Source: Candidatus Eremiobacterota bacterium
Lineage (GTDB): Bacteria > Vulcanimicrobiota > Vulcanimicrobiia > Vulcanimicrobiales > Vulcanimicrobiaceae
Assembly (NCBI GenBank): GCA_019240525.1
Contig: JAFAYE010000001.1
Location: forward strand, 1,027,300-1,091,299
Direction: 5' to 3'
Length of the DNA stretch: 64,000 nucleotides
Within the stretch, counting starts at the first letter, position 1. Each line of letters begins with the position of its first letter. Positions 1 to 64,000 of the stretch are shown here, one piece after another. Position numbers and translations under genes: made by a program. The notes under the pieces are model-generated. The model searched no databases. It saw nothing but the letters and a program-made list of their open reading frames with translations, and was not told the origin of the DNA.

Positions 1-1206
1 CTTGCCGAACTCGCCGTTGAGCACCGGGGCGGCCGGGCGTCCGAGCCAGCGCTCGAGCACCGTCGCGTAAACGCTCCGAAAATCGACGGTGAAACGCACG
101 TTGCCCATGTTCGTGTCGGCAAGGTCGGGTGCCGCGCCGTAGAGACCACCCCGCACGCCGCCGCCGACGATGAAGAGCGGCGATGCCTCGCCGTGGTCGG
201 TGCCGCGGCTGCCGTTCTCTTCGATACGACGACCAAACTCGCTGAAAGTCACCGTCAAGACGCGGCGATCGTTCCCATGCGCGGCGAGATCTTCGTAAAA
301 CGCGCCGACGGCGTTCGAGAACTCCGTGAGCAACAAGTTTTGCGTCGTTTTTTGACTGACATGCGTGTCGAACGACCCGTGCTCGACGTAGATCGCTTTC
401 GTGCCGAGATTGCTGCCGATGATTTGCGCGGCCAGCGCGAGACTTCGTCCCAGCGCGCTCGCGGGATAGGATGCTTTCGTCGTATAGCCCGCGACGAGCT
501 TGGGCAGTTCCTCTGAGCTGCGCTGAGCATCGCCCTCGATTTCCATCACGTGCGCGAGGTACGGCGATTGGAAGGGCAGGCTTCGGTCGCGGGCCTGCGC
601 CGAGAACGCGTCGCGCGCCACCGCGTTGCGATCGGCCATCATCGCGTACTCGTTCAAGCCCGGAATTGCCGGGATGTCCGTGCGTTCGGAGACGAGCGCT
701 TCGGGCAAGACTTTGGAGACGGCGATGCCCTTAAAGAGATTCTCGCGTGGAAGTTCCGCCGCATCGAAGTAACGACCCAGCCAGCCCGTATGCTCGTAAC
801 GGTCGGGTGCCGCAGTCTGCCAAATTTCGGTCGAACGAAAATGCGAGTGATCGGGATTCGGGTAACCGACGCCCTGAACGATGGCCACCATGCCTCGGTC
901 GTAGAGCGACTTGAACGACTGCATACCAGGGTTCAATCCCACGGTCGAATTGATCGCGAGAACCTCGCTCCGATCGATGGCAAGGGCGGGGCGCAGCTGA
1001 TAGTAACGTGGATCGCCGTGCGGAACGACGCAATTCAATCCGTCGTTCCCACCATAGAGATTAATCAAGACCAAGCAGCGGTTCTGACTGCCCGGCAAAC
1101 CCGGCAGCGGCGTTTGCGCGAGCGCTCGCGCAAAGACGTGTTCGGTATTCGCAACCACGGCGAGCCCCGAGGCGGTCGCCAGCAAAAAATTTCGTCGCTT
1201 CATCAT
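1..1206 (-). CDS. DUF1501 family secreted protein (3' end outside window)
   Basis: Reading from ATG at 1206 (a second ATG is at 1203), 402 codons stay open to the window edge, so the C-terminus is missing. The N-terminus MMKRRNFLLATASG has a twin-arginine motif (RRNFLL) followed by a hydrophobic stretch, so Tat export is likely. The motifs LINLYGGNDGLN near residue 40, HGSFDTH, and SEFGRRIEENGSRGTDHG are typical of DUF1501, a sulfatase/alkaline-phosphatase-fold family. It starts 10 bases after the stop of the DUF1800 gene. DUF1800-DUF1501 pairs are common in environmental bacteria. The biochemical function of the pair is unknown to me. Confidence 0.9.
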   Translation of the reverse strand, partial: MMKRRNFLLATASGLAVVANTEHVFARALAQTPLPGLPGSQNRCLVLINLYGGNDGLNCVVPHGDPRYYQLRPALAIDRSEVLAINSTVGLNPGMQSFKSLYDRGMVAIVQGVGYPNPDHSHFRSTEIWQTAAPDRYEHTGWLGRYFDAAELPRENLFKGIAVSKVLPEALVSERTDIPAIPGLNEYAMMADRNAVARDAFSAQARDRSLPFQSPYLAHVMEIEGDAQRSSEELPKLVAGYTTKASYPASALGRSLALAAQIIGSNLGTKAIYVEHGSFDTHVSQKTTQNLLLTEFSNAVGAFYEDLAAHGNDRRVLTVTFSEFGRRIEENGSRGTDHGEASPLFIVGGGVRGGLYGAAPDLADTNMGNVRFTVDFRSVYATVLERWLGRPAAPVLNGEFGK

Positions 1207-1216
1207 TGACATGCCA

Positions 1217-2623
1217 TCAATTCAACTGGTAGGCCGGCGTGGCCATCGCAAGATAGACCGCTCCGCTGACACGCTGCTCGTAGTTCTCCGCCGATAGCGA
1301 CGCGAGCGCCGCACTTCCCGAACCAGCCAGGTAGCCTTCCAGCTCCAGCAACGACGCCGGAGCGACATCGCGCTGCAGGATCTGCTGCGCGAGCGTTTGC
1401 GCCGCGCCCTTCGACGCGATCGGTACGGTTCGCAACCACGACGATGCCGCCAGGGTCTGCGAACCGAGCAAGCGCGTAAGAAAATTTTGCCGCGCGATCA
1501 TCGTGCCGCTCGTCAGCCAATTCTGGCCACCCGGCCAACCCGCGACACTGGGCGGATAGAAGAGCCGTTGGCCCATCTGTTGGAGCGCCACAACTGCGGG
1601 CTCGTCGATTTTGGTCAGCCCGAGTGCCTTATAGGTACCGATGACGAATTCGATCGGACTCTTGACCAACGCTCGATAGGAGCGCGGCGAATAAAACACG
1701 TTTGCGCAAAGAAGCAGTCGCAGAACGGGCGTCAACTCGTAGTTATGGCGGCGTATTTCGCCGGCAACCGCGTCGACGAGTTCCGGCTCGGGATCGTTAT
1801 AGAGCAACCAGTTCAGCAGGCTAGTGGCGAAGAATCGCGCGCACTGCGGCTGATCGAAGATAATGTCGACGATGTCGTTGCCGTCGAAGTATCCGCTATG
1901 CCCGAGAAAGAGTTTTCGACCGCCGTCGTGCAGACGGGGATCGAAATGAACCGCGCCCGTCTTTCGAGCGACGCGCCAGCCAGTCCAGGCGCGGGCCGAC
2001 TCTCGCACATCCTGCTCGCTATAGTTGTCGACGCCGAGTGTGAAGAGCTCCATAAGCTCGCGTGCGTAGTTTTCGTTGGGATGCGATGCCACATTGTTCG
2101 CGCCGTCGAGATAGATTAGCATCGCCGCATCGGTGGAGACGGCGCGCGTCAGCTCCCGCAGATTTCCAGTCGCATTGCGCCGGAAAAGGGCGTTCTGATT
2201 ATAGGTGATGCGCGGAAAGCGCGGCGTCGCACGCGAGGTAAAGTGCCCGTGAAAGAAGAGCGTCATCTTCTCTTGGAGCGGCGCGGGCGATGCGAGCATG
2301 CGGTTGAGCCACCAGAGCTGCAGCGCGAGCACGGCATCGCGCGCCTCGCGCTTGCCCAACGGTCCGTCGGTATCGGCTTCGGGCGGCGGTCCAACCGATG
2401 TTGCCCGCGGAACGGCAAGCAATGCAGCGACGGCGTCGCCGGCCCGCATTACCGCGTAGCGGCGAATTTCCTCGGGCGTGCCTCCGAAACCAGCGCGGCG
2501 CAACAAATGCGCGGCCGCACGTTCGCCGAGCGTATCGCGGTAGGGTTGAAGTGCCGTCGAAAGATCGAGACGGCCCTGCGGACGCAGCATACCGCCGACG
2601 TCGACTTGAGCCTGCGCGGCCAT
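1217..2623 (-). CDS. DUF1800 domain-containing protein
   Basis: This 468-residue protein matches DUF1800. It has the early HLLRRAGFGGTPEEI motif (about residues 40-54), the central HGHFTS segment, NENYARELMELFTLGVD (about 185-201), and YSPRSYRALVKSPIEFVIG, followed by FYPPSVAGWPGG. All are hallmarks of the family as I know it. It lies directly upstream of the DUF1501 gene on the same strand, so the two probably form an operon. The N-terminus shows no convincing signal peptide from this start, so export is unclear. The mccB-like gene runs divergently 91 bases away. Confidence 0.9.
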   Translation of the reverse strand: MAAQAQVDVGGMLRPQGRLDLSTALQPYRDTLGERAAAHLLRRAGFGGTPEEIRRYAVMRAGDAVAALLAVPRATSVGPPPEADTDGPLGKREARDAVLALQLWWLNRMLASPAPLQEKMTLFFHGHFTSRATPRFPRITYNQNALFRRNATGNLRELTRAVSTDAAMLIYLDGANNVASHPNENYARELMELFTLGVDNYSEQDVRESARAWTGWRVARKTGAVHFDPRLHDGGRKLFLGHSGYFDGNDIVDIIFDQPQCARFFATSLLNWLLYNDPEPELVDAVAGEIRRHNYELTPVLRLLLCANVFYSPRSYRALVKSPIEFVIGTYKALGLTKIDEPAVVALQQMGQRLFYPPSVAGWPGGQNWLTSGTMIARQNFLTRLLGSQTLAASSWLRTVPIASKGAAQTLAQQILQRDVAPASLLELEGYLAGSGSAALASLSAENYEQRVSGAVYLAMATPAYQLN

Positions 2624-2714
2624 GCCATTAGCTACGATTCGGGTCTCGAGGTGCCCTTGAGCATTTGCGATGGTCTAACCGGGCTCTAAGCGCGGAGCGC
2701 CGAATGGCGCCGCG

Positions 2715-4298
2715 ATGGCGGTTTTGGAATCGCGCCTCGACCCGCGCTCAGAAAGCTTTGCCCAGAACGCGCAGCGCATGGAGCGGCTCGTCGCGGAACT
2801 GCGCGAGCGCCTTATCGCCGTTCGCTCGGGCGGCGGTGCCGAGGCTGTTGAAAAACATCGTCGCCGGCAGAAGTTGACGGCGCGCGAACGCATCGAACGG
2901 CTGGTCGATCCGGCCTCGGATTTTCTCGAGCTCTCGGCGCTTGCCGCCTTCGATATGTACCGCAACGATTCGCCGGCGGCGGGCATCGTAACGGGGATCG
3001 GCATCGTCGAGGGCCAGCATTGCGTGATCGTGGCCAACGATGCGACCGTCAAAGGCGGCACTTACTATCCCATGACGGTGAAGAAGCATCTGCGCGCGCA
3101 GGAGATTGCCGAGCAGAACCATTTACCGTGCATCTATCTGGTCGATTCGGGCGGCGCATTTTTGCCGCTCCAGGACGAAGTCTTTCCCGATCGCGATCAT
3201 TTCGGCCGCATCTTTTACAATCAGGCGCGCATGTCGAGCAAACGCATCGCTCAAATTGCGGCGGTCATGGGATCGTGCACCGCCGGCGGAGCGTACGTTC
3301 CGGCGATGAGCGACGAGACCGTGATCGTCAAAGATGCGGGGACGATCTTCTTAGGCGGTCCACCGCTGGTCAAAGCTGCAACCGGCGAAATTGTAACCGC
3401 CGAGGAACTCGGTGGAGCGGACGTCCACACGCGCATCTCGGGCGTCGCCGATCACTTTGCGAGCGACGATCTGCAAGCACTCGCGATCGTCCGTGAAATC
3501 GTACGCAATCTACATCTCGAGCTGCCAGGCCAATGGGACCGCCTCGAAGGTCAAGCGCCCAGATACAAGCCGCGGGATATTTACGGCATCATTCCCGCCG
3601 ATAGCCGGACGGGCTACGACGTGCGCGAAGTCGTCGCTCGGCTCGTTGACGCATCGGAGTTTCACGAGTTCAAGTCACGCTACGGTACCACACTCGTCTG
3701 CGGTTTTGCGCACATCGAGGGACATCCAATCGGCATCTTGGCTAATAACGGCATTCTCTTTAGCGAGAGTGCGCTCAAAGGCGCGCATTTCATCGAGCTC
3801 TGCGCGCAGCGGGGAACGCCGCTTCTCTTCCTGCAGAACATTACCGGTTTCATGGTCGGTAAAGAGTATGAAAATCGCGGGATTGCCAAAGACGGAGCGA
3901 AGCTCGTCATGGCGGTCGCCTGTGCCGAAGTTCCGAAGTTCACGGTCGTCATCGGCGGCAGCTTCGGCGCAGGAAACTACGGAATGGCCGGGCGCGCCTA
4001 CTCGCCACGCCAGCTCTGGATGTGGCCAAACGCTCGAATTAGCGTGATGGGCGGACCGCAAGCGGCGAGCGTCTTGTCAACGGTCAAGGGCGAGATGACT
4101 CCGGAGCAAAAGGCGGCCTTCGAGGCGCCGATCTTGGAAAAATACGAACGCGAAGGTAATCCTTACTATTCGACGGCTCGCCTTTGGGACGACGGCATCA
4201 TCGATCCGCTCGACACGCGCCGCGTCATCGCGCTCGGGCTCGATGCAGCGGCCCACGCGCCGCAGCCGCGCACCCAATTCGGCGTCTTTCGGATGTAA
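2715..4298 (+). CDS. liuB: Methylcrotonoyl-CoA carboxylase, carboxyltransferase (beta) subunit
   Basis: The protein has 527 residues, close to the usual 535. The N-terminus [19 protein letters not shown] is typical of MCC beta subunits. The motif [20 protein letters not shown] followed by [12 protein letters not shown] (about residues 140-175) separates this family from propionyl-CoA carboxylase. The C-terminal lobe has [16 protein letters not shown]. It transfers carboxyl groups from biotin on the alpha subunit to 3-methylcrotonyl-CoA in leucine breakdown. Its partners LiuC, LiuD and LiuE lie 3.3 kb downstream on the same strand, separated by a block of minus-strand genes. An upstream ATG at 2704 is out of frame, so 2715 is kept. 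A geranyl-CoA carboxylase is a less likely alternative. Confidence 0.93.
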
Positions 4299-4307
4299 CC
4301 GGAAGCG

Positions 4308-4994
4308 TTAGTCGACCTTGAAGTATTTCGGCGACTCGGTCCACTTGCCGTTGCTGTAGCGAAGCGTCGCCGTCGCATGTGCGTTGGTCGGACAGCAGAG
4401 CGGCGCGTTTGCGGCATAGTATGGACCGGTCAAGATCAGCGAGGCGCCGTCAGCCCCGATCTTTGCCTCCAGATCGCAGGGGTTGGTCACCGTGGCGATG
4501 GGGCCGACCGTATTGCCCGGTTTCGCGCCAAAGATCGTGATCGTTGCGCCGCCGCAGTCGGCGCCGATTTCGTGCGAAGCAACGATCAGCTGCCGGATGC
4601 CCGCGCGCAAGAGCGGCGCGCTTCCAACGATGCGTGCCTCTTGCATCGGAAACCAGATCGTTGCGTCACGCGCTTGGGTGACGCGTGAGAGTGGGCCGCC
4701 GTTGCCGGGCGATTCGTAGCGCAAGCGGTAGGCCCCGCGCTTGGGCGCATATATCGAAAGGTACCATTGATAGAAGCGGCGCCCGGCGGCCGAGCCGACG
4801 AGCTTCTTACTGAGCAGCACCGGCCAGCGATCGGCGATTCCTTCACTGTTGAACCCTACGAGCTGCCGCTCGACGATTGCGCCTGGAGGGGCGGGAACGA
4901 AGGCGCGCGCAGGCGCCATCTGCGCCGACGCGGCGAGCGCCGCGCAAAACGTAGCGATGAACGTGAGGCCGAACGCGAGCGTCGTTTTCGTCAT
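4308..4994 (-). CDS. Secreted protein of unknown function
   Basis: This 228-residue protein begins with MTKTTLAFGLTFIATFCAALAASAQ, a clear Sec signal peptide with a probable cleavage after ASA. The mature part has four cysteines, including CC in the C-terminal segment GPYYAANAPLCCPTNAHA, and ends with WTESPKYFKVD. That C-terminal pattern faintly recalls LppP/LprE-type secreted proteins, but I would not assign the family. It starts one base after the stop of the upstream esterase gene, so the two are almost certainly co-transcribed. Confidence 0.75.
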   Translation of the reverse strand: MTKTTLAFGLTFIATFCAALAASAQMAPARAFVPAPPGAIVERQLVGFNSEGIADRWPVLLSKKLVGSAAGRRFYQWYLSIYAPKRGAYRLRYESPGNGGPLSRVTQARDATIWFPMQEARIVGSAPLLRAGIRQLIVASHEIGADCGGATITIFGAKPGNTVGPIATVTNPCDLEAKIGADGASLILTGPYYAANAPLCCPTNAHATATLRYSNGKWTESPKYFKVD

Positions 4995-4995
4995 G

Positions 4996-5982
4996 TTATG
5001 CGGGTGGTGGCGCGCGGACGATTTCGTGCAGCATGTCGTCCCATGCCTGCGTCAGGATCGGCAGCAAGCTGGCAAGCACGTGCGTGCCCCCGCGTTGGGA
5101 ATAAAAAGACACCTCGAAACCCTCACGCGTCAAGAAGGCGGCGGTCGCCGTTGGATATCGCGTCGGGATGGTTTCGTCGTTGCTACCGGTCAGCACGTAG
5201 AACGGCGTGCGTCGCATCTGTACGATTAAGTCCGAAGCGTCGGATCCGCGCAGCGATCCGGCAATGCACATAACCGCCGACCATGCTTGCGGATGCACGG
5301 GAGCGACGTGGAAGACCGCGTATCCGCCCATCGAATATCCCGCCAAGAAGCGCTTGTGCGGATCGATCCGAAACGCGTCCGTTGCCGCCTGGAGCGCATC
5401 GTAGACGTCTGAGACTGTCCCGCGAAAACTAGAATAGCCGCGCCCGTAGGGCGCCGCCACGATCGTATTGCTGCTCTCGGCAAGGTCGGCGACGTAGGAC
5501 GGCGCGAGCAGATCGCTCTCGGTTTGTGGATCTCCGTGTAAGAAGACGATCAGCGAGGCCGGGTGCCGCGGATCGTAGTGCACGGGGACGTACACTGCAA
5601 CGGGCTGCATCGTCCCGTCGCGTGACGATCGAATCAAGACATCGCCCAAGCCGCGTACCGATGCCATCGGCTGGTAAGAGCGCGCCACGAGCTGCGTGGC
5701 CACCATCAAGTCGAGGGCGGCGAGGTTTTCGGCGGTTTCAGAGCGCTGCGCCGCCGCGCCCCCGCCCGGCGTCACAGCCGGGTCGTCGAGGCGCTGCCCA
5801 TCTTCGATCAAGCGCTCGTAGTAATCGAACGCGGAATCGCGGCCGGTCACCGGCGCGATTCGCGCGATGTTCGCAAGATACGCGGCCGCGGTGGTACGCA
5901 GTGAGGCGCGCAAGTCACCCGCGGAATTCCCCAACAAGAGGGGAATCAGAGCAGCGGAGACGACCAGCGCGCCCCTGGTCAT
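4996..5982 (-). CDS. Secreted alpha/beta hydrolase, probable esterase or peptidase
   Basis: The 328-residue product has a signal peptide (MTRGALVVSAALIPLLLGNSAG). An alpha/beta hydrolase domain occupies the second half. IVFLHGDPQ gives the oxyanion strand, GYSMGGY holds the nucleophile Ser217, TGSNDETIPT probably supplies the Asp, and GGTHVL probably supplies the His. Architecture and length resemble secreted feruloyl-esterase-like or polyhydroxybutyrate-depolymerase-like hydrolases. The first 130 residues are not recognised. It heads a two-gene unit with the secreted protein that follows one base later. Confidence 0.85.
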   Translation of the reverse strand: MTRGALVVSAALIPLLLGNSAGDLRASLRTTAAAYLANIARIAPVTGRDSAFDYYERLIEDGQRLDDPAVTPGGGAAAQRSETAENLAALDLMVATQLVARSYQPMASVRGLGDVLIRSSRDGTMQPVAVYVPVHYDPRHPASLIVFLHGDPQTESDLLAPSYVADLAESSNTIVAAPYGRGYSSFRGTVSDVYDALQAATDAFRIDPHKRFLAGYSMGGYAVFHVAPVHPQAWSAVMCIAGSLRGSDASDLIVQMRRTPFYVLTGSNDETIPTRYPTATAAFLTREGFEVSFYSQRGGTHVLASLLPILTQAWDDMLHEIVRAPPPA

Positions 5983-6036
5983 GACATTGAGTTCAACGCA
6001 CGGCGGTGGACGCCCGTGACCGCGTTTTGCCGTTTG

Positions 6037-6774
6037 TTAGATTCCGGCGTACCATTCGTAGCCTTGATCTTCCCAATAACCGCCGCGGCCGGCATAGATC
6101 GTGCCAACGGTGGAGACGAGCTCAATCCGCGCGATCCATTTTGCGCTCTTGTAGCCAAGCTGCGTTGGCACGCGCAAGCGCACGGGCGCGCCGTGATCGG
6201 CATCGAGCGGTGCATCGTTGAGGCGCATCGCCAACAACGCTTGCGGATGGCGCGCCTGATGCAGGTCAAGACTTTCGTAGTACAGGTTACCGGCGCCGTC
6301 GTTATCCATGCAGCGAAAGACGACGTAACGCGCATCGGCGCGCGGCCGAACCGCGTCGAGCACCGTTGCAAGCGGCACGCCGCTCCATTTCCCGATGGCG
6401 CTCCAGCCCTCGACGCAATCGTGACGGGTGATTTGCGTGCGCTGTGCCATGCGATCGAGCGCGGCGAGGCTGAACGACTGCGGTCGTTCCACCGCACCGT
6501 CAACGACAAGACGATACGCGGCAAAATTCTCGGCCAGCAAGTGTGCGTAGCGCGCATCCGACGGCGTTGCGAAACCGTTCACGCGGAAATGCCGGTCGAC
6601 GTCGCTGGCGCGATACTCGCGCGCCAGACCGTGGGTGCCGATCAGCGCGTGATTGAGACTCTCCGCCGAAGCGAGCACGCGTTGAACGTTGTGATTTTGG
6701 CTGAGAGCGGCGCTGATCGGTCCGCATCCGGCCAGCGTTGTCAGACTCGATGCGATGAAGAGACGTCGCTTCAT
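6037..6774 (-). CDS. Molybdopterin-dependent oxidoreductase (sulfite-oxidase fold)
   Basis: With the start at 6774, an ATGA overlap with the cytochrome gene, the protein has 245 residues. An in-frame codon 15 bases upstream lies inside the cytochrome gene and is less likely. The N-terminus MKRRLFIASSLTTLAGCGP combines a twin-arginine-like motif with a lipobox, so it is probably exported and lipid-anchored. The core holds RHDCVEGWSAIGKWSGVPL, with Cys120 the expected molybdenum ligand, and later HGAPVRLRVPTQLGYKSAKW. Both are typical of the sulfite oxidase/MsrP catalytic domain. Substrate is unknown. The overlap with a cytochrome b subunit suggests electrons pass to the quinone pool. Confidence 0.9.
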   Translation of the reverse strand: MKRRLFIASSLTTLAGCGPISAALSQNHNVQRVLASAESLNHALIGTHGLAREYRASDVDRHFRVNGFATPSDARYAHLLAENFAAYRLVVDGAVERPQSFSLAALDRMAQRTQITRHDCVEGWSAIGKWSGVPLATVLDAVRPRADARYVVFRCMDNDGAGNLYYESLDLHQARHPQALLAMRLNDAPLDADHGAPVRLRVPTQLGYKSAKWIARIELVSTVGTIYAGRGGYWEDQGYEWYAGI

Positions 6775-7562
6775 TCGGGCTGATACCACCCGGTGATCAT
6801 CGAGCGCATCTGATTGATCACCCCTTGCGTCAATACTTGAAACGTGTGAACCGCAAAGAACCCTAACAGAAGGAGCATGCCGATGAAATGCCAGAGACGC
6901 GCGAACTGCCGTCCGCCCAGGACCACGGTCAGCGGGTTGGCGATTGCGTCGATACCCGGGGAGAGCGCCAGGCCGGTCAGCACCACGAAAGGCGCGAGGA
7001 TGAAGAGCACGACCGTATACGCGGCTCTCTGCAGTGGATTATAGATGCCGTGCTCGGGCGGTGTCTTGCGCAGCTTCAAGTAGTAGGCTTGCATTGGCCA
7101 GAGCTTGGGCAGATCGTCGGGGCGCAGGATCATTTCGCGCAAATTGCCTTTGATCGCGCTCGAAACGAGCCATGCAAGCCAGCAAATCGTCGCAATCCAG
7201 GCAAAGAACAAATGCCAGCGGCGACCGCCGGCAAGGTCTTGATATCCAGGAATCGTGATTGAGGCGCCAAACGCGTGCGCCCCGCGCGACCCCATGCCGT
7301 CGCCCGTCCATCCCAGCCATCCGGTCGTGACGAACGCGCGACCGAGGATGGTCGTGGTCCCGATGCCGTCGGCGGGCGAACCGACGGCGAGCACGCGGCG
7401 TGCCGGATCGCTCTTATCGGAGGCGTCCAGGTTCGGCGAGGCATTGAAGATTTGCAAGCCGCTGCCGACGAGCACCACAAACGCCACGAACCATACCCAA
7501 TGGCTGGCGCGCGTCAGCAAAGCGTAGCGATAGACGGCCGGTCGCGCCGCAGCGTGCTTCAT
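6771..7562 (-). CDS. Cytochrome b561-type membrane subunit of the molybdoenzyme
   Basis: This 263-residue membrane protein has at least four hydrophobic segments. The candidate haem ligands are the His in TRASHWVWF, in RRWHLFFAW, in ARLWHFIGM and in FAVHTFQV. The pattern fits di-haem cytochrome b subunits that pair with molybdoenzymes, such as thiosulfate reductase or formate dehydrogenase gamma-like proteins. Its stop codon overlaps the start of the molybdopterin oxidoreductase (ATGA), so the two are translationally coupled. It diverges from liuC across a 59-base gap. Confidence 0.88.
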   Translation of the reverse strand: MKHAAARPAVYRYALLTRASHWVWFVAFVVLVGSGLQIFNASPNLDASDKSDPARRVLAVGSPADGIGTTTILGRAFVTTGWLGWTGDGMGSRGAHAFGASITIPGYQDLAGGRRWHLFFAWIATICWLAWLVSSAIKGNLREMILRPDDLPKLWPMQAYYLKLRKTPPEHGIYNPLQRAAYTVVLFILAPFVVLTGLALSPGIDAIANPLTVVLGGRQFARLWHFIGMLLLLGFFAVHTFQVLTQGVINQMRSMITGWYQPE

Positions 7563-7621
7563 CCTCGCAAGTATAACGCGCGCGAGGCCCGTTCGGATGA
7601 GGGCGCGAACACCCGACCGGC

Positions 7622-8410
7622 ATGGCCGAGACCGTTGGGCTCGCCGTCCGCGACGGCATCGCCCGCGTCACGCTTGCGCGTCCAGATGTGCGCAACGCGT
7701 TCAACGCGGAAGTGATCGAGCAGCTTTACCATATTTTCAAGCGCATCACCGCGGCTGACGACGTGCGCGCGGTCGTGCTGGCCGGCGAGGGTAAGGTCTT
7801 TTGCGGCGGTGCCGACATCAACTGGATGCGCTCCTCGCTCGACTTGAGTTTCGAAGCCAACGTCGTCGACGCCGAGCATATGAGCGACATGTTTCGTGCG
7901 ATCGATAACTGCCCCAAGCCGGTGATCGGTCGAATTCATGGCGCGGCGCTCGGCGGGGGTGCCGGGCTGGCAGCCGTTTGCGATATCGCGATTGCCTCCG
8001 ACGACTCCGTCTTCGGTTTCACCGAAGTTAAGCTCGGAATAATTCCTGCGGTCATTTCACCGTTCGTCGTCGCTAAAATAGGTCCGTCGCACGCGCGCGC
8101 GCTCTTCCTCACGGGCGAGCGCTTCGACGCGCTCCAAGCCCAGGCAATCGGTCTCGTGCACCAAGTCGTGCCGAACGGCGACCTCGATGCGGCCGTCGAC
8201 GGCCGTCTCAGCGAACTTCACAACGCAGCACCGGGGGCCATTGCCGCGGCAAAGCTACTGCTTCGCCGCGTGCTCGACAACTCGTACGCCGACTCGCGAG
8301 CCATAACGACGCAAGCGATCGCGAAACAGCGCGTGAGCCCCGAAGGTCAGGAGGGCCTGCGGGCTTTCCTCGAGCGTCGCGCGGCGTCTTTTGCTAAATC
8401 GCTCCCGTGA
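7622..8410 (+). CDS. liuC: Methylglutaconyl-CoA hydratase (enoyl-CoA hydratase family)
   Basis: The 262-residue protein has the crotonase fold. KVFCGGADINWM supplies the first oxyanion-hole region, GAALGGGAGLAAVCDIAIAS the second, and FGFTEVKLGIIPAVISPFVV is the segment usually seen in methylglutaconyl-CoA hydratases. The reaction hydrates 3-methylglutaconyl-CoA to HMG-CoA in leucine breakdown. Its stop overlaps the GTG start of the carboxylase alpha subunit (GTGA), so liuC, liuD and liuE are coupled. No clear ribosome-binding site precedes the ATG. Confidence 0.92.
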   Translation: MAETVGLAVRDGIARVTLARPDVRNAFNAEVIEQLYHIFKRITAADDVRAVVLAGEGKVFCGGADINWMRSSLDLSFEANVVDAEHMSDMFRAIDNCPKPVIGRIHGAALGGGAGLAAVCDIAIASDDSVFGFTEVKLGIIPAVISPFVVAKIGPSHARALFLTGERFDALQAQAIGLVHQVVPNGDLDAAVDGRLSELHNAAPGAIAAAKLLLRRVLDNSYADSRAITTQAIAKQRVSPEGQEGLRAFLERRAASFAKSLP

Positions 8411-10338
8411 AGCGACTGCTCATCGCCAACCGCGGTGAAATCGCGGTGCGCGTCGCTCGAGCGGCTCGCGAGATGAATATTGTTCCACTCGGTATCTATT
8501 CGGAAGCCGATGAGAATGGATACCATCTGCAGTTCATGGAAGATGCGCGCTGCGTCGGTCCGGCGCCGGCCGCGCAATCCTATCTCAAGCCCGAGGCGAT
8601 CCTCGCCGCGGCAGACGACATGTCCGCGGATGCGCTCCATCCAGGCTATGGCTTTCTGTCGGAGCGCGCGCACTTTGCCCGAGCCGTTCGCGATGCCGGC
8701 ATCCTTTTCGTGGGACCGTCTCCCGAGGCAATGGCGGCAATGGGCAGCAAGATCGAAGCAAAACGGCGCGTACGAACGTTCGACGTGCCGACGGTTCCCG
8801 GATACGACGGCGACGATCAATCCGAAGCGACGCTTCGTATGCAAGCGCAAGCCATCGGCTTTCCACTGCTGATCAAAGCCAGTGCCGGCGGTGGTGGCCG
8901 CGGCATGCGCGTTGTCGAATCGACGGAGGATTTCAGCGAAGCGCTCGAGAGTGCTCGACGCGAAGCACTCGCCGCGTTCGGCGATGACAGCATGCTGCTC
9001 GAACGGTACCTCCGCGATCCGCGGCATATCGAGTTTCAAATTCTGGCCGACGCACACGGCACGACGATTCATTTGGGTGAGCGGGAGTGTTCGATTCAGC
9101 GCCGTCACCAAAAGATTGTCGAAGAAGCGCCCTCGGTCGCGCTGACACCCGCGTTGCGTGCGGAAATGGGCGCCGCGGCGGTACGGGCCGCCCAGTCGGT
9201 TGCGTACACCAACGCCGGCACCTGTGAGTTCATGCTCGACGCCGACGGCGCGTATTACTTTCTCGAGATGAACGCGCGATTGCAAGTCGAGCATCCGGTC
9301 ACCGAGCTCGTTTATGGTATCGACCTCGTGCAGTGGCAACTGCGTATCGCATCGAACGAGCGGCTGGCAATCGCCCAGGATTCTGTCGTGCCCCGCGGCT
9401 GGGCGATCGAGGCGCGAATCTATGCCGAGGACCCCGCCAATCACATGTTGCCGTCGACGGGTACGATCGCGCACTGGACGCCCCCCGAGGGACCGGGCAT
9501 TCGCGTCGACGCGGGCGTTGCGGCGGGCAGTGTGGTCGGTCACTACTACGACCCGATGCTTGCAAAGCTCATTGCATTCGGAAGCGACCGCGCCTCGGCG
9601 ATCGCGCGCCTCACTCGGGCGCTCACCGATTTCACTATCGACGGGGTACGCACGAACGTACCGTTGCTCTTATGGATCGCTCGCAACGACGCGTTCGCGC
9701 GCGGCGAAACGACGACGAGCTTTCTCGGCAAGCATCTCGACGAATCGATTTTTGCCGCGGATGCTCCGCCGGCGGATGCCTCGCTGCTCTGTGCGGCCGC
9801 TCTGCTAGCCGACGGCCGTGCGCCATGGCGCGTCGCCGAAGTCGGAGTGCCGTTGCGGCTTGCGTGTGGCGATCGCTTGTCGTACTTCGTCGCCGATGCC
9901 CGCGACCGCCAGTCGTGGCAAATCACCGGCGATCGCAACGGCGGTCTTTCCGCGCGCCGCGACGGCGATGTCGTGCGCGCGCAACTCGACGACGCTACGA
10001 TCGCCGGAGCCGTAACCTATGAAGGCGATTCGGTGAAGGTCCATCTCGACGGGCGAAGCTGGTCTTTCGAATTCGCCGCACCGCCCGCGCTCGACTCGAC
10101 CGTTCGCGCTCACGCCGGCGCGGGCGGCGCCCACGTCACGGCGCCGATGCCGGGCCGAATCGTCAAACTTGCGGTTCGCGACGGCGATACCGTTGAGGAA
10201 CATGCGTTGCTCATCGTCCTCGAGGCGATGAAGATGGAACATCGCATCGAGGCGTCCGTTGCGGCCACGGTGAAGTCGGTGCTCGTCAAGGAAGGCGAAC
10301 TCGTGGCGGCAGGAACCACGCTGATCGAGTTGGGATGA
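8407..10338 (+). CDS. liuD: Methylcrotonoyl-CoA carboxylase, biotin carboxylase/biotin carrier (alpha) subunit
   Basis: The start is a GTG that overlaps the liuC stop. The 643 residues are arranged as biotin carboxylase (KRLLIANRGEIAVRVAR at the start), ATP-grasp with the glycine-rich loop KASAGGGGRGMRVV (about residue 160), and EMNARLQVEHPVTE (about 290). A central BT-like region follows, then a C-terminal biotinyl domain with EAMKMEH, where Lys609 is the biotin site. Length and layout match acyl-CoA carboxylase alpha subunits. The genomic company of liuB, liuC and liuE makes methylcrotonoyl-CoA the likely substrate. It ends with ATGA overlapping the HMG-CoA lyase start. Confidence 0.93.
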   Translation: MKRLLIANRGEIAVRVARAAREMNIVPLGIYSEADENGYHLQFMEDARCVGPAPAAQSYLKPEAILAAADDMSADALHPGYGFLSERAHFARAVRDAGILFVGPSPEAMAAMGSKIEAKRRVRTFDVPTVPGYDGDDQSEATLRMQAQAIGFPLLIKASAGGGGRGMRVVESTEDFSEALESARREALAAFGDDSMLLERYLRDPRHIEFQILADAHGTTIHLGERECSIQRRHQKIVEEAPSVALTPALRAEMGAAAVRAAQSVAYTNAGTCEFMLDADGAYYFLEMNARLQVEHPVTELVYGIDLVQWQLRIASNERLAIAQDSVVPRGWAIEARIYAEDPANHMLPSTGTIAHWTPPEGPGIRVDAGVAAGSVVGHYYDPMLAKLIAFGSDRASAIARLTRALTDFTIDGVRTNVPLLLWIARNDAFARGETTTSFLGKHLDESIFAADAPPADASLLCAAALLADGRAPWRVAEVGVPLRLACGDRLSYFVADARDRQSWQITGDRNGGLSARRDGDVVRAQLDDATIAGAVTYEGDSVKVHLDGRSWSFEFAAPPALDSTVRAHAGAGGAHVTAPMPGRIVKLAVRDGDTVEEHALLIVLEAMKMEHRIEASVAATVKSVLVKEGELVAAGTTLIELG

Positions 10339-11264
10339 TCGACATGCTACCCAAGCAGGTAACCGTCTTTGAGATGGGCGCACGCGATGGTTTGCAAAAC
10401 GAGAACGCGCGCATTTCGACCGACGATAAGGTTCGCTACATCGATCTCCTTTCGCAGACGGGATTGAAGTGGATCGAAGCGACGTCATTCGTCAGTCCGA
10501 AGGCGATCCCGCAACTCGCGGATGCGGCTGAGGTCTTTACAAGAATATCCAAGAGCCCAGGCGTGCGCTATCCGGTGCTCGTTCCAAACGTCAAAGGCTA
10601 CGAGCGCGCCAGAGCAGCCGGCGCCGATGCAATCGCGGTCTTCACCGCGGCGTCGGAACGCTTTACCAAGCGTAACATCAACATGACCATCGACGAATCG
10701 CTGGCGACCTTTCGCGACGTCGTACGGCTGGCCAAAAGGGAAGGGTGCTGGGTTCGCGGCTACGTCTCGACGGCATTTGGCTCGCCCTTCGGCGACGACG
10801 TAACGCCGCAGGCGGTGCTCGACGTAAGCCTCAAACTCATGGAGATGGGTTGCGACGAGCTGTCGATCGGCGACACCATCGGCGTGGGCGTGCCAAATCA
10901 AGTTGAGGCGCTGATACCGCTGCTCGCGAGAAGGATCCCGCTCGAGTCGATTGCGTTGCATTTTCACGACACTCGCGGTACGGCCCTCGCCAACGTATAC
11001 GCCGCGCTGCAGCTGGGCGTTGCGAAGTTTGATGCCTCGTCGGGCGGCCTTGGCGGCTGCCCCTACGCGCCTGGCGCAACCGGAAACGTCGGTACTGAAG
11101 ACCTGCTCTATCTGCTGCATGGCATGGACATCGAGACGGGTGTCGACATCGAAAAAGTGCGTGCGGCATCGCGCTTCATCGCGGGCACACTCGACCACGT
11201 ACTCACCAGCAAAGCCTATCAGGCCATGGAGGCCGCAGCAGCGGCATCGGTATCGTGGATGTAA
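10335..11264 (+). CDS. liuE: Hydroxymethylglutaryl-CoA lyase
   Basis: The 309-residue TIM-barrel enzyme opens with VTVFEMGARDGLQNE, the strand-1 motif with catalytic Arg and metal-binding Asp. It carries LHFHDTRGTALAN with metal-binding histidines, and the family signature GGLGGCPYAPGATGNVGTED with the catalytic Cys loop. It cleaves HMG-CoA to acetoacetate and acetyl-CoA, the last step of leucine degradation. ATG at 10335 overlaps the liuD stop (ATGA). A second ATG at 10344 is also possible. The next gene's GTG start lies inside its 3' end. Confidence 0.94.
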   Translation: MIDMLPKQVTVFEMGARDGLQNENARISTDDKVRYIDLLSQTGLKWIEATSFVSPKAIPQLADAAEVFTRISKSPGVRYPVLVPNVKGYERARAAGADAIAVFTAASERFTKRNINMTIDESLATFRDVVRLAKREGCWVRGYVSTAFGSPFGDDVTPQAVLDVSLKLMEMGCDELSIGDTIGVGVPNQVEALIPLLARRIPLESIALHFHDTRGTALANVYAALQLGVAKFDASSGGLGGCPYAPGATGNVGTEDLLYLLHGMDIETGVDIEKVRAASRFIAGTLDHVLTSKAYQAMEAAAAASVSWM

Positions 11265-12505
11265 GGCCCGCCGTGGTGATGGCGGCGGCTGCGCTTGCCG
11301 CGTGCGGCGGCCACGCCGCCGTCGCTCCCTTGCCGGCTGGGAATTCCTACTACGCCGCGTCGCCCACGCTCGCCACGCGGCGCGATCAGTTTCCGCCAAC
11401 GCCGAACGGCATTCATCTCAATCTCGTCTTCAACTATGCAGTCAAGAATCTGCGTCGCGAGATCGGTTTGATCGACGTGGTTTGGGGGGCGCGCTCGCCG
11501 CGTCCCAAACAGGTGTACAATCAGTTCTACACGCCATTCGAGCGCGACGGCCCTTATGGGCAGCCGGCCCATACGCTGGCGTGGTGGAAACGCAATCACC
11601 CTGACTGGATTGAATACCGCTGCAATCGAAAGACGGTCGCATTCGAGTTCCACGAACGCGATGTGCCGATCGACATAGCGAACCCAATGGTGCTCGCCTA
11701 CCAGCGCTCGAGTGCGGTCGATCCCGCGCTGGCGGCGGGCTACGGCGGCATGGACTTCGACAATCTCGCGCTCGGAAATTACTCCCGTCGCTGCGGCCAT
11801 TACAGTTCGTCCGGCGAGTGGGTCGCGCAGTATACCGGACAGTACGTCGACCCGCAGTATACCGACGACGTGCTCGCCTGGGCGCAAAGCACGTTCGCCT
11901 ACATCCACCGCCATTCGTCCACCGGAACGATGGCCATCAACTTTTCGTACGATTCGAACTTTAGCACCGCCGACAACCACGCCTTGGCGAGGCAGACCGA
12001 TGAAGTGCTCGACGAAGCCGGCTTCACCAACTACGGCAGCAAGGGAGAGAACGTTACGATCCCGGCGCAGTGGCGGAGGATCGTCGGACTCATCCGAGCG
12101 GTTCAAGCCAACGGCGGCTGTTACACGGAAAACGGCGAGGAGCCATCGCTTTCAAAAGACATCACTCAGCGCGAACGGCTGTGGGTCGTCGCAAACTATC
12201 TGCTCATCCGCGATAATTGCACGTACGTCTGGATGAGCGGCTTCACCAAATCCGGCGCGCAAGATTACGGACGCATTTTGATTTATCCCGAATATCGTCT
12301 CGCCGTCGGAAAACCCGTTGCCGTCGCGACGCGCGCGGGCGCCGCGTGGACGCGTTCGTACAGCGGCGGACTAGCGCTCGTCAATCCGTCGAATCACAGG
12401 GTCACGATCCCGCTGGACGGCAACTACACCGACGAAGACGGCCGGCGCTTTACGGGCTCGATCGCGCTGCGAGCCGAGACCGGCCAGATCCTTTTGAAGC
12501 AATGA
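11255..12505 (+). CDS. Lipoprotein, putative glycosidase-like protein
   Basis: GTG at 11255 overlaps the lyase by ten bases and gives MDVRPAVVMAAAALAACGG, a short lipoprotein signal with Cys17. The internal ATG at 11279 would leave too little signal peptide. The 416-residue product has a barrel-like middle (YGGMDFDNLAL; GTMAINFSYDS; GGCYTENGEEPS; YVWMSGF). It ends in a beta-sandwich tail (GGLALVNPSNHRVTIPL and TGQILLKQ). This arrangement resembles uncharacterised putative glycoside hydrolases that end in a beta-sandwich, but I cannot name a GH family. The coupling to liuE may be positional only. Confidence 0.75.
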   Translation: MDVRPAVVMAAAALAACGGHAAVAPLPAGNSYYAASPTLATRRDQFPPTPNGIHLNLVFNYAVKNLRREIGLIDVVWGARSPRPKQVYNQFYTPFERDGPYGQPAHTLAWWKRNHPDWIEYRCNRKTVAFEFHERDVPIDIANPMVLAYQRSSAVDPALAAGYGGMDFDNLALGNYSRRCGHYSSSGEWVAQYTGQYVDPQYTDDVLAWAQSTFAYIHRHSSTGTMAINFSYDSNFSTADNHALARQTDEVLDEAGFTNYGSKGENVTIPAQWRRIVGLIRAVQANGGCYTENGEEPSLSKDITQRERLWVVANYLLIRDNCTYVWMSGFTKSGAQDYGRILIYPEYRLAVGKPVAVATRAGAAWTRSYSGGLALVNPSNHRVTIPLDGNYTDEDGRRFTGSIALRAETGQILLKQ

Positions 12506-12508
12506 CTT

Positions 12509-12592
12509 GTCATGCTGAGCCTGTCGAAGCATGATGGCCCCATCCTTCGACAAGCTCAGGATGACATGTCCTTCGACAGGCTCAGGATGACA
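12509..12592. repeat. Interspersed repeat cluster A; hairpin between convergent genes
   Basis: Three copies of a repeat built on CTTCGACAGGCTCAGG and ending in GTGACA or ATGACA lie here: 12509-12534 (inverted), 12541-12566 and 12569-12592. The first two face each other and can form a stem of roughly 24 bases with a few mismatches around a short GGCC-containing loop. This sits between two convergent genes and may work as a bidirectional terminator. The third copy runs into the coding end of the DUF3052 gene and supplies its stop codon. Confidence 0.85.
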
Positions 12593-13001
12593 GAAGTGAG
12601 CGGCGGGCGATGGGAATGACGAAACGGGTCGCAGTGTGCGAGTCGGTGTAGGCGCTGATCTTATTGTCGACTAAACCGGCCGCAAGGCCGGCGGCGCGCA
12701 CGTCGCTGTCCGTCGGCGATGCGCCGCGTCCTTTGGGATGAAAGACCCACAAAGCGCCATTAGGTTGGAGACATTGCGCCGCACGAGCAATCCGAGTTAG
12801 ATCACGTCGTAGGTCGACGCGCACGAAGATCAGATCGTAACGCGTGCGCAACGAGCGCGCAGCGGCCTTCGCAAGGCACGCGTTCAAGGCGTTTACAAAG
12901 GGCTCGTCGTGAGAACCCAAGATCGCGACACGCGACTCCGAGCTTACGCCGAGTTTATCGAAAAGCGTTCGATGCGAATAGTCTCGCTCGATTTTCGTCA
13001 T
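12582..13001 (-). CDS. DUF3052 family protein
   Basis: The 139-residue protein fits DUF3052: KLGVSSESRVAILG near the start, YDLIFVRVDLRRDLTRI in the middle, GALWVFHPKGRG, and AAGLAAGLVDNKISAYTDSHTATRF near the end. The family is small, cytoplasmic and of unknown function. Its last residues (LLSS) and its stop codon come from a copy of the interspersed repeat, so the native C-terminus was probably altered by repeat insertion. Four more repeat copies lie just upstream of its start. Confidence 0.8.
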   Translation of the reverse strand: MTKIERDYSHRTLFDKLGVSSESRVAILGSHDEPFVNALNACLAKAAARSLRTRYDLIFVRVDLRRDLTRIARAAQCLQPNGALWVFHPKGRGASPTDSDVRAAGLAAGLVDNKISAYTDSHTATRFVIPIARRSLLSS

Positions 13002-13133
13002 TCTTCGACGCCCTTCGACAGGCTCAGGGTGACACGCCCTTCGACAGGCTCAGGGTGACATTGCCCTTCGACAGGCTCAGGGTGACACGTGCTTCGGCAA
13101 GCGCGCCCTTCGACAGGCTCAGGGTGACATGGC
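13001..13133. repeat. Interspersed repeat cluster B: four direct copies
   Basis: Four identical 24-base direct copies containing CTTCGACAGGCTCAGG and ending in GTGACA occur at 13011-13034, 13037-13060, 13064-13087 and 13106-13129. A partial copy precedes them and a degenerate one (GCTTCGGCAAGCGC) lies between copies three and four. The gaps are 2, 3 and 18 bases. Related copies occur at 12509-12592, 21168-21228 and 25932-25956. The array lies between the glycosyltransferase end and the DUF3052 start, so any DUF3052 promoter would have to lie in or beyond it. Confidence 0.9.
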
Positions 13134-13139
13134 AGCGGG

Positions 13140-14360
13140 TCACGATGACACGGGGAAGCGCAGGCTCGAGGGTTTGGGTGGAATCTCCGTGTACGCCATT
13201 GGGCGATCCCACCAGTCGTGCTTTCGCGCGCTCAGCGTTTGCGCGCTTGGTGGCGGTGGAACCTGCAGTTCGACGGCGCGCGCATATGCTTGGAGATAGC
13301 GATCGATCATCCGCTCGATGCTGAATGTGCTTTCGACGTGGGCTCGGCATGCGCGCCGGTCGAGCGATGCGAGCAGCGGCAGCTTCGCCACCGCCTCGTC
13401 GACGCCGTCGCATAAAAAGCCGGTGACGCCGTCGACGACAATCTCCGGAATCGAACCCATGCGCGCGCCCAACACCGGCGTGCCGCACGCCATGGCTTCG
13501 ATCAGGGTCAGTCCGAAGCGTTCCGGACGCGTCGTCATGTGCACGAGCCCAAGCGCATTGGAGAGCAAGTCGTCTCGCGCCTCGCGCTCGACCGCGCCGA
13601 GGAACTGAACTCGATCGCCGTCGATGTGCGGTTCGATTTCCTCGCGAAAGTACGCCTCATCTTGCGGAATCGCGGCGATCTTCAAGCGAACTCCCGCGCG
13701 TTTGGCGATCTCAATCGCTAAGTGCGTCCCCTTCTCGGGATGAAAACGTCCGAGAAAACAGAGATACTCGCCGGCTCGCTGGCTGAAGCTGAACTGCGTG
13801 GGATCGATGCCGTTGTACGTCGTCCCCAAGTAATCGAGACCAGGGTCGCGATCGGCGTTGGAGATCGAGCAGTAAAAACTGCGCCGCGCTCCGGCGTAGT
13901 AGGCCGCGAGAATTTGCGGTGAAGAGAACCCGTGAACCGTCGTCAGCATCGGGGGTGCGTCCGTGGCCAACGCGTAGGTGAGCGGTTTCCAGTCGAAGTG
14001 ATTATTGATGAGATCGAACTCGCGCGCCCGGGCGAAGAGTTCGCCGATGTGCAAGGCGCTAAAGACTCCATCGTTGAGCGCCGTATCCTCGTTTAGTCCG
14101 ACCGGAACGACCGATGCGAGCCGGCCCGCGAACCGCGAGTTACCGGTGGCGAAAAGCGTAACGTCGAGACCTCGGCGCCGCATTCCATCGGCGACGTTAT
14201 AGGCCATCTGTTCCCACGGTCCATACCCGGGCGGCGGCGATGGCCACGAAATCGCCGCCAACACGGCGAGCCGCAGACCCTTTAAATCGGGGCTAGCGAT
14301 CGTCGTCCACGATGCGACGATCCCGCTCCGCCAGCGCCAGCCGGAAGTGCGTGCGCGCAA
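13140..14360 (-). CDS. Family 4 glycosyltransferase
   Basis: This is a GT-B glycosyltransferase of up to 406 residues. The N-terminal domain has SPPPGYGPWEQMAYNVADGM and DVTLFATGNS, and the C-terminal domain has LGRFHPEKGTHLAIEIAKRAG. The nucleotide-sugar motif is ERFGLTLIEAMACGTPVLGA. It probably transfers a sugar from a nucleotide donor; the acceptor is unknown. The listed start overlaps the upstream phospholipase gene by 68 bases. The conserved part begins near LKGLRLAVL (about residue 26), so the true start may be a later non-ATG codon. The last codons run up against the repeat array. Confidence 0.85.
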   Translation of the reverse strand: MRARTSGWRWRSGIVASWTTIASPDLKGLRLAVLAAISWPSPPPGYGPWEQMAYNVADGMRRRGLDVTLFATGNSRFAGRLASVVPVGLNEDTALNDGVFSALHIGELFARAREFDLINNHFDWKPLTYALATDAPPMLTTVHGFSSPQILAAYYAGARRSFYCSISNADRDPGLDYLGTTYNGIDPTQFSFSQRAGEYLCFLGRFHPEKGTHLAIEIAKRAGVRLKIAAIPQDEAYFREEIEPHIDGDRVQFLGAVEREARDDLLSNALGLVHMTTRPERFGLTLIEAMACGTPVLGARMGSIPEIVVDGVTGFLCDGVDEAVAKLPLLASLDRRACRAHVESTFSIERMIDRYLQAYARAVELQVPPPPSAQTLSARKHDWWDRPMAYTEIPPKPSSLRFPVSS

Positions 14361-15723
14361 TCAGATTTCGCATGGCGATTTCCGAAAACGGCGGCACCGC
14401 TGCGGGCCGAGTGTAGTCGAACATGTCGCTGAGGTCGTCGTCGTTGACGTCGCGCTGGCCCATATCACCCAGAGCCCAATTTTTCTCAATGAATTTCACG
14501 ATCGCCGTCGACTCGCGCCGAGTGTGCGAGACGTACGGCGTCGCGCCGGGGCGCCGCGCATCGTAGCCCGTTCGTGCCCATGCTGAGATTGCAATGATGG
14601 GAATGCGAAAGCCCCAGGTCGTGCCATCGGGACCAGGCGGCGGCGCGACGTGGTCGTACCACCCGCCCGAATCGTCCCACGTCACGATCATCGCGCTATC
14701 TTTATAGTAGTTGCACTCGGGCGACGAATGCCGGCTCTGCACGAGCGCCAAGTAAATCGAGCCGACCCAGCCCGGCCCCGCGGCGCTCAAGTTTCCGGCG
14801 TGGTCCGAATCGAGATAGTTCGGCATCACGAACGAGACTTGCGGAAGCCGGCAATTTTGGATGTCACTCAAAACCGTGCCGGACGGCGTCACGACATTGC
14901 GGCGCCAATCGCGGCCGTAACGAATACGGCGAAATGCATCATAGATGTTCACGGTCGGATCCGTGAGATTGTCGTACGAGCCGGTGTAGTACTTCCACGT
15001 CACGTGCGCCGCGTCGAGCAGATCTCCGATCGTCTGCTGTTCGAAGCAGGGAAAGACGCCGAGCGGAAGCATCGTCTCGCCCTCGCCGAAGATCGGCACG
15101 GTTGCGTTCGGATTCGCGTCGCATCCCCAAATTTTCGCGTTCGGATTTCCCGCGACGCGGCTCTGCGCCGTCGCCAACGTATAGTGGCTAGGAAACGTCG
15201 GAACCAGGCGTGGTGCGAAGTTCTCGTCGGCGAGTGCGTAGCGCGCCGCTAGCGAATGATAGATCGTCGTTTCATAGGGCGGAAGATAGGCGAACGCAAA
15301 GCCCGGCGCGGCCTTTGGAAAGCCGAAGACGGTCGAAACCTTGACGTTCGCAAAGCCGTCCATCTTTCCGCCGTTCCATTCGTTCAGCAGCGAGGCGTGG
15401 GTGTGGCTGGGGTCGCCTGGGTTCTCGAACGGGAGGGGTTTGAGCGCAACCGGAGTGCCGTCGACCATAGCCGTCTGCGACGTGTTGGCTCCCGGATAGG
15501 GACCACCGCCGGCAAGAACCGACGACGCGAAAAGGTTGTCGAAGGTTCGATTCTCCTGCACCAGCACGATGACGTGCCGAATAGGGCTTCCCGCCACCGG
15601 TTGCCCCAACAGTGTTGCATTTGGGCCCGCAGCCGTCCCGTTTGCGCCGAGCGATTGCGCCGGCCCGAGCGCGAAGGTCAAGACGCTGAAGAGAATGATT
15701 GCAGCCCAACGGAAGTCGTTCAT
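14293..15723 (-). CDS. Secreted phosphoesterase (phospholipase C / acid phosphatase family)
   Basis: The 476-residue product has a signal peptide (MNDFRWAAIILFSVLTFALGPAQSLG) followed by HVIVLVQENRTFDNLF, the start motif of the phosphoesterase family that holds bacterial phospholipase C and AcpA-type acid phosphatases. Later elements fit too: MPNYLDSDHAGN, IVTWDDSGGWYDHVAPPP and RIPIIAISAWAR. It should hydrolyse phosphoesters outside the cytoplasmic membrane. It starts five bases after the amidohydrolase stop and overlaps the glycosyltransferase, so it belongs to the purE-to-glycosyltransferase run. Confidence 0.9.
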   Translation of the reverse strand: MNDFRWAAIILFSVLTFALGPAQSLGANGTAAGPNATLLGQPVAGSPIRHVIVLVQENRTFDNLFASSVLAGGGPYPGANTSQTAMVDGTPVALKPLPFENPGDPSHTHASLLNEWNGGKMDGFANVKVSTVFGFPKAAPGFAFAYLPPYETTIYHSLAARYALADENFAPRLVPTFPSHYTLATAQSRVAGNPNAKIWGCDANPNATVPIFGEGETMLPLGVFPCFEQQTIGDLLDAAHVTWKYYTGSYDNLTDPTVNIYDAFRRIRYGRDWRRNVVTPSGTVLSDIQNCRLPQVSFVMPNYLDSDHAGNLSAAGPGWVGSIYLALVQSRHSSPECNYYKDSAMIVTWDDSGGWYDHVAPPPGPDGTTWGFRIPIIAISAWARTGYDARRPGATPYVSHTRRESTAIVKFIEKNWALGDMGQRDVNDDDLSDMFDYTRPAAVPPFSEIAMRNLIARTHFRLALAERDRRIVDDDR

Positions 15724-15728
15724 CGTTG

Positions 15729-16877
15729 CTACTGGATCAGGCCGTTCTTGAAGACGATCTGCGGGTCGCGCAACGCGCGCACATCGTCACCGACGTCGCG
15801 GCGGAGCACGAGCAAGTCGGCCGGTTCGCCGGCGGCGAGGAGAGCGCGATGCAAACCAATGAGCTCGGCCGCCACATTCGTGGCGGCGTGAAGCGCTTGC
15901 TGTGAGGTCATTCCGAGGAGCGTTGACATTAGCTCGACCTCTTGCGCGTAGTTTTCGTGATAGTTGTATGGCGTTCCGGCATCGGAGCCGCCGGCTATGC
16001 GCACGCCGCGTTCATAAGCACGGCGTAAGTTCGTCAGCATCGCGTCGTTGATGCCGCGTGCTTTCTCGACGACGTATTTCGGCTGCTCGCCACGTTCCAG
16101 GTTTGCGAGGATACACGTCGGAGCGCTCAGGGTTGGCACCAAAAAAGCCCGCCGCTCTTTCATCAGCTCGATCGCTTCATCATCGAGCAGCGATCCATGC
16201 TCGATCGAATCGATTCCCGCTCGCAATGCATTTTTGATTCCTTCGGTACCGATGGCGTGCGCGGCCGCCCGCAGCCCGTGGCGATGCGCTTCGTCAACCG
16301 CGGCAGAGAGCTCGTCGAGGGTGAGTTGGGCGTTACCTGGAACCGCGCCCTTCGTCAAAACACCGCCGGTTGCGATTGTCTTGATGCAGTCGGCGCCGCG
16401 CAAAAGCTGCTCGCGCACGGCTTTACGCGCGTCCCATGGCGAATCGACGGCGCGTCCGATCGGCCAACCGTGTCCGCCGGTCATACAGAGTACCGCGCCG
16501 GCGACACGCATGCGCGGACCTGGAATGCGTTCTTCTTCGATCGCGTCGCGAACGTCGCAGGCAATTCCATTCGAACTGCCGAGGTCGCGCATCGTTGTAA
16601 TGCCGGCCTTCACCGCTTTGCGCGCGTTCGAGACGGCGCGCAACAGCCGCTGGCTCGGCGTTGTCGAGGCGACCATGCCCATCATGTCGGGTTCGCCGCT
16701 TCCTTCCAAATGCGCGTGTGCGTTGACCAGACCAGGCGTGACACAGGGCGCCTCGATATCGCACGTTCCCTCCGCCGCGCGGATCGCTTCAATCCGGCCG
16801 CCCTCGAGCACAACGTCAACGTTGCGCTTCGGCGGCTCGAGCGTGCCGTCGTAAAGAACTCCGGCTCGAACGATCAT
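15729..16877 (-). CDS. Metal-dependent amidohydrolase (imidazolonepropionase-like)
   Basis: The 382-residue enzyme has the amidohydrolase layout. A small beta domain comes first, then TPGLVNAHAHLEG with the HxH metal pair. DCIKTIATGGVLTKG holds the probable bridging Lys, AAHAIGTEG and IEHGSLLDDEA hold two further metal histidines, and GSDAGTPYNYH holds the catalytic Asp. It resembles the imidazolonepropionase-like/prolidase-type branch. The substrate cannot be told from sequence. A GGTGGGAG ribosome-binding site precedes the ATG. It lies 36 bases after marC in the same run. Confidence 0.9.
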   Translation of the reverse strand: MIVRAGVLYDGTLEPPKRNVDVVLEGGRIEAIRAAEGTCDIEAPCVTPGLVNAHAHLEGSGEPDMMGMVASTTPSQRLLRAVSNARKAVKAGITTMRDLGSSNGIACDVRDAIEEERIPGPRMRVAGAVLCMTGGHGWPIGRAVDSPWDARKAVREQLLRGADCIKTIATGGVLTKGAVPGNAQLTLDELSAAVDEAHRHGLRAAAHAIGTEGIKNALRAGIDSIEHGSLLDDEAIELMKERRAFLVPTLSAPTCILANLERGEQPKYVVEKARGINDAMLTNLRRAYERGVRIAGGSDAGTPYNYHENYAQEVELMSTLLGMTSQQALHAATNVAAELIGLHRALLAAGEPADLLVLRRDVGDDVRALRDPQIVFKNGLIQ

Positions 16878-16913
16878 TCTCCCACCTTTCGGACGTCGCG
16901 ACCGCCGGGCCCT

Positions 16914-17564
16914 TTAGCGAATCGCAAAGCCGGTCAAGCCGCTCGCGCCGTTGACCACCAGCTGGACGGCGATTGCTGCAACGACGATCCCGACGACTCG
17001 ACTCACCGCATCGATTCCCGTCTCGCCGAACCAGCGCACGAGTTTTTCTGCGCCACGCATAAACGCGTACGTGATCCCGATCACGAGCAGGGCAACGATG
17101 ATGAATGTTGCTGCGCTTCGGATCCGCTGATCGGGCGAATCGACCAGCGCGACGCTCGCGGTCAATGCCCCGGGGCCGGCGATCATCGGAATCGCCAGTG
17201 GAAAGACCGATGGATCGTTCTCTTCCCCGCCGTCCTTTGCGCTATCGGCCACCCGCCGTGTCGGTTTTTCGGCGAATACCATATTGAATGCAACCTTCAG
17301 CAAGAGTAAGCCGCCGGCGATCTTAAACGCGCCGATCTTGACGCCGAGGGCGCCGAGCAACGCTTCGCCGGCAAAGGCAAAAACGATCAACGTGATGCCG
17401 GCGACGATCGTCGCGCGTTTGGCGATCGTTGCTGCGTCGTCCGGCGAACGTCCCTCGGTCACCGTCAAGAAGACGGCCGCTGCGGCGATCGGATTGATGA
17501 GCGCAAGCAGCGTGACAAAGGCGTAGAACGCCTGCTCGAGCGCCGAGGTCACCGTTGCGTCCAA
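16914..17564 (-). CDS. MarC family integral membrane protein
   Basis: The 216-residue protein has about six membrane segments and the MarC pattern: LLALINPIAAAAVFLTVTEG near the start, LRIAGG-like GAFKIAGGLLLLKVAF in the middle, and PLAIPMIAGPGALTASV. The family is of uncertain function; the old antibiotic-resistance link is not well supported. Its start overlaps the end of purK by 16 bases, so it is probably expressed with purEK. Confidence 0.92.
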   Translation of the reverse strand: MDATVTSALEQAFYAFVTLLALINPIAAAAVFLTVTEGRSPDDAATIAKRATIVAGITLIVFAFAGEALLGALGVKIGAFKIAGGLLLLKVAFNMVFAEKPTRRVADSAKDGGEENDPSVFPLAIPMIAGPGALTASVALVDSPDQRIRSAATFIIVALLVIGITYAFMRGAEKLVRWFGETGIDAVSRVVGIVVAAIAVQLVVNGASGLTGFAIR

Positions 17565-18691
17565 TGCAGCTTCGCATGCGCCGCTCGTGCGCGCGCGATC
17601 GCCGATTCGTCGACCGGACCGTCAACGAGCATGGTAAAATGCCCCATCTTTCGCCGCGCGACCGCGTGGCGTTTACCGTAGACGTGTAGAACGATCGAGG
17701 GATCGCTCAGCAGATCGGCGATACCCGCAAGCCGATCGCCGGTGCCGTCGCCGAGCACGTTCATCATGATTGCGTTGCTCAGCAAGCTCGGGGGTGAGAG
17801 CGGTAGGTCGCAGATTGCGCGAACGTGCTCCTCGTACTGCGAGCAAGGTGTTACGTCGATGGTATAGTGACCGCTGTTATGCGGGCGAGGCGCGATCTCA
17901 TTGAGCAGCAGCTCGCCGTCGCGAGAAAGAAAAAATTCGACGCAATACGTTCCCACGATTCCCAAACCGCGCCCTACGCTCGCCGTCATTTCTTCGGCGC
18001 GTTGCGCGAGCGCGCGATCGACCCGCGCCGGTGCGATCGTCGTCGTCAAAATGCCGCGATCGTGCGTGTTTTCGGCGGCCGGGTAGGCAATGATCTCGCC
18101 CTTGGCATCCCGTGTCGCGACCACGCTCAGTTCGCACGCTAAGGGCACCATTCGCTCGAAGATCAGCTCTGCGTCGCTCGCTTGCGAGAGCGCGGCCTGC
18201 GCCTCGTCGAGAGCACGCACCTGCCACTGGCCCTTACCGTCGTAGCCGCCGTGCACTGTTTTGAGGATCGCGGGAAATCCGATTTGCTCGCCTGCGTCTG
18301 CCAGGTCGCGCTCGTTTGCGACACGGGCGAAAGGAGTCGTCGCGATGCCGATCGAGCGCGCAAACTCCTTTTCGAGCAGACGGTCTTGCGTGAGGCGCAA
18401 CACGCTGCTCGAGGGCGTGACGCGGTGCGAGAGCGCTTCGAGATGACGAACCGAGCCGATGTCGATGTTTTCGAACTCATACGTAATCACATCGCTTCGG
18501 CGACCCAGCTCTTCAATCGCCGCCAAATCACTGTACTGCGCAACGATTTGCGCGTCGGCAACTTGGCCGCACGGCGAGTGCTCCTGCGGATCGAGCGTGA
18601 TGACGTTATAGCCCATGCGCTTTGCGTCGAGTGCGAACATTCGGCCGAGCTGTCCGCCGCCGATGACGCCAATCGTTTCGATGGGCTTCAA
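17549..18691 (-). CDS. purK: N5-carboxyaminoimidazole ribonucleotide synthase
   Basis: The 380-residue ATP-grasp enzyme opens with [22 protein letters not shown], then has the ATP-binding segment [18 protein letters not shown] (about 140-160) and [16 protein letters not shown] (about 265). It converts AIR, bicarbonate and ATP to N5-CAIR in purine synthesis. The ATG overlaps the purE stop (ATGA), the usual bacterial purEK order. Length is normal for the family. Confidence 0.96.
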
Positions 18692-19176
18692 TCGAGCGTG
18701 CTGGAAGCCGCGGCGTCGCGCATTCGGGCGGCAAACTCCGCGAGCCGTTCCGCGGTACCGGCGTCGCCAAGCGCAACGATCCGGGCGGCGAAGAGCGCCG
18801 CGTTCACGGCACCGCCCACAGCCATGGTCGCGACGGGAACCCCCGACGGCATCTGCACGATGGAGAGCAATGAATCGAGTCCATCCAAACGCGACGGTAT
18901 TGGAACGCCGATCACCGGGATTAGCGTCTTTGACGCCGTCATTCCGGGAAGGTGGGCCGCGCCGCCCGCGCCGGCGATGATCGCGACCAGTCCGCGCCCC
19001 GCGGCCGATGCCGCGTAGGCAAACATTTCATCCGGCATGCGATGCGCCGAAACAACGCGCACCTCACAGGGAATCTCGAGTTGGTCGAGCGTATCGCGAG
19101 CCGGCGACATCGTTTCCCAATCGGATCGGCTGCCCATGATGATGCCGACGATCGGTGCTTTGCCCGCTTGCGCCAC
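18688..19176 (-). CDS. purE: N5-carboxyaminoimidazole ribonucleotide mutase
   Basis: The 162-residue protein matches class I Pur[14 protein letters not shown] at the start, [15 protein letters not shown] with the catalytic His, [14 protein letters not shown], and PVIGVPIPS followed by [16 protein letters not shown]. It isomerises N5-CAIR to CAIR and forms an octamer in studied cases. It is the first gene of a minus-strand run that continues through purK, marC, amidohydrolase, phospholipase C and glycosyltransferase. The start lies only 41 bases from the divergent glycosidase gene. Confidence 0.96.
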
Positions 19177-19217
19177 GCCGAGGCGCTTCGCGCCGCGCCG
19201 CGAAGGACCTTTGCGTT

Positions 19218-20390
19218 ATGTCACGGTTTCTTCTCGGCATCAACTACTGGCCGCGCCGCAACGCGATGTACATGTGGGATCGCTTCGACAGCGAGGCCGT
19301 TCGCGAGGATATGGCGCGCGTCAAAGAACTGGGGCTCGACGTCGTACGCTTCTTTTTGATGTGGGAAGCGTTTCAACCGGCACCAAACGAGATGAACCCC
19401 AGAGCCTTGCGGCAGTTCGACGATTTTATGCAGATCGTCGCCGATGCGAAGCTGCGCGCGATGCCCACCCTTTTCTGCGGGCACATGAGTGGCGTCAATT
19501 GGCTCCCGCCGTGGACGCTCGAACGCGAAACGACCCACGGTCGTTTTCGTACGATCGCTGCCGGCTCGGTGGTCGATCGCCGGATCGGCGACTTCTATGC
19601 CGACCCGGAGTTGCTGCGCGCACAAGTTTTCTTCGCGCAGCGCGTGGGCGAACGGCTGCGCGATCACCCCGCGCTCTTCGCCTGGGATCTGGGCAACGAG
19701 TTCTCCAATCTTCGCGAGCCGGCGACGGCAAACGACGCGGCGCAATGGAGCGCGCGACTAAGCGAAACGCTGCTGGAAGCCTCGGGCGCGAGCGCCTCGG
19801 GAGGAATGCACGGCGAAGATTTCGATCACGACCGCCGGTTGCGGCCTTCGAGCATCGCCCGCCCTTGGCCATTTGCAACGATGCACGGCTACTCCGTGTA
19901 CAGCGCCTTTGCACGCGGCAAGCTCGATACAAACGTCGTTCCCTTTCTTTGTCAGCTGCAGCAATCGTTCAGTGGCAAACGGGTGCTGTTTACCGAGTTC
20001 GGTAACCCCGAATGTCCGCCGGGTGAAGTACGCGTCGACGGTTTCGCCTGTCTCGACGAAGCCGAGTTAGCCGAGTACGCGCGCGGTTCGATCGATCGCC
20101 TCCATGCACGCGGCGCGCTCGGCGCGTTCTGGTGGTGCTGGAGCGACTACGATCCGTCGCTTGCCGACGTTCCACCGTTTGACCGCGCACCGCACGAGCT
20201 GCGATTCGGACTTCTCCGCAGCGATGAAACGCTCAAACCGGTTGCCCACATACTTGCGCAGGTCGCACGCGAAGGGCGCACGGTCGTCGAGCCGGCGCCC
20301 GCGCCGATCGCCGACGAGACCGAGCATTACGCCGGACTTCCCGAAAGCATCGAACGCGAATACCAGGCCTATTGCGACGCGAATGCCTGA
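19218..20390 (+). CDS. Glycoside hydrolase, GH5/cellulase-like TIM barrel
   Basis: The start at 19218 (MSRFLLGINYWPRRNAMYMW) fits the first barrel strand. An in-frame codon at 19155 would reach into divergent purE. The 390-residue product has VVRFFLMWEAFQP, then AWDLGNEFSNL with Glu161 as probable acid/base, and LFTEFGNPECP with Glu260 as probable nucleophile. This spacing fits clan GH-A retaining enzymes such as GH5. There is no signal peptide, so it would act inside the cell. Substrate is unknown; beta-mannan or beta-glucan fragments are possible. The SDR start overlaps its last eight bases. Confidence 0.88.
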   Translation: MSRFLLGINYWPRRNAMYMWDRFDSEAVREDMARVKELGLDVVRFFLMWEAFQPAPNEMNPRALRQFDDFMQIVADAKLRAMPTLFCGHMSGVNWLPPWTLERETTHGRFRTIAAGSVVDRRIGDFYADPELLRAQVFFAQRVGERLRDHPALFAWDLGNEFSNLREPATANDAAQWSARLSETLLEASGASASGGMHGEDFDHDRRLRPSSIARPWPFATMHGYSVYSAFARGKLDTNVVPFLCQLQQSFSGKRVLFTEFGNPECPPGEVRVDGFACLDEAELAEYARGSIDRLHARGALGAFWWCWSDYDPSLADVPPFDRAPHELRFGLLRSDETLKPVAHILAQVAREGRTVVEPAPAPIADETEHYAGLPESIEREYQAYCDANA

Positions 20391-21477
20391 CGAGGCACGG
20401 ACGCTGATCGTCACCGGCGCCAGTTCTGGCATCGGTCGCGCGCTGGCGCTTGAGTCTATTCGTGCGGGGTACCGCGCCGTGCTCGTTGCTCGTCGGAAAG
20501 AACTGCTCGAGCAAATCGCCCGCTCGATTCACGATGCCGGCGGAACCTGCATTACGATTGCCGGCGACGTGACGGCGCCTCCGATGGCGACGCAAATCGT
20601 CGATGCGGCCATGGCGAACTTCGGGCGCATTGACGTCGTCATCAACAATGCGGGCGGCGGCGCGTACGGCGAGCTGCTCGCACAGAGCGATGCCGCCATC
20701 GCGGCCCAATGGCAGCTTCACGTTGCAGCACCGTTGCGCATCGCGCGTGCCGCGCTCGCTCACTTGATTGCAACACGCGGCCAGCTCGTCTTCATCGGCT
20801 CCGGCGTTGCGCGAGTTCCGCTGCCACATAATGGCGCGTACGGACTGGCGAAAGCGGCGATTCGCTCCGCCGCAATTCAGCTGCGACGCGAGCTTCGCTC
20901 GCGCGGCGTCGGCGTCACATATGTTGATCCCGGTGTCGTCGCGACGGAATTTCATAGCTCGCTTCAGATCGAGCGGCCACCGAGCGGAGCCGTCGCGCCG
21001 GAGCGCGTCGCGCGCGCGATTCTAGCTGGAATCCGTCGGCGTCGCGCGGTCATTAACGCCGTGCGGTGGCAAACGGCGCTCGCAACGTTCGGCGAATGGT
21101 CGGGGACACTCGCCGATCCGCTTATCATCCGCGGCTTCACGGTCCGCCGCACCGAAGGGCAGCGTCAGCCTGCGCCTGTCGAAGAACGTGTCATCCTGAG
21201 CCTGTCGAAGGATGAGCCTGTCGAAGGGCGCTTCGAAGCAGCTCTCGAGCCGGTCGCACGGCGAATGGAACGAGTAAAGCTCACATCGAGTTTTTTGCGC
21301 GAAGCGCTCGTGCCGGACACGACACTGGAACTGGGTCCCTTGGCAATGCGATGGGCGGGAATGCCGAACAAGAACGAACGCGCCGCACTGCGCGAAGCGC
21401 TCGACGCACTCACCGAAGGCGGCTACCTGGAACCGGCTGGGGAGGAAACGTGGAGAGTCTTACGCGCCGCCGACTGA
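20383..21477 (+). CDS. Short-chain dehydrogenase with a repeat-derived insertion and C-terminal extension
   Basis: ATG at 20383 starts the conserved region (LIVTGASSGIGRALALE), although the frame is open far upstream. The Rossmann domain has NNAGGGAYGE and the catalytic YGLAK (GAYGLAKAA). After about residue 265, where such proteins usually end, the frame runs through copies of the interspersed repeat (21168-21228) and encodes RVILSLSKDEPVEG. It continues for about 80 more residues rich in helix. The extension (SFLREALVPDTTLELGPLAM; EALDALTEGGYLEP) may be a small helical domain. The oxidoreductase substrate is unknown. Confidence 0.85.
   Translation: MPDEARTLIVTGASSGIGRALALESIRAGYRAVLVARRKELLEQIARSIHDAGGTCITIAGDVTAPPMATQIVDAAMANFGRIDVVINNAGGGAYGELLAQSDAAIAAQWQLHVAAPLRIARAALAHLIATRGQLVFIGSGVARVPLPHNGAYGLAKAAIRSAAIQLRRELRSRGVGVTYVDPGVVATEFHSSLQIERPPSGAVAPERVARAILAGIRRRRAVINAVRWQTALATFGEWSGTLADPLIIRGFTVRRTEGQRQPAPVEERVILSLSKDEPVEGRFEAALEPVARRMERVKLTSSFLREALVPDTTLELGPLAMRWAGMPNKNERAALREALDALTEGGYLEPAGEETWRVLRAAD
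21168..21228 (-). repeat. Interspersed repeat copies inside the SDR coding sequence
   Basis: One full copy (21189-21212), one 16-base core copy (21213-21228) and a degenerate leading copy (21168-21186) of the CTTCGACAGGCTCAGG repeat lie here in inverted orientation. All are in frame and open, so they add repeat-encoded residues (VILSLSKDEPVEG) between the SDR domain and its C-terminal extension. Confidence 0.85.
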
Positions 21478-22340
21478 GCCGCATACCGATAGCCGCGGCG
21501 TGCACGGCATTGGCGATCGCCACGATCGGCGCGGCGAAGAGCGGGCGCTTCGAGCAGGGCGGTGTTTTTGCGCTCCTCGACTCGAGCCCCAAAATCGTCG
21601 CGAAGTTTTGGCCCGATAATGTTAACGGCTTGCGTGCGACGCTCAAGGTTCGCCAGTTTACCCTCGACGGAAAGACGCCGATCTTGAATTACGATGTGGA
21701 TATGGAACATATCATGCATCTCGTCGTCGTGCGCGACGATTTTGCAACGTTCGCCCACCTTCACCCCGGCTTCGATGCGGCAACGGGAACGTTTTGGCAA
21801 GACTTCACCAAAGAGGCGCATCATCGTTATTACGTTTACGCCGATTCGATGCCGCGGGGCCTCGGACAACAAGTCTTTCGCTTCACGCTCGAGAACGCCG
21901 GAGCGGTTGCACCGTCGGCCCCTGCGTTAACGGCCTCGTCGGGAATGGTGACGGCCGGGCCCTATACGGTCCGACTCTCGCAAACCGCGCTTGCGGCAAA
22001 TCGGCCGACGAATCTTCAGATCACGATCCTCGAAAACGGCCAGCCGGCGCACGATCTCGGGCTATATCTGGGCGCCGCCGCGCACGCGGTCTTCATCAAT
22101 ACGTCGACCTTGGCTTACGTCCATCTTCATCCAAGGGCGCGTGACGAAGCCGGCGGCGCGGCCGACAGTACCCGCGAGATGACCGCGGACGGTGCGATGA
22201 ATATGAGCGAAAGTAAAGCCGGACCCTTTCTGGCGATGAGCGTACCGGGGCTTCCAGCGGCGCCTTATAAGCTCTGGATTCAGTTCCTTGGCAACGGCGG
22301 CACGGTGTACACGGCGCCTTTTACGCTGCTCGTGCGCTGA
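21450..22340 (+). CDS. Exported protein with two HLHP motifs, possibly metal-binding
   Basis: GTG at 21450 follows a strong ribosome-binding site (GGGGAGGAAAC) and gives a signal-like N-terminus (RRRLSRIPIAAACTALAIATIG). The 296-residue product has two similar parts. Each carries a His-rich strand: MEHIMHLVVVRDDFATFAHLHPG near residue 90 and AHAVFINTSTLAYVHLHPR near residue 225. Paired HLHP strands of this kind occur in secreted proteins annotated as copper or heavy-metal binding. Metal binding is an inference. It faces the zinc/manganese uptake operon convergently and overlaps the SDR end by 28 bases. Confidence 0.8.
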   Translation: MESLTRRRLSRIPIAAACTALAIATIGAAKSGRFEQGGVFALLDSSPKIVAKFWPDNVNGLRATLKVRQFTLDGKTPILNYDVDMEHIMHLVVVRDDFATFAHLHPGFDAATGTFWQDFTKEAHHRYYVYADSMPRGLGQQVFRFTLENAGAVAPSAPALTASSGMVTAGPYTVRLSQTALAANRPTNLQITILENGQPAHDLGLYLGAAAHAVFINTSTLAYVHLHPRARDEAGGAADSTREMTADGAMNMSESKAGPFLAMSVPGLPAAPYKLWIQFLGNGGTVYTAPFTLLVR

Positions 22341-23154
22341 TACGGCGCAGCTGTTTTGCCGCTAATGCGGCAAAAAATAGCAACGTCGCCAGCAGCACGA
22401 TCGTTGCGCCGCTCGAGGCACGCACGTAATAGGAAAGATAGAGCCCGCCAACGGTGCTGGCCGCGCCGAATGCCGCCGCGACCGCCATCATCGGAGCGAA
22501 GCGCGAGGTCAACTGATAGGCTGCGGCCGCCGGCGTGACTAGCAATGCGGCGACGAGAACGATGCCGACGGCTTGGAGCGCGACCACAATGGTTAATGCG
22601 AGCATGACGAGCAGCGCGTACTCATAGGTGCCCGAAGGAATGCCGCTCGCCTGCGCCACGATTGGATCGAACGTCGAGTACAGCAGGCCGCGGTAGAGCA
22701 TGATCACCGCACTGGCGACGATGACGCTCAGTGCCAAGATGAGCAACAAATCCTGTCGCTGCACGGCAAGAATGTCGCCAAAGAGAAAGCTCTGCAAATC
22801 CACCGCGTAACTACGCTGCTGGCTCATAAGATAGACGCCGAGTGCGAACATTCCGGTAAAGAGCACCCCGATAGTAGTGTCGAGTGAGATGCGGCCACGC
22901 CGGTGCACGAAACCGATGCCGACCGCCGTGAGCACCGCGACGATGCCGGCTCCGATGTAGAAGTTCGCTCCGCGCAGATAGGCAATAACGATGCCGGCAA
23001 ACGATGCGTGCGCGATTCCGTCCCCGATGAACGATAGGCGGCGCAGGATTACGTACGTTCCCATCGTCGAGCAGAGCAGTCCGACCGCAAGCGCCGCGAC
23101 GAACGCCCGCTGCATGAACGCGTAGTGAAACGGCGCAGCCAGCAGATCGATCAG
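22321..23154 (-). CDS. Metal (Zn/Mn) ABC transporter permease
   Basis: This membrane protein of about 277 residues has eight or so hydrophobic segments and the ABC-3 family pattern FMQRAFVAALAVGLLCSTMG, YVILRRLSFIGDGIAHASFAGI and TTIGVLFTGMFALGV. The conserved part needs 13 residues before FMQRAF, but the first ordinary start codon there is ATG at 23115. A CTG at 23154 overlaps the ATPase stop as CTGA, mirroring the ATGA/GTGA couplings elsewhere in this window, so I list it. 23115 is the conservative alternative. It would carry zinc or manganese inward with the two genes upstream. Confidence 0.87.
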   Translation of the reverse strand: MIDLLAAPFHYAFMQRAFVAALAVGLLCSTMGTYVILRRLSFIGDGIAHASFAGIVIAYLRGANFYIGAGIVAVLTAVGIGFVHRRGRISLDTTIGVLFTGMFALGVYLMSQQRSYAVDLQSFLFGDILAVQRQDLLLILALSVIVASAVIMLYRGLLYSTFDPIVAQASGIPSGTYEYALLVMLALTIVVALQAVGIVLVAALLVTPAAAAYQLTSRFAPMMAVAAAFGAASTVGGLYLSYYVRASSGATIVLLATLLFFAALAAKQLRRISARAA

Positions 23155-23939
23155 CGCCGAATCTCCGGATGGGCGGCGTGCGCGGCATGCGGCTCGTGGT
23201 CGTGGCGAAGATGCCCGTGGGTGTGCGTGTGCTCGCGAATCGCGGCGTAGACGCCCGATTCGACGACTTCCCGCGGCGTCCCGAGCGCGAGCACGTGCCG
23301 GTCGAGCACGAGGAGGCGATCGAACCACTCATCGACGCGGTCGAGGTCGTGCGTGGCCATCACGACGGGCAATCCGCGCTCGACAAGACTACGCACAACA
23401 TGTCGCAACGCTTCTTCGGTCGCTGCGTCAACGCCCGTCGTTGGCTCGTCGAGCAGCAATAGCTGCGGTTCTTGCGCGATGGCGCGCGCCACGAAGGCTC
23501 GCTGTTGCTGGCCGCCCGAAAGGCGGGCGATGTGCCGCTGCGCCAACGCGCCCATGTTCACCGTATCGAGTGCCGCGCGCACGACCGCGCGGTCGCGCTC
23601 GCCGAAGCGCTCCCAAAAGTGTAATCGCGCGAAGCGCCCCATCGCGACGACATCCCAAACCGTAGCCGGGAACGACCAATCAACGGCTTCGACTTGCGGA
23701 ACGTACGCGATCGTTCCGGGCCGCAGTTTTCGCGGCGGTGAGCCGAGCACGATCAGTTCCCCGGCCGACGGCAGCAAGAGTCCGGCGATACTCTTGAGCA
23801 ATGTCGACTTTCCCGAGCCGTTTGGACCAACGACTCCCAGCGCTTCACCGTAGTGCACGGTCAGGGTCGCATTCGTCAGCGCCGTGAAGTCCTCGTAGCG
23901 AACCACGAGGTCGCGGGCCACGACGGCGTCGCCTTTCAC
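23151..23939 (-). CDS. Metal (Zn/Mn) ABC transporter ATP-binding protein with His-rich tail
   Basis: The 262-residue ATPase has Walker A VGPNGSGKST (about 36-45), signature LSGGQQQRAFVARAI, Walker B LLLLDEPTTGVD and the switch His in VVMATHDLD. It closely resembles the ZnuC/MntA/AdcC group. The last 30 residues include HTHTHGHLRHDHEPHAAH, a His-rich tail that could sense or buffer zinc. Its start overlaps the stop of the binding protein (ATGA), and its stop overlaps the permease start region. Confidence 0.93.
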   Translation of the reverse strand: MKGDAVVARDLVVRYEDFTALTNATLTVHYGEALGVVGPNGSGKSTLLKSIAGLLLPSAGELIVLGSPPRKLRPGTIAYVPQVEAVDWSFPATVWDVVAMGRFARLHFWERFGERDRAVVRAALDTVNMGALAQRHIARLSGGQQQRAFVARAIAQEPQLLLLDEPTTGVDAATEEALRHVVRSLVERGLPVVMATHDLDRVDEWFDRLLVLDRHVLALGTPREVVESGVYAAIREHTHTHGHLRHDHEPHAAHAAHPEIRR

Positions 23940-24838
23940 TTCAACGTTTGGACGATGGCGGCCGTGTCGTAGTTCAGCATCGCAATATAATTGGCGACGC
24001 GAGGATCGGTTCCAATTGAGTCGTCGTAGAGATCCTCGACAACTTTGACTCCGGCACCCTGCGCGATCGAGTAGAGCAGTTTGGGGCTGTACTCAGGCTC
24101 GCTAAAGACGCCGTGAACGTGATGACGCTTGGCGAGATCGATGAGCTGCGCAATCTGCTGTGGATTAGGCTCTTGGCCGGGATTGCGCTCGACAAAGCCG
24201 AGCGTCGTGATTCCGAAGCGATCGTTATAGTATTGCCACGCGTTATGAAAGACGATCATGTAACGATGCGAAGGCGGTATCGTGGCAATCTCAGCGCGAA
24301 TGTGCTTGATCAGATCGTCGAGGCGCCCGTTGTAGCTCTCCGCATTGCGTCGGTATTGCGTTGCGTGGGCCGGATCCGCGGCAATCAACGTATCGCGAAT
24401 CTTGAGCACGTACTGCTTGGCGAACACGGGATCCATCCACAGGTGCGGATTGTCGTTTTTAACCGGCAAGCCGTCGGCGCAGATAACGACGCGCAGATTG
24501 TGTGTGCCGGCATCGCGCAGCAGCCGGTCGAGCCACGATTCCAACCCTGCGCCGTTCTCGACCACCACGTTAGCGTCGGCGACCGTCGCAACGTCTTGAG
24601 GGGCGGGCTGGAACGTCTCGGGCGATGCGCCGACCGGCACAATGCTCTTCACGCTTACGTACTCACCGCCGACGCCTTGTACCAAGGAGTTGAGCGTTGA
24701 GATCGTCGTTGCCACGCGAATCTTGGCGGCGCCATTTGAAGCAGCCGCCTCACCCTGAGCCTGCCGTGCGGCGTGCGAACACGCCGCCGCGAACAAGAGC
24801 GCGACTGCGACGATAAATTTTAACGACATGCGCGACAT
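23936..24838 (-). CDS. znuA: Metal-binding lipoprotein of a Zn/Mn ABC transporter
   Basis: The 300-residue lipoprotein has a lipobox ending AAAC (LLFAAACSHA) and the cluster 9 binding-protein fold. Probable metal ligands are His in NPHLWMDP, His in MIVFHNAWQYY, Glu in HGVFSEPEYSPK, and Asp in VEDLYDDS. There is no long His-rich loop, which in other systems favours zinc, so manganese cannot be excluded. ATG at 24838 overlaps the end of the regulator gene; a second ATG is at 24829. Confidence 0.9.
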   Translation of the reverse strand: MSRMSLKFIVAVALLFAAACSHAARQAQGEAAASNGAAKIRVATTISTLNSLVQGVGGEYVSVKSIVPVGASPETFQPAPQDVATVADANVVVENGAGLESWLDRLLRDAGTHNLRVVICADGLPVKNDNPHLWMDPVFAKQYVLKIRDTLIAADPAHATQYRRNAESYNGRLDDLIKHIRAEIATIPPSHRYMIVFHNAWQYYNDRFGITTLGFVERNPGQEPNPQQIAQLIDLAKRHHVHGVFSEPEYSPKLLYSIAQGAGVKVVEDLYDDSIGTDPRVANYIAMLNYDTAAIVQTLK

Positions 24839-25212
24839 CGTCCGAAAAACTCCATGGCGTGCCCGTCCAGCTCGAAGCCGTGCAGGGTCCGCAGCGATTC
24901 AGCGAACGGCTCCATCGTCGAGCAATCGACGTCCTCGACGCGACCGCACTCTTCACAAATCGCGTGATGGTGATGACGCGCCGGCTCGCACAGCATGTAG
25001 GTCGCTTCGCCCTCCGCATCGGGACGCGCCGTGACCTCGCCGCGCTCGTGCAATCGGTCGAGCGTTCGATAGACAGTGGAGAGCGCAACGAGCGCTCCGC
25101 CGTGCTTGAGCTGACCGTGAATCTCGCCGGCCGACAAGAAACGCGGTTCGTGCGCAAGGATAGCTTCTATGCGCTTGCGCGCGTGCGTCCGATAGTCGGC
25201 GCGGGTCCCCAT
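24820..25212 (-). CDS. Fur family metal-responsive repressor, probably Zur
   Basis: The 130-residue protein has the Fur winged helix (FLSAGEIHGQL; LSTVYRTLDRLHERGEV), a His-rich metal site (ARHHHHAICEECG) and two CxxC pairs (CEEC and CRAC) for structural zinc. ATG at 25212 starts the conserved region; the frame is open further upstream but without homology. It heads the binding protein-ATPase-permease operon, which points to Zur or Mur rather than iron-sensing Fur. A perfect 7-4-7 direct repeat lies ten bases upstream (25222-25239). Confidence 0.9.
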   Translation of the reverse strand: MGTRADYRTHARKRIEAILAHEPRFLSAGEIHGQLKHGGALVALSTVYRTLDRLHERGEVTARPDAEGEATYMLCEPARHHHHAICEECGRVEDVDCSTMEPFAESLRTLHGFELDGHAMEFFGRCRACR

Positions 25213-25220
25213 AGGGCGAG

Positions 25221-25880
25221 TTATTTGCGAACTATTTGCAAAAGTCTTGCTTTGGGCGAGGCGGAGGGGCTTGGCGACGGGCACGTGGCGACCGCCGCCT
25301 TGGCCTTGGCGTTCACCTGGTCGCGCCAGTACGGCGACGTTTGCGACCATGGGGGGAGGGTGAGATCGAGCGCCTGTGCACGCGTCTGGACTTTCGGGAT
25401 GACGTCGCCGAAAGCGACGGGCACGGTGCCGCCGCCGTCGTTGATCACGCTCGCGAGCGAGAGCCATGCGTCCGCGAGCATCATCGTCGGTAAGGCTTTT
25501 GCAGCCGCCGGGCACGACGCGTTCAGCTGCGCAGCGATGTCGGCCTCGAGGCTGAGCGCCCACGCCGCGGTCGCCGCAATCTGCGCAAAGAGCGGAGCGC
25601 TCTGGGCGTCGCTGCAGACGCTGGTCAGGATACCGCGCTCTTCGGCAAGGGTCGAAAGTAGCTCGGCGATTGCTGCGTATCGCGTCAACAGCGCATTGGG
25701 CGAGCCGCCCGGACCGCGCCGGTCGTACTCTCGCACGTGCGCCGACGCTTCATCGATCGTTTGGCTATTGCATCGGTTGACCGCAACCATTGGCGCCGAA
25801 ACCCCACGCAGCGGCGACATCGTGCCAAAGGCGAGTGCGGCCGTCATTAGCAGCATCGCGATCGGAGGAAGCTTGCCCAT
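25221..25880 (-). CDS. Exported protein of unknown function
   Basis: The 219-residue product starts with a signal-like MGKLPPIAMLLMTAALAFGT. The remainder is mostly helical with four cysteines (NRCNSQ, SVCSDA, ASCPAA, ATCPSP) and a low-complexity PSPSPSAS stretch near the end. I do not recognise a family. It lies nine bases upstream of the Fur-type gene on the same strand, so it may lead that operon, although the candidate operator sits at its 3' end. Confidence 0.65.
   Translation of the reverse strand: MGKLPPIAMLLMTAALAFGTMSPLRGVSAPMVAVNRCNSQTIDEASAHVREYDRRGPGGSPNALLTRYAAIAELLSTLAEERGILTSVCSDAQSAPLFAQIAATAAWALSLEADIAAQLNASCPAAAKALPTMMLADAWLSLASVINDGGGTVPVAFGDVIPKVQTRAQALDLTLPPWSQTSPYWRDQVNAKAKAAVATCPSPSPSASPKARLLQIVRK
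25222..25239. promoter_or_regulatory. Candidate operator upstream of the Fur-type gene
   Basis: TATTTGC occurs twice as a perfect direct repeat separated by GAAC. The inner part also reads as an inverted repeat (TTTGC, nine bases, GCAAA) on the minus strand. It lies ten bases before the regulator's ATG and overlaps the 3' end of the preceding gene. It would fit autoregulation of the metal operon. The region is AT-rich compared with its surroundings. Confidence 0.4.
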
Positions 25881-25931
25881 CTTCTTTGACAGGTGCCCAG
25901 CGTGACGCGTACAATCCTCCAGGTCGTCTCA

Positions 25932-25956
25932 TGTCACCCTGAGCGAAGTCGAAGGG
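25932..25956 (-). repeat. Divergent copy of the interspersed repeat upstream of the tRNA
   Basis: A variant copy (CCTGAGCGAAGTCGAAGGG core) of the repeat seen at 12.5, 13.0 and 21.2 kb lies five bases before the tRNA. A weaker, opposite-strand look-alike (TTTGACAGGTGCCCAGCGTGAC) occurs near 25885-25906. Confidence 0.7.
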
Positions 25957-25960
25957 CCGT

Positions 25961-26036
25961 GGGGATGTAGCTCAGCTGGTAGAGCACTTGCTTCGCATGT
26001 AAGGGGTCGGGGGTTCGAGTCCCCCCATCTCCACCA
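25961..26036 (+). tRNA. tRNA-Ala(CGC)
   Basis: The 76-base cloverleaf is complete. The acceptor stem GGGGATG pairs with CATCTCC (one G-U), the D arm is GCTCAGCTGGTAGAGC, and the anticodon loop TTCGCAT gives anticodon CGC. The T arm is GGGGG-TTCGAGT-CCCCC and an encoded CCA ends at 26036. It reads GCG alanine codons, which are frequent in this GC-rich genome. It stands alone between two minus-strand genes. Confidence 0.97.
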
Positions 26037-26196
26037 ACGGAAATGCCGATTTCGTAGGTAATATCGCATTTTGGCTACCGCCGAGGCGAACTAGAATTCG
26101 TGACCATTTACAATTTGCATACGTGGCCAAGGAGCTGGCGACGCCGCTTTGGTCGGCTTTGAACGCCCATATGCAGCCTCGCCAAACGCGGTTCTC

Positions 26197-27105
26197 TTAC
26201 GGCGTCGGTGCGGGACTTAGCGCGGTGCCTGACGCGAAGTTTCCAATCGAGAAACTTGTCACAGGCGTGCCGCTTGGGTAATCGAGGACGTCGACGTCGC
26301 CTCCCGCGCCTTGTGGGACATAGATGAGATTCTGTTCTTGGTTGAAGGCGCTACGATGGGGACCAGAGACCGAGATCTTCGAAGACGGCGAGGTCGCGCC
26401 TTGCCGATAGATGAGGATCTCGTTGGCGGCGACGTCGGACACGGCGACGTCGTCATTCTTATCGATGAGCACACCGAGCGGTGACTCCAAACCTTGGAGA
26501 CCGAGATTTGTACCGCCGCCGCTCATGTCGGCGTACTCGATGACCACACCTTTCAAACTGGCGTTTGTCCCGGCGGCGTAAACGTTGTTGTTCGCATCGA
26601 CGCCAACACCACGGACGATGCTGATACCCGGGTTGGTTAGCCGCGCGCTCGGGCTCGTATTACCGGGTGGATAGACATCGACGCCGCCCCCTTGGTCACC
26701 CGTGAGGACATAGCCGTTTGTCGCGACGGCGACGTCGTCAGGTACATGGGATCCCATTAAGGTGCGATACGGGCTCGTCGTTCCGGGTTTATAGATCGTT
26801 ACCGAAGGTCCATCGACGTTCGCTACGTACAAGTTGCCATGCGTGTCGGTGGCAATGCCTTCGGGTTCCTCGATTCCGTTCGAGATCTGGCCAACTTTAG
26901 AAAATCCAGGTACTGAATAGATTTCGATGGCACTGCTCTCTTTGTTCGAAGCATAAAGCAGTTGACTCTTGCTATTAAGGCGCTGAGCGTCTCCTGCCAC
27001 TTGATTTGATGGCGGGGGATCTGTTGCGGTCAATGCACCGCTCGAAGAGCATGCCGCAGAAAGCATCGTTACCAGAGATATACTAAGAAGCGATGGCATT
27101 CGCAT
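26197..27105 (-). CDS. Secreted beta-propeller lipoprotein (NHL-like)
   Basis: ATG at 27105 follows a good ribosome-binding site (GGAGG) and gives a lipoprotein signal (MRMPSLLSISLVTMLSAACSSSG). The 302-residue protein has repeated units of the form GxTSP followed by a DANNNVYVA-like turn: GTTSPYRTL, GNTSPSARL, GATSPSSKI. These are typical of NHL/SMP-30-like propellers in lipoproteins of this kind of genome. Function is unknown. A 17-bp direct-repeat motif and a GATAAT -10 box lie upstream. Confidence 0.85.
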   Translation of the reverse strand: MRMPSLLSISLVTMLSAACSSSGALTATDPPPSNQVAGDAQRLNSKSQLLYASNKESSAIEIYSVPGFSKVGQISNGIEEPEGIATDTHGNLYVANVDGPSVTIYKPGTTSPYRTLMGSHVPDDVAVATNGYVLTGDQGGGVDVYPPGNTSPSARLTNPGISIVRGVGVDANNNVYAAGTNASLKGVVIEYADMSGGGTNLGLQGLESPLGVLIDKNDDVAVSDVAANEILIYRQGATSPSSKISVSGPHRSAFNQEQNLIYVPQGAGGDVDVLDYPSGTPVTSFSIGNFASGTALSPAPTP

Positions 27106-27165
27106 GAAAAGTTCCTCCAAAGCGAGGGGACCGCAAGTAAGTTCGGCCACTACCTCATGCCATCG

Positions 27166-27198
27166 ATTATCGCGGTAGGCCATGAAGAATGTCTGAAC
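27166..27198 (-). promoter_or_regulatory. 17-bp direct-repeat motif plus -10 box before the 27105 lipoprotein
   Basis: Read on the minus strand, GTTCAGACATTCTTCAT (27198-27182) is followed after exactly ten bases by GATAAT (27171-27166), five of six bases of TATAAT. TTCA repeats at an 11-base period. Closely similar motifs precede the lipoprotein genes at 47878 and 59731. The layout is like activator-dependent promoters of the PhoB type, where the box replaces the -35 element. Confidence 0.55.
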
Positions 27199-27279
27199 GA
27201 TCTAAAGATTACGGCTTGTCTTCCGGGCGCCATCTCAGATATTGCATTTCAGGCGCGCTGGCGTAACGTCACCGCTTTA

Positions 27280-27702
27280 TTATAGCTGGGCGACGATCGC
27301 CACCGAGGCCGCGATCGCTACGATATCCTCGAGCAGGCCTGATGCGCGATTTCCTATCGACTTGATCGCCCGCCGGCGAATCGCCAGCCCGCCGTAAGTA
27401 CCTACGAGCGCGCCGGCGACGCCCGCTATCGCGCCCGACGCCGGTGAAATATTTGTCGCCGCGGCGACCCACCAACCGACAAACGCGCCGCTGATGAGGC
27501 GGACGGCGATGCTGGAGATGGCGCTTCGCGGCGGCGCGTTTGGATGAAGGTCGAAAAAATCCTCGAGCACGGCTGCGGCCACCAAAACGAACGCCAGCGA
27601 ACCCCTATGGCGCATAATCCAAAGTACTGCTGGTGCAGTGAAAGTGCGCAGTCCAGACACGATGCCCAGCAAGAACGCTAGCGGTAGAGCGACCACTGCC
27701 AT
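27280..27702 (-). CDS. DUF4126 family membrane protein
   Basis: The protein of about 140 residues has four hydrophobic stretches and the DUF4126 pattern: LAFLLGIVSGLRTFTAPAVLW at the start, RLISGAFVGWWVAA in the middle, and GALVGTYGGLAIRR. The family is widespread and uncharacterised. ATG at 27702 is used; an in-frame GTG at 27708 is equally possible. It diverges from the PDZ sensor gene. Confidence 0.85.
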   Translation of the reverse strand: MAVVALPLAFLLGIVSGLRTFTAPAVLWIMRHRGSLAFVLVAAAVLEDFFDLHPNAPPRSAISSIAVRLISGAFVGWWVAAATNISPASGAIAGVAGALVGTYGGLAIRRRAIKSIGNRASGLLEDIVAIAASVAIVAQL

Positions 27703-27780
27703 GTCCACGTACTATTGTGCGAAGCCCAACGAGCCGCAGTGCCCGGCGTGCTTGGTGGCGAAATCTTCACCGTGGTAGGC

Positions 27781-29472
27781 ATGGATTCCAACAGTTTTCG
27801 TTGGCAACGTGGCCTCCTGGCGGTTTCTGCCATTGCGTGTATGCTTCTGGTTGTCAATACCGTCGAGGACAACACGTGGCGGGGACGCATAGCGCTCGGC
27901 CACGACGTCACTCAAAATTCCTTTCACGATATTGTGACGACCGTTCGCCCCGGCAGCCCCGCGGCTAATTCCGGCGTCAAGGAAGGCGATCTTGTCGATC
28001 TCCGCGCGGCATCGTCGACAGACCGCTGGCGATTCCGGAACGATAGATGGCTCGCCGATCGATCGTATACGTACGTATTTGTTCGAGGCGCATATGCACG
28101 GAAAATAACGTTGCCATCAAAGCCTTTACGGTCGAGTCCGAGCGCGTGGGGCTGGAACGTCGGCGCTCTCGGCGCGCTGATCTTCGCCGCGATTATCGCG
28201 TGGCGGCGCGCGTCGCTCGTAGAAGCGCGCGTCTTATCTCTTTTGCTGATCGTGCCAGTCATTTGGACTTCCCTTCTAGGCAAGAACTGGATTACGCCGT
28301 GGGGCGCCCTCGATTTCGGTGCCGACCTTATAAGCAGCGCAGCTTTGTCGTCGCAGTCCGCGTTGCTCGTTGGTTATACCTTGCTGTTTGGCCGCCCTAT
28401 ATCAACGTTTCGAAAGCTAATTACAGGACTCGCGTTTGTCTTAATCGGCCTTAGCTTGCTCTATGCTTGGGCAACAGACGTAGGGACTTGGAGCGGCGCA
28501 TTTGATCTCGAGTTTGGAGCCACGGGCGTCGGCGCGGTCCTGGCGTTTTGGGTACAGCTTTTGAACTACGCGTTGCCGCTGCTCGCGATCGTTACGGCCG
28601 TCGCCGCCGCGCGTGGCCGCGCGCGATCGCTGCTAATTTGGACGACGGCGACGTTGTTCCTCACTTATCTCATCGAAGTCGTGTGGGTCAGCGTTCCCGA
28701 CTTCTTAGCGACCCAGGCACTCTTTGGGGTTCTGCAAATTATTATAAACGGTTCGCAGTTCCTAACGCCGTTCGCGATTGGATACGCGCTCTTGAGCCGC
28801 CGCCTGCTCGACGTGGGCTTCGTCATCAATCAGGCGGCGGTCTTTTCCGGCGTTTCCATCGTCGTCGTCGGCCTGTTCATGTTCGGTGAATGGGTCATCG
28901 GAAGCTGGTTTGGCAAAGTAACACATGCAACGAATCTTGCGATGAGCGCGGCGCTGGCCGTCGGGCTCGGATTCTCGGTACGCGCTATCCATGCACGGGT
29001 TGAACGGGTGCTCGACGTACTGTTCTTCCGCAAACGGCACGACGACGAGACAGCGATTCGAACCCTCGCCGAGGAGGCGTCTGACTCCACCGACGTCGGT
29101 ACCCTTGTGCGTAAGACGAAGGAAACGCTCGAAAACCATGCCGACGCTGCGTTCGTGACCTTCGCAATGGATGACGGCACTGGACGTTATGGCAACGCGA
29201 GCGAGGACGATCCTGCGATAGCGGCGCTGCGCGACCGCCGCAAGCCAGTCGATCTCAAGACACTGCCGACGCAGCTGAAGGGCGAGTTTGCCTACCCGAT
29301 GGTCGCGCGCGGGAAGCTCGTCGGCGCTCTGGTGCTCGGCCCCAAACGCTCAGGTGAATCGTATGCTCCTGATGAATCTCGTGCAATAATGCAACTCGCA
29401 CATGAGCTCGGAAGCGCGTTACGAATCCTCACCCTCGAGACCGCTCTACAGGAACAACGTTCGCCCGCATGA
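27781..29472 (+). CDS. PDZ-multispan membrane-GAF sensor-like protein without output domain
   Basis: ATG at 27781 gives 563 residues. A first membrane segment (LLAVSAIACMLLVVN) is followed by an extracytoplasmic PDZ-like domain (VRPGSPAANSGVKEGDLVDL, about 60-80). About nine more membrane segments lie between residues 120 and 400. A cytoplasmic C-terminal GAF-like domain follows (FFRKRHDDETAIRTLAEEA; FAYPMVARGKLVGALVLGPK). Such layouts usually end in a histidine kinase, GGDEF or phosphatase domain. Here the protein stops at LQEQRSPA with none. The frame is open upstream to 27715, but MDSNSFRW looks like the natural start. Confidence 0.82.
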   Translation: MDSNSFRWQRGLLAVSAIACMLLVVNTVEDNTWRGRIALGHDVTQNSFHDIVTTVRPGSPAANSGVKEGDLVDLRAASSTDRWRFRNDRWLADRSYTYVFVRGAYARKITLPSKPLRSSPSAWGWNVGALGALIFAAIIAWRRASLVEARVLSLLLIVPVIWTSLLGKNWITPWGALDFGADLISSAALSSQSALLVGYTLLFGRPISTFRKLITGLAFVLIGLSLLYAWATDVGTWSGAFDLEFGATGVGAVLAFWVQLLNYALPLLAIVTAVAAARGRARSLLIWTTATLFLTYLIEVVWVSVPDFLATQALFGVLQIIINGSQFLTPFAIGYALLSRRLLDVGFVINQAAVFSGVSIVVVGLFMFGEWVIGSWFGKVTHATNLAMSAALAVGLGFSVRAIHARVERVLDVLFFRKRHDDETAIRTLAEEASDSTDVGTLVRKTKETLENHADAAFVTFAMDDGTGRYGNASEDDPAIAALRDRRKPVDLKTLPTQLKGEFAYPMVARGKLVGALVLGPKRSGESYAPDESRAIMQLAHELGSALRILTLETALQEQRSPA

Positions 29473-29483
29473 CACAAAATGGG

Positions 29484-30386
29484 CTATGCGTTCAGGTTCG
29501 CTTGCAGATGTTCGAGGATAACGTCGGCCACGGCAGTGGGCGCCTCCCGCATGGGAAAATGTCCGACTCCATCGAGCAATACTCGACGATATCGAGCAGT
29601 GAAGAACCGCTCCTGTCCCTCCGTGCTCTCAGGCAGCACCGTTCCATCGGCGTTCCCTTGGATCATCAAAGTCGGAATGTTGAGCCGTTCCGTTGCCGCG
29701 ACCATCTGGTGCAGCCTGTCGTAGCGCGGGTCGCGCACTTCTTCGCGCCAGCGGCCACGATAGCTGCTTAACGTAATCGCGACCCAGTCCGGATTTTCGA
29801 AACTGCGGGCGACGGCCTCAAACGTTGCGTCGTCAAACCACCCCGGAGGGCTCCACGTATCCCACTGAAGCCGTGCGAAGGCTTTTGGATCTGCGGCAAA
29901 CGCCTGTGCGCCGCGATCGACCGAGAGGAACCACTGATACCACCACGCGCGGCTTTGATGAAGGGGCGGCACCGGGAAGCTGCCGCGCGGCGAGTACCCA
30001 AGCGAGATTGCGGTGACGCTCTGTACCCGCTCCGGCGCGATCGCTGCGAGCGTATACGCGGCTCGCGCACCCCAATCGTGGCCGATGACGTCGAAGCGCG
30101 TTATCTCCAGCGCGTCCATGAGGTCGAGCGCGTCAGCTGCGAGCGCTTCGGCGCGACCATCTCGCAAGGTAGCGCTCGCGAGAAAGCGAGTCTGACCGCA
30201 TCCACGCAGCCACGGCGCAACCGTGGTGATCCCGGCTGATCGCAGTGCGGGAGTGATACCGTTCCAAGTCGTCGCATCGTCGGGCCATCCATGCAAGAGC
30301 AGTGCGGTCCGTTGATGCCAGGCTCCCTCGATGTGAGCCGCGCTCTCCAGTGTGTCGGTAGTTACCTTGCGGATCGTTGATTCCAT
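29484..30386 (-). CDS. Alpha/beta hydrolase, epoxide-hydrolase/dehalogenase-like
   Basis: The 300-residue protein has LLLHGWPDDATTW (oxyanion region), VIGHDWGARAAY with an Asp nucleophile, and GVGHFPMREAP with the catalytic His. The Asp nucleophile and HGWPD motif place it with epoxide hydrolases and haloalkane dehalogenases rather than serine esterases. No signal peptide is seen, so it should act in the cytoplasm. A decayed gene at 40411-41368 is clearly related, with a similar HGWPYD motif and FDWG segment. A 6-3-6 palindrome lies about 50 bases upstream. Confidence 0.88.
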   Translation of the reverse strand: MESTIRKVTTDTLESAAHIEGAWHQRTALLLHGWPDDATTWNGITPALRSAGITTVAPWLRGCGQTRFLASATLRDGRAEALAADALDLMDALEITRFDVIGHDWGARAAYTLAAIAPERVQSVTAISLGYSPRGSFPVPPLHQSRAWWYQWFLSVDRGAQAFAADPKAFARLQWDTWSPPGWFDDATFEAVARSFENPDWVAITLSSYRGRWREEVRDPRYDRLHQMVAATERLNIPTLMIQGNADGTVLPESTEGQERFFTARYRRVLLDGVGHFPMREAPTAVADVILEHLQANLNA

Positions 30387-30435
30387 GTAAGTCCTCGCGT
30401 TAGTCTGACTTCAAGATTGCGCGCTACCAACATGC

Positions 30436-30450
30436 ATCCGCATAGCGGAT
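30436..30450. promoter_or_regulatory. Palindrome upstream of the hydrolase gene, candidate operator
   Basis: ATCCGC-ATA-GCGGAT is a perfect 6-base inverted repeat with a three-base centre, 50 bases before the ATG at 30386. It would suit a dimeric helix-turn-helix repressor. No local repressor gene is adjacent, so its partner is unknown. Confidence 0.35.
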
Positions 30451-30604
30451 CATTTGTCGCCGCTGCAGCGATAATCGAGGGTCACGTCATGAAGGAAGAG
30501 GTTTGTGTCGTCGACAGGGATTTCTGACGAAGACGTTCCTCCAAACCAAACTTACACCGTTCCGGGACCGAAGGAGTCGCTTTGGCTAGAATCTCGACGC
30601 CAAT

Positions 30605-31345
30605 TTACTTAGTGACTAGCTTTGCTTGCAATCCCGTTTCCAGAAACTCGCCGTTTCCAAAACCTTCGCTGATGAAGTCGATCTGGTCGCCCTTATTGAG
30701 CCCGAACTTCAGCTTGAAGTGAACCGGCACTTCGAACCCTGAAACTGTTTCGGAGAAAAACGTGGCGCCGTTCTTCTGGACCTCGACCGGATGCGACTGC
30801 TCACCTGTATCGAGGCCTTCAAAGTTGCCCGAAACCATGTACGTTCCCGCCATCGGGCTCGTAAAGCGGACGTCGGCGCCCACGGGGTCGTCCTCCCCGT
30901 CAAGCACTAAGTAATTCGTAGGAAAGGTGATGGAACCGCCGGCGCCGTTGGAGATTTGCTGAGTCTGGCCGGTCTCATTACGCGTAATTGAAGAATCATC
31001 GGGAGCGCCTTCTCCATTATTCCAGCAGTCGAGTTTCGTGATTCCCTCACAATCTTTGGATTTAACCGTCATCAATCCGCCGCTATAAATATAGCTCCAA
31101 ACTCCGTTTGGATTAGATGCGATCGAGAACTGATTGACGACGTTAAATTTCGAGCTGGCTGCGGGTATGGGCCCGGTGAAACCGCTAGAAACCGAGTGCG
31201 CGGCGTCCTGTGGCATTAGGCTCGCGGAGGTTTGGGTATTTGAGCCCGGTGCTCCGCAGGCCGCGAACAACAGCGATCCCAGAACGATGAGAACGTAGTG
31301 CTTGCCGGGGAAGAGAACGATCCAATTAGCCGATCTGGCGTTCAT
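30605..31345 (-). CDS. Lipoprotein of unknown function
   Basis: The 246-residue protein follows a clear ribosome-binding site (AAGGAGATG) and has a long lipoprotein signal (KHYVLIVLGSLLFAACG, Cys at about 30). The mature part looks all-beta: FTSPMAGTYMVSGNFEGLDTG, VEVQKNGATFFSETVSGFEVPVHFKLKF and GDQIDFISEGFG. That pattern resembles jelly-roll or carbohydrate-binding-like modules, where a surface-related role is typical. I cannot assign a family. Confidence 0.75.
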   Translation of the reverse strand: MNARSANWIVLFPGKHYVLIVLGSLLFAACGAPGSNTQTSASLMPQDAAHSVSSGFTGPIPAASSKFNVVNQFSIASNPNGVWSYIYSGGLMTVKSKDCEGITKLDCWNNGEGAPDDSSITRNETGQTQQISNGAGGSITFPTNYLVLDGEDDPVGADVRFTSPMAGTYMVSGNFEGLDTGEQSHPVEVQKNGATFFSETVSGFEVPVHFKLKFGLNKGDQIDFISEGFGNGEFLETGLQAKLVTK

Positions 31346-31659
31346 GAAGGCATCTCCTTACTAAAAAGGTTCGAGCAAAAAGATCATTACTTAAGGGGAC
31401 CAGTGGCGTATGGTTCATTCGCGGCGTTGAACGCATCGCCTCTCAAGCCGGTGCCATCTGCGGATGCTGTCGCAGATTGGAAATACGGATCGATGCAAAC
31501 GAGTAGATGGTTCAGTGACTGCAGCCGCCCCTTCGGCATTTGTGTAGGTAACTTGTCGAGTTGTGCATGGTCCGATTCCCCGAGTCGATGGCAGCATAGT
31601 GGCGGACTCTTGCGCGTCAGACCGTGAGAGCACGTTCGAACGACAGAAAGGGGCAAACC
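31346..31659. other. 314-base intergenic region between divergent genes
   Basis: This region separates the lipoprotein at 30605-31345 from the beta-helix protein at 31660. It should hold promoters for both, but I see no strong -35/-10 pair and no repeat. A minus-strand frame across 31387-31773 is open, but it overlaps the start of the next gene and looks like nothing I know. Confidence 0.5.
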
Positions 31660-32799
31660 ATGGAACAAAACTCGGGGGCGCGGCGTAGGCGCGTAAGAAC
31701 TTGGGCGGCGCTCACTCTCACGGCGGCGGTGACTGCCGTTAGCGCCGTTGCGATCGCAGATGCCGGGGGCCACATGACATTCCCGAGCCGCACCGTGCGG
31801 TCCGACAAGGTAAAAACTTGCGATGCCAAGTTCGAGACCGGCTGCGTCGAAGCGACCAGCACAGGTCTCGGCAGCGGATTCTTAGGCACCAACACCAGTC
31901 AAGGCGATGGCGTCGATGGAACCACCACTGGCCCCGGCAATGGAGTCTCGGGGACTTCTAGTGGCGGCGGTTACGGCGTATCGGGTGGTTCTGACACACT
32001 TTCGGCGGGCGTCGAAGGCTTTAACGGAAGCAGCGCAAGCACGGGCGGTCCCGGCGTAAACGGTCTGTCGAGCAGCGGACCCGGGGTCACCGGCGAAAGC
32101 GAATCGCCGAGCGGCGGCGTCGAAGGCACCAACACGAATACCGGCGACGGAGTCGATGGAACAGCCGCAAAGGCGGGCAGCGGAGTATTTGGAGCTTCGC
32201 AGAGCGGCTATGGCGTGCTAGGCCAATCGTCCGCAAAAGATGCCGGCGTGGGCGGCTTTAGTTTCAGCAAGAACACAAGCGAAGGCGCAGCCGGCGTGTA
32301 TGGACAGTCGCTAACCGGGATCGGCGTCTACGGCTTTAGCCAATCGTCGAGTAGTTACGGGCTGTACTCGCAGGGGAACGCCTTCGTCGACGGCGAGCTC
32401 TACACAGAAGGTAGCTGCAAGAACGGTTGCAGTCGAAATCGGGGAGAGGCGGCTTTCGCTGCACGCACGAGCCAGCCGACCATCGACGACATCGGAGAGA
32501 GCGAACTGCGACACGGCGTCGCACATGTGGCGCTCGCAGCCGACTTCGCGAATACGATCGATTCGAATAAGCCGTACGTCGTGCTGCTCACGCCTGAGGG
32601 CGACGCCGCGCTCTACGTTGCGAGTCGCACGGCAACGGGTTTCGAGGTGCGCCAAATCGCGGGCGGGCACAGCTCGATTTCATTTGCCTACCGAATCGTC
32701 GCGAAGCCGTACGGTTTGAAGGACGAACGGTTGCCTTTCAAGGCGCTACCGGACGCCGCGACTTTCAAACAACCTCGAATTAGGCACAACGCGGGATAA
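31660..32799 (+). CDS. Exported glycine-rich repeat protein, probable trimeric beta-helix
   Basis: ATG at 31660 follows GAAAGGGG and gives a signal-bearing N-terminus (RRRRVRTWAALTLTAAVTAVSAVAIADA). Residues 50-250 hold about a dozen units of the form GxGVxGTSxxG with GVxG turns spaced 14-21 residues (GDGVDGTTTG, GYGVSGG, GPGVNGLSS, GSGVFGASQSG). This is the spacing of triple beta-helices such as phage tail fibres. The C-terminal domain (about 270-380: DDIGESELRHGVAHVAL; PYVVLLTPEGDAALYV; SFAYRIVAKPYG) is a conserved cap after such repeats in environmental bacteria. A surface fibre is plausible. A STAND regulator follows 75 bases downstream. Confidence 0.78.
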   Translation: MEQNSGARRRRVRTWAALTLTAAVTAVSAVAIADAGGHMTFPSRTVRSDKVKTCDAKFETGCVEATSTGLGSGFLGTNTSQGDGVDGTTTGPGNGVSGTSSGGGYGVSGGSDTLSAGVEGFNGSSASTGGPGVNGLSSSGPGVTGESESPSGGVEGTNTNTGDGVDGTAAKAGSGVFGASQSGYGVLGQSSAKDAGVGGFSFSKNTSEGAAGVYGQSLTGIGVYGFSQSSSSYGLYSQGNAFVDGELYTEGSCKNGCSRNRGEAAFAARTSQPTIDDIGESELRHGVAHVALAADFANTIDSNKPYVVLLTPEGDAALYVASRTATGFEVRQIAGGHSSISFAYRIVAKPYGLKDERLPFKALPDAATFKQPRIRHNAG

Positions 32800-32874
32800 G
32801 GATACCAAGCTCCGTATGGAGCGCGGGATCGCAGCCAAGGGAAGCGCACCGGCGCAGGGGCGAAGAGCCTCACT

Positions 32875-35337
32875 GTGGAGGACCAAAACGAGCTTCGCAG
32901 CTCGGCCTTCGGCACTCTCCTGCGCCGGCATCGCTTGGAAGCGGGACTCTCGCAAGAGGATCTCGCCGAACGCGCAAGCATCAGTGCGGCCGGAATCGGT
33001 GCACTCGAGCGCGGCGATCGGCGCACGCCGCAGCGTGAAACCCTCGTACTCTTGGCGAACGCGCTGGGACTCGACCCTCAGAGCCGGGCGGCATTCGAAG
33101 CCTCTGCGCGGCCGCGCGGCTTAACCAATGCAGCGCGAGGATCGGTCGCGTCGCGGATCTTGCGCGCTACGCCCTCGTCAAACTTACCGCTTACTTTGAC
33201 CAGCTTCGTCGGCCGGGAGACGGAACTCGGCGAAGCTGCGTCGCTTCTACGCGGGCACCGTCTCGTCACGCTAACGGGCCCAGGTGGCTGCGGCAAGACG
33301 AGAACGGCTTTAGAAGTAGGGGCAGCGCTGAGCCGAGCGGGCGATGAGGTTCGTTTTGCTGACCTAGCACCACTCACCGATGCGTCGCTGGTCGCCTCCG
33401 CGATTGCGTCGGCGCTAGGGTGTCAAGAGGTTCCGCATCGCCCGTTGCTCGAGGTCTTGCTGGAATTTATCGATCGCAAAGAGTTAGTTATCGTCCTCGA
33501 CAACTGCGAGCACGTCATTGCGGAGGCGCGGTCAACCGCTGCGGCGCTTCTGCACCGCTGTGCCGAAGTTCGGATCCTTGCGACCAGCCGCGAGAGGCTC
33601 GGCATTGCCGGCGAACGCACACTCCGGCTCTTGCCACTGCCGGTTGCGGTCGCAACGCGCCTCTTTGTCGATCGAGCTGCGGCGGTGGATAGCCGCTTTA
33701 CGGTAACTGACCAGAATGCACCGCAGATCGCGCAGATTTGCCACAGACTCGACGGCATGCCGCTTGCACTGGAGCTCGCCGCGGCTCACGTCACGATCTT
33801 TTCCGCACAAGAACTGCTCCACCGGCTCGACGAGCGCTTTGGCGTTCTCACGAATGGCGATCCGACCGCACCACGGCGCCAAGAAACGCTGCGTTCGGTC
33901 ATCGATTGGAGCTACGATCTCCTTTCCGAGGTCGAGCGATCGTTGTTTCGCGTGCTCTCCATCTTCGCCGGCGGCTTCACGTTCGCGGCCGCGGTGGCCG
34001 TTTACAATCGCCTTCGTGGAACGGACGGCGCGACGCTCGACTTGCTCAGCTCCCTCGCAAATAAATCGCTCGTGCAGGTCGAACGAACGGACGGACGCAC
34101 ACGCTATCGGCTGCTGGAGTCGACGCAGCATTACGCACGCGACCGGCTCTGCGAACGCGGCGAATTCCCGGCGACCGCGCTCGCGCACGCGCAGGCCTTT
34201 CTCGAGTTGGCCGGGGACATGCACGACAGTTCTGAGTGGATGCCGGATTCCGAATGGAAAGCATTGGTCGTCCCCGAGATTGAGAATTGCCGAGCCGCGC
34301 TTGCGTGGAGTTTCGGAGCGCAGGGAGACGTCAAGCTTGGCCAGCGGCTTGTTTGCGCGCTGCAGTGGGTCTGGAACATATCGGCACCGTCCGAGCGGCA
34401 GCAATGGGTACGGTTAGCGATGCAAGCAATCGATGCAGAGACCCCGGCTTCGATAGTCGCGCGATTGAATCTCATCGAAGCATTGCACTATAAAGGACAT
34501 GGCATGACTCAGGCAAGCTACGACGCTGCGGAGCGTGCCTTCGTGCTGGCCAGGGAATCCGTCGACGAACGCGCTGTGGCCGAGAGTGAATGGCGGATGG
34601 GCGACGCGTTGATCACTCTGGGGCGCATTGACGAAGGCGAAGAACGGCTCCGTAGTGCCCTCACAGCATTACGGCAGTACGATGCGCCGAAGATGAGGTC
34701 GTGGATGCTGCTCGCCTTGGGAATGGCCAGGTTCCAAAGCGGCGATCATGCCGGCGCGCACTCATCATGCACCGAAGCGCTAACGATCGCCCAAGAGCAC
34801 TCCTTCGGACGGGTTGAGCGCGTTGCGCTAAGCAACCTCGCCGAGCTCGAGTTTCAGGCCGGCAATACGCAAAGAGCCCTCGAGCTCGTTGAAGAGGCCC
34901 TCGCCATCATGTATGTGGATAAAAGCCACGAACGGAAGAAAGGTCTCTCGAATATGGCCGCGTATCTGCTGGCACTCGGACGATATGCTCAAGCAAGATC
35001 GTGCGCGCGCGAGGCTCTTGAGCTGTGCGAGGCCGTGCGCGCCGGCATTACGATGGCATATACGCAGCAGCACCTTGCGGCAATCGCAGCGCTCCGACCG
35101 GCCGAAAGTGAGAGAACCGCCTCTGAAGATCGCTCGCGCGGCGCGCGTCTTCTCGGCTATGTCGACGCACGGCTCGCGGCGCTCGGCGCGTTCCGCGAGC
35201 TCACTGAATCGAAGGAGTACGACATGCTCGTCGCTGCGCTCACCGAATCCCTCGGCGCCGACAGCATTCGAAGCCTCATGCAAGACGGCAGCGTTTGGAG
35301 CGAAAAACGGGCCCTCACCGAGGCGCTTCTGATTTAA
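32875..35337 (+). CDS. XRE-type HTH / STAND ATPase / TPR regulator (first)
   Basis: The GTG start gives 820 residues. An XRE helix-turn-helix domain comes first (residues 8-65: LRRHRLEAGLSQEDLAERA; ISAAGIGALERGDRRTP). An NB-ARC-like ATPase follows with Walker A GPGGCGKT (Lys141), Walker B LVIVLDNCEHV and the GMPLALELAAA motif. The rest is TPR-like helical repeats. STAND proteins of this kind are thought to switch on ligand or ATP binding and then bind DNA. The gene follows the beta-helix protein on the same strand and may control it; this is inference. A second protein of the same build lies at 37623-39989. Confidence 0.9.
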   Translation: MEDQNELRSSAFGTLLRRHRLEAGLSQEDLAERASISAAGIGALERGDRRTPQRETLVLLANALGLDPQSRAAFEASARPRGLTNAARGSVASRILRATPSSNLPLTLTSFVGRETELGEAASLLRGHRLVTLTGPGGCGKTRTALEVGAALSRAGDEVRFADLAPLTDASLVASAIASALGCQEVPHRPLLEVLLEFIDRKELVIVLDNCEHVIAEARSTAAALLHRCAEVRILATSRERLGIAGERTLRLLPLPVAVATRLFVDRAAAVDSRFTVTDQNAPQIAQICHRLDGMPLALELAAAHVTIFSAQELLHRLDERFGVLTNGDPTAPRRQETLRSVIDWSYDLLSEVERSLFRVLSIFAGGFTFAAAVAVYNRLRGTDGATLDLLSSLANKSLVQVERTDGRTRYRLLESTQHYARDRLCERGEFPATALAHAQAFLELAGDMHDSSEWMPDSEWKALVVPEIENCRAALAWSFGAQGDVKLGQRLVCALQWVWNISAPSERQQWVRLAMQAIDAETPASIVARLNLIEALHYKGHGMTQASYDAAERAFVLARESVDERAVAESEWRMGDALITLGRIDEGEERLRSALTALRQYDAPKMRSWMLLALGMARFQSGDHAGAHSSCTEALTIAQEHSFGRVERVALSNLAELEFQAGNTQRALELVEEALAIMYVDKSHERKKGLSNMAAYLLALGRYAQARSCAREALELCEAVRAGITMAYTQQHLAAIAALRPAESERTASEDRSRGARLLGYVDARLAALGAFRELTESKEYDMLVAALTESLGADSIRSLMQDGSVWSEKRALTEALLI

Positions 35338-35341
35338 GGCC

Positions 35342-35690
35342 TCACGTCAACGGGGCGCTCCATTTCCAGAGCAACAGCCACATCAGAAACACTTGCCCTG
35401 CCAACGGCAGTTCCTCGGGCAGATCGATGGTGATGTCGTTCGCATAATGGATTCGGCTAGAAGGCGAGATGCTACCACTTGGTTTTTATTGTCGAACAGT
35501 CCGAAGCGCTTTTCGGTGATGTCCATCGCTTTGAGCCTCCAGGTGCGCTCTCCAAAGCTCACGGTATAGCTGAAAGCGAACGCTGCCTGTTTGGCCGAAA
35601 TGATCGTTCCTCCGTCCTGCTGCAGCTCGTACAGCGCTCCGTTCCAGCGCGGAGTCGGAGCCGGTAGCTTTCATCATCAGTGAGAAATCG
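35342..35690 (-). pseudogene. Frameshifted remnant of a small LURP-one/scramblase-like protein
   Basis: Minus-strand frames carry a continuous pattern in two pieces. 35670-35474 reads NGALYELQQDGGTIISAKQA then FAFSYTVSFGERTWRLKAMD and ITEKRFGLFDNKNQ. After a frameshift near 35473-35482 the next frame reads GSISPSSRIHYANDITIDLP then EELPLAGQVFLMWLLLWKWS to a stop at 35342. The tail DLPEELPLAGQVFL plus a hydrophobic end resembles conserved small membrane-associated proteins with a LURP-one/tubby-like fold. An in-frame stop before the first piece suggests a second lesion. The family name is tentative; the frameshifted structure is what I see. Confidence 0.5.
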
Positions 35691-35730
35691 GTCGAGTCGA
35701 CGGATTTCTCATTCTTATTCTTGCGAAGAC

Positions 35731-36543
35731 CTAGGCCGGGACTGGTTGTGCCGCTGCTTTCAGGATGACGTCTACGACGAGGTCAGGCTTCGAGAGCATG
35801 ACCACATGGCTAGAGTCCGCCTCGGTTATCTGTGCGCGCATCCGCTTCGCGAGGAAGCGTTCAAGATCGGGCTGCACGGTGCGATCATTTGCCGCCACGA
35901 TGTACCAGCTTGGTTTCGATTTCCACGCCACACCTGGAGCATTGTGGCCAAACAGATCGGCGGCCGGAGCGTACTGCGTCGCCCAGACCACGTTCTGCTC
36001 TTGCTCCGAAAGATCGCCCGCGAAGGCTACGCTCGCCCCCGGTTGCAACCAAAGACGCCCGTCGCCGGGCTGGACGTACTTGAAGATGTCGGTCACGGGA
36101 AACTTCTCTAATATGCTCTGTGACGTTTCACCGGCATCGACGTCGGGTGCGAGTGCGGATATGTAGACGAGCCCGACGACGCGATCGTCGGTCCCCGCAG
36201 CCGTGATAACGCTTCCGCCGTAGGAATGCCCCACCAAAATCGTCGGACCCTTGACGCGTCCCAAACAAGCTTTGACCCTCGCGACGTCGCCTTCGGGCGT
36301 ATCCAGTCCGTATTGTGCTGCAATCACTTCGTAGCCTCGAGCCTGCAGCGGCGCGATCACCTTGCTAAAGCTAGAGCCGTCGGCCCAGATTCCGTGACAG
36401 AATACGATACTCGGTTTTGCTGAACTACTCACTTTTGGAACCTCCTCGGCCTGAGCCAATCCAGCCCGGCCAGCAAATAACGACGTGCCGAGCAGTGCGG
36501 CACCTGCTGAGAGAAATTCGTTGCGTTTTAAACTAGGCATCAT
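35731..36543 (-). CDS. Exported alpha/beta hydrolase (EstC-like)
   Basis: Starting at the ATG pair 36543/36540 gives about 270 residues with a signal-like start (MPSLKRNEFLSAGAALLGTSLFAGRAGLAQA). The hydrolase fold shows IVFCHGIWADGSSF, VGHSYGGSVI with the Ser nucleophile, and a His in SSHVVMLSKPD near the end. This matches the small alpha/beta hydrolases often annotated as esterases with HGxWxDGSSW near the N-terminus. The frame is open to a GTG at 36600, but that would precede the signal peptide. A 15-codon frame precedes it (36533-36580). It lies downstream of the quinone oxidoreductase on the same strand. Confidence 0.85.
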   Translation of the reverse strand: MMPSLKRNEFLSAGAALLGTSLFAGRAGLAQAEEVPKVSSSAKPSIVFCHGIWADGSSFSKVIAPLQARGYEVIAAQYGLDTPEGDVARVKACLGRVKGPTILVGHSYGGSVITAAGTDDRVVGLVYISALAPDVDAGETSQSILEKFPVTDIFKYVQPGDGRLWLQPGASVAFAGDLSEQEQNVVWATQYAPAADLFGHNAPGVAWKSKPSWYIVAANDRTVQPDLERFLAKRMRAQITEADSSHVVMLSKPDLVVDVILKAAAQPVPA

Positions 36544-36580
36544 GGAACGCGCCTTTATGGCGTCTCGGCAACCTTGGCAT
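36533..36580 (-). other. Possible 15-codon leader frame overlapping the hydrolase start
   Basis: A GGAGGAAGGAGA ribosome-binding site stands seven to eight bases before ATG at 36580. This ATG opens a 15-codon frame (MPRLPRRHKGAFHDA) whose stop lies just inside the hydrolase gene, after its two candidate ATGs. The hydrolase itself lacks a good site. Translation may start at the leader and re-initiate on the hydrolase. It could equally be a chance short frame. Confidence 0.35.
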
Positions 36581-36600
36581 ATTTTGTCTCCTTCCTCCAC

Positions 36601-37548
36601 TTAGGGACCCTTGAGCATGGTGACGTCGAGAACGATCTTTCCGCGTGGATGCCTCACCGTTCCGGCGAGCATTTCGTGGGCGGTGCGGGCCGCATCGAGC
36701 GGAAGAATGACGCCGAGATCGGTTTTCAAAATCCCTCGGTCGATGAGATTTCCGAGAGTGTCGAGCTGTTCCGCAGTAACGGCAACGATGAAGTACGCTG
36801 TGCGCACGCCATAACGTTCTGCCAGTTCCTGCGACGGCTCCGAGACGCTCGATACGAGAATGCCTCCGCGCTTCATCGCCCCGAACGAGCGCGGCTGCGA
36901 CTCCCCGCCGACCGTGTCGATCACGACGTCAACGCTCGAAACGTGCTCTTCGAAGCGGTCATGGCTAGAGTCTATTACCTCGGCAGCGCCCAAGGCGCGC
37001 AGATAGCTTTCGTCGTCTGAATCCGCGATTGCGATTACATGTGCGCCGCTCCAGCACGCAAGCTGCACCGCATAGCCGCCCACGTTACCGGCTGCGCCTT
37101 GTACCAGCACCGTCTGGTTTGCAGAAACTTTCGCGTGGTCGTAAAGCATCTGCCAGGCGGTTACCGCAACGACGGGCACGGAGGCGGCCTCGACGAAACT
37201 CAATGTCGCCGGTTTCTGCGTAATCGTACGCAAAGACGCGACGGCGTACTGCGCATACCCCCCGGTGAATGAAGGATTGGTGACGCCGTAAATCGCGTCG
37301 CCGATTTCGATCGCCGTCTGAGATCCGGTCTCAACTCTTTCCACGACTCCCGCGATATCGGAGCCCGGTACGAGCGGCAGGCTTTGTGGGACACCGCTCC
37401 GACCGCTGCGGACGAGCGCGTCCCAAGGCCCGACGCCGGCGGCATGAACCCTGATCAAAGCCTCGCCGGTCGACGGCTGCGGCATCGGGACATGCTCCAG
37501 AGCGAGCTCCGAGGGGCCGCCATACTGGTGGACTCGCACGGCGATCAT
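36601..37548 (-). CDS. NADPH:quinone oxidoreductase-like, zinc-independent MDR enzyme
   Basis: The 315-residue protein from ATG 37548 (MIAVRVHQYGGPSELALEHV) has the MDR catalytic domain (HAAGVGPWDALVRSG; LVPGSDIAGVV). The nucleotide-binding motif is VLVQGAAGNVGGYAVQLA. The zinc-binding residues of alcohol dehydrogenases are missing, so a quinone or enone reductase is likely. It diverges from the second XRE-STAND regulator across 74 bases that contain a direct repeat, and it is followed by the EstC-like hydrolase. The three may form a small regulated unit. Confidence 0.9.
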   Translation of the reverse strand: MIAVRVHQYGGPSELALEHVPMPQPSTGEALIRVHAAGVGPWDALVRSGRSGVPQSLPLVPGSDIAGVVERVETGSQTAIEIGDAIYGVTNPSFTGGYAQYAVASLRTITQKPATLSFVEAASVPVVAVTAWQMLYDHAKVSANQTVLVQGAAGNVGGYAVQLACWSGAHVIAIADSDDESYLRALGAAEVIDSSHDRFEEHVSSVDVVIDTVGGESQPRSFGAMKRGGILVSSVSEPSQELAERYGVRTAYFIVAVTAEQLDTLGNLIDRGILKTDLGVILPLDAARTAHEMLAGTVRHPRGKIVLDVTMLKGP

Positions 37549-37560
37549 CTCTGTGAGGCT

Positions 37561-37604
37561 ACTCGTGCGACCCAATTGCGGCCACGGACAACTCGTACAA
37601 TTGC
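37561..37604. promoter_or_regulatory. Direct repeats in the oxidoreductase/regulator divergent promoter
   Basis: ACTCGT followed by CAATTGC occurs twice: 37561-37579 with six bases between the parts, and 37591-37604 with one base between. The ACTCGT elements are 30 bases apart, about three helical turns. It lies between the start of the quinone oxidoreductase (37548) and the XRE-STAND regulator (37623), a natural place for an operator bound by that regulator. Confidence 0.4.
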
Positions 37605-37622
37605 ACGAAACCTTGCCGTCCG

Positions 37623-39989
37623 ATGAGCGCCACCTTCGCGCACGTGCTCAGGCGCCTTCGGCGCAACGCCGGGTTGTCGCAGGAAGCCCTGGCCGAGCAT
37701 GCCGGTCTCAGCAAAGACGCAATCAGCGCTTTAGAGCGGGGAACGAGGCGCGCCCCGCACTTGGAGACCGTCGAGCACCTCGCCGATGCGCTCGAGTTGG
37801 ATTCAACACTGCGCCTCGAGCTGGAGGCAGCAGCGTCGCGCGCCCGGGAGCGCAAGCCGTTTAGGGCGTGGTCCTCTCAACTTCCGACGTTCGCAACGTC
37901 GCTAACCGGCCGCGATAACGAGGTCGCAGATCTCCGCACGATCCTGGAGAACGAGCGGCTTGTAACCGTCACCGGCACCGGCGGCATCGGTAAGACGCGT
38001 GTCGCGGTTTCGGCGGCGGAACAGGTTGCCGCAGCACGCGATCTTCAAATAGCGTTCGTCGATCTCGCCGCCGTGCGCGTCGGTACCGACGTTTCCAGCA
38101 AAATCGCTTCAGCGCTCGGCGTACGCATCGCCGGTTCGGGAGATGCGGTCGAGGAACTCGTTGCGTCGCTCAAGACTCACGCCGGGTTGGTAATTCTTGA
38201 TAACTGCGAGCACGTTATCGATGACACGGCGCGCGTTGCGGCGGCTGTATTTCGTACGTGCCGCAATCTCGCTCTACTCGCCACGAGTCGCGAGCGGCTC
38301 GCCGTCGACGGCGAGCATATCTACAGGCTCGGCGCCTTGACCCTAGCGGCTGCTGTCGAGCTTTTCGAATTACGCGTTATTGGCGCCGGCGCACAGCATG
38401 CATCCACCAGCGGACAGCGCGAGATAACGGAAGAAATTTGTGGCCATCTCGACGGCATTCCGCTCGCCATCGAGCTGGCCGCCGCGCGCGTGCCATTTCT
38501 GGGACTCGGCGAACTACGGGCTCGTCTTCGGGGGCAGCGCGCCGTGCTCGTCGGCGGCCGACGCGACGCTCCCGCGCGCCACCAAACGATGGATGACACC
38601 GTCGCGTGGAGTTATGCGTTGCTCGAGAGTTCTGAGCGCGCGCTCTTTCGACGTCTTTCGCTCTTCGCGGGAGGCTGGAACTATGATGCGGTCGCGCAGG
38701 TCGCGGCGGGTTCTGGGATCGACGCGTCATCGATCGAACACGCGTTTTCGTCGCTGCTTGAGAAGTCCTTAGTCAACGCGGATATCGACGTTGCGCCCGC
38801 GCGTTTCCGGCTGTTGGAGCCTGTTCGCGTGTTTGCACGGTCGCAACTCGAGGCAGCCGGCGAATTAGTCGAGTTCTCAAAGCGTCACGCGGAGTGGATC
38901 GCGAAGCTCGCGACTTCGGCGCGCAACGATGTCACGCTATTCGGGATGGAAATCGACAACGCGCGCGCTGCGCTTGAATGGACGCTGACAGTGGACGATG
39001 CCGTGGCCGCCGCGCGAATCGTCGGCGGTTTAGGCGGCGCTTGGGCTCGAATTGGGCTGCTCGCCGAGTGCCGGCGCTGGTGCGAGAGGGTTCTCGAGAA
39101 ACTTGACGGCGCCTCATATCCGGAACTCGCTGCGAGCGTCTATCGAGCACTCATCGTGTCAATGGGCGGAAAAGGCGAGATCACAGCTATCCTTCGTGCG
39201 ATCCCCTTCTCGGAAGCGGCAGGTGATTGGAATGGGGTTGCGGTTCTGACAAGCCGGCTCGCATTGCGCTACGGCGAGAAAACGCGGTTCAGCGAGGCTG
39301 AACGCGCATTCACGCGCGTATGGCAAATCCGCGACAGGGAAGGGCTTGGAACGTCGTCAGAGTGGGCTACGGTGCTGATGCACCGCGCTAGTGTTTATCG
39401 TCGACAAGGACGGCTTGATGAGGCCGAGGACGCTATAGCACAATCGTTAACCCTGGCTCGCGCCCTAGGAAAGCCGCTGCACGAGATGTGGACCCTAATG
39501 GCCGCGTCGGGAATCGCGTTTGCACGAGGTCAACGGCAACGCGCGATCGCTCTGGCTTCCGAGACACTCGAATTGGCTCGTGCCAATCGGCACACGATTG
39601 GCGAAATGGGAAGCCGCGCTCATTTGGCGGCTTTCCACGTTGCACTCGGAGATCCTGAGCTCGCGAGAGTCCTGGCGCGCGCCACCATTCTGCAAGGAAA
39701 AGGCGCGGACCCGCGTGTGAGTTTGGCGGCGGCGTTGCACCTTGCTGCCGCAGAGGCCGTGGACGGAGATCCAATGTTGGCAGCGCAACTCAAAGGTTAT
39801 GTTGATAATGGCTTTAAGCAGGAGGAACTCGCGCTCGACCCTATGGAGACGAGCAGCTATGGCATTTTGGATGCGGCATTACGAGAACGCCTCGATGCTG
39901 AGTCGATCGAACGTCATGCGCGGGAAGGCCGGTCGTTCGACGCCGAGGATGTCGCCGAACTCGCATTTTCTGCCGACGCTAGCTTATAA
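37623..39989 (+). CDS. XRE-type HTH / STAND ATPase / TPR regulator (second)
   Basis: The 788-residue protein has the same build as the one at 32875. An XRE helix-turn-helix lies at residues 7-65 (LRRLRRNAGLSQEALAEHAG; LSKDAISALERGTRRAP). An ATPase follows with Walker A GTGGIGKT (Lys124), Walker B LVILDNCEHV and GIPLAIELAAA, and the helical TPR-like region runs to the end. It is divergent from the quinone oxidoreductase and likely regulates it and itself. The two regulators look like paralogs, differing most in the TPR sensor part. Confidence 0.9.
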   Translation: MSATFAHVLRRLRRNAGLSQEALAEHAGLSKDAISALERGTRRAPHLETVEHLADALELDSTLRLELEAAASRARERKPFRAWSSQLPTFATSLTGRDNEVADLRTILENERLVTVTGTGGIGKTRVAVSAAEQVAAARDLQIAFVDLAAVRVGTDVSSKIASALGVRIAGSGDAVEELVASLKTHAGLVILDNCEHVIDDTARVAAAVFRTCRNLALLATSRERLAVDGEHIYRLGALTLAAAVELFELRVIGAGAQHASTSGQREITEEICGHLDGIPLAIELAAARVPFLGLGELRARLRGQRAVLVGGRRDAPARHQTMDDTVAWSYALLESSERALFRRLSLFAGGWNYDAVAQVAAGSGIDASSIEHAFSSLLEKSLVNADIDVAPARFRLLEPVRVFARSQLEAAGELVEFSKRHAEWIAKLATSARNDVTLFGMEIDNARAALEWTLTVDDAVAAARIVGGLGGAWARIGLLAECRRWCERVLEKLDGASYPELAASVYRALIVSMGGKGEITAILRAIPFSEAAGDWNGVAVLTSRLALRYGEKTRFSEAERAFTRVWQIRDREGLGTSSEWATVLMHRASVYRRQGRLDEAEDAIAQSLTLARALGKPLHEMWTLMAASGIAFARGQRQRAIALASETLELARANRHTIGEMGSRAHLAAFHVALGDPELARVLARATILQGKGADPRVSLAAALHLAAAEAVDGDPMLAAQLKGYVDNGFKQEELALDPMETSSYGILDAALRERLDAESIERHAREGRSFDAEDVAELAFSADASL

Positions 39990-39997
39990 GCCGCTCA

Positions 39998-40375
39998 TTA
40001 CGGTAGGGCTACGGTGCGGGTCAATGAATCGAGTGCCCGATCCATCGCATCGATTCGGGCATCCACCCCGGTAACGCCGTACCGAGCCGCAATCTCCGAC
40101 ATAGGCACGTAAGCCAGGCTTGCTTTGCCGCCGTCGTCCCAGATAAGCAGCTTGAGAGGCAGCTCAAGTGCAACAAGAGGAAACGCATCCATCAAAGGTG
40201 TTCCGCTCTTCGGATTTCCGAATATAAGCAATGTCGTTGGCCGCAGGGTCAAGCCGGCGTCCCGGGCCGCTGCGGATTGGTCGATCGAAGCAAAAACGGT
40301 GTTACCCGCTGTGATAATTGCGTCTTTGAGCTTTTCGAGCGTCTCCGCATAGGAAAAGCGGCTCGTCTTTGTCAC
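39998..40375 (-). CDS. DUF302 domain protein
   Basis: The 125-residue protein covers a single DUF302 domain: FSYAETLEKLKDAIITAGNTVFASIDQ near the start, LRPTTLLIFGNPKSGTPLM in the middle, and ALELPLKLLIWDDGGKASL. The family is small, soluble and uncharacterised; some members have been linked to metal or stress response. It ends eight bases from the convergent regulator gene. A decayed hydrolase gene lies upstream on the same strand. Confidence 0.9.
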   Translation of the reverse strand: MTKTSRFSYAETLEKLKDAIITAGNTVFASIDQSAAARDAGLTLRPTTLLIFGNPKSGTPLMDAFPLVALELPLKLLIWDDGGKASLAYVPMSEIAARYGVTGVDARIDAMDRALDSLTRTVALP

Positions 40376-40410
40376 GATATTGCCTCCCTCAAAGCCGATT
40401 GAAACACGCC

Positions 40411-41368
40411 TCAGGCAAATGCATTTACATCGATGATGGCTTGTGCAAACGCGCGTGGTGCTTCGTGCGGCAGGTTGTGGCCCACGTTTCCCGTCATGAG
40501 CCCGTACTCATATTTGCCGGTGAACTTGGCGCGGTAGGCTGCGGCGGAAGGGTGTGCGGCCCCGTTTGACTCGCCTTCCTGACGATCGCAGGTACGGGAA
40601 CGGGGAGACCATAGGCCAGCCGCCTTTCCAGATCGTCATACTTTGACTCACCCTGAGCTACGCCGATCCGCCAGCTGTAATGTGGATCACAAGAGCGACG
40701 TGGTCGGGGTTGTTAAACAAGGCCGCCGTGCGATCGTGGGTAGCATCGTCGAAGTTCCATTTTGGCGAGGCGGTTTTCCAGATCAGCTTGTTAAACGCCG
40801 ATAAGTTTTCACGGTAGCCGGCGAGCCCGGTTTCCGTGGCACAATAATACTGATACCAAATGCATATTCCGCCGCCGGAGGCGATGGCATTTTGTTGGCG
40901 GCGCGGTTGCCGATCAGATAACCACTCAGGGTGACGATCGCCTTGCAGCGCTGCGGCCAAAGGACGGCAACGATATCGACCGTCCGCGCCCCCAATCGAA
41001 CCCCGCGAGAATTGCCTTCTCGATCTTGAGCTCATTGCTGGCCATTGCGGAAAGTCTCGCTTGAAAGAAAGGTTGTCGAACCGTAGCCGCGCAGAAACGG
41101 CACGATTACCCGGTAGCCAGCCGCAGCCAGTATCGGAGCGACGTCGACGAAGCTGTGAATGTCATACGGCCAACCATGCAAGAGAATTACCGGAGTGCCG
41201 GTGCTTGGACCCGCCTCGGCATATCCAATGTTGAGAAGGCCGGCGTTGATCTGCCTGGGTGAGGCGAATGAGGTTAGCGTTCCTGGGTGCCCCTAGCTGC
41301 GCCGCAGCAATACTTATGGCCGCAGCGCCAAAAAAGCGGCGGCGATTTACGTTCAAAGGGCTCGGCAT
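40411..41368 (-). pseudogene. Decayed exported alpha/beta hydrolase (epoxide-hydrolase-like)
   Basis: Successive minus-strand frames together spell one hydrolase. A Tat-like start MPSPLNVNRRRFFGAAAISIA (41368) leads to INAGLLNIGYAEAGPSTGTP, VILLHGWPYDIHSFVDVAPI and FLRGYGSTTFLSS in a second frame. KIEKAILAGFDWG and ARTVDIVAVLWPQRCKAIV follow in further frames. YCATETGLAGYRENLSAFNK with WNFDDATHDRTAALFNNPDH comes next, and the tail is GNVGHNLPHEAPRAFAQAII before a stop at 40411. At least four frameshifts are needed. The family matches the intact hydrolase at 29484-30386, which lacks the Tat signal. Confidence 0.85.
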
Positions 41369-41525
41369 CCAATTCTTCCTTTCCTGAGTCTCCGTTTTGC
41401 AAGTCGGACCGCGGCTTTCGCGGAGGTCTGCAGAAATGTAACGCTGATGTAACGCGGCTCTGATAGCCTATTCCGTGGAATGTAGAAGCGGTCCGCGTGG
41501 AGGCACAAATCCGAGGAGAAGCGTT
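41369..41525. other. Intergenic promoter region before the small lipoprotein
   Basis: This 157-base region between the decayed hydrolase and the small lipoprotein holds the 18-bp direct repeat at 41436-41453 and, ten bases later, TAGCCT as a possible -10 element. Nothing else stands out. Confidence 0.5.
41436..41453 (+). promoter_or_regulatory. 18-bp direct-repeat box before the 41526 lipoprotein
   Basis: ATGTAAC-GCTG-ATGTAAC is a perfect 7-4-7 direct repeat, 73 bases before the start at 41526. A near copy, matching at 16 of 18 positions, lies on the opposite strand at 44822-44839 and points at the GloVer lipoprotein gene. In both cases TAnnCT follows after ten bases. The spacing matches PhoB-type and SARP-type operators, in which each monomer contacts one repeat. 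Confidence 0.6.
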
Positions 41526-41810
41526 ATGAAGGTTTTATATGCTCTCATCGCAAGTTCGCTAAGTCTCCTGCTCGTTGCATGCGGCGGCAACAGCGGAATC
41601 TTTCCCTCTTCCTCAGCGCTTACCATTGCTAACACGGCTGTTTTGCCGAATTATAAGAGCCTCAAGGCCCTCTATGTCGTCTATACCGACCACGTGGGCG
41701 TTCAAGTCCTAGACAGTGGCGGCTATAAGGTTCAGGCGACGATCATAAATGGCCTCGCGCGTCCTCCAGCCGCGGCCGCGGAGCCAAACAATATAATATC
41801 CTTCGTGTAA
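41526..41810 (+). CDS. Small lipoprotein of unknown function
   Basis: ATG at 41526 follows a strong ribosome-binding site (GAGGAGAAGCG) and encodes 94 residues. The lipobox is LLLVACGGN. The remainder, including ALYVVYTDHVGVQVLDSGGY, looks like one or two beta-strand pairs similar to a single blade of a propeller protein. It may be a truncated relative of the lipoprotein that follows 11 bases later, or a small partner of it. The two are surely co-transcribed. Confidence 0.75.
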   Translation: MKVLYALIASSLSLLLVACGGNSGIFPSSSALTIANTAVLPNYKSLKALYVVYTDHVGVQVLDSGGYKVQATIINGLARPPAAAAEPNNIISFV

Positions 41811-41821
41811 GAGGAATGAAA

Positions 41822-43348
41822 ATGACAAAACCACGTAGCTGTGCGCGACTTACGACTATCACCGTGTTGGCAATCGGGTACCTTACCGCTTGCAGCGGTT
41901 CGAACCCGCCGGCATTGCCATCTTTGTCGGCAGCCACTACTAGCGAATCTGAAAGCATGCCGGCCTACCGCCATCCAAAAGGTAAGTATGAAACCATAGC
42001 GGTCAAGCTCCGCCGCAAGGGCGGTACGTTCAGCATGAACCCGTATGACGGTTTTACGTTATCTGGTGGCTATAGTGCGAATAACGCCTCTAATCGCACG
42101 ACACTCGCAATAACAAATAGTGGTGCGGCAAATCCGCTCAACGCTCCAACGCCCTCTTACGGTACGCCTGTACTGTTTATAGAAGCCGCCGTCAAACCTC
42201 GCTCCGTCGCCTTCCAAGTTGGTCACAGCAGCGTTACGATACAATCGACTTCACTACAGAGTGGCGCTTACTACGACATTGTCGCTTACGCGGGCGATCG
42301 TCAAGTAGCATCCTATGCTTCTGCATACCCTGCTAATAACGGGGAACTGGTCGTCCAGACGCCATTCAGCGGCCTATCTATTACGCCCGGCGAACCGGTT
42401 ACAATCGAACTTGTCGCGTTATCAGCAGAAAGTCTGCTTGTGCCTTGCTCAAGCTGTAACAATGGTGCCGTTGATTACTACAACGCGAACGCTCCAGGCG
42501 GTATCACGGCGTCTACCGCCGTTTCATACGCCAATTCCGTTGCCGTGGACGATTCGGACAACATATATGTTGGCGCAAACTCCGCAACTGAGTGCCAGGG
42601 GCTCATAATTGAACTTTACTCTATTGGCGGCACGTTTAGTTACACCGATAATTTAGGATGCGAAAGTCAACCACGAAGCATCGCTCCGGCGAGTGGCGCT
42701 TCGCCGGCATTCGACGCCGCGGAGGCTGTTAGCTATCAGATGCTGTCATTTCCCGATCAGGGTGTGAATAGCTCGTTCGGCTATACCGATCCCAACCTTA
42801 TAGCGTTAGCGACAATCACGGTAGACGGCGCGAATAACGTTTATCTAGGCGGAACAAATAGCTCGAACGCTCCTGAAGTAGACTTTCTGACGCCAAGTCA
42901 GCAGCTGAGCAGCTTGGGGCTACAGCTTTCGGGCACTCCCACGGCACTTGCTATTGATACGCAAGGCGATCTGCTCGTCGCCGAATGCGGAGTCGGAATC
43001 GCCGTTTTTCCTCCAGGCGCGACAACTCCGAGTTCATTCTACGACGCTCACAATTGTCCGAGCTCGATGGTTTTCGGAAACGGTGGAAATTGGCTCTATG
43101 TAATAGATCACGGTATACAGCGCGGCTACTACAACGTTTTCGTCTATGAATATCCCGGAGGAGGCGTCACGACTGAGTGGTACGACGGAATGCCCTATCA
43201 GGACTTCCCGACACAGATTGCGATTGAACCGCGAGTTCCGTTATTTAATCCCGACCTCTATCGGAAAGAACGCCCCTACTGGAAGTACTGGGGTGACCTT
43301 AAACGCAACCCGAAGCCAACGTCGAAGCGCACGGTGAATTTAAATTGA
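41822..43348 (+). CDS. Large secreted lipoprotein, propeller-like
   Basis: ATG at 41822 lies six bases after GAGGA; an ATG at 41816 is too close to that site. The 508-residue protein has a lipoprotein signal (LTTITVLAIGYLTACSGS). A 100-residue beta domain comes first (FTLSGGYSANNASNRTTLAI), then repeated strands with turns such as VAVDDSDNIYVGAN, VDGANNVYLGGTN and IDTQGDLLVAECG, typical of NHL-like propellers. It ends with a basic tail. Local base composition is lower in GC than the neighbouring genes, a hint of recent acquisition. Function is unknown. Confidence 0.82.
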   Translation: MTKPRSCARLTTITVLAIGYLTACSGSNPPALPSLSAATTSESESMPAYRHPKGKYETIAVKLRRKGGTFSMNPYDGFTLSGGYSANNASNRTTLAITNSGAANPLNAPTPSYGTPVLFIEAAVKPRSVAFQVGHSSVTIQSTSLQSGAYYDIVAYAGDRQVASYASAYPANNGELVVQTPFSGLSITPGEPVTIELVALSAESLLVPCSSCNNGAVDYYNANAPGGITASTAVSYANSVAVDDSDNIYVGANSATECQGLIIELYSIGGTFSYTDNLGCESQPRSIAPASGASPAFDAAEAVSYQMLSFPDQGVNSSFGYTDPNLIALATITVDGANNVYLGGTNSSNAPEVDFLTPSQQLSSLGLQLSGTPTALAIDTQGDLLVAECGVGIAVFPPGATTPSSFYDAHNCPSSMVFGNGGNWLYVIDHGIQRGYYNVFVYEYPGGGVTTEWYDGMPYQDFPTQIAIEPRVPLFNPDLYRKERPYWKYWGDLKRNPKPTSKRTVNLN

Positions 43349-43371
43349 GGTGTCTCTGCGCTCGCCCGTTT

Positions 43372-44700
43372 TTACGGCGATAGTGTAAAGACGGTTCCGC
43401 AACCTTGGTGCTCGCTGCATGCCTGCCCGCCACCTTGATATGTCGTGCCGTAGAGCATTTGCTTCAAGCTGATCAGGCCTGCTGCCGGATATTCCCCATC
43501 GCTTCCGCCAGCAAAGCTGTAGAGTACGGTCTCCGCACCAGCTGTCGTGACAGAGAAGACCGTTCCGCAACCCGAAGAGCCGCACGCCGTCCCGGTACCG
43601 CCGAAAAAAGTCGTGCCGTAGAGCAGGCCGTTTACGGCATTTAAGGGGGCTTGTGGATTTTGACCGTCGCTGCCGCCGGCAAAACTGTATAGGACGCTCT
43701 CCGTACCGGTGGTGGTGGCGGAGAAGATCGTCCCGAGATTCGACGTTCCACCGTGATAGGTCGTACCGTAAAGCGTTCCGTTCTCATTCGTCAGTGAGGC
43801 TTCCGGCGACTCACCGTCCGCGCCAGCTTTAAAGTCGTAAACGATGGTTTCGATTCCCGACGGCGTGATCTTGAACACGGTGCCGCATGACGGACCGTTG
43901 CAGCCGGATCCGCCCCCGGCGGTCGTGCCATAGAACGCAGCCCCCACTTTCGTTAGGCCGGCCAACGGGATAGCCCCATCGGCCCCTCCTGCAAAGCTGT
44001 GTATGACGCTTTCGACACCGGACGTAGTTACCGAGAACACCGTGCCGCACCCGATCTGCGAACAGCTTTGGCCACCGCCGAGTTGGGTCGTGCCATAAAG
44101 CGTGCCTTTGAAGTCGAGTAAATTTCCGCTCGGGCTTTGCCCGTCGCTGCCGCCTTGGAAACGGTACAGCACGTTCTCAATTCCGCTCGTCGAGATCGAG
44201 AAGAACGTCCCGCAACCTAGTCCGCCGTCGCATGCGGTATCGCCACCGTAGCCGGTCGTTCCGTAAAGCGTTCCATCGACGTCGATTAGACCGCCCCCCG
44301 GGCCGGAGCCGTCGGTGCCGCCTGCAAAGCTGTACAACACCGTTTCAACGCCTTTCTTGGTGATCTTGAAGACGGTCCCACATCCGCCGCCACATGCCGG
44401 GTTTCCGCCCCCTTGGGATGTACCGTAAAACGTGCCGTTCACGTTCGTAAGAGCGACGAACGGATAAGCAGCATCGGCTCCGCCAGCGAATCTATAAAGA
44501 ACAGTTTCGGAGACAGAATTCGGTGACGTATGACGTTGCGGCGACGTATGTTGCAGAAGGGGCGGCGCTGGCGAGCTAGACACCGCGCCAGAACATCCCG
44601 CAAGTAGCGCGACGATAAGGCACGGCGCGCGGCGTATTTCTGATGCAATACGCACGGATTCAAACACCGTCAGCCGTCGGCATGCGACACGTTGATTCAT
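43372..44700 (-). CDS. GloVer-repeat lipoprotein
   Basis: The 442-residue lipoprotein (lipobox LIVALLAGCSG) consists of seven repeats of about 55 residues. Each has ETVLYSFAGGxDG, a hydrophobic strand, GTLYGTTxxGG and CGTVFSVT. This is the choice-of-anchor tandem repeat (GloVer) seen in surface proteins of several uncultured phyla. Paired cysteines recur in most repeats (CGGGCG, CDGGLGC, CSQIGC, CNGPSC), which would allow disulfides outside the cell. It probably forms a propeller. It diverges from the SARP-like regulator. Confidence 0.9.
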   Translation of the reverse strand: MNQRVACRRLTVFESVRIASEIRRAPCLIVALLAGCSGAVSSSPAPPLLQHTSPQRHTSPNSVSETVLYRFAGGADAAYPFVALTNVNGTFYGTSQGGGNPACGGGCGTVFKITKKGVETVLYSFAGGTDGSGPGGGLIDVDGTLYGTTGYGGDTACDGGLGCGTFFSISTSGIENVLYRFQGGSDGQSPSGNLLDFKGTLYGTTQLGGGQSCSQIGCGTVFSVTTSGVESVIHSFAGGADGAIPLAGLTKVGAAFYGTTAGGGSGCNGPSCGTVFKITPSGIETIVYDFKAGADGESPEASLTNENGTLYGTTYHGGTSNLGTIFSATTTGTESVLYSFAGGSDGQNPQAPLNAVNGLLYGTTFFGGTGTACGSSGCGTVFSVTTAGAETVLYSFAGGSDGEYPAAGLISLKQMLYGTTYQGGGQACSEHQGCGTVFTLSP

Positions 44701-44821
44701 TTCTTAGCGCAACTCCTCACTCGTCAAAGCTTCGAAGACCGAGACGCCGGCCCCGCCACAAAGGCAACAGCGCAATCGCGCGGTCAACCCATTGACCGCA
44801 CAACGAGCGTACGATGGACCC

Positions 44822-44839
44822 GTTACACCAGCGTTAAAT
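44822..44839 (-). promoter_or_regulatory. 18-bp direct-repeat box between the GloVer gene and the SARP-like regulator
   Basis: On the minus strand the sequence reads ATTTAAC-GCTG-GTGTAAC, matching 16 of 18 positions of the box at 41436-41453, including the spacer. It points toward the GloVer lipoprotein (start 44700) and lies 52 bases before the regulator start at 44891. After ten bases TACGCT offers a -10 element. It may serve both divergent genes. Confidence 0.6.
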
Positions 44840-44890
44840 TTAGCGGGACCACCTCGACGGCGGCCAGAAAACTGGCGTCGCGCTTGCTCT

Positions 44891-47779
44891 ATGCATGGAG
44901 GAGGTCGAAGGCCCCTGTCCCCTCAGAAGGTTGCCCCCAACGCCGGAGCATTCGACGAGGTGCTGCTTGCCCCAGAGGTGTTGCGAGGGCGCTTGATCGA
45001 TCGAATCAGCCGTGCCGCGCCGCGGCTTATCCGGCTGATCGCCCCGGCCGGCTACGGCAAGACGACTCTCGTTCACCAGCTCGGTAGTGGCTATGCGCGC
45101 TTTGCGGTATGCGATTGCGACGGAGCTCAAACTCTGATCGAATTATCGCGGCGCATCATCAGTGCATCGAGCTTCGGGTTGACCGAGCGCGCGGACTCAC
45201 TTGCCCGGCAAATGGTTTCGCTCAAGGCGGACGAGCCCTCTCACTGGCGCGACCTTGCGCTCAGAGCTTGGACGGCCGACGACCCTGTCGACGAGCTATT
45301 CGTCTTCGATAACCTCGAGGCGCTCTACGATGCAACCGACTTGCAAGACCTCATTGCTCGACTCCTCGCAGAAAACCCGGCCTGTCGCACCGTAGCGTTC
45401 TGCTCTCGAGTGCCGGTAACGGTTCGGGTGCCACGCCATTTGCAGCCGCATTTAACGCTGACGATCGGCGTAGACGATCTTGCTTTCGATCACAACGAGT
45501 TTCTCGCAGCGTTCGAGCGCATTCAGGTACAGCGCGAAGTATTAAATCAAATCGAACAGATGACGCGTGGCTGGCCTCTAGCGGTTCGGCTTTTTCGTCG
45601 CCTGGTCATCGAAAGCGGTTCCTCCGCCGTGCCGCTCGAGCCTGACGCAATCGCATTTGCCGATCTTTACGACTATCTTCGAGATCACGTCCTAGGGTTG
45701 ATGGGGCCGCATCATATTACTGCGCTGCTGGCGTGCACGGCCATCCCGGATGCGACAGAGCTGGATATTGCATCGGCATTTCATGACGACACGAATGTGC
45801 GCGAAACGCTGACCGAAGTACTTCCGTTCCTGGCCCGAACGGGAAAGGACTCATTTGCGCCGCACCCGCTAATCTCTCAGACGCTTCGCGAGCGCTTCCC
45901 TAGTCGGTGTAAGGCGATTTTGAAAACCGTCGCGGACGCTCACGATCACGCGGGCAATTGGTTACAGGCCGCACGACTCTATCTTGCTGGCGGTGACATC
46001 GAGCGCGCAGCCGAAGCTCTCAACGCGCACGACACCTTCGTCGTGCCTACCTGGCCACTGAAATTCGCGGAGATCGTGACGCAGATCCCCGAGGAAATCG
46101 CTATACGATATCCTGCGCTTTACTCAGCCACGAGTATTCTGCGAGTGCCGCAGCTCACGCCGGAGGAGTGGGCGGTAAAAACGTCGGTGGTCTGGGAAGC
46201 ATTGCCTGCCGACACGCTCCCGCATACTCGTGCGTCCGCGTTCGGCGCGTACGCCGCGGCCCTTATGAATTTAGGCAAACTCGACCAAGCCAATGAACTG
46301 CTTCGAGCCTATGAGGCTTCGCGACGTCCCGACGATTTTGCCGGAGCAATGTGCGCAGCCCTGATTGGTACGGGCATCGCAACTTGGCGAGGCAGGTTTT
46401 CCGGACTCGAGCAAAGCCGAACGGAGATGTCACCCGTCATCTCAGCCTCCGCAGGTTGGCACGCTCAATTTCTTTACGAGTTTGACGCACGTCAGTATCG
46501 TTGTAACGGCGACTGGGGCGCCGAGCGCCGTACGCTCGAGCACGCCCTGGACTTCGCGCGCAAGAGCAATATGCCGACAATACCTCTTTGGGTGCTTACC
46601 TACCAGGCTTTTGGGGCGTGGCTGGCGGGAGACGACCGTTACTATGAGGCAAGACTCGCGGAACTAGAAGCAGAGATCTATGAGGGCGCCGCCAAGGGAT
46701 TCTCGTTTTTTGTAGACTGCGCTCGAGGCCGCGCCGAATCGACCTCCTCTGGTTACGAACGCCCTGAGATACGGTCATATGCCCTCCTAATTGCCGCAGC
46801 GGTTGCGTCGACCGAAGCAGAGCGTCGACGGTGGGCTGTGCAGGCGCTCTCTGCAGCTGAGAGCAGCGGTCAGCCATTCGCCCATATATTAGCGCGGGTG
46901 GCATTAGCGGAGCTCGACATTGCTGTTCGCGAAGAGAATTACGAAAGTGCCGTCTCGCTCGCCGACGCTGTGGAATCGGAACCGCTACGTGAAGCATTGA
47001 GCGCTCTGCGCAATCAATCGGCGCGCGGCAACATGCTCAAGGCGTTCGCACGGCGATTTCAACAGTTCGAGCCCCGCGCACGGGAACCACTCGCTATCCA
47101 GCTTATGCAAGGCCGGGTATGTAGGGGCGGCGTGGCACTCGACTTGATGAAACGGGAGTTCGAATTACTCTGCGTTCTTGCCCTGAAAAAGAAGCCAATG
47201 TCTACGGACGACCTCCTCGAACTCGTCTGGCCGAACCAGAGCGGATCGAGCAGCGTCGTGCGCGTTTACGCGGCGCGCTTACGCACGCGCCTCGGCAGCG
47301 ACGTCGTTATCCGCGCGCGAGACGGCTACTCCATCGCGATCCCAGTGCTGGTTGACCTCCTCGAAACCGAGGCACGCTGCCGAAGCCTCGATCTCGAAAG
47401 TCCCGACCCCGCTACCATACCGTCGATCAAGTCCCTTTTCGATGCTCTGTGCGTGAGCGCTCCGTCATGGCTCGTGAAGCGCGAGTGGTTTGCGCCATAT
47501 GTTCCGAGGATCGAAGAGCTCCGTCGGAAACTTGGATTGACGATCGCTCGCTACTGTCATGCGAATGGCGATGAGCGCGGCGCGCTCTCGGCGGTCGCGG
47601 AACTCACGGCCCTCGACCCTTGCGACGAAAGGGCGCGCGAACTTGCCATCAAGGTTTATCTCGGCACGGGAGACCAGTTGAACGCTAAACGCGAATACCG
47701 TCTCTACCGCGAAGCGCTGGAGAAGAGTCTTGGAGCCGAGCCGCCGCGCTGGCTCGCCGAGCTAGTCTCTGCGACCTAG
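44891..47779 (+). CDS. STAND ATPase regulator with C-terminal OmpR-type HTH and BTAD (SARP-like)
   Basis: ATG at 44891 gives 962 residues; the frame is open further upstream to a TTG at 44792. A MalT-like ATPase comes first (Walker A APAGYGKTT, Lys57; Walker B ELFVFDNLEALYD), then a long helical region. A winged helix follows near residue 760 (MKREFELLCVLALKKKPMST; ARLRTRLGSDVVIRARDGYS). The C-terminal BTAD has ARYCHANGDERGALSAVAEL, CDERARELAIKVYLGTGDQL and AKREYRLYREAL. SARP winged helices bind 11-base-spaced direct repeats, like those next to this gene. The DNA-binding domain at the C-terminal side is unlike classical SARPs. Confidence 0.87.
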   Translation: MHGGGRRPLSPQKVAPNAGAFDEVLLAPEVLRGRLIDRISRAAPRLIRLIAPAGYGKTTLVHQLGSGYARFAVCDCDGAQTLIELSRRIISASSFGLTERADSLARQMVSLKADEPSHWRDLALRAWTADDPVDELFVFDNLEALYDATDLQDLIARLLAENPACRTVAFCSRVPVTVRVPRHLQPHLTLTIGVDDLAFDHNEFLAAFERIQVQREVLNQIEQMTRGWPLAVRLFRRLVIESGSSAVPLEPDAIAFADLYDYLRDHVLGLMGPHHITALLACTAIPDATELDIASAFHDDTNVRETLTEVLPFLARTGKDSFAPHPLISQTLRERFPSRCKAILKTVADAHDHAGNWLQAARLYLAGGDIERAAEALNAHDTFVVPTWPLKFAEIVTQIPEEIAIRYPALYSATSILRVPQLTPEEWAVKTSVVWEALPADTLPHTRASAFGAYAAALMNLGKLDQANELLRAYEASRRPDDFAGAMCAALIGTGIATWRGRFSGLEQSRTEMSPVISASAGWHAQFLYEFDARQYRCNGDWGAERRTLEHALDFARKSNMPTIPLWVLTYQAFGAWLAGDDRYYEARLAELEAEIYEGAAKGFSFFVDCARGRAESTSSGYERPEIRSYALLIAAAVASTEAERRRWAVQALSAAESSGQPFAHILARVALAELDIAVREENYESAVSLADAVESEPLREALSALRNQSARGNMLKAFARRFQQFEPRAREPLAIQLMQGRVCRGGVALDLMKREFELLCVLALKKKPMSTDDLLELVWPNQSGSSSVVRVYAARLRTRLGSDVVIRARDGYSIAIPVLVDLLETEARCRSLDLESPDPATIPSIKSLFDALCVSAPSWLVKREWFAPYVPRIEELRRKLGLTIARYCHANGDERGALSAVAELTALDPCDERARELAIKVYLGTGDQLNAKREYRLYREALEKSLGAEPPRWLAELVSAT

Positions 47780-47813
47780 CAGTTTTAGAGAAACATAGCG
47801 CCCACAAACGAAG

Positions 47814-47830
47814 GTTCACGCTTTCTTCAT
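47814..47830 (+). promoter_or_regulatory. 17-bp direct-repeat motif before the 47878 lipoprotein
   Basis: GTTCACGCTTTCTTCAT lies 48-64 bases before the ATG. It has TTCA repeated at an 11-base period and is followed after ten bases by TATCTG. It matches the motifs at 27182-27198 (13 of 17 positions) and 59691-59707 (13 of 17). Confidence 0.55.
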
Positions 47831-47877
47831 ACTTCGCTGATATCTGTTAAGGAATCCAAGCTCATCGGAGGGATCAA

Positions 47878-48900
47878 ATGCATAAGACTCACCTTACGGG
47901 CGCACTCGCCGTTTCGGCTCTTTTCCTCAGCGCCTGCACCCAAGCGACTGGTCCGGCCGGCCCCACGACTCCGAGCAGCACTCGTGAAGCGCTTCGAGGC
48001 AGAGGCCAGACCTCGTCAATGATCTATTCGGTCGAAGAGTACGGATATTCGGTGAATGCCTATTCGCCGTCGGCAAACGGAAACGTAGCGCCGGCCCTAC
48101 AGATCGCCGGCAGCCAAACCAAGCTCTACGAGCCGGAGGGGATGGCCGTCGATTCTGCGGGCAACGTCGCGGTCGCGAATTCCGGGCAAAATATCACGCT
48201 GTACCCTGCCGGCGCGAATGGCAACGTCGCGCCCATGGCCACGATCACTTGCGGCGGCCCGGATTTCGGTGACGAGCCGTACGAGCTAGCATACGATCAG
48301 AATGGAGCGCTCTACGCGCTCTACGTCGGCGGTTACCATGCCGACGTCATATCGATTCAGGTATACGAGCCAGGGCAGCAATCGGGCTGCATTCACGGAA
48401 CACACATCATCACCGGCAATCGAGTCCGCCTCTTCGGCTACGGAGGGTTGACCGTTGCAAACGGCATGATTTATAACTCCAGCGATGACTCCATCGACGG
48501 ATACCACACGAGCGACAACGGAAACGTTTCCCCGGCACTCGTGATCCGCGGGTCGCATACGCGGCTGAAACAAGGCATGGGAATGGCCGTCGATGCATCG
48601 GGGGCAATCTACGTGGCCAATCGTACGAACGTGCTCGTCTTCGGACCGGGAGCCCACGGAAACGTCGCTCCTCTCGCCGTCATTGCCGGCAAGAAAACCG
48701 GAATTCCAACCGGCTATGGCGCGACGGCCGTTACCGTCGACGGCAGCGGTGAGATTTTCGTGGCGGTCGAGAACTCGCAGCAGGTACCGGCGATCCTCGT
48801 TTTTGCGAAAGGCGCGAACGGAAACGCAACGCCGATTCGCACGATTCAAGGCGCCAGCACTGGCTTAACCTACATTCCGGAGATGGGCTTTAAGCCCTAG
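47878..48900 (+). CDS. Secreted beta-propeller lipoprotein with GNVAP repeats
   Basis: ATG follows GGAGGG and encodes 340 residues with a lipoprotein signal (LAVSALFLSACTQ). Five repeats of about 50-60 residues share GNVAPxxxI: NGNVAPALQI, NGNVAPMATI, NGNVSPALVI, HGNVAPLAVI, NGNATPIRTI. Each is linked to a turn such as GMAVDSAGNVAVAN or GMAVDASGAIYVAN. That pattern fits an NHL-like propeller. It follows the SARP-like regulator on the same strand after 98 bases. Function is unknown. Confidence 0.87.
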   Translation: MHKTHLTGALAVSALFLSACTQATGPAGPTTPSSTREALRGRGQTSSMIYSVEEYGYSVNAYSPSANGNVAPALQIAGSQTKLYEPEGMAVDSAGNVAVANSGQNITLYPAGANGNVAPMATITCGGPDFGDEPYELAYDQNGALYALYVGGYHADVISIQVYEPGQQSGCIHGTHIITGNRVRLFGYGGLTVANGMIYNSSDDSIDGYHTSDNGNVSPALVIRGSHTRLKQGMGMAVDASGAIYVANRTNVLVFGPGAHGNVAPLAVIAGKKTGIPTGYGATAVTVDGSGEIFVAVENSQQVPAILVFAKGANGNATPIRTIQGASTGLTYIPEMGFKP

Positions 48901-48926
48901 CTAGCCGCCGCACGGGTTCAGCGGTG

Positions 48927-51548
48927 CTACGATCTTCGAATCATCCGAGCAGTCAGTTCGGTGCGGTTGCGTACGCCAAGCTTTCCGAAAATCGACGTCA
49001 GATGTTTTTCGATGGTGCGCCTATTGACTGCGAGATGCTCGGCAAGACGTTTGTTTGGGATCCCTTTAACGACTAGTGCGGCGATTTCGTGTTCCCGCGG
49101 TGAGAGCAACGATGCCTGCACGTCGGGCGCGATCTCGCATGGCGGAGCGACGCCGCACAAGTCGCGCATCGCTATCTCGTGGGCTGGCCACTCCAGTTCG
49201 CGATACTTCAACGCGGCTTGCGTCGCGTAGCTTTTGAGCGCCTCGCCGTCGCCGATACGATTCGCCGCCACCGCCCGCACATGCGCCGCCGTGGCCGCAT
49301 AAATCGGCAAGTCACTCATCTGCTCAAGGGCCGGCAGATGCGAGAGCGCCAGTGGCAGCGTTGCTTCGTCCCCCAGCTCTGCAGCGGCGATCAACGTTTC
49401 GGTTGCAGCAAACGGGCCCGCCAATAACGTCATTGCGTCCCGAAGCGTGCGCGACGCCTCTTCGTTCTCGCCTCGCACGCGCAGCCATCGCGCATAAGGC
49501 CCGGCGATGCGTCCCAACGTCGAATTGATGCGGCTTCCCAGCGCGTTTTTCACCGCTTCGGAAGAGGCGCAGCGCAAGGCCAGCTCATCGTCGCGCAACG
49601 CACAGGCGAGCGTTAATGCGGCCGCCGCCAGCACGACGGGTGCCGTCGTAGTCGTCTCGGGAATCGAGAGCCCCTGTGCGATCGCCGCGCGAGCGAGCTC
49701 CCATCGCCCTGCGCGTTCGTGGAGTAACGCTGCGTTGGCGGAGGTGACGGCCTCGAGTCCATGCAGCCGGCGTTCTCGCAGTTCCGGCTGGATCGTGTCG
49801 AAGATCTCCAACGCTTCCTCGTCGGCGCCAAGAACGCCGAGGCTGAAACCGGCGTTGAAGCGCGCGCGCAGCGCCGCCTCCGGGCTCTCCGATTGGCAGC
49901 GGCGGCTGTATTCGTCGGAGGAATGGCGCACCGCGGCCAGATCGCCGCGAACGGCCGCCGCGTAGGTCAGCGCGCTGGCATAAATCGCACTTTCGCTGGC
50001 CGCCTCGGCGCGGGCGATCCACTTCGCCGCCACCTTCGTCTCACATCGGTCGAGGTAGGTGAACGCCAACGAAACGTAGAGCTTCGCTTTTTCCACGGCG
50101 GCTCTATCCGAGAGGCGCGAGATTGCTCGCCGCAAAATGGCGCGCGAGGCGATCGCGTCTCCGCCGATGCGCGCCTGAGCGCTCATCGACAGGTAGAGCT
50201 CCGCAACGCGTCGCTCGTCGCCGGTCTCTTCGAACGTTTGCGCCGCAGTTTCATAGAGGCCGGCCGCAACGTCGGCCCTTCCGTCACGGGCCGCAGCTGC
50301 GGCGGCTTTTTCTTGAAGGCGCCCGCGTACGCGCGCATCTTGGGCGCCGATGAGCGCGCGTTCGAAGCAGAGGCGCGCGTCCGCGTACGCATGCACCGCG
50401 AGCGCCTCGTCGCCGGCAAGCTCGTTGTAACGCAGCGCCTGTGCAAGGTTCTGCGCCGCCCATGCGTGATAGCCAAGGTCGAAGGCGCTTGCGCCGTTCC
50501 GCTCCAGTGCTTCGAGCATGCTTTGATGCAGCGGTATGAGCTCGTCGCGCAGCATTGTTTCATAGATTGCGTGGCGCGTAATTGCGTGGCGGAATGCGTA
50601 GGCGACGGGCGCGGCAGATACTTCTTCGATGAGTTGCAAGTCGCGAAGTCGTCGAAGGCCGTTGAAGACGCGCTCTAAAGGCTCGGCGCAAATGGACGCC
50701 AACAGTCTTGCGTCGAAGCGGCGGCCGAGAACGGCCGCGCGCGTCAAAATTCCGCGTGACGTCTCGTCGAGCCCCGCACAGCGTTCGAGAACTGCGGCAC
50801 GAATCGTCAGCGGCAAATCGGAGAACGCGCGGACCGATACGGAGCGCTCGAGCGCGTTGCGCAGAAGCTCTTCGGCGAAGAACGGATTGCCTTCGCTGCG
50901 TTCTACGATCTCTGCGATAGTCTGCGCGGGTAGTGGCGCTCGTTCGCCGAGAGCGAGCGCTGCGACTTGGCGCAGTTCGGCATTGCTCAACGGTCCTAGC
51001 TCGATACGGTACGCCGACGCGCCCCGTTGAAATCGCGGTAAGAAGTTCGCTAGCGAACTTTCGCCGGTCTCGGAGGGCGAGCGATAGGTAACGACGAGCA
51101 ACAGCCGCATCGACACCAGCATCGGCAGCACGTGAAGCAGAAACCGTAAGGAGCCTTCGTCCGCCCATTGCGCGTCTTCGACGATAAAGACGGCATGACG
51201 TCGCCGACACGCGGCGGCAAGACGCTCGGTCAGCGCTTCGAGGTGCGCCTCCCGGCTAAGCTCGTGAGAGAGCTGCGAGGCGGCCCCGATGCCGGCGAGC
51301 GCCTCGAGCACGGGCGCATACGGGGCGTTGCCGAACTCGCGCGCGACGCCGATCCCAAGCGCTGCGCGGCCGCCGCTGAGCGTACCGCGAAACTCGGCAA
51401 GAAGCCGGCTCTTGCCCATCCCTGCATCGCCGGAGAGCAGCACGCACGAGCCTTTTCCGTGCGCGGCCGCCAGCCGGCGGTCAACGAGCAACTGCAGCTC
51501 GCGCGTACGGCCAATGAGGACCGGACAAAGAATCGGACCGGTTACCAT
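48927..51548 (-). CDS. LuxR-type STAND regulator
   Basis: The 873-residue protein has an N-terminal ATPase with GRTRELQLL, Walker A GDAGMGKS (Lys46) and Walker B AVFIVEDAQWAD. A TPR-like middle follows, and the C-terminal LuxR helix-turn-helix reads LLSPREHEIAALVVKGIPNK, RLAEHLAVNRRTIEKHLTSI and FGKLGVRNRTEL. This is the LAL (large ATP-binding LuxR) layout. It diverges from a PQQ-type lipoprotein gene over 106 bases that hold repeated GGTACGGTT, so it may control that gene. Confidence 0.92.
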   Translation of the reverse strand: MVTGPILCPVLIGRTRELQLLVDRRLAAAHGKGSCVLLSGDAGMGKSRLLAEFRGTLSGGRAALGIGVAREFGNAPYAPVLEALAGIGAASQLSHELSREAHLEALTERLAAACRRRHAVFIVEDAQWADEGSLRFLLHVLPMLVSMRLLLVVTYRSPSETGESSLANFLPRFQRGASAYRIELGPLSNAELRQVAALALGERAPLPAQTIAEIVERSEGNPFFAEELLRNALERSVSVRAFSDLPLTIRAAVLERCAGLDETSRGILTRAAVLGRRFDARLLASICAEPLERVFNGLRRLRDLQLIEEVSAAPVAYAFRHAITRHAIYETMLRDELIPLHQSMLEALERNGASAFDLGYHAWAAQNLAQALRYNELAGDEALAVHAYADARLCFERALIGAQDARVRGRLQEKAAAAAARDGRADVAAGLYETAAQTFEETGDERRVAELYLSMSAQARIGGDAIASRAILRRAISRLSDRAAVEKAKLYVSLAFTYLDRCETKVAAKWIARAEAASESAIYASALTYAAAVRGDLAAVRHSSDEYSRRCQSESPEAALRARFNAGFSLGVLGADEEALEIFDTIQPELRERRLHGLEAVTSANAALLHERAGRWELARAAIAQGLSIPETTTTAPVVLAAAALTLACALRDDELALRCASSEAVKNALGSRINSTLGRIAGPYARWLRVRGENEEASRTLRDAMTLLAGPFAATETLIAAAELGDEATLPLALSHLPALEQMSDLPIYAATAAHVRAVAANRIGDGEALKSYATQAALKYRELEWPAHEIAMRDLCGVAPPCEIAPDVQASLLSPREHEIAALVVKGIPNKRLAEHLAVNRRTIEKHLTSIFGKLGVRNRTELTARMIRRS

Positions 51549-51574
51549 CGCGACCGTTCCCTATTCGCGCAAAA

Positions 51575-51621
51575 GGTACGGTTTTCCGACATACCGGAGC
51601 CGCCCCGGCCGAGGTACGGTT
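51575..51621. promoter_or_regulatory. Repeated GGTACGGTT in the regulator/lipoprotein divergent promoter
   Basis: GGTACGGTT occurs at 51575-51583 and 51613-51621. The first copy also forms an imperfect inverted repeat with ATACC at 51591-51595. TACTAT at 51621-51626 may be a -10 box for the downstream lipoprotein. The site lies between divergent genes for a LuxR-type regulator and a PQQ-type lipoprotein. Confidence 0.4.
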
Positions 51622-51654
51622 ACTATCAAAGGTTCGTTGCGAGGGAGGTTCCCA

Positions 51655-53034
51655 ATGTGTAAACACTTCCGTTGGCTCGGCATATCCGGGCTGATTCTGC
51701 TTTCAGCGGTCCTGTCGGGGTGCGGTGGCACCGGCTCCGCACCAGCGGTCGACTCGACGCTCGCCCGGCCGGCCGCGCAAACGCCTGTATCCTCATCAGG
51801 TACGCGCGACGACTTTGCGTCAAAGGGCAAAACGCTGAACTGGCCCGAGCTGGGCTTCGATGCCGGGCACTCAGGCTACAACCTGCACGAGACGATTCTT
51901 TCAGCCTCCAACGTCTCGGATCTGCAGCACACCTGGAGCACCAGCGCCAGCGGCGCCATTCAAGGCGTTGATGCCATGGTTGAGGACGGCGGTCTGATTT
52001 TCGTCGAATCAGGCGGCAGCGGCAGCTACGATGTGACGGCCGTTAAGGCATCCGATGGAACGCCGGTGTGGACGTCGCAACCACTCGATCTCAACGGCGC
52101 GTATCCGATGGGAATCGCGGCAGGCTCGGGCCTCGTCTTTGTCGGGTGCAACGTGAGTGGCCAGGGAATGTGCGCCTTCAAACAATCGAACGGAAGGCTC
52201 GCCTGGTTCCACGGCGTGAGTAGCTTCCAAGTCCCGCCTGCGTATGCCAACGGGCTCGTCTTTTTCAACATGTCCACCAACTGTGAAAATTGTGTCAGTG
52301 AGGTTGCGCTCAACGCGAAAACCGGTGCGGTGGTTTGGGCGGACGGCGGCTGGGACGCGGCCGCAGGCGTTGCTGCCATTGCCAACGGCACCGTTTATTT
52401 CACGTGCGGACCGGTTAACGGGACGGTCAACCTTTGCGCATTCAACGCTTCCAGTGGAGCCTCGCAATGGGAGTGGACTCCGCCGGCCAGCATGAACGTT
52501 AGCAGTTCGGTCGCTGTTTCCGTCGCGAACGGTGTGGCGTACCTTGTGCTCAACCTCAACAGCAGCCCGAGCGGCTATAGTTACCAACAGGCACTCGTCG
52601 CAATCAATGCCAAGACCGGCGCCACGATCTGGACGTTCTATGAACCCGGTAACGGCGTGAACGGCAACTGGGGCAACGCCTTACCCGCGGCAGCCACGAA
52701 AAGCAGCGTCTATTGGGTAGGCGGCGACACGGCGATGTACGCGCTCAACGCCAAGACCGGTACACAGCTATGGGCCAACGTTGACGCGCCTTGTTACTTC
52801 CAAACGTCGCCTTCCATTGCGAACGGCGTGGTGTACGCGATACCGACCGTTGGTTGCAACCAAAGTGAAGCGCTGGGCGCAAGCACGGGGGCGGAGTTAT
52901 GGCTGGCGCCCGGAAGCGACGGAACCGCTCCAAATGGCAGTGTCTCACCTCCCATCATCCTCAACGGCACGCTCTACGCGCAATGCTGGGCGCTCTGCGC
53001 GTATAACCTTCCTACACCTCGCCGCCATCGTTAA
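51655..53034 (+). CDS. PQQ-repeat beta-propeller lipoprotein
   Basis: ATG at 51655 follows GGGAGG and gives a lipoprotein signal (HFRWLGISGLILLSAVLSGCGG). The 459-residue protein shows seven PQQ-like repeat motifs of the form AxxGxxxW: SDGTPVW, SNGRLAW, KTGAVVW, SSGASQW, KTGATIW, KTGTQLW, STGAELW. That fits a seven- or eight-bladed propeller like BamB or quinoprotein dehydrogenases. No catalytic or cofactor residues are evident, so a binding role is more likely. It overlaps the convergent amidase gene by 23 bases. Confidence 0.9.
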   Translation: MCKHFRWLGISGLILLSAVLSGCGGTGSAPAVDSTLARPAAQTPVSSSGTRDDFASKGKTLNWPELGFDAGHSGYNLHETILSASNVSDLQHTWSTSASGAIQGVDAMVEDGGLIFVESGGSGSYDVTAVKASDGTPVWTSQPLDLNGAYPMGIAAGSGLVFVGCNVSGQGMCAFKQSNGRLAWFHGVSSFQVPPAYANGLVFFNMSTNCENCVSEVALNAKTGAVVWADGGWDAAAGVAAIANGTVYFTCGPVNGTVNLCAFNASSGASQWEWTPPASMNVSSSVAVSVANGVAYLVLNLNSSPSGYSYQQALVAINAKTGATIWTFYEPGNGVNGNWGNALPAAATKSSVYWVGGDTAMYALNAKTGTQLWANVDAPCYFQTSPSIANGVVYAIPTVGCNQSEALGASTGAELWLAPGSDGTAPNGSVSPPIILNGTLYAQCWALCAYNLPTPRRHR

Positions 53035-54448
53035 GAGCACCCTGTCGCTCCCGTGGCTCACGCAGCGTCTCCCAAGGCCGCACGGATTCGAACGCCCTCG
53101 CAACGCGAAGCACGAGATCGTCCTGCAAGAGCGGTGCAACAATCTGCAAGCCGACCGGCAAACCGCTCTCCGTCATGCCGCAGGGAACGCTCGCGGCGGG
53201 CTGGAGCGTCAGGTCGAACGGATAGCTATAGGGCGCCCACCGCATCCAGTCGTCGCCAAACCGGCCATCGGGCGGCGTGTTGTGACCGACTTCGAAAGGA
53301 GTCGTCGCAACGGCCGGCGTCAGTAGCACGTCGTACTTGTCGTGGAACTCCGACATTTGCTGATAAAGTGGCGCGCGCGCGTTGACCTGAGCCATAAAAT
53401 CAATCGCCTTCACGTCTGCGCCGGCTTTCGCGCAGGCCACGAAACCCGGATCGCATTCGTTCCAGCGCTCCTGCGGGATGTCGCGGAGCTCGCTCATCGA
53501 TCCGGTCGTCCAAATCATTCGAATGATGTCGTAGGGATCGTTCCACGGCGGATTCGCTTCTTCGACGTACGCCCCGCATTCTTCGAAGGCACGTGCACCG
53601 GCGGCGCAGATGCGCTCGACTTCGCCATCAAGTTGCTGCACGAAGTTCAGTCGCGGACTCCACGCGATGCGCAAGCCGCGAACGCCGTCGTCGAGGGTGC
53701 TGCGGTAATCCGGCGGGTCGTTCTGCAACGCCCAGATGTCGCGACGGTCCGGGCCGGCCATCGCCGTCAACATCAGCGCAGCGTCGCGTACGGTGCGCGT
53801 CATGGGGCCGACGTCTGAAATGAGTGCAAAGGGTAATGGAGGATAGCCCGAAACGCGCCCGTGTGTAGGCTTCAATCCGAAGACGCCGCAGAAGCTGCTG
53901 GGGATGCGAATGGATCCGGCTGAATCCATGCCGATGTGCAGCGCGCCCATATTCAACGCGGCGGCGGCCGCCGCACCCGCCGACGAACCGCCCGTCGTCA
54001 TGCGCGTGTCCCAGGGGTTACGCGTAATACCGTAGAGCGGGCTGTCGCCGAGCGCCTTCCATCCCGCCTCGGGAAGCGTCGTCTTCCCGAGCGGAATCGC
54101 TCCCGCACCGAGCATTTCATCGACGGCAGGCGCGTTCTCCGTTGCCGGATCGGTCGGCGTCCCTTTGGAGCCGCCGCGCACGGGAAAGCCGCGCCATAAG
54201 AGGGCGTCCTTGATGGTGAACGGGACGCCGTCGACGATTCCGCGCGGCTCGGAGCGCATCCAGCGAGTCTCGCTCTCTGCGGCCGCGGCGCGGGCGCCCT
54301 CGTGGTCGACGATGCAAAATGCGTTCACGATCGGATTGAAGCGATCGATCGCTTTGAGCATCGCATCGACGGCATCACGCGGGGAGAGCGTCTTGTTGCG
54401 GTACGCGCCGACGAGCGCCGTCGCATCCATCAAAAGAATTTCGTCCAT
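53012..54448 (-). CDS. Amidase signature family enzyme
   Basis: The 478-residue enzyme has the Ser-cisSer-Lys triad: FTIKDALLWRG supplies the Lys (about 80), TTGGSSAGAAAAAAL the cis-Ser (about 150), and GMDSAGSIRIPSSFCGVFGLKP the nucleophile Ser. LTPAVATTPF and PCGMTESGLPVGLQIVAPLL are typical C-terminal elements. It hydrolyses an amide bond. It is not the GatA subunit in any obvious way, since no gatB or gatC is near. It lies divergent from the GNAT gene with 20 bases between starts. Confidence 0.93.
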   Translation of the reverse strand: MDEILLMDATALVGAYRNKTLSPRDAVDAMLKAIDRFNPIVNAFCIVDHEGARAAAAESETRWMRSEPRGIVDGVPFTIKDALLWRGFPVRGGSKGTPTDPATENAPAVDEMLGAGAIPLGKTTLPEAGWKALGDSPLYGITRNPWDTRMTTGGSSAGAAAAAALNMGALHIGMDSAGSIRIPSSFCGVFGLKPTHGRVSGYPPLPFALISDVGPMTRTVRDAALMLTAMAGPDRRDIWALQNDPPDYRSTLDDGVRGLRIAWSPRLNFVQQLDGEVERICAAGARAFEECGAYVEEANPPWNDPYDIIRMIWTTGSMSELRDIPQERWNECDPGFVACAKAGADVKAIDFMAQVNARAPLYQQMSEFHDKYDVLLTPAVATTPFEVGHNTPPDGRFGDDWMRWAPYSYPFDLTLQPAASVPCGMTESGLPVGLQIVAPLLQDDLVLRVARAFESVRPWETLREPRERQGALNDGGEV

Positions 54449-54468
54449 AAACGGGTACCTACCACATA

Positions 54469-54906
54469 ATGCCGCTGGAATATCGAAGCGATATCGTCCT
54501 CACCGAAGAGTCGTCGCCGGACGAGCCAACGATCCGTGCATTTAAGGAAGGTGTCGACGACTTCAACTTCGCGGCGGCCGGCCCAGACGGGTATGCCGCA
54601 TTTTGGATCATCGGCCGTGACGTCTCCGGTGCGGTACGAGCCGGTGCCCATGGAAGCACTTCCTGGGAATGGCTCTTTCTCGATTGGCTCTGGGTTCACG
54701 AATCGCTTCGCCATCACGGGATCGGTTCCGACTTGATGGAACGCGCTGAGAAAATTGCGCGAGAACAGAAATGCCGCGGCGTGTTCTTAAATACGTACTC
54801 TTTCCAAGCGCCGCGGTTTTATCAGCGCCTCGGTTACGAAGAGTTCGGTCGGCTCGCCGATATGCCGCCCGGCCACACGCGCATATGGTTCGCGAAGCGG
54901 CTGTAG
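54469..54906 (+). CDS. GNAT family N-acetyltransferase
   Basis: The 145-residue protein has the acetyl-CoA-binding core LDWLWVHESLRHHGIGSDLMERAEKIAR, with RHHGIG as the pyrophosphate loop, followed by CRGVFLNTYSFQAPRFYQRLGYEEFGR. It acetylates an unknown amine substrate. The N-terminal half before residue 45 is less typical. The aminotransferase start lies inside its last 22 bases. Confidence 0.9.
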   Translation: MPLEYRSDIVLTEESSPDEPTIRAFKEGVDDFNFAAAGPDGYAAFWIIGRDVSGAVRAGAHGSTSWEWLFLDWLWVHESLRHHGIGSDLMERAEKIAREQKCRGVFLNTYSFQAPRFYQRLGYEEFGRLADMPPGHTRIWFAKRL

Positions 54907-56108
54907 CGGCGGATCGCTACGCCGCCTCGCACGCGTTATATCAACGCGCGCGCGCAGTCATCCCCGGAGGCATCCAACTCGACGGGGGAAAGCCCCTGCT
55001 GCGCGGTGGCTGGTCGCCGCTGTATTTCGATCGCGCACAAGGCGCGTACGTTTGGGACGCCGATGGCAACCGCTACATCGACTTCATCATGGCCTACGGT
55101 CCGTTCGTGCTGGGCTATGGGCATCAAGCCGTCGACGCTGTTGCATTTGCGCAATTCCAGCGCGGCAACCTTATTTCGATGAATCACCCACTGCATGTCC
55201 AGTTCATTGAAGAGCTGCTGCAGCGCTTTCCATACGCCGAGATGGGCGCATTCTTCAAGTCCGGCTCGGAAGCAACAACGGCCGCGTTACGCATCGCCCG
55301 GCGTGCTACCGGGAGGCGCGCCGTTGCGCGATGCGGTTACCACGGCTGGCACGATTGGTGCCATCCGAACGCGGATTTCGTTCCTGCCGCACTCGACGAG
55401 CAAGTTCTGGCCTACGACGCACTGCTGACGCAATCGCTCGAGCGGCTCTTCGTCGAGCATCCCAACGAGATTGCGGCGGTCATCCTGGCGCCCGAGATGG
55501 TTCATCCTCCAAACCGTGAGGCGGTTGCCGCCGTTGCGGCACTCGCCCAAAAGAATGGCGCGCTCTTCATTATGGATGAGGTCAAGACCGGATTGCGCGC
55601 GCCGGGTGGTTCGATGCAGAACTTCTACGGCATTAGGCCCGATCTGACTACGCTGAGCAAAGCCCTTGGGAACGGCTGGCCGATCGCCGCGCTCGTCGGT
55701 ACCCGCGACACGATGCGTCACGGCGAAGGCCTATCGCTCTCGGCGACCTACCACGGCGAGACGTCTGCAATGGCCGCAGCGATTGAAACGATGCGCATCG
55801 TGGAGCGAGAGAACGCGGCGGCGTATCTAGAAGGCCTAGGTCAGCGTTTCATCACCGGATTGAATGCGGCGGCGGCGCGTAACCACGTTCAAGCGCATGC
55901 CTACGGCGAGCCCATTGCGGCAATGCCGTTCCTCAAATTTGCCGACGGCTCAGGCGATGTCAAAGAGCATTTTTACGCCAATGTGCTTGCGCATGGCATC
56001 CTTCTGCATCCCAACCATCTCTGGTACGTCAGCACGGCCCATACGGAGCGCGATATCGACGATGCCCTGACAATCGTCGACGAGGCGATGGCGCGTTTAG
56101 CTCAGTGA
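54885..56108 (+). CDS. Class III aminotransferase, glutamate-1-semialdehyde aminomutase-like
   Basis: ATG at 54885 (MVREAAVAADRYAASHALYQRARAVIPGG) matches the family's N-terminus. The frame is open to 54771 but only as a shadow of the GNAT gene. The 407-residue enzyme has DADGNRYIDFIMAYGPFVLGY, KSGSEATTAALRIARRATG, YHGWHDW, IMDEVKTGLR and LSKALGNGWPIAALVG, in which the Lys would hold PLP. It resembles HemL but may act on another amino-keto substrate, since no haem genes are nearby. Confidence 0.9.
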   Translation: MVREAAVAADRYAASHALYQRARAVIPGGIQLDGGKPLLRGGWSPLYFDRAQGAYVWDADGNRYIDFIMAYGPFVLGYGHQAVDAVAFAQFQRGNLISMNHPLHVQFIEELLQRFPYAEMGAFFKSGSEATTAALRIARRATGRRAVARCGYHGWHDWCHPNADFVPAALDEQVLAYDALLTQSLERLFVEHPNEIAAVILAPEMVHPPNREAVAAVAALAQKNGALFIMDEVKTGLRAPGGSMQNFYGIRPDLTTLSKALGNGWPIAALVGTRDTMRHGEGLSLSATYHGETSAMAAAIETMRIVERENAAAYLEGLGQRFITGLNAAAARNHVQAHAYGEPIAAMPFLKFADGSGDVKEHFYANVLAHGILLHPNHLWYVSTAHTERDIDDALTIVDEAMARLAQ

Positions 56109-56117
56109 CGCCTTTAG

Positions 56118-56705
56118 CTAAGGAGCTCGCACAGTGCGCGTATAAATGGTCGTCCAGTTCGTTTCCCACGTCTTGCCGTTATCCGGCGAAAACGCTTGCT
56201 CGAAGTAAGGATGATCCCCCGGCAAAACACGCCACTTAAAGCGCACGATGATTGGCTTTTGGTCGTGCTTATCGCGCGCATAGAACTGGCCCACGCCGTG
56301 GGTATCGAACTCTCCAACTTGCGGCGGCGGTACCAGTCCGCGCGTTTGGGTTCCCCACCACAGCGACCATTGATGGGTCCGTGCGTTGTACATTCGAAGG
56401 GTCATACCCACGACGTGGCTTCCGGGGCAGCGGAGGTCGCCGTCTTCCACGTCGCCGTATCCATGCCAGAATGGCCGTATCGTTGAATAGCCGTAGCAAT
56501 CATACCACTCGTGATCGTTGCTCAGCCGCCGCTTGAGCAGACGGTAGTGCGTGCGCCACGTGCCAAAAAGAAAATTGAAATCGTTATGCCCATCTCGAAT
56601 AGTCGGCGTGACCGCGATCTGCGAACGCACCGGGATCCCACCGCCGACGATCAGCGCTGCGGTCATCAATAGCGCTGCGAGAGCAGGTACGCGGCGCGTC
56701 AGCAA
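56118..56705 (-). CDS. Secreted DUF1579-like protein
   Basis: The 195-residue product has a signal peptide (MLTRRVPALAALLMTAALIVGGGIPVRS). The mature domain shows FNFLFGTWRTHYRLL, YGYSTIRPFWHGYGDVED, GMTLRMYNARTHQWSLWW and a beta-rich tail. This is the lipocalin-like pattern of DUF1579, often found in proteins of unknown function next to oxidoreductases. It ends ten bases from the convergent aminotransferase gene and starts near the alcohol dehydrogenase end. Confidence 0.8.
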   Translation of the reverse strand: MLTRRVPALAALLMTAALIVGGGIPVRSQIAVTPTIRDGHNDFNFLFGTWRTHYRLLKRRLSNDHEWYDCYGYSTIRPFWHGYGDVEDGDLRCPGSHVVGMTLRMYNARTHQWSLWWGTQTRGLVPPPQVGEFDTHGVGQFYARDKHDQKPIIVRFKWRVLPGDHPYFEQAFSPDNGKTWETNWTTIYTRTVRAP

Positions 56706-56709
56706 AGGG

Positions 56710-57882
56710 CTAGTTCGGACTCATCACGACTTTTAGGCAATCGTCGTCGTGCTTTGCGAAAGTGCCGTAGAAGCGCGCGGCGTCGTCGAGCGGACCGCGA
56801 TGCGAGATGATCGTCGCTGGGTCTATTTCCCCCGCGATAACCCGATCTTGTAAATCGCGCATATAGCGGTGCACGTGGGTCTGGCCCCCACGCATCTGCA
56901 AGCCTTTACCGAAGAACGCGCCCATTGGAAATGTGTCGACGAAGCCGGTATAAACGCCTGCCACCGAAACGCGACCTCCCGGTGCACAAGCATGGATGAT
57001 CTCGCGGAGAACGTGGGGCCGATCCATCTCCAGCTTCACTGCCTGCTTGACGTAGTCGATTGCTGCGTCGGGAGCCGTGCTGTGCGCTTCCATTCCGACG
57101 CAGTCGATGACACAGTCAGGGCCGCGTCCGCCGGTCATTTCGTAGAGCGCCTCCAAAATGTTGCTGACTTTGTCGTGATTGATCGTTTCAGCACCAGCGT
57201 CTCTCGCAACTTTGAGGCGATAATCGAACCGATCGATCGCAACGACACGCGCCGCCCCGAGCATGAAGGCAGAACGTAAGGCGAACTGTCCCACCGGTCC
57301 ACACCCCCAAATGGCCACGACGTCACCCTGCTCGATGTCGCAGTTTTCGGCTGCCATGTATCCGGTTGGAAAAACATCGGTCAGAAAGACGGCCTGCTCG
57401 TCGGTAACGCCGTCGGCAATCTTTACCGGGCCGAAATCGGCAAACGGAACCCGCACGTATTGCGCCTGGCCCCCCGAGTACCCGCCATACAGATGCGAGT
57501 AACCGAACAGGCCGCCGGCGTTGTGCCCGTACATGACATCGAGCAGTTCCGCGTTCGGATTGGCGTTTGCGCACAATGCGGTCTTTCCGCGCGTACACGG
57601 CTCGCAGCGTCCGCACGAAATAGCGAACGGTACCATGACGCGATCGCCTTTTTGCAGATTCTCGACGGCCGCTCCGCATTCCACGACGCGGCCGACGAAC
57701 TCGTGCCCAACGATATCGCCGGGCTTCATCATCGGAATAAGCCCGTTATACATGTGAAGATCCGAACCGCAGATCGCGGTTTTCGTAACCTCCACGATCG
57801 CGTCGCGCGGATTTAGAAGCTGGGGATCGTCGACTTGCTCAACGCGCAAGTCTTGTTTCCCGTGCCAAACCGCCGCCTTCAT
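56710..57882 (-). CDS. Zinc-dependent alcohol dehydrogenase
   Basis: The 390-residue enzyme has TAICGSDLHMYNG with the catalytic-zinc Cys, GDIVGHEFVGRVVE with the zinc His, and the structural-zinc Cys cluster in CGRCEPCTRGKTALC. Its nucleotide-binding motif is IWGCGPVGQFALRSAF. It belongs to the glutathione-independent formaldehyde dehydrogenase/threonine dehydrogenase-like branch. An NAD(P)-dependent alcohol oxidation is expected. Its ATG overlaps the stop of the short SRPBCC-like gene (ATGA), a pairing seen in other genomes. Confidence 0.92.
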   Translation of the reverse strand: MKAAVWHGKQDLRVEQVDDPQLLNPRDAIVEVTKTAICGSDLHMYNGLIPMMKPGDIVGHEFVGRVVECGAAVENLQKGDRVMVPFAISCGRCEPCTRGKTALCANANPNAELLDVMYGHNAGGLFGYSHLYGGYSGGQAQYVRVPFADFGPVKIADGVTDEQAVFLTDVFPTGYMAAENCDIEQGDVVAIWGCGPVGQFALRSAFMLGAARVVAIDRFDYRLKVARDAGAETINHDKVSNILEALYEMTGGRGPDCVIDCVGMEAHSTAPDAAIDYVKQAVKLEMDRPHVLREIIHACAPGGRVSVAGVYTGFVDTFPMGAFFGKGLQMRGGQTHVHRYMRDLQDRVIAGEIDPATIISHRGPLDDAARFYGTFAKHDDDCLKVVMSPN

Positions 57883-58139
57883 CGCGTTCGTTCTCCGGTT
57901 GGAATTTCGCCGGCCTCAACAAGGGCGCGATACGCGCGCAGACCTGCCTTCAACCGCTTTTGATTGAGCTTTTCAGAAGTGGCGTGAATCTCAGTACCTC
58001 GCCCCTCCGGCGCGGAAACGAGCGAGCAACGGCAGTCGCCGGAACCCTCGCCGAACGCTCCAGCAAAGACTGCGGCGTCTTCGGTGTCCGCGGCCAAGTT
58101 CTCGCGCGACCGTCGGACGGTGATTGTTGCAGCATTCAT
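57879..58139 (-). CDS. Shortened SRPBCC-like protein
   Basis: ATG at 58139 gives 86 residues; the frame is open further upstream to 58172. The ends match an SRPBCC/cyclase domain (ATITVRRSRENL at the start, APEGRGTEIHA and LRAYRALVEAGEIPTGERTR at the end). The central strand region of a normal 150-residue domain is missing, so this is an internally shortened version. Similar short forms next to alcohol dehydrogenases may be functional. Its start lies 36 bases from the divergent SDR. Confidence 0.65.
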   Translation of the reverse strand: MNAATITVRRSRENLAADTEDAAVFAGAFGEGSGDCRCSLVSAPEGRGTEIHATSEKLNQKRLKAGLRAYRALVEAGEIPTGERTR

Positions 58140-58175
58140 AACGAGCAGCATACCCGGTCTTGGGTATAGCAAGCT

Positions 58176-59189
58176 ATGCGACGACGTACAATTTTACTCT
58201 CGGCGACAGCGCTCGGTGCCGGCCTCTGGCTAGCTCGATCGTTGGCCCGGCGTCCGAAGATCCCACTTCGCAGCCGCGTCGTCGTCATCACCGGCGGATC
58301 TCGCGGCCTCGGCCTCATGCTCGCGCGAGAGTTCGGCCGCCGCGGAGCTCGGATCGCTATCTGTGGGCGCAACGAGCGTGCGCTCGAACGCGCGACCGCG
58401 GACTTATCCGCGCGCGGCATCGAAACGTTCGCGCGGCGTTGCGACGTGCGGGAGCGCGCTGAAGTCACCGCGTTCATCGCTGCCGTTCGATCGCGATTCG
58501 GCGGCCTCGACGTGCTCGTGAACAACGCCGGCACGATCGAAGTCGGCCCAGCATCGACGATGACGGAGAGCGACTATGCCGACGCGCTACGCACGCATTT
58601 CTGGGGTCCCTATTACGCAGTCGAGGCGGCGCTTCCGGAACTGATGCAAGCAAAGCGAGGATGCATCGTCAACGTCGTTTCGATCGGCGGCTTGGTTGCG
58701 ATTCCGCATCTCTTGCCCTATTCCGCGAGCAAATTCGCGCTGGCCGGCTATTCTTTAGGGCTGCGCGCCGAGCTGGCTGCCAAAAACGTCGCGGTCACCA
58801 CCGTCTGTCCGGGATTGATGCGAACAGGAAGTGCGCGCAACGCTTGGTTCAAAGGACAGCAAGCGGCGGAATATGCCTGGTTTTCGCTCGGTGCAGCTCT
58901 GCCTCTGACCTCCGCCAGCGCCACCAGCGCGGCGCGTCGCATCGTCGACGCGACCGCGCGGGCCGAGACGTTGGTCGTTCTGACGTTGCAAGCTCAGTTG
59001 CTCGCAACCGTCCAGCATCTCTTCCCGTCATTGACATTACGCGTGCTCGAGATCGTCGCGCGGATATTGCCCGGCGAGAAACGCGAAGGCAACGGGGCAA
59101 AGCGTGGTTACGACAGCGAATCGCCTTTAAGTCAGTCGTTCTTAAATGTGCTCGCCCGGCGGGCGGAGGCCGAACTAAACCAGCGCTGA
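58176..59189 (+). CDS. Short-chain dehydrogenase with N-terminal hydrophobic segment
   Basis: The 337-residue protein begins with RRRTILLSATALGAGLWLARSLARR, a possible membrane anchor. The Rossmann domain has VVITGGSRGLGLMLARE, NNAGTIEVGP and the catalytic pair in LPYSASKFALAG, followed by a helical tail of about 80 residues. It is close to the membrane-linked SDRs that act on lipids or steroids. Substrate is unknown. It diverges from the zinc alcohol dehydrogenase pair. Confidence 0.9.
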   Translation: MRRRTILLSATALGAGLWLARSLARRPKIPLRSRVVVITGGSRGLGLMLAREFGRRGARIAICGRNERALERATADLSARGIETFARRCDVRERAEVTAFIAAVRSRFGGLDVLVNNAGTIEVGPASTMTESDYADALRTHFWGPYYAVEAALPELMQAKRGCIVNVVSIGGLVAIPHLLPYSASKFALAGYSLGLRAELAAKNVAVTTVCPGLMRTGSARNAWFKGQQAAEYAWFSLGAALPLTSASATSAARRIVDATARAETLVVLTLQAQLLATVQHLFPSLTLRVLEIVARILPGEKREGNGAKRGYDSESPLSQSFLNVLARRAEAELNQR

Positions 59190-59393
59190 GTTGTTCGCTT
59201 TTTTCGCTTCAAGGCTTCGCCGCAGCAATCATCACTTCGTCGCTATCTCTGAGAAGTACATCGATCGCTCTAAAACCGCACAGCCAGATTACATCGCTGC
59301 TCTTCTTCGCTTTCGTCGCACCGGATCGCTGCATACGCGCAGACCAGCTCGACCCGCCAGGTATTTTGTGATCCGACAGCTATTAAGCACTCA

Positions 59394-59684
59394 ATGCAAT
59401 TCATTTCGATTTCCCGCCGGCTTACCGAGCAGTTCTCCGACGAACAGTTCACCGAACACATCGAAGCCGAGCGTGAGCGCGTACGCGAGCTTTACCAAGC
59501 CGGAATAGTACGCTCGATTTGGAGCCGCAAGGATGCGCCCGGCGCGATAATGCTTCTGGAGTGTGCGAACGAAGCCGCCGCGCGCGCCGCGGTCGCTTCG
59601 TTGCCGCTCGCACAACGCGGGATGCTCGAATTACAAATCGTGCCCCTCTCCCCGTACCCGGCGTTTTTTCCGGTCGACCGCTAA
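59394..59684 (+). CDS. YciI/muconolactone-isomerase-like small protein
   Basis: The 96-residue protein has the ferredoxin-like fold pattern of YciI or muconolactone isomerase: ISISRRLTEQFSDEQFTEHI, IEAERERVRELYQAGIVRSI, WSRKDAPGAIMLLECAN, then AAARAAVASLPLAQRGMLEL and VPLSPYP. No catalytic residue can be named. The region 59190-59393 before it has no gene I support. Confidence 0.75.
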   Translation: MQFISISRRLTEQFSDEQFTEHIEAERERVRELYQAGIVRSIWSRKDAPGAIMLLECANEAAARAAVASLPLAQRGMLELQIVPLSPYPAFFPVDR

Positions 59685-59690
59685 GTGCGC

Positions 59691-59707
59691 TTTCATACTT
59701 TTTTCAT
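59691..59707 (+). promoter_or_regulatory. 17-bp direct-repeat motif before the 59731 lipoprotein
   Basis: TTTCATACTTTTTTCAT lies 24-40 bases before the ATG at 59731. TTCA recurs at an 11-base period. It shares 12 invariant positions with the motifs at 27182-27198 and 47814-47830. The short distance to the start implies a very short leader. Confidence 0.45.
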
Positions 59708-59730
59708 GAACCCATGGCAACGTGAAGGAC

Positions 59731-60945
59731 ATGATAAAGCAGTCGCTCGCCCTTATTCTCGTCGGCGGCGTGGCCGGTTGCGCCGGCGCCGGGACAGAGA
59801 TGCTCACTTCGAGCCGAGCACCGGCGTCGATGCATCGGTCCCACACGATGCGGGTGCCGTCGGGCTCGCTTGGTCCTGTGCTAACGACCTCTGACGGGGG
59901 TGAAATTTTCGGATTTGATATCGATCAGAACGGAAATGACGGCCTTTTGAGCTCGTCGAGTGGCTCCGACATCTCGGTCCAGACGTTTGATGAAACTACG
60001 GGAAAGATCACCAAAACGTTTGGCACAAAGACCGGGAGAGCGGTTCGAAAGGGCGACGACTATGTTACCGACGGCATTTTGTACGGCGACGTCGGCCTTA
60101 TCGACTTTCAGCGAGCCGGTAAGCCCGGCAAGACACCGGCGCATGACCTTTATCATGTCATCAATCCGGTTTCCGGCCAGAAGTTCACCGGAGGCTGGAA
60201 CCCGAGCATCGATCTTTTTAACGTACTTCAGTGGGCCGTCAATCAAAGCACGCCCACGAGTGTCTTCTACGGATATCAACGCGAGGGCTCGGATACTCCA
60301 AAGCTCATCGTTTCTAACGTCGCGAAAAACACGGTGAGTAAGGTCATCGCGCTCGATTCCCAGCAGTTTGCGTTGGGCGCTGAGCCGCAGCTCGCTGAAG
60401 ATACCATCCATGACCAAGCCGTCATGGCCACCTCACCAAGTTACGGCGCCGCAGGCGGGCCGCCGCCGGTCATAGCGACCGTCAATCTCAAGTCTGGAAA
60501 AGTCAGCGAGTTCAACGGCCTGAACTGCCCCGGTTCAGTGGGCTGCGGCTACGCCGACGGTATCGCTTACGATTCGGCGACGGGCGTCGCATGTACGACG
60601 ACCGCGCTCGACGGCGGCGTCGAATTCTACAACGTCGCGCAACGGACTGGGGTTTACGAGCACATGCCGGACAAGGATGGCGAGTTCTACGCCGGTTCCT
60701 ATGTCGTCAACGATTCAGTCAATCACCTTTTCCTGATCGCGCAGCCGTTCTCGAGCACGTCACCGTCGGGTAGCAGCGTCCAGGTATACGATGAGAGCGG
60801 ATCTTTCGTTGAGTCCATCAATGGATTGAACTTTACCAGCGCGGGATTCTATGTGACCCCCGTCCGCATTGCAATCAACCCAAACAACCGCATCGGCTGG
60901 GTGAACGGCCCAAGCGCGGATCAACTGCAAGAGTTTTCGTACTAG
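59731..60945 (+). CDS. Secreted lipoprotein of unknown function
   Basis: ATG at 59731 gives 404 residues starting MIKQSLALILVGGVAGCAG, a lipoprotein signal; an in-frame GTG at 59722 adds three residues. The sequence is beta-rich with repeated turns such as GEIFGFDIDQNGND, YGDVGLIDFQRAG, LDGGVEFYNVAQ and GSSVQVYDESGSF, consistent with a propeller. Three Cys after the lipid Cys are seen (LNCPGSVGCGY and VACTTT). Function unknown. A related-style lipoprotein follows after 62 bases. Confidence 0.8.
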   Translation: MIKQSLALILVGGVAGCAGAGTEMLTSSRAPASMHRSHTMRVPSGSLGPVLTTSDGGEIFGFDIDQNGNDGLLSSSSGSDISVQTFDETTGKITKTFGTKTGRAVRKGDDYVTDGILYGDVGLIDFQRAGKPGKTPAHDLYHVINPVSGQKFTGGWNPSIDLFNVLQWAVNQSTPTSVFYGYQREGSDTPKLIVSNVAKNTVSKVIALDSQQFALGAEPQLAEDTIHDQAVMATSPSYGAAGGPPPVIATVNLKSGKVSEFNGLNCPGSVGCGYADGIAYDSATGVACTTTALDGGVEFYNVAQRTGVYEHMPDKDGEFYAGSYVVNDSVNHLFLIAQPFSSTSPSGSSVQVYDESGSFVESINGLNFTSAGFYVTPVRIAINPNNRIGWVNGPSADQLQEFSY

Positions 60946-61007
60946 TCGCAAACCGACTCGCGGGATTTCCCGCATGGCACGCCAAAAGGCGACGGCGAGG
61001 TAACTTC

Positions 61008-61937
61008 ATGCGGAACACAGCACGTTCGATCGCGGCTTTTGCCGGCGGCGTAGCGGTATTGGGAGCCTGTTCGAGCAACGGCCTCTCCAGCACGCCAGCG
61101 ATGGACGCCGCGTCCGCCTCTCACCGACAACTCGCCGCGCGCCTTGCCGGTGGGAGCCTCAAAGAACTCGCGGTCGTGTACGACGATGATGGCACGGTCA
61201 TCGGTGTCCTGAACGATAAATACAAGAAGGTTATGTCTATTGCTGACTCAGGCGCGTATAGAGTTTGGATCGATTCAGCCGGAAATTTCTACAGTACAAT
61301 CTACACCGGGGGGAAATCCTACGCCCAAGAGTTCGACAAGACGGGCAAACTGCTCTACACGTACTCTTCCAGCGACATAATTGTGGCAACCGACGTCACC
61401 ACTGATTCCAAAGGAAACGTCGTCGTGGCGAGCGGCCAGCCAAGCGATACGGACGACGTCGTCGAGTTTCCTCAGGGGAGCAACAAGCCCAGCGTCATAT
61501 GCTCCACAGGCCTTGTCAACTCCGGCGTCGCCTTCGACAATAGCGGCAATCTCTTCGTGACGGGCCAAGAAGGTGGGAACGGCGTCATTCAAGAGTATAA
61601 ACGCGGCCTTTCGGGCTGCTCGGGCACTGCGCTTGCCGTTACGGTCAATTACCCGCAGGGCATTAAAGTCGACAAAGCCGGCAATCTCGTCGTTTGCGAC
61701 GCCTCTTCCGGCGTCGACATCATCCCGCCGCCCTACAAGTCGATCAGCAAGAAGGTCACCAATAAAGGCCAGAAAGATTACAATTATGCCGCGGTCGACC
61801 AAAAAAGCGAAACGCTCTTTACAGTGGATACGGGCGGTAGTAAATTGTACGTCAATGCCTATCCCTCTGGCACGCTTGAAACGACACTCGGCATGCGGAA
61901 TGTCAGCGGCGTAGCGACGTATCCGTTTCAAAAATAG
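61008..61937 (+). CDS. Secreted beta-propeller lipoprotein (NHL-like)
   Basis: The 309-residue protein has a lipoprotein signal (SIAAFAGGVAVLGACSSNG). Repeats carry the NHL-like turns DSAGNFYSTIYTG, DSKGNVVVASGQ, DNSGNLFVTGQEGG and DKAGNLVVCDAS at about 40-50 residue intervals. The style is close to the lipoproteins at 26197 and 47878. A GAGGTAA ribosome-binding site precedes the ATG. It is followed two bases later by the photolyase start, so the two may be co-transcribed. Confidence 0.85.
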   Translation: MRNTARSIAAFAGGVAVLGACSSNGLSSTPAMDAASASHRQLAARLAGGSLKELAVVYDDDGTVIGVLNDKYKKVMSIADSGAYRVWIDSAGNFYSTIYTGGKSYAQEFDKTGKLLYTYSSSDIIVATDVTTDSKGNVVVASGQPSDTDDVVEFPQGSNKPSVICSTGLVNSGVAFDNSGNLFVTGQEGGNGVIQEYKRGLSGCSGTALAVTVNYPQGIKVDKAGNLVVCDASSGVDIIPPPYKSISKKVTNKGQKDYNYAAVDQKSETLFTVDTGGSKLYVNAYPSGTLETTLGMRNVSGVATYPFQK

Positions 61938-61939
61938 GA

Positions 61940-63415
61940 TTGGGCGGCGGCCGTAACGCCGGCCGCGGCATCGTCTGGTTGCGCAGGGATCTGCGCCTTC
62001 AAGACAATCATGCCATTTGGGCTGCCGCTACGCAAAAGTCCGAACTGGCACTGGCGTTCGTTTTGGATCCCGTGCTTCTGCAGGGTCCACGCGTCGGCGC
62101 GCCGCTCGTCCAGGCGTTTTTTAGCGGTTTGCAGTCCCTGCGAGAGGATCTGCGTCGGCGCAACAGCGATTTGGCGCTGCTGCAGGGCGATGCTGCGGAC
62201 GAGTTGACCGGACTCGCGCGCCGCATCGATGCCGATACAATATATTACAATCTCGATTACGAACCCGAAGCCATCTTGCGCGATCAGAGGGTCGAGCGTG
62301 AGCTGCACCGCGCCGGCTTGCGAACGCAAGCATTTTGCGACCACGTGTATTTCGCAGCCGACGAGGTCTTGCGAGACGACGGTTCGCCGTATCGCGTTTT
62401 TACGCCGTACAAACGCCGATGGCTCGACCGCCGAGCAATCGACCGCCGCCAACCGTTCCCCTCAGCGGAACAGCTTGAGGGTCGTCTTGTCGATCCCCAG
62501 ACGATCGGGGTGACGCGCGACGCGCCACAACCGGAGGACTGGAAGCATCGCTCGTCGGCAGCATATCCCAGCGCCGGCGAAGCACTTGCCCTGAGGTTGC
62601 TCGACCGCTTTTTGAAGGAGCGAATCGGCCGATATCGCGAGCAGCGTGACATACCGTCGGTAAACGGCACCTCACAACTTTCACCGCAGCTCCGAGCCGG
62701 AACCATCGGCATTCGCACCTGCGTGGAGCGCGCTTCGAGTTTGATCGCCCGTGGTGATTCAACCGCGGATTTGAGCGTTATGGCGTGGATTTCCGAATTA
62801 ATTTGGCGAGATTTCTATCAGATGGTTTTGGCAACATGGCCGCATGTGACAACCGGCCCCTTTGTCGCCGCAGCCGAGGCGATTGCATGGCGCTCGTCTC
62901 AGACCGATTTTGAGGCGTGGTGCGAGGGCCGCACGGGCATACCTATCGTCGACGCGGGAATGCGTCAGCTCAATGCTACAGGTTGGATGCACAATCGCTT
63001 GCGCATGATCGTGGCCTCTTTCTTGAGCAAACACTTATTAACCGACTGGCGTTGGGGCGAGCGCTATTTTGAGCGTCACTTAGCCGATGCCGACGTCGCG
63101 CAAAACAACGGCGGTTGGCAATGGTCGGCCTCGACCGGAACCGATGCCGCGCCCTTCTTTCGGATATTCAATCCCGTCGTGCAGAGCCGGCGGTTCGATC
63201 CGGATGGGGAGTTCATTCGCGCATGGATTCCGGAACTGGCGAAGGTCCCTTCGGAGTACGTCCACGCACCGTGGCAGATGCCGCCGTTGATCGCACAAGC
63301 AGCGAATTGCCGCATCGGAGTGGAGTATCCGGCTCCCGTCGTCAGTCCCGAAGCCGGGCGCGAACGCGCGCTCGCCGCATTTGCGCCGCTTATGAAGCGC
63401 CGCGACAAAGCTTGA
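61940..63415 (+). CDS. phrB: Deoxyribodipyrimidine photolyase
   Basis: The 491-residue flavoprotein has the N-terminal antenna domain (GIVWLRRDLRLQDNHAIWAA) and the C-terminal FAD domain: WISELIWRDFYQMVLATWP, GIPIVDAGMRQLNATGWMHNR, and the signature NNGGWQWSASTGTDAAPFFR with FNPVVQSRRFDPDGEF. It repairs cyclobutane pyrimidine dimers with light. The start is a TTG at 61940, two bases after the upstream stop; no better start is seen before the conserved GIVWLRRDLR. Length is typical of class I CPD photolyases. Confidence 0.93.
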   Translation: MGGGRNAGRGIVWLRRDLRLQDNHAIWAAATQKSELALAFVLDPVLLQGPRVGAPLVQAFFSGLQSLREDLRRRNSDLALLQGDAADELTGLARRIDADTIYYNLDYEPEAILRDQRVERELHRAGLRTQAFCDHVYFAADEVLRDDGSPYRVFTPYKRRWLDRRAIDRRQPFPSAEQLEGRLVDPQTIGVTRDAPQPEDWKHRSSAAYPSAGEALALRLLDRFLKERIGRYREQRDIPSVNGTSQLSPQLRAGTIGIRTCVERASSLIARGDSTADLSVMAWISELIWRDFYQMVLATWPHVTTGPFVAAAEAIAWRSSQTDFEAWCEGRTGIPIVDAGMRQLNATGWMHNRLRMIVASFLSKHLLTDWRWGERYFERHLADADVAQNNGGWQWSASTGTDAAPFFRIFNPVVQSRRFDPDGEFIRAWIPELAKVPSEYVHAPWQMPPLIAQAANCRIGVEYPAPVVSPEAGRERALAAFAPLMKRRDKA

Positions 63416-63434
63416 GCCGTCGGCGAAAGAGTGT

Positions 63435-63902
63435 TTACCGCTTCGTGCACACGTCGTAGGACGTCATTCTCTTGCCCGCATACGTCCCACTGAAGTGCAG
63501 GGTGTATTTGGAATTCGAGACGCGATCGAAGCGCAGCATCATCAGCGCATTTGGCAAGATGCTGCGATAAAGGCGGTGAGCACTGTCACTGCCTTTCGCG
63601 CGAAAGAGCGTCGTGGAGCGATCGCTTCCCGCGACGATCTCGGTCCATGCATTGCTCTTCGGCTCGTACGTCGTCAAGCCGACGTCGCTGAATCCCGCTG
63701 ACGAAGCGTTGCGCTCGCGCAACCAATTGTTGCCCGCAACGTAATCGTAGGTCGCGGTGTAAGCGATATGCCGTCCGGCGGCGTTATACGTGCAGCTCCA
63801 CGTGCCGACAAGGTACGAGAGCGAAGCCAATGAGTCCGCGGCTCGCGCCGGTGCACCGCAAAGCACTACGATTAACGCGATGGCAGAAATGCTTTTCGTC
63901 AT
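63435..63902 (-). CDS. Small secreted DUF1579/lipocalin-like protein
   Basis: The 155-residue product has a signal peptide (MTKSISAIALIVVLCGAPARAAD). The mature part has LSYLVGTWSCTYNAAGRHIAY, YVAGNNWLRERNASSAG, LTTYEPKSNAWTEIV and a beta-rich tail with a Cys near the end. The pattern resembles the DUF1579-like protein at 56118-56705 but the two are only distantly alike. It ends 20 bases from the convergent photolyase gene. Confidence 0.75.
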   Translation of the reverse strand: MTKSISAIALIVVLCGAPARAADSLASLSYLVGTWSCTYNAAGRHIAYTATYDYVAGNNWLRERNASSAGFSDVGLTTYEPKSNAWTEIVAGSDRSTTLFRAKGSDSAHRLYRSILPNALMMLRFDRVSNSKYTLHFSGTYAGKRMTSYDVCTKR

Positions 63903-63955
63903 GAGTCGGATTCTCCGAAAAAGCTGGAATGATTCCCTCCTGCGACGTGACGAGA

Positions 63956-63983
63956 TGAGGCCTCCCCCGAAGGAGAGGCCTCA
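63956..63983. terminator. Hairpin near the right edge
   Basis: TGAGGCCTC and GAGGCCTCA form a perfect nine-base stem around a ten-base loop (CCCCGAAGGA). There is no T-run after it, so it is a weak candidate for an intrinsic terminator. It lies upstream of the 63435-63902 gene start, where it could end a transcript from beyond the window or act as an RNA leader element. Confidence 0.4.
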
Positions 63984-64000
63984 CGGATTAGCGCGCAGGA

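Follow-up and report, generated by a model that had tools for sequence, protein, structure and literature searches.

Direct-repeat boxes beside a STAND-SARP regulator: a predicted local switch for lipoprotein genes in Eremiobacterota

Introduction

The Pho box, as described for phoA, is an 18-bp direct repeat (7+4+7) that lies about 10 bp upstream of the -10 element. Promoters controlled by SARP regulators carry repeats that are 11 or 22 bp apart and close to the -10 element (PMC10936776). In the complex of the SARP regulator AfsR with DNA, R92 forms a hydrogen bond with a T of each repeat, and R87 makes contact with the opposite backbone some positions further along (PMC10936776). Small, cluster-situated SARPs such as ActII-ORF4, DnrI, and PimR are local activators located beside their targets and read heptameric direct repeats, commonly with an 11-bp period (PMC10972967). 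Our literature search on transcriptional regulation in Eremiobacterota returned nothing.

Here, we describe a locus of a Candidatus Eremiobacterota bacterium that combines features of these systems. With AfsR and the afs box it shares two direct repeats 11 bp apart near a -10 element (PMC10936776), a regulator in which an OmpR-type winged helix and a BTAD are joined to a nucleotide-binding domain and helical repeats, and an aligned recognition helix with equivalents of R92 and R87. It differs in that the SARP module is C-terminal, whereas that of AfsR is N-terminal (PMC10936776; PMC10972967), in that the repeat is TGTAAC rather than the CGTTTATCG of the afs box, and in its predicted targets, which are neighboring envelope genes in a different phylum and not antibiotic regulators. 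The predicted role as a local activator beside its targets and the heptameric repeats resemble ActII-ORF4, DnrI, and PimR, but those proteins act on biosynthetic clusters through other repeats, and the regulator described here additionally has a STAND sensor. Its N-terminal MalT-like NTPase, combined with a C-terminal DNA-binding domain, is reminiscent of MalT and the LAL regulators (PRK04841, E 1e-14, below cut-off). The 7+4+7 layout of 18 bp about 10 bp ahead of the -10 element is shared with PhoB and the Pho box, while repeat sequence, kind of regulator, and target genes are different.

The Two Boxes and Their Gene Neighborhood

The window, meaning the whole analyzed stretch of 64,000 nucleotides, contains the following features.

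41436..41453, + strand: box 1, ATGTAAC-GCTG-ATGTAAC, ATGTAACGCTGATGTAAC, read from the sequence; predicted operator facing the lipoprotein operon, of a motif class conserved beside the regulator's relatives
41464..41469, + strand: TAGCCT, predicted -10 element, starting exactly 10 bases past box 1
41526..41810, + strand: small lipoprotein gene, 94 aa, lipobox VAC, 72 bp past box 1
41816..43348, + strand: gene of a lipoprotein with SBBP beta-propeller repeat, 510 aa (PF06739, E 5e-5)
43372..44700, - strand: gene of a GloVer-repeat lipoprotein, 442 aa (TIGR03803, E 5e-60), 121 bp past box 2
44806..44811, - strand: TACGCT, predicted -10 element, starting exactly 10 bases past box 2
44822..44839, - strand: box 2, ATTTAAC-GCTG-GTGTAAC, ATTTAACGCTGGTGTAAC, read from the sequence; in the divergent region, pointing away from the regulator
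44891..47779, + strand: STAND-SARP regulator, 962 aa, with MalT-like NTPase, helical-repeat middle, and C-terminal winged helix and BTAD
47252..47293, + strand: recognition helix in the winged helix of the regulator (residues 788-801)
47878..48900, + strand: NHL-repeat lipoprotein gene downstream of the regulator, not counted as a target

An earlier note on this DNA had reported the two boxes, and both are present on opposite strands with 16 of 18 positions identical; the TAnnCT hexamer that it placed behind them follows after exactly 10 bases in each case. The genes are also as it described, with lipobox proteins at 41526 and 44700 and the regulator at 44891. The repeats of box 2 are imperfect (5/7 match), and 3.4 kb separate the boxes. 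SARP promoters have 8 bp between the 3' repeat and the -10 element; in the boxes described here this distance depends on the chosen repeat end, being 10-11 bp when measured from the GTAAC core and 8 bp when the 9-bp repeat ATGTAACGC is used for box 1. The small lipoprotein encoded at 41526 has no match in Pfam or NCBIfam, and its gene is probably co-transcribed with the 41816 gene, judging by the gap of 5 bp between them. No convincing box lies ahead of the NHL lipoprotein gene at 47878; a weak 5/7 repeat at 47815 was considered as a third box and rejected as a misfit to the motif.

Chance Level and Searches in the Own Genome

The chance figure of 0.003 given earlier for the resemblance of the boxes is too favorable, as the pair was chosen after the fact. 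In dinucleotide shuffles of the window, counting any pair of 11-bp-spaced direct repeats, a mean of 19 pairs reached at least 16/18 (shifted and reverse duplicates included), and 98% of the shuffled windows contained at least one such pair. The pairs at this level in the real window are mostly GC-rich. Perfect 7/7 repeats occur at eight positions of the window, three of which are shifts of box 1; among them, a 16/18 partner exists for box 1 alone. Taken alone, the resemblance of box 1 and box 2 is weak evidence.

The 2.8-Mb genome was covered by pattern searches and by selected extracted stretches, and box 2 is the only site besides box 1 itself that lies within three mismatches of box 1. A relaxed motif gave 75 matches against 137 for a reversed control, so that genome-wide enrichment of the motif was rejected; among the 75, TAnnnT at +8 to +11 follows only the two boxes and a site at C1:2093651. 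Within its own genome the box is a local feature. The abundance of 16/18 direct-repeat pairs in shuffled windows and the lack of further genome sites within three mismatches could be read as a sign that the two-box resemblance is due to chance or is an inert duplicated fragment, but we regard this as extremely unlikely since the signal found beside the regulator's relatives (see below) predicts the sequence, period, orientation, and -10 distance of the boxes.

The suggestion that the boxes define a local regulon of surface lipoproteins has to be divided. A local SARP operator is well supported by the relatives, while a lipoprotein regulon is not, as the other GloVer lipoprotein genes lack the box. 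The genome contains about 22 GloVer lipoprotein genes including the one at 43372-44700, and the starts of the 21 others match either box at 12/18 at best; with about 20 such genes without a box, a genome-wide lipoprotein regulon was rejected. The lack of further genome matches, named by the earlier note as a sign against its idea, accordingly speaks against the regulon, though not against a local switch.

Domain Architecture of the Regulator

The regulator had been called SARP-like, and its C-terminus is a real SARP module by both sequence and fold: PF00486 and PF03704 score above cut-off, and the winged helix directly precedes the BTAD. AfsR and EmbR are the top natural proteins for a sequence profile of the C-terminus and are also closest to its structure model (pLDDT 92). 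At the N-terminal side, the PRK04841 match covers residues 28-380, below the equivalog cut-off, and the Walker A motif reads APAGYGKT. There is no GerE match in the regulator and hence no LuxR-type C-terminal helix-turn-helix; the SARP module takes this place. The full-length structure prediction agrees in placing the NTPase first and the SARP module last, an order reversed relative to the AfsR type (N-terminal SARP, NB-ARC, TPR).

The Motif Beside Relatives of the Regulator

In 61 of 117 genomes belonging to the class, a profile search with the regulator found family members, and the close relatives in the named collection belong to Eremiobacterota (WPS-2) or to unclassified bins. The sample comprised 83 regulator loci from 54 genomes with 3-kb flanks, many of them from draft genomes; loci of close species were counted separately in several tests although they are not independent of each other. 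In these flanks, GTAAC-N6-GTAAC has 31 exact matches at 18 of the 83 loci, whereas GTAAC pairs at every other gap between 0 and 23 have 0-2 matches. The 11-bp period is also where repeats of GTAAG and GTAAT reach their maximum, with 13 and 10 matches, respectively. Beside these regulators there is thus a sharp peak at 11 bp, which together with 22 bp is a known spacing of SARP-type direct repeats. An 11-bp period is absent from the loci of STAND proteins of other phyla. Across 60 genomes the exact motif is about as frequent as its reversed control (120 vs 113), but 9 of the 120 lie beside regulator genes, where 0.14 are expected. A motif-free search for period-11 repeats with a -10 element gave 14 exact matches compared to 1-8 at other periods, a modest excess only.

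The geometry of box 2 recurs in 27 loci of the relatives, in which GTAA-N7-GTAA is located no more than 500 bp ahead of the regulator gene and in every case points away from it; five loci carry four tandem repeats. Of 54 boxes, both boxes of the window included, 8 have a TAnnnT starting at +10 and 7 have one starting at +11, and it starts elsewhere between +2 and +23 once. These comparisons show that boxes of this class upstream of the regulator always point away from it in the sampled loci, with a predicted -10 element 10-11 bp downstream in many. A main function of the divergent box in autoregulation, for example in repressing the regulator's own promoter with the box's orientation toward the neighbor being secondary, would fit its position, since the relatives' boxes, like box 2, lie upstream of the regulator gene (at 6-290 bp in the relatives). 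We nevertheless judge autoregulation to be highly unlikely as the main role: the upstream boxes without exception face the other way and have their -10 elements on the neighbor's side, and box 1 lies 3.4 kb off before the lipoprotein operon.

In four genomes of a sister family, a footprint composed of GT(A/T)AC-N6-GTAGC, 10 bp, and TAG..T is found at a lipoprotein promoter beside the regulator. The exact site of the window could not be footprinted in near relatives because the sampled genomes of its own genus contain no close ortholog of the regulator, and neither box has a close orthologous copy in the genomes searched. Conserved synteny of the exact locus was rejected, since the stretch with box 1 and the small lipoprotein gene is unmatched in the 59 relatives and the relatives of the regulator have different neighbors; about half of the sampled regulator loci have no recognized box. 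The two boxes are considered real because the relatives carry the same motif class, period, orientation, and -10 distance. By sequence comparison, the boxes are shown to belong to a class of 11-bp-periodic TGTAA(C/G/T) direct repeats beside the regulator family; the class is conserved across Eremiobacterota with fixed period and orientation and a preferred -10 distance.

Recognition Helix and Repeat Specificity

In the profile alignment, R791 of the regulator falls on AfsR R87 and R796 on AfsR R92. No residue other than Arg stands at the R796 position in the aligned family, in keeping with the invariant GT of the repeats. The R87-equivalent position is occupied by Lys or Arg in 25 of 25 regulators of the GTAAC type, compared to 1 of 21 of the GTAAG and GTAAT types, in which Ser or Tyr mostly stands there. 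We infer that this residue contributes to reading the final base pair of each repeat, with Lys/Arg favoring the G opposite a C. The count is inflated by kinship (P about 0.03 by lineage count) and the pattern was seen post hoc, and the covariation of residue and box is a lead rather than a proof.

The covariation also bears on the question of which protein reads the boxes. A PhoB-type or another OmpR-family response regulator encoded elsewhere might do so, with the SARP protein as a bystander or competitor in the manner of PhoP and AfsR, whose sites overlap at afsS (PMC10972967). The OmpR-family winged helix has the same fold as that of the regulator, the first half of box 2 contains TTTAAC, and the organism's own pstS promoter displays TTAAC-N6-TTAAT with TACACT 11 bp on, which is the same geometry. 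However, the motif is tied to STAND-SARP genes by position, orientation, and the recognition-helix residue, no phosphate gene is found at the sites, and the box itself is absent at pstS, the one pst promoter inspected, which contains no TGTAAC pair. Reading by a response regulator from elsewhere is therefore unlikely in our judgment, and the STAND-SARP protein is the preferred candidate.

Genes Facing the Boxes in Relatives

Genes of the relatives were called by our own open-reading-frame and lipobox rules. Among boxes with a -10 element at +10 or +11, we judged 12 of 15 to be directed at a lipobox protein. Oriented positions chosen at random near these genes face one in 2.5% of cases, and a fair promoter baseline would be higher. 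Targets with lipobox-like N-termini include a propeller of the Vgb-lyase type, a GH16 enzyme, and a cupredoxin. In other cases the box faces a secreted protein of the CAP family or a stand-alone winged helix (L172), and the small subunit of a [NiFe] hydrogenase lies behind two boxes at L178 and, by similarity, at L328 and L355. In the largest clade, the box faces a small divergent gene of about 125-200 aa. The expectation that matches in relatives would lie ahead of lipoprotein genes thus holds often, but hydrogenase, CAP-family, and other genes are found there as well. By these gene calls, lipoproteins are frequent, not defining, putative targets.

Proposed Mechanism and Perspective

The two boxes are very probably operators of the STAND-SARP regulator, forming a local, cluster-situated switch that would activate both lipoprotein units. 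The MalT-like STAND NTPase and the helical-repeat part would sense a signal, upon which the C-terminal SARP module may bind each box as a side-by-side dimer with one winged helix per repeat. The dimer would sit in place of a good -35 element and could recruit RNA polymerase as AfsR does, so that the lipoprotein operon 41526-43348 and the GloVer gene 43372-44700 would be switched on. Binding and activation by the SARP module are suggested by covariation and conservation. The switch is directly testable, since Vulcanimicrobium, a member of the mostly uncultured Eremiobacterota, is in culture (PMC9758169).

Whether the locus represents a phylum-wide class of switches, in which a MalT-like STAND sensor with a C-terminal SARP module reads TGTAAN repeats that lie next to its own gene in a fixed orientation and a single recognition-helix residue (Lys/Arg vs Ser/Tyr) sets C versus G/T at the repeat end, is in our estimation evenly balanced. 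If true, the targets of dozens of uncharacterized regulators, including lipoproteins and a [NiFe] hydrogenase, would be readable from sequence. The predicted operator and the candidate one-residue rule may make it possible to assign targets to a large regulator family without recourse to genetics. Control of promoters by SARP-type proteins, familiar chiefly from the antibiotic clusters of Streptomyces, would be extended to genes for the cell surface and for energy metabolism in a different phylum, by a regulator with reversed domain order.

Upstream Boxes and Neighboring Genes

The repeats in the predicted operators are not always two in number: at five loci (L310, L319, L320, L322, and L323) four TGTAAT/TGTAAG repeats are arranged in tandem with an exact 11-bp period, and these arrays are located 30–65 bp 5' of the regulator. 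At two further loci a small gene separates the lipoprotein from the STAND-SARP gene, namely a winged helix gene (Trans_reg_C; L172:4068-4703) and a gene for a short protein that looks similar (L061:4115-4594), and both are flanked by boxes on either side. The near-palindrome ATGCCA-N6-TGGCAT, shared by four genomes (flanks of L163, L168, L300, and L319) at ~1.8 kb from the regulator, is unconnected with the boxes. In the window, 14 kb hold three large ATPase-type regulators, each with a different DNA-binding domain:

37623-39989, Xre-type
44891-47779, SARP
48927-51548, LuxR-type

GloVer Lipoproteins and the pstS Promoter

The 2.8-Mb genome containing the window has ~22 GloVer-repeat lipoprotein genes, several of them clustered in tandem, for example:

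C1:689679-700612
C1:2247543-2268963
C1:2701872-2704508

Two of these lipoproteins (C1:2701872 and C1:2703261; locus L118) show tandem (L)RQAQGD repeats directly after the lipobox; the DNA coding for these repeats appears to consist of a GC-rich unit in several copies. In the same genome, TTAAC-N6-TTAAT followed by TACACT 11 bp on is found ~150–180 bp upstream of pstS (L357, C1:2662099); it is a candidate Pho box of Eremiobacterota, and it shares its geometry with the window boxes.

Paired Boxes and [NiFe] Hydrogenase

In one STAND-SARP clade, comprising four genomes, the GTAAC boxes (GTAAC-N6-GTAAC) occur in tandem pairs spaced by ~95–120 bp:

L178:12082 and 12188 (genome G003)
L328:3637 and 3731 (genome G091)
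G008:C19:1517 and 1634 (locus L355)
L179:327 and 445 (genome G015)

Because a [NiFe] hydrogenase small-subunit gene lies behind the paired boxes in three of these four genomes, hydrogen oxidation may be a target of the same class of STAND-SARP switch.
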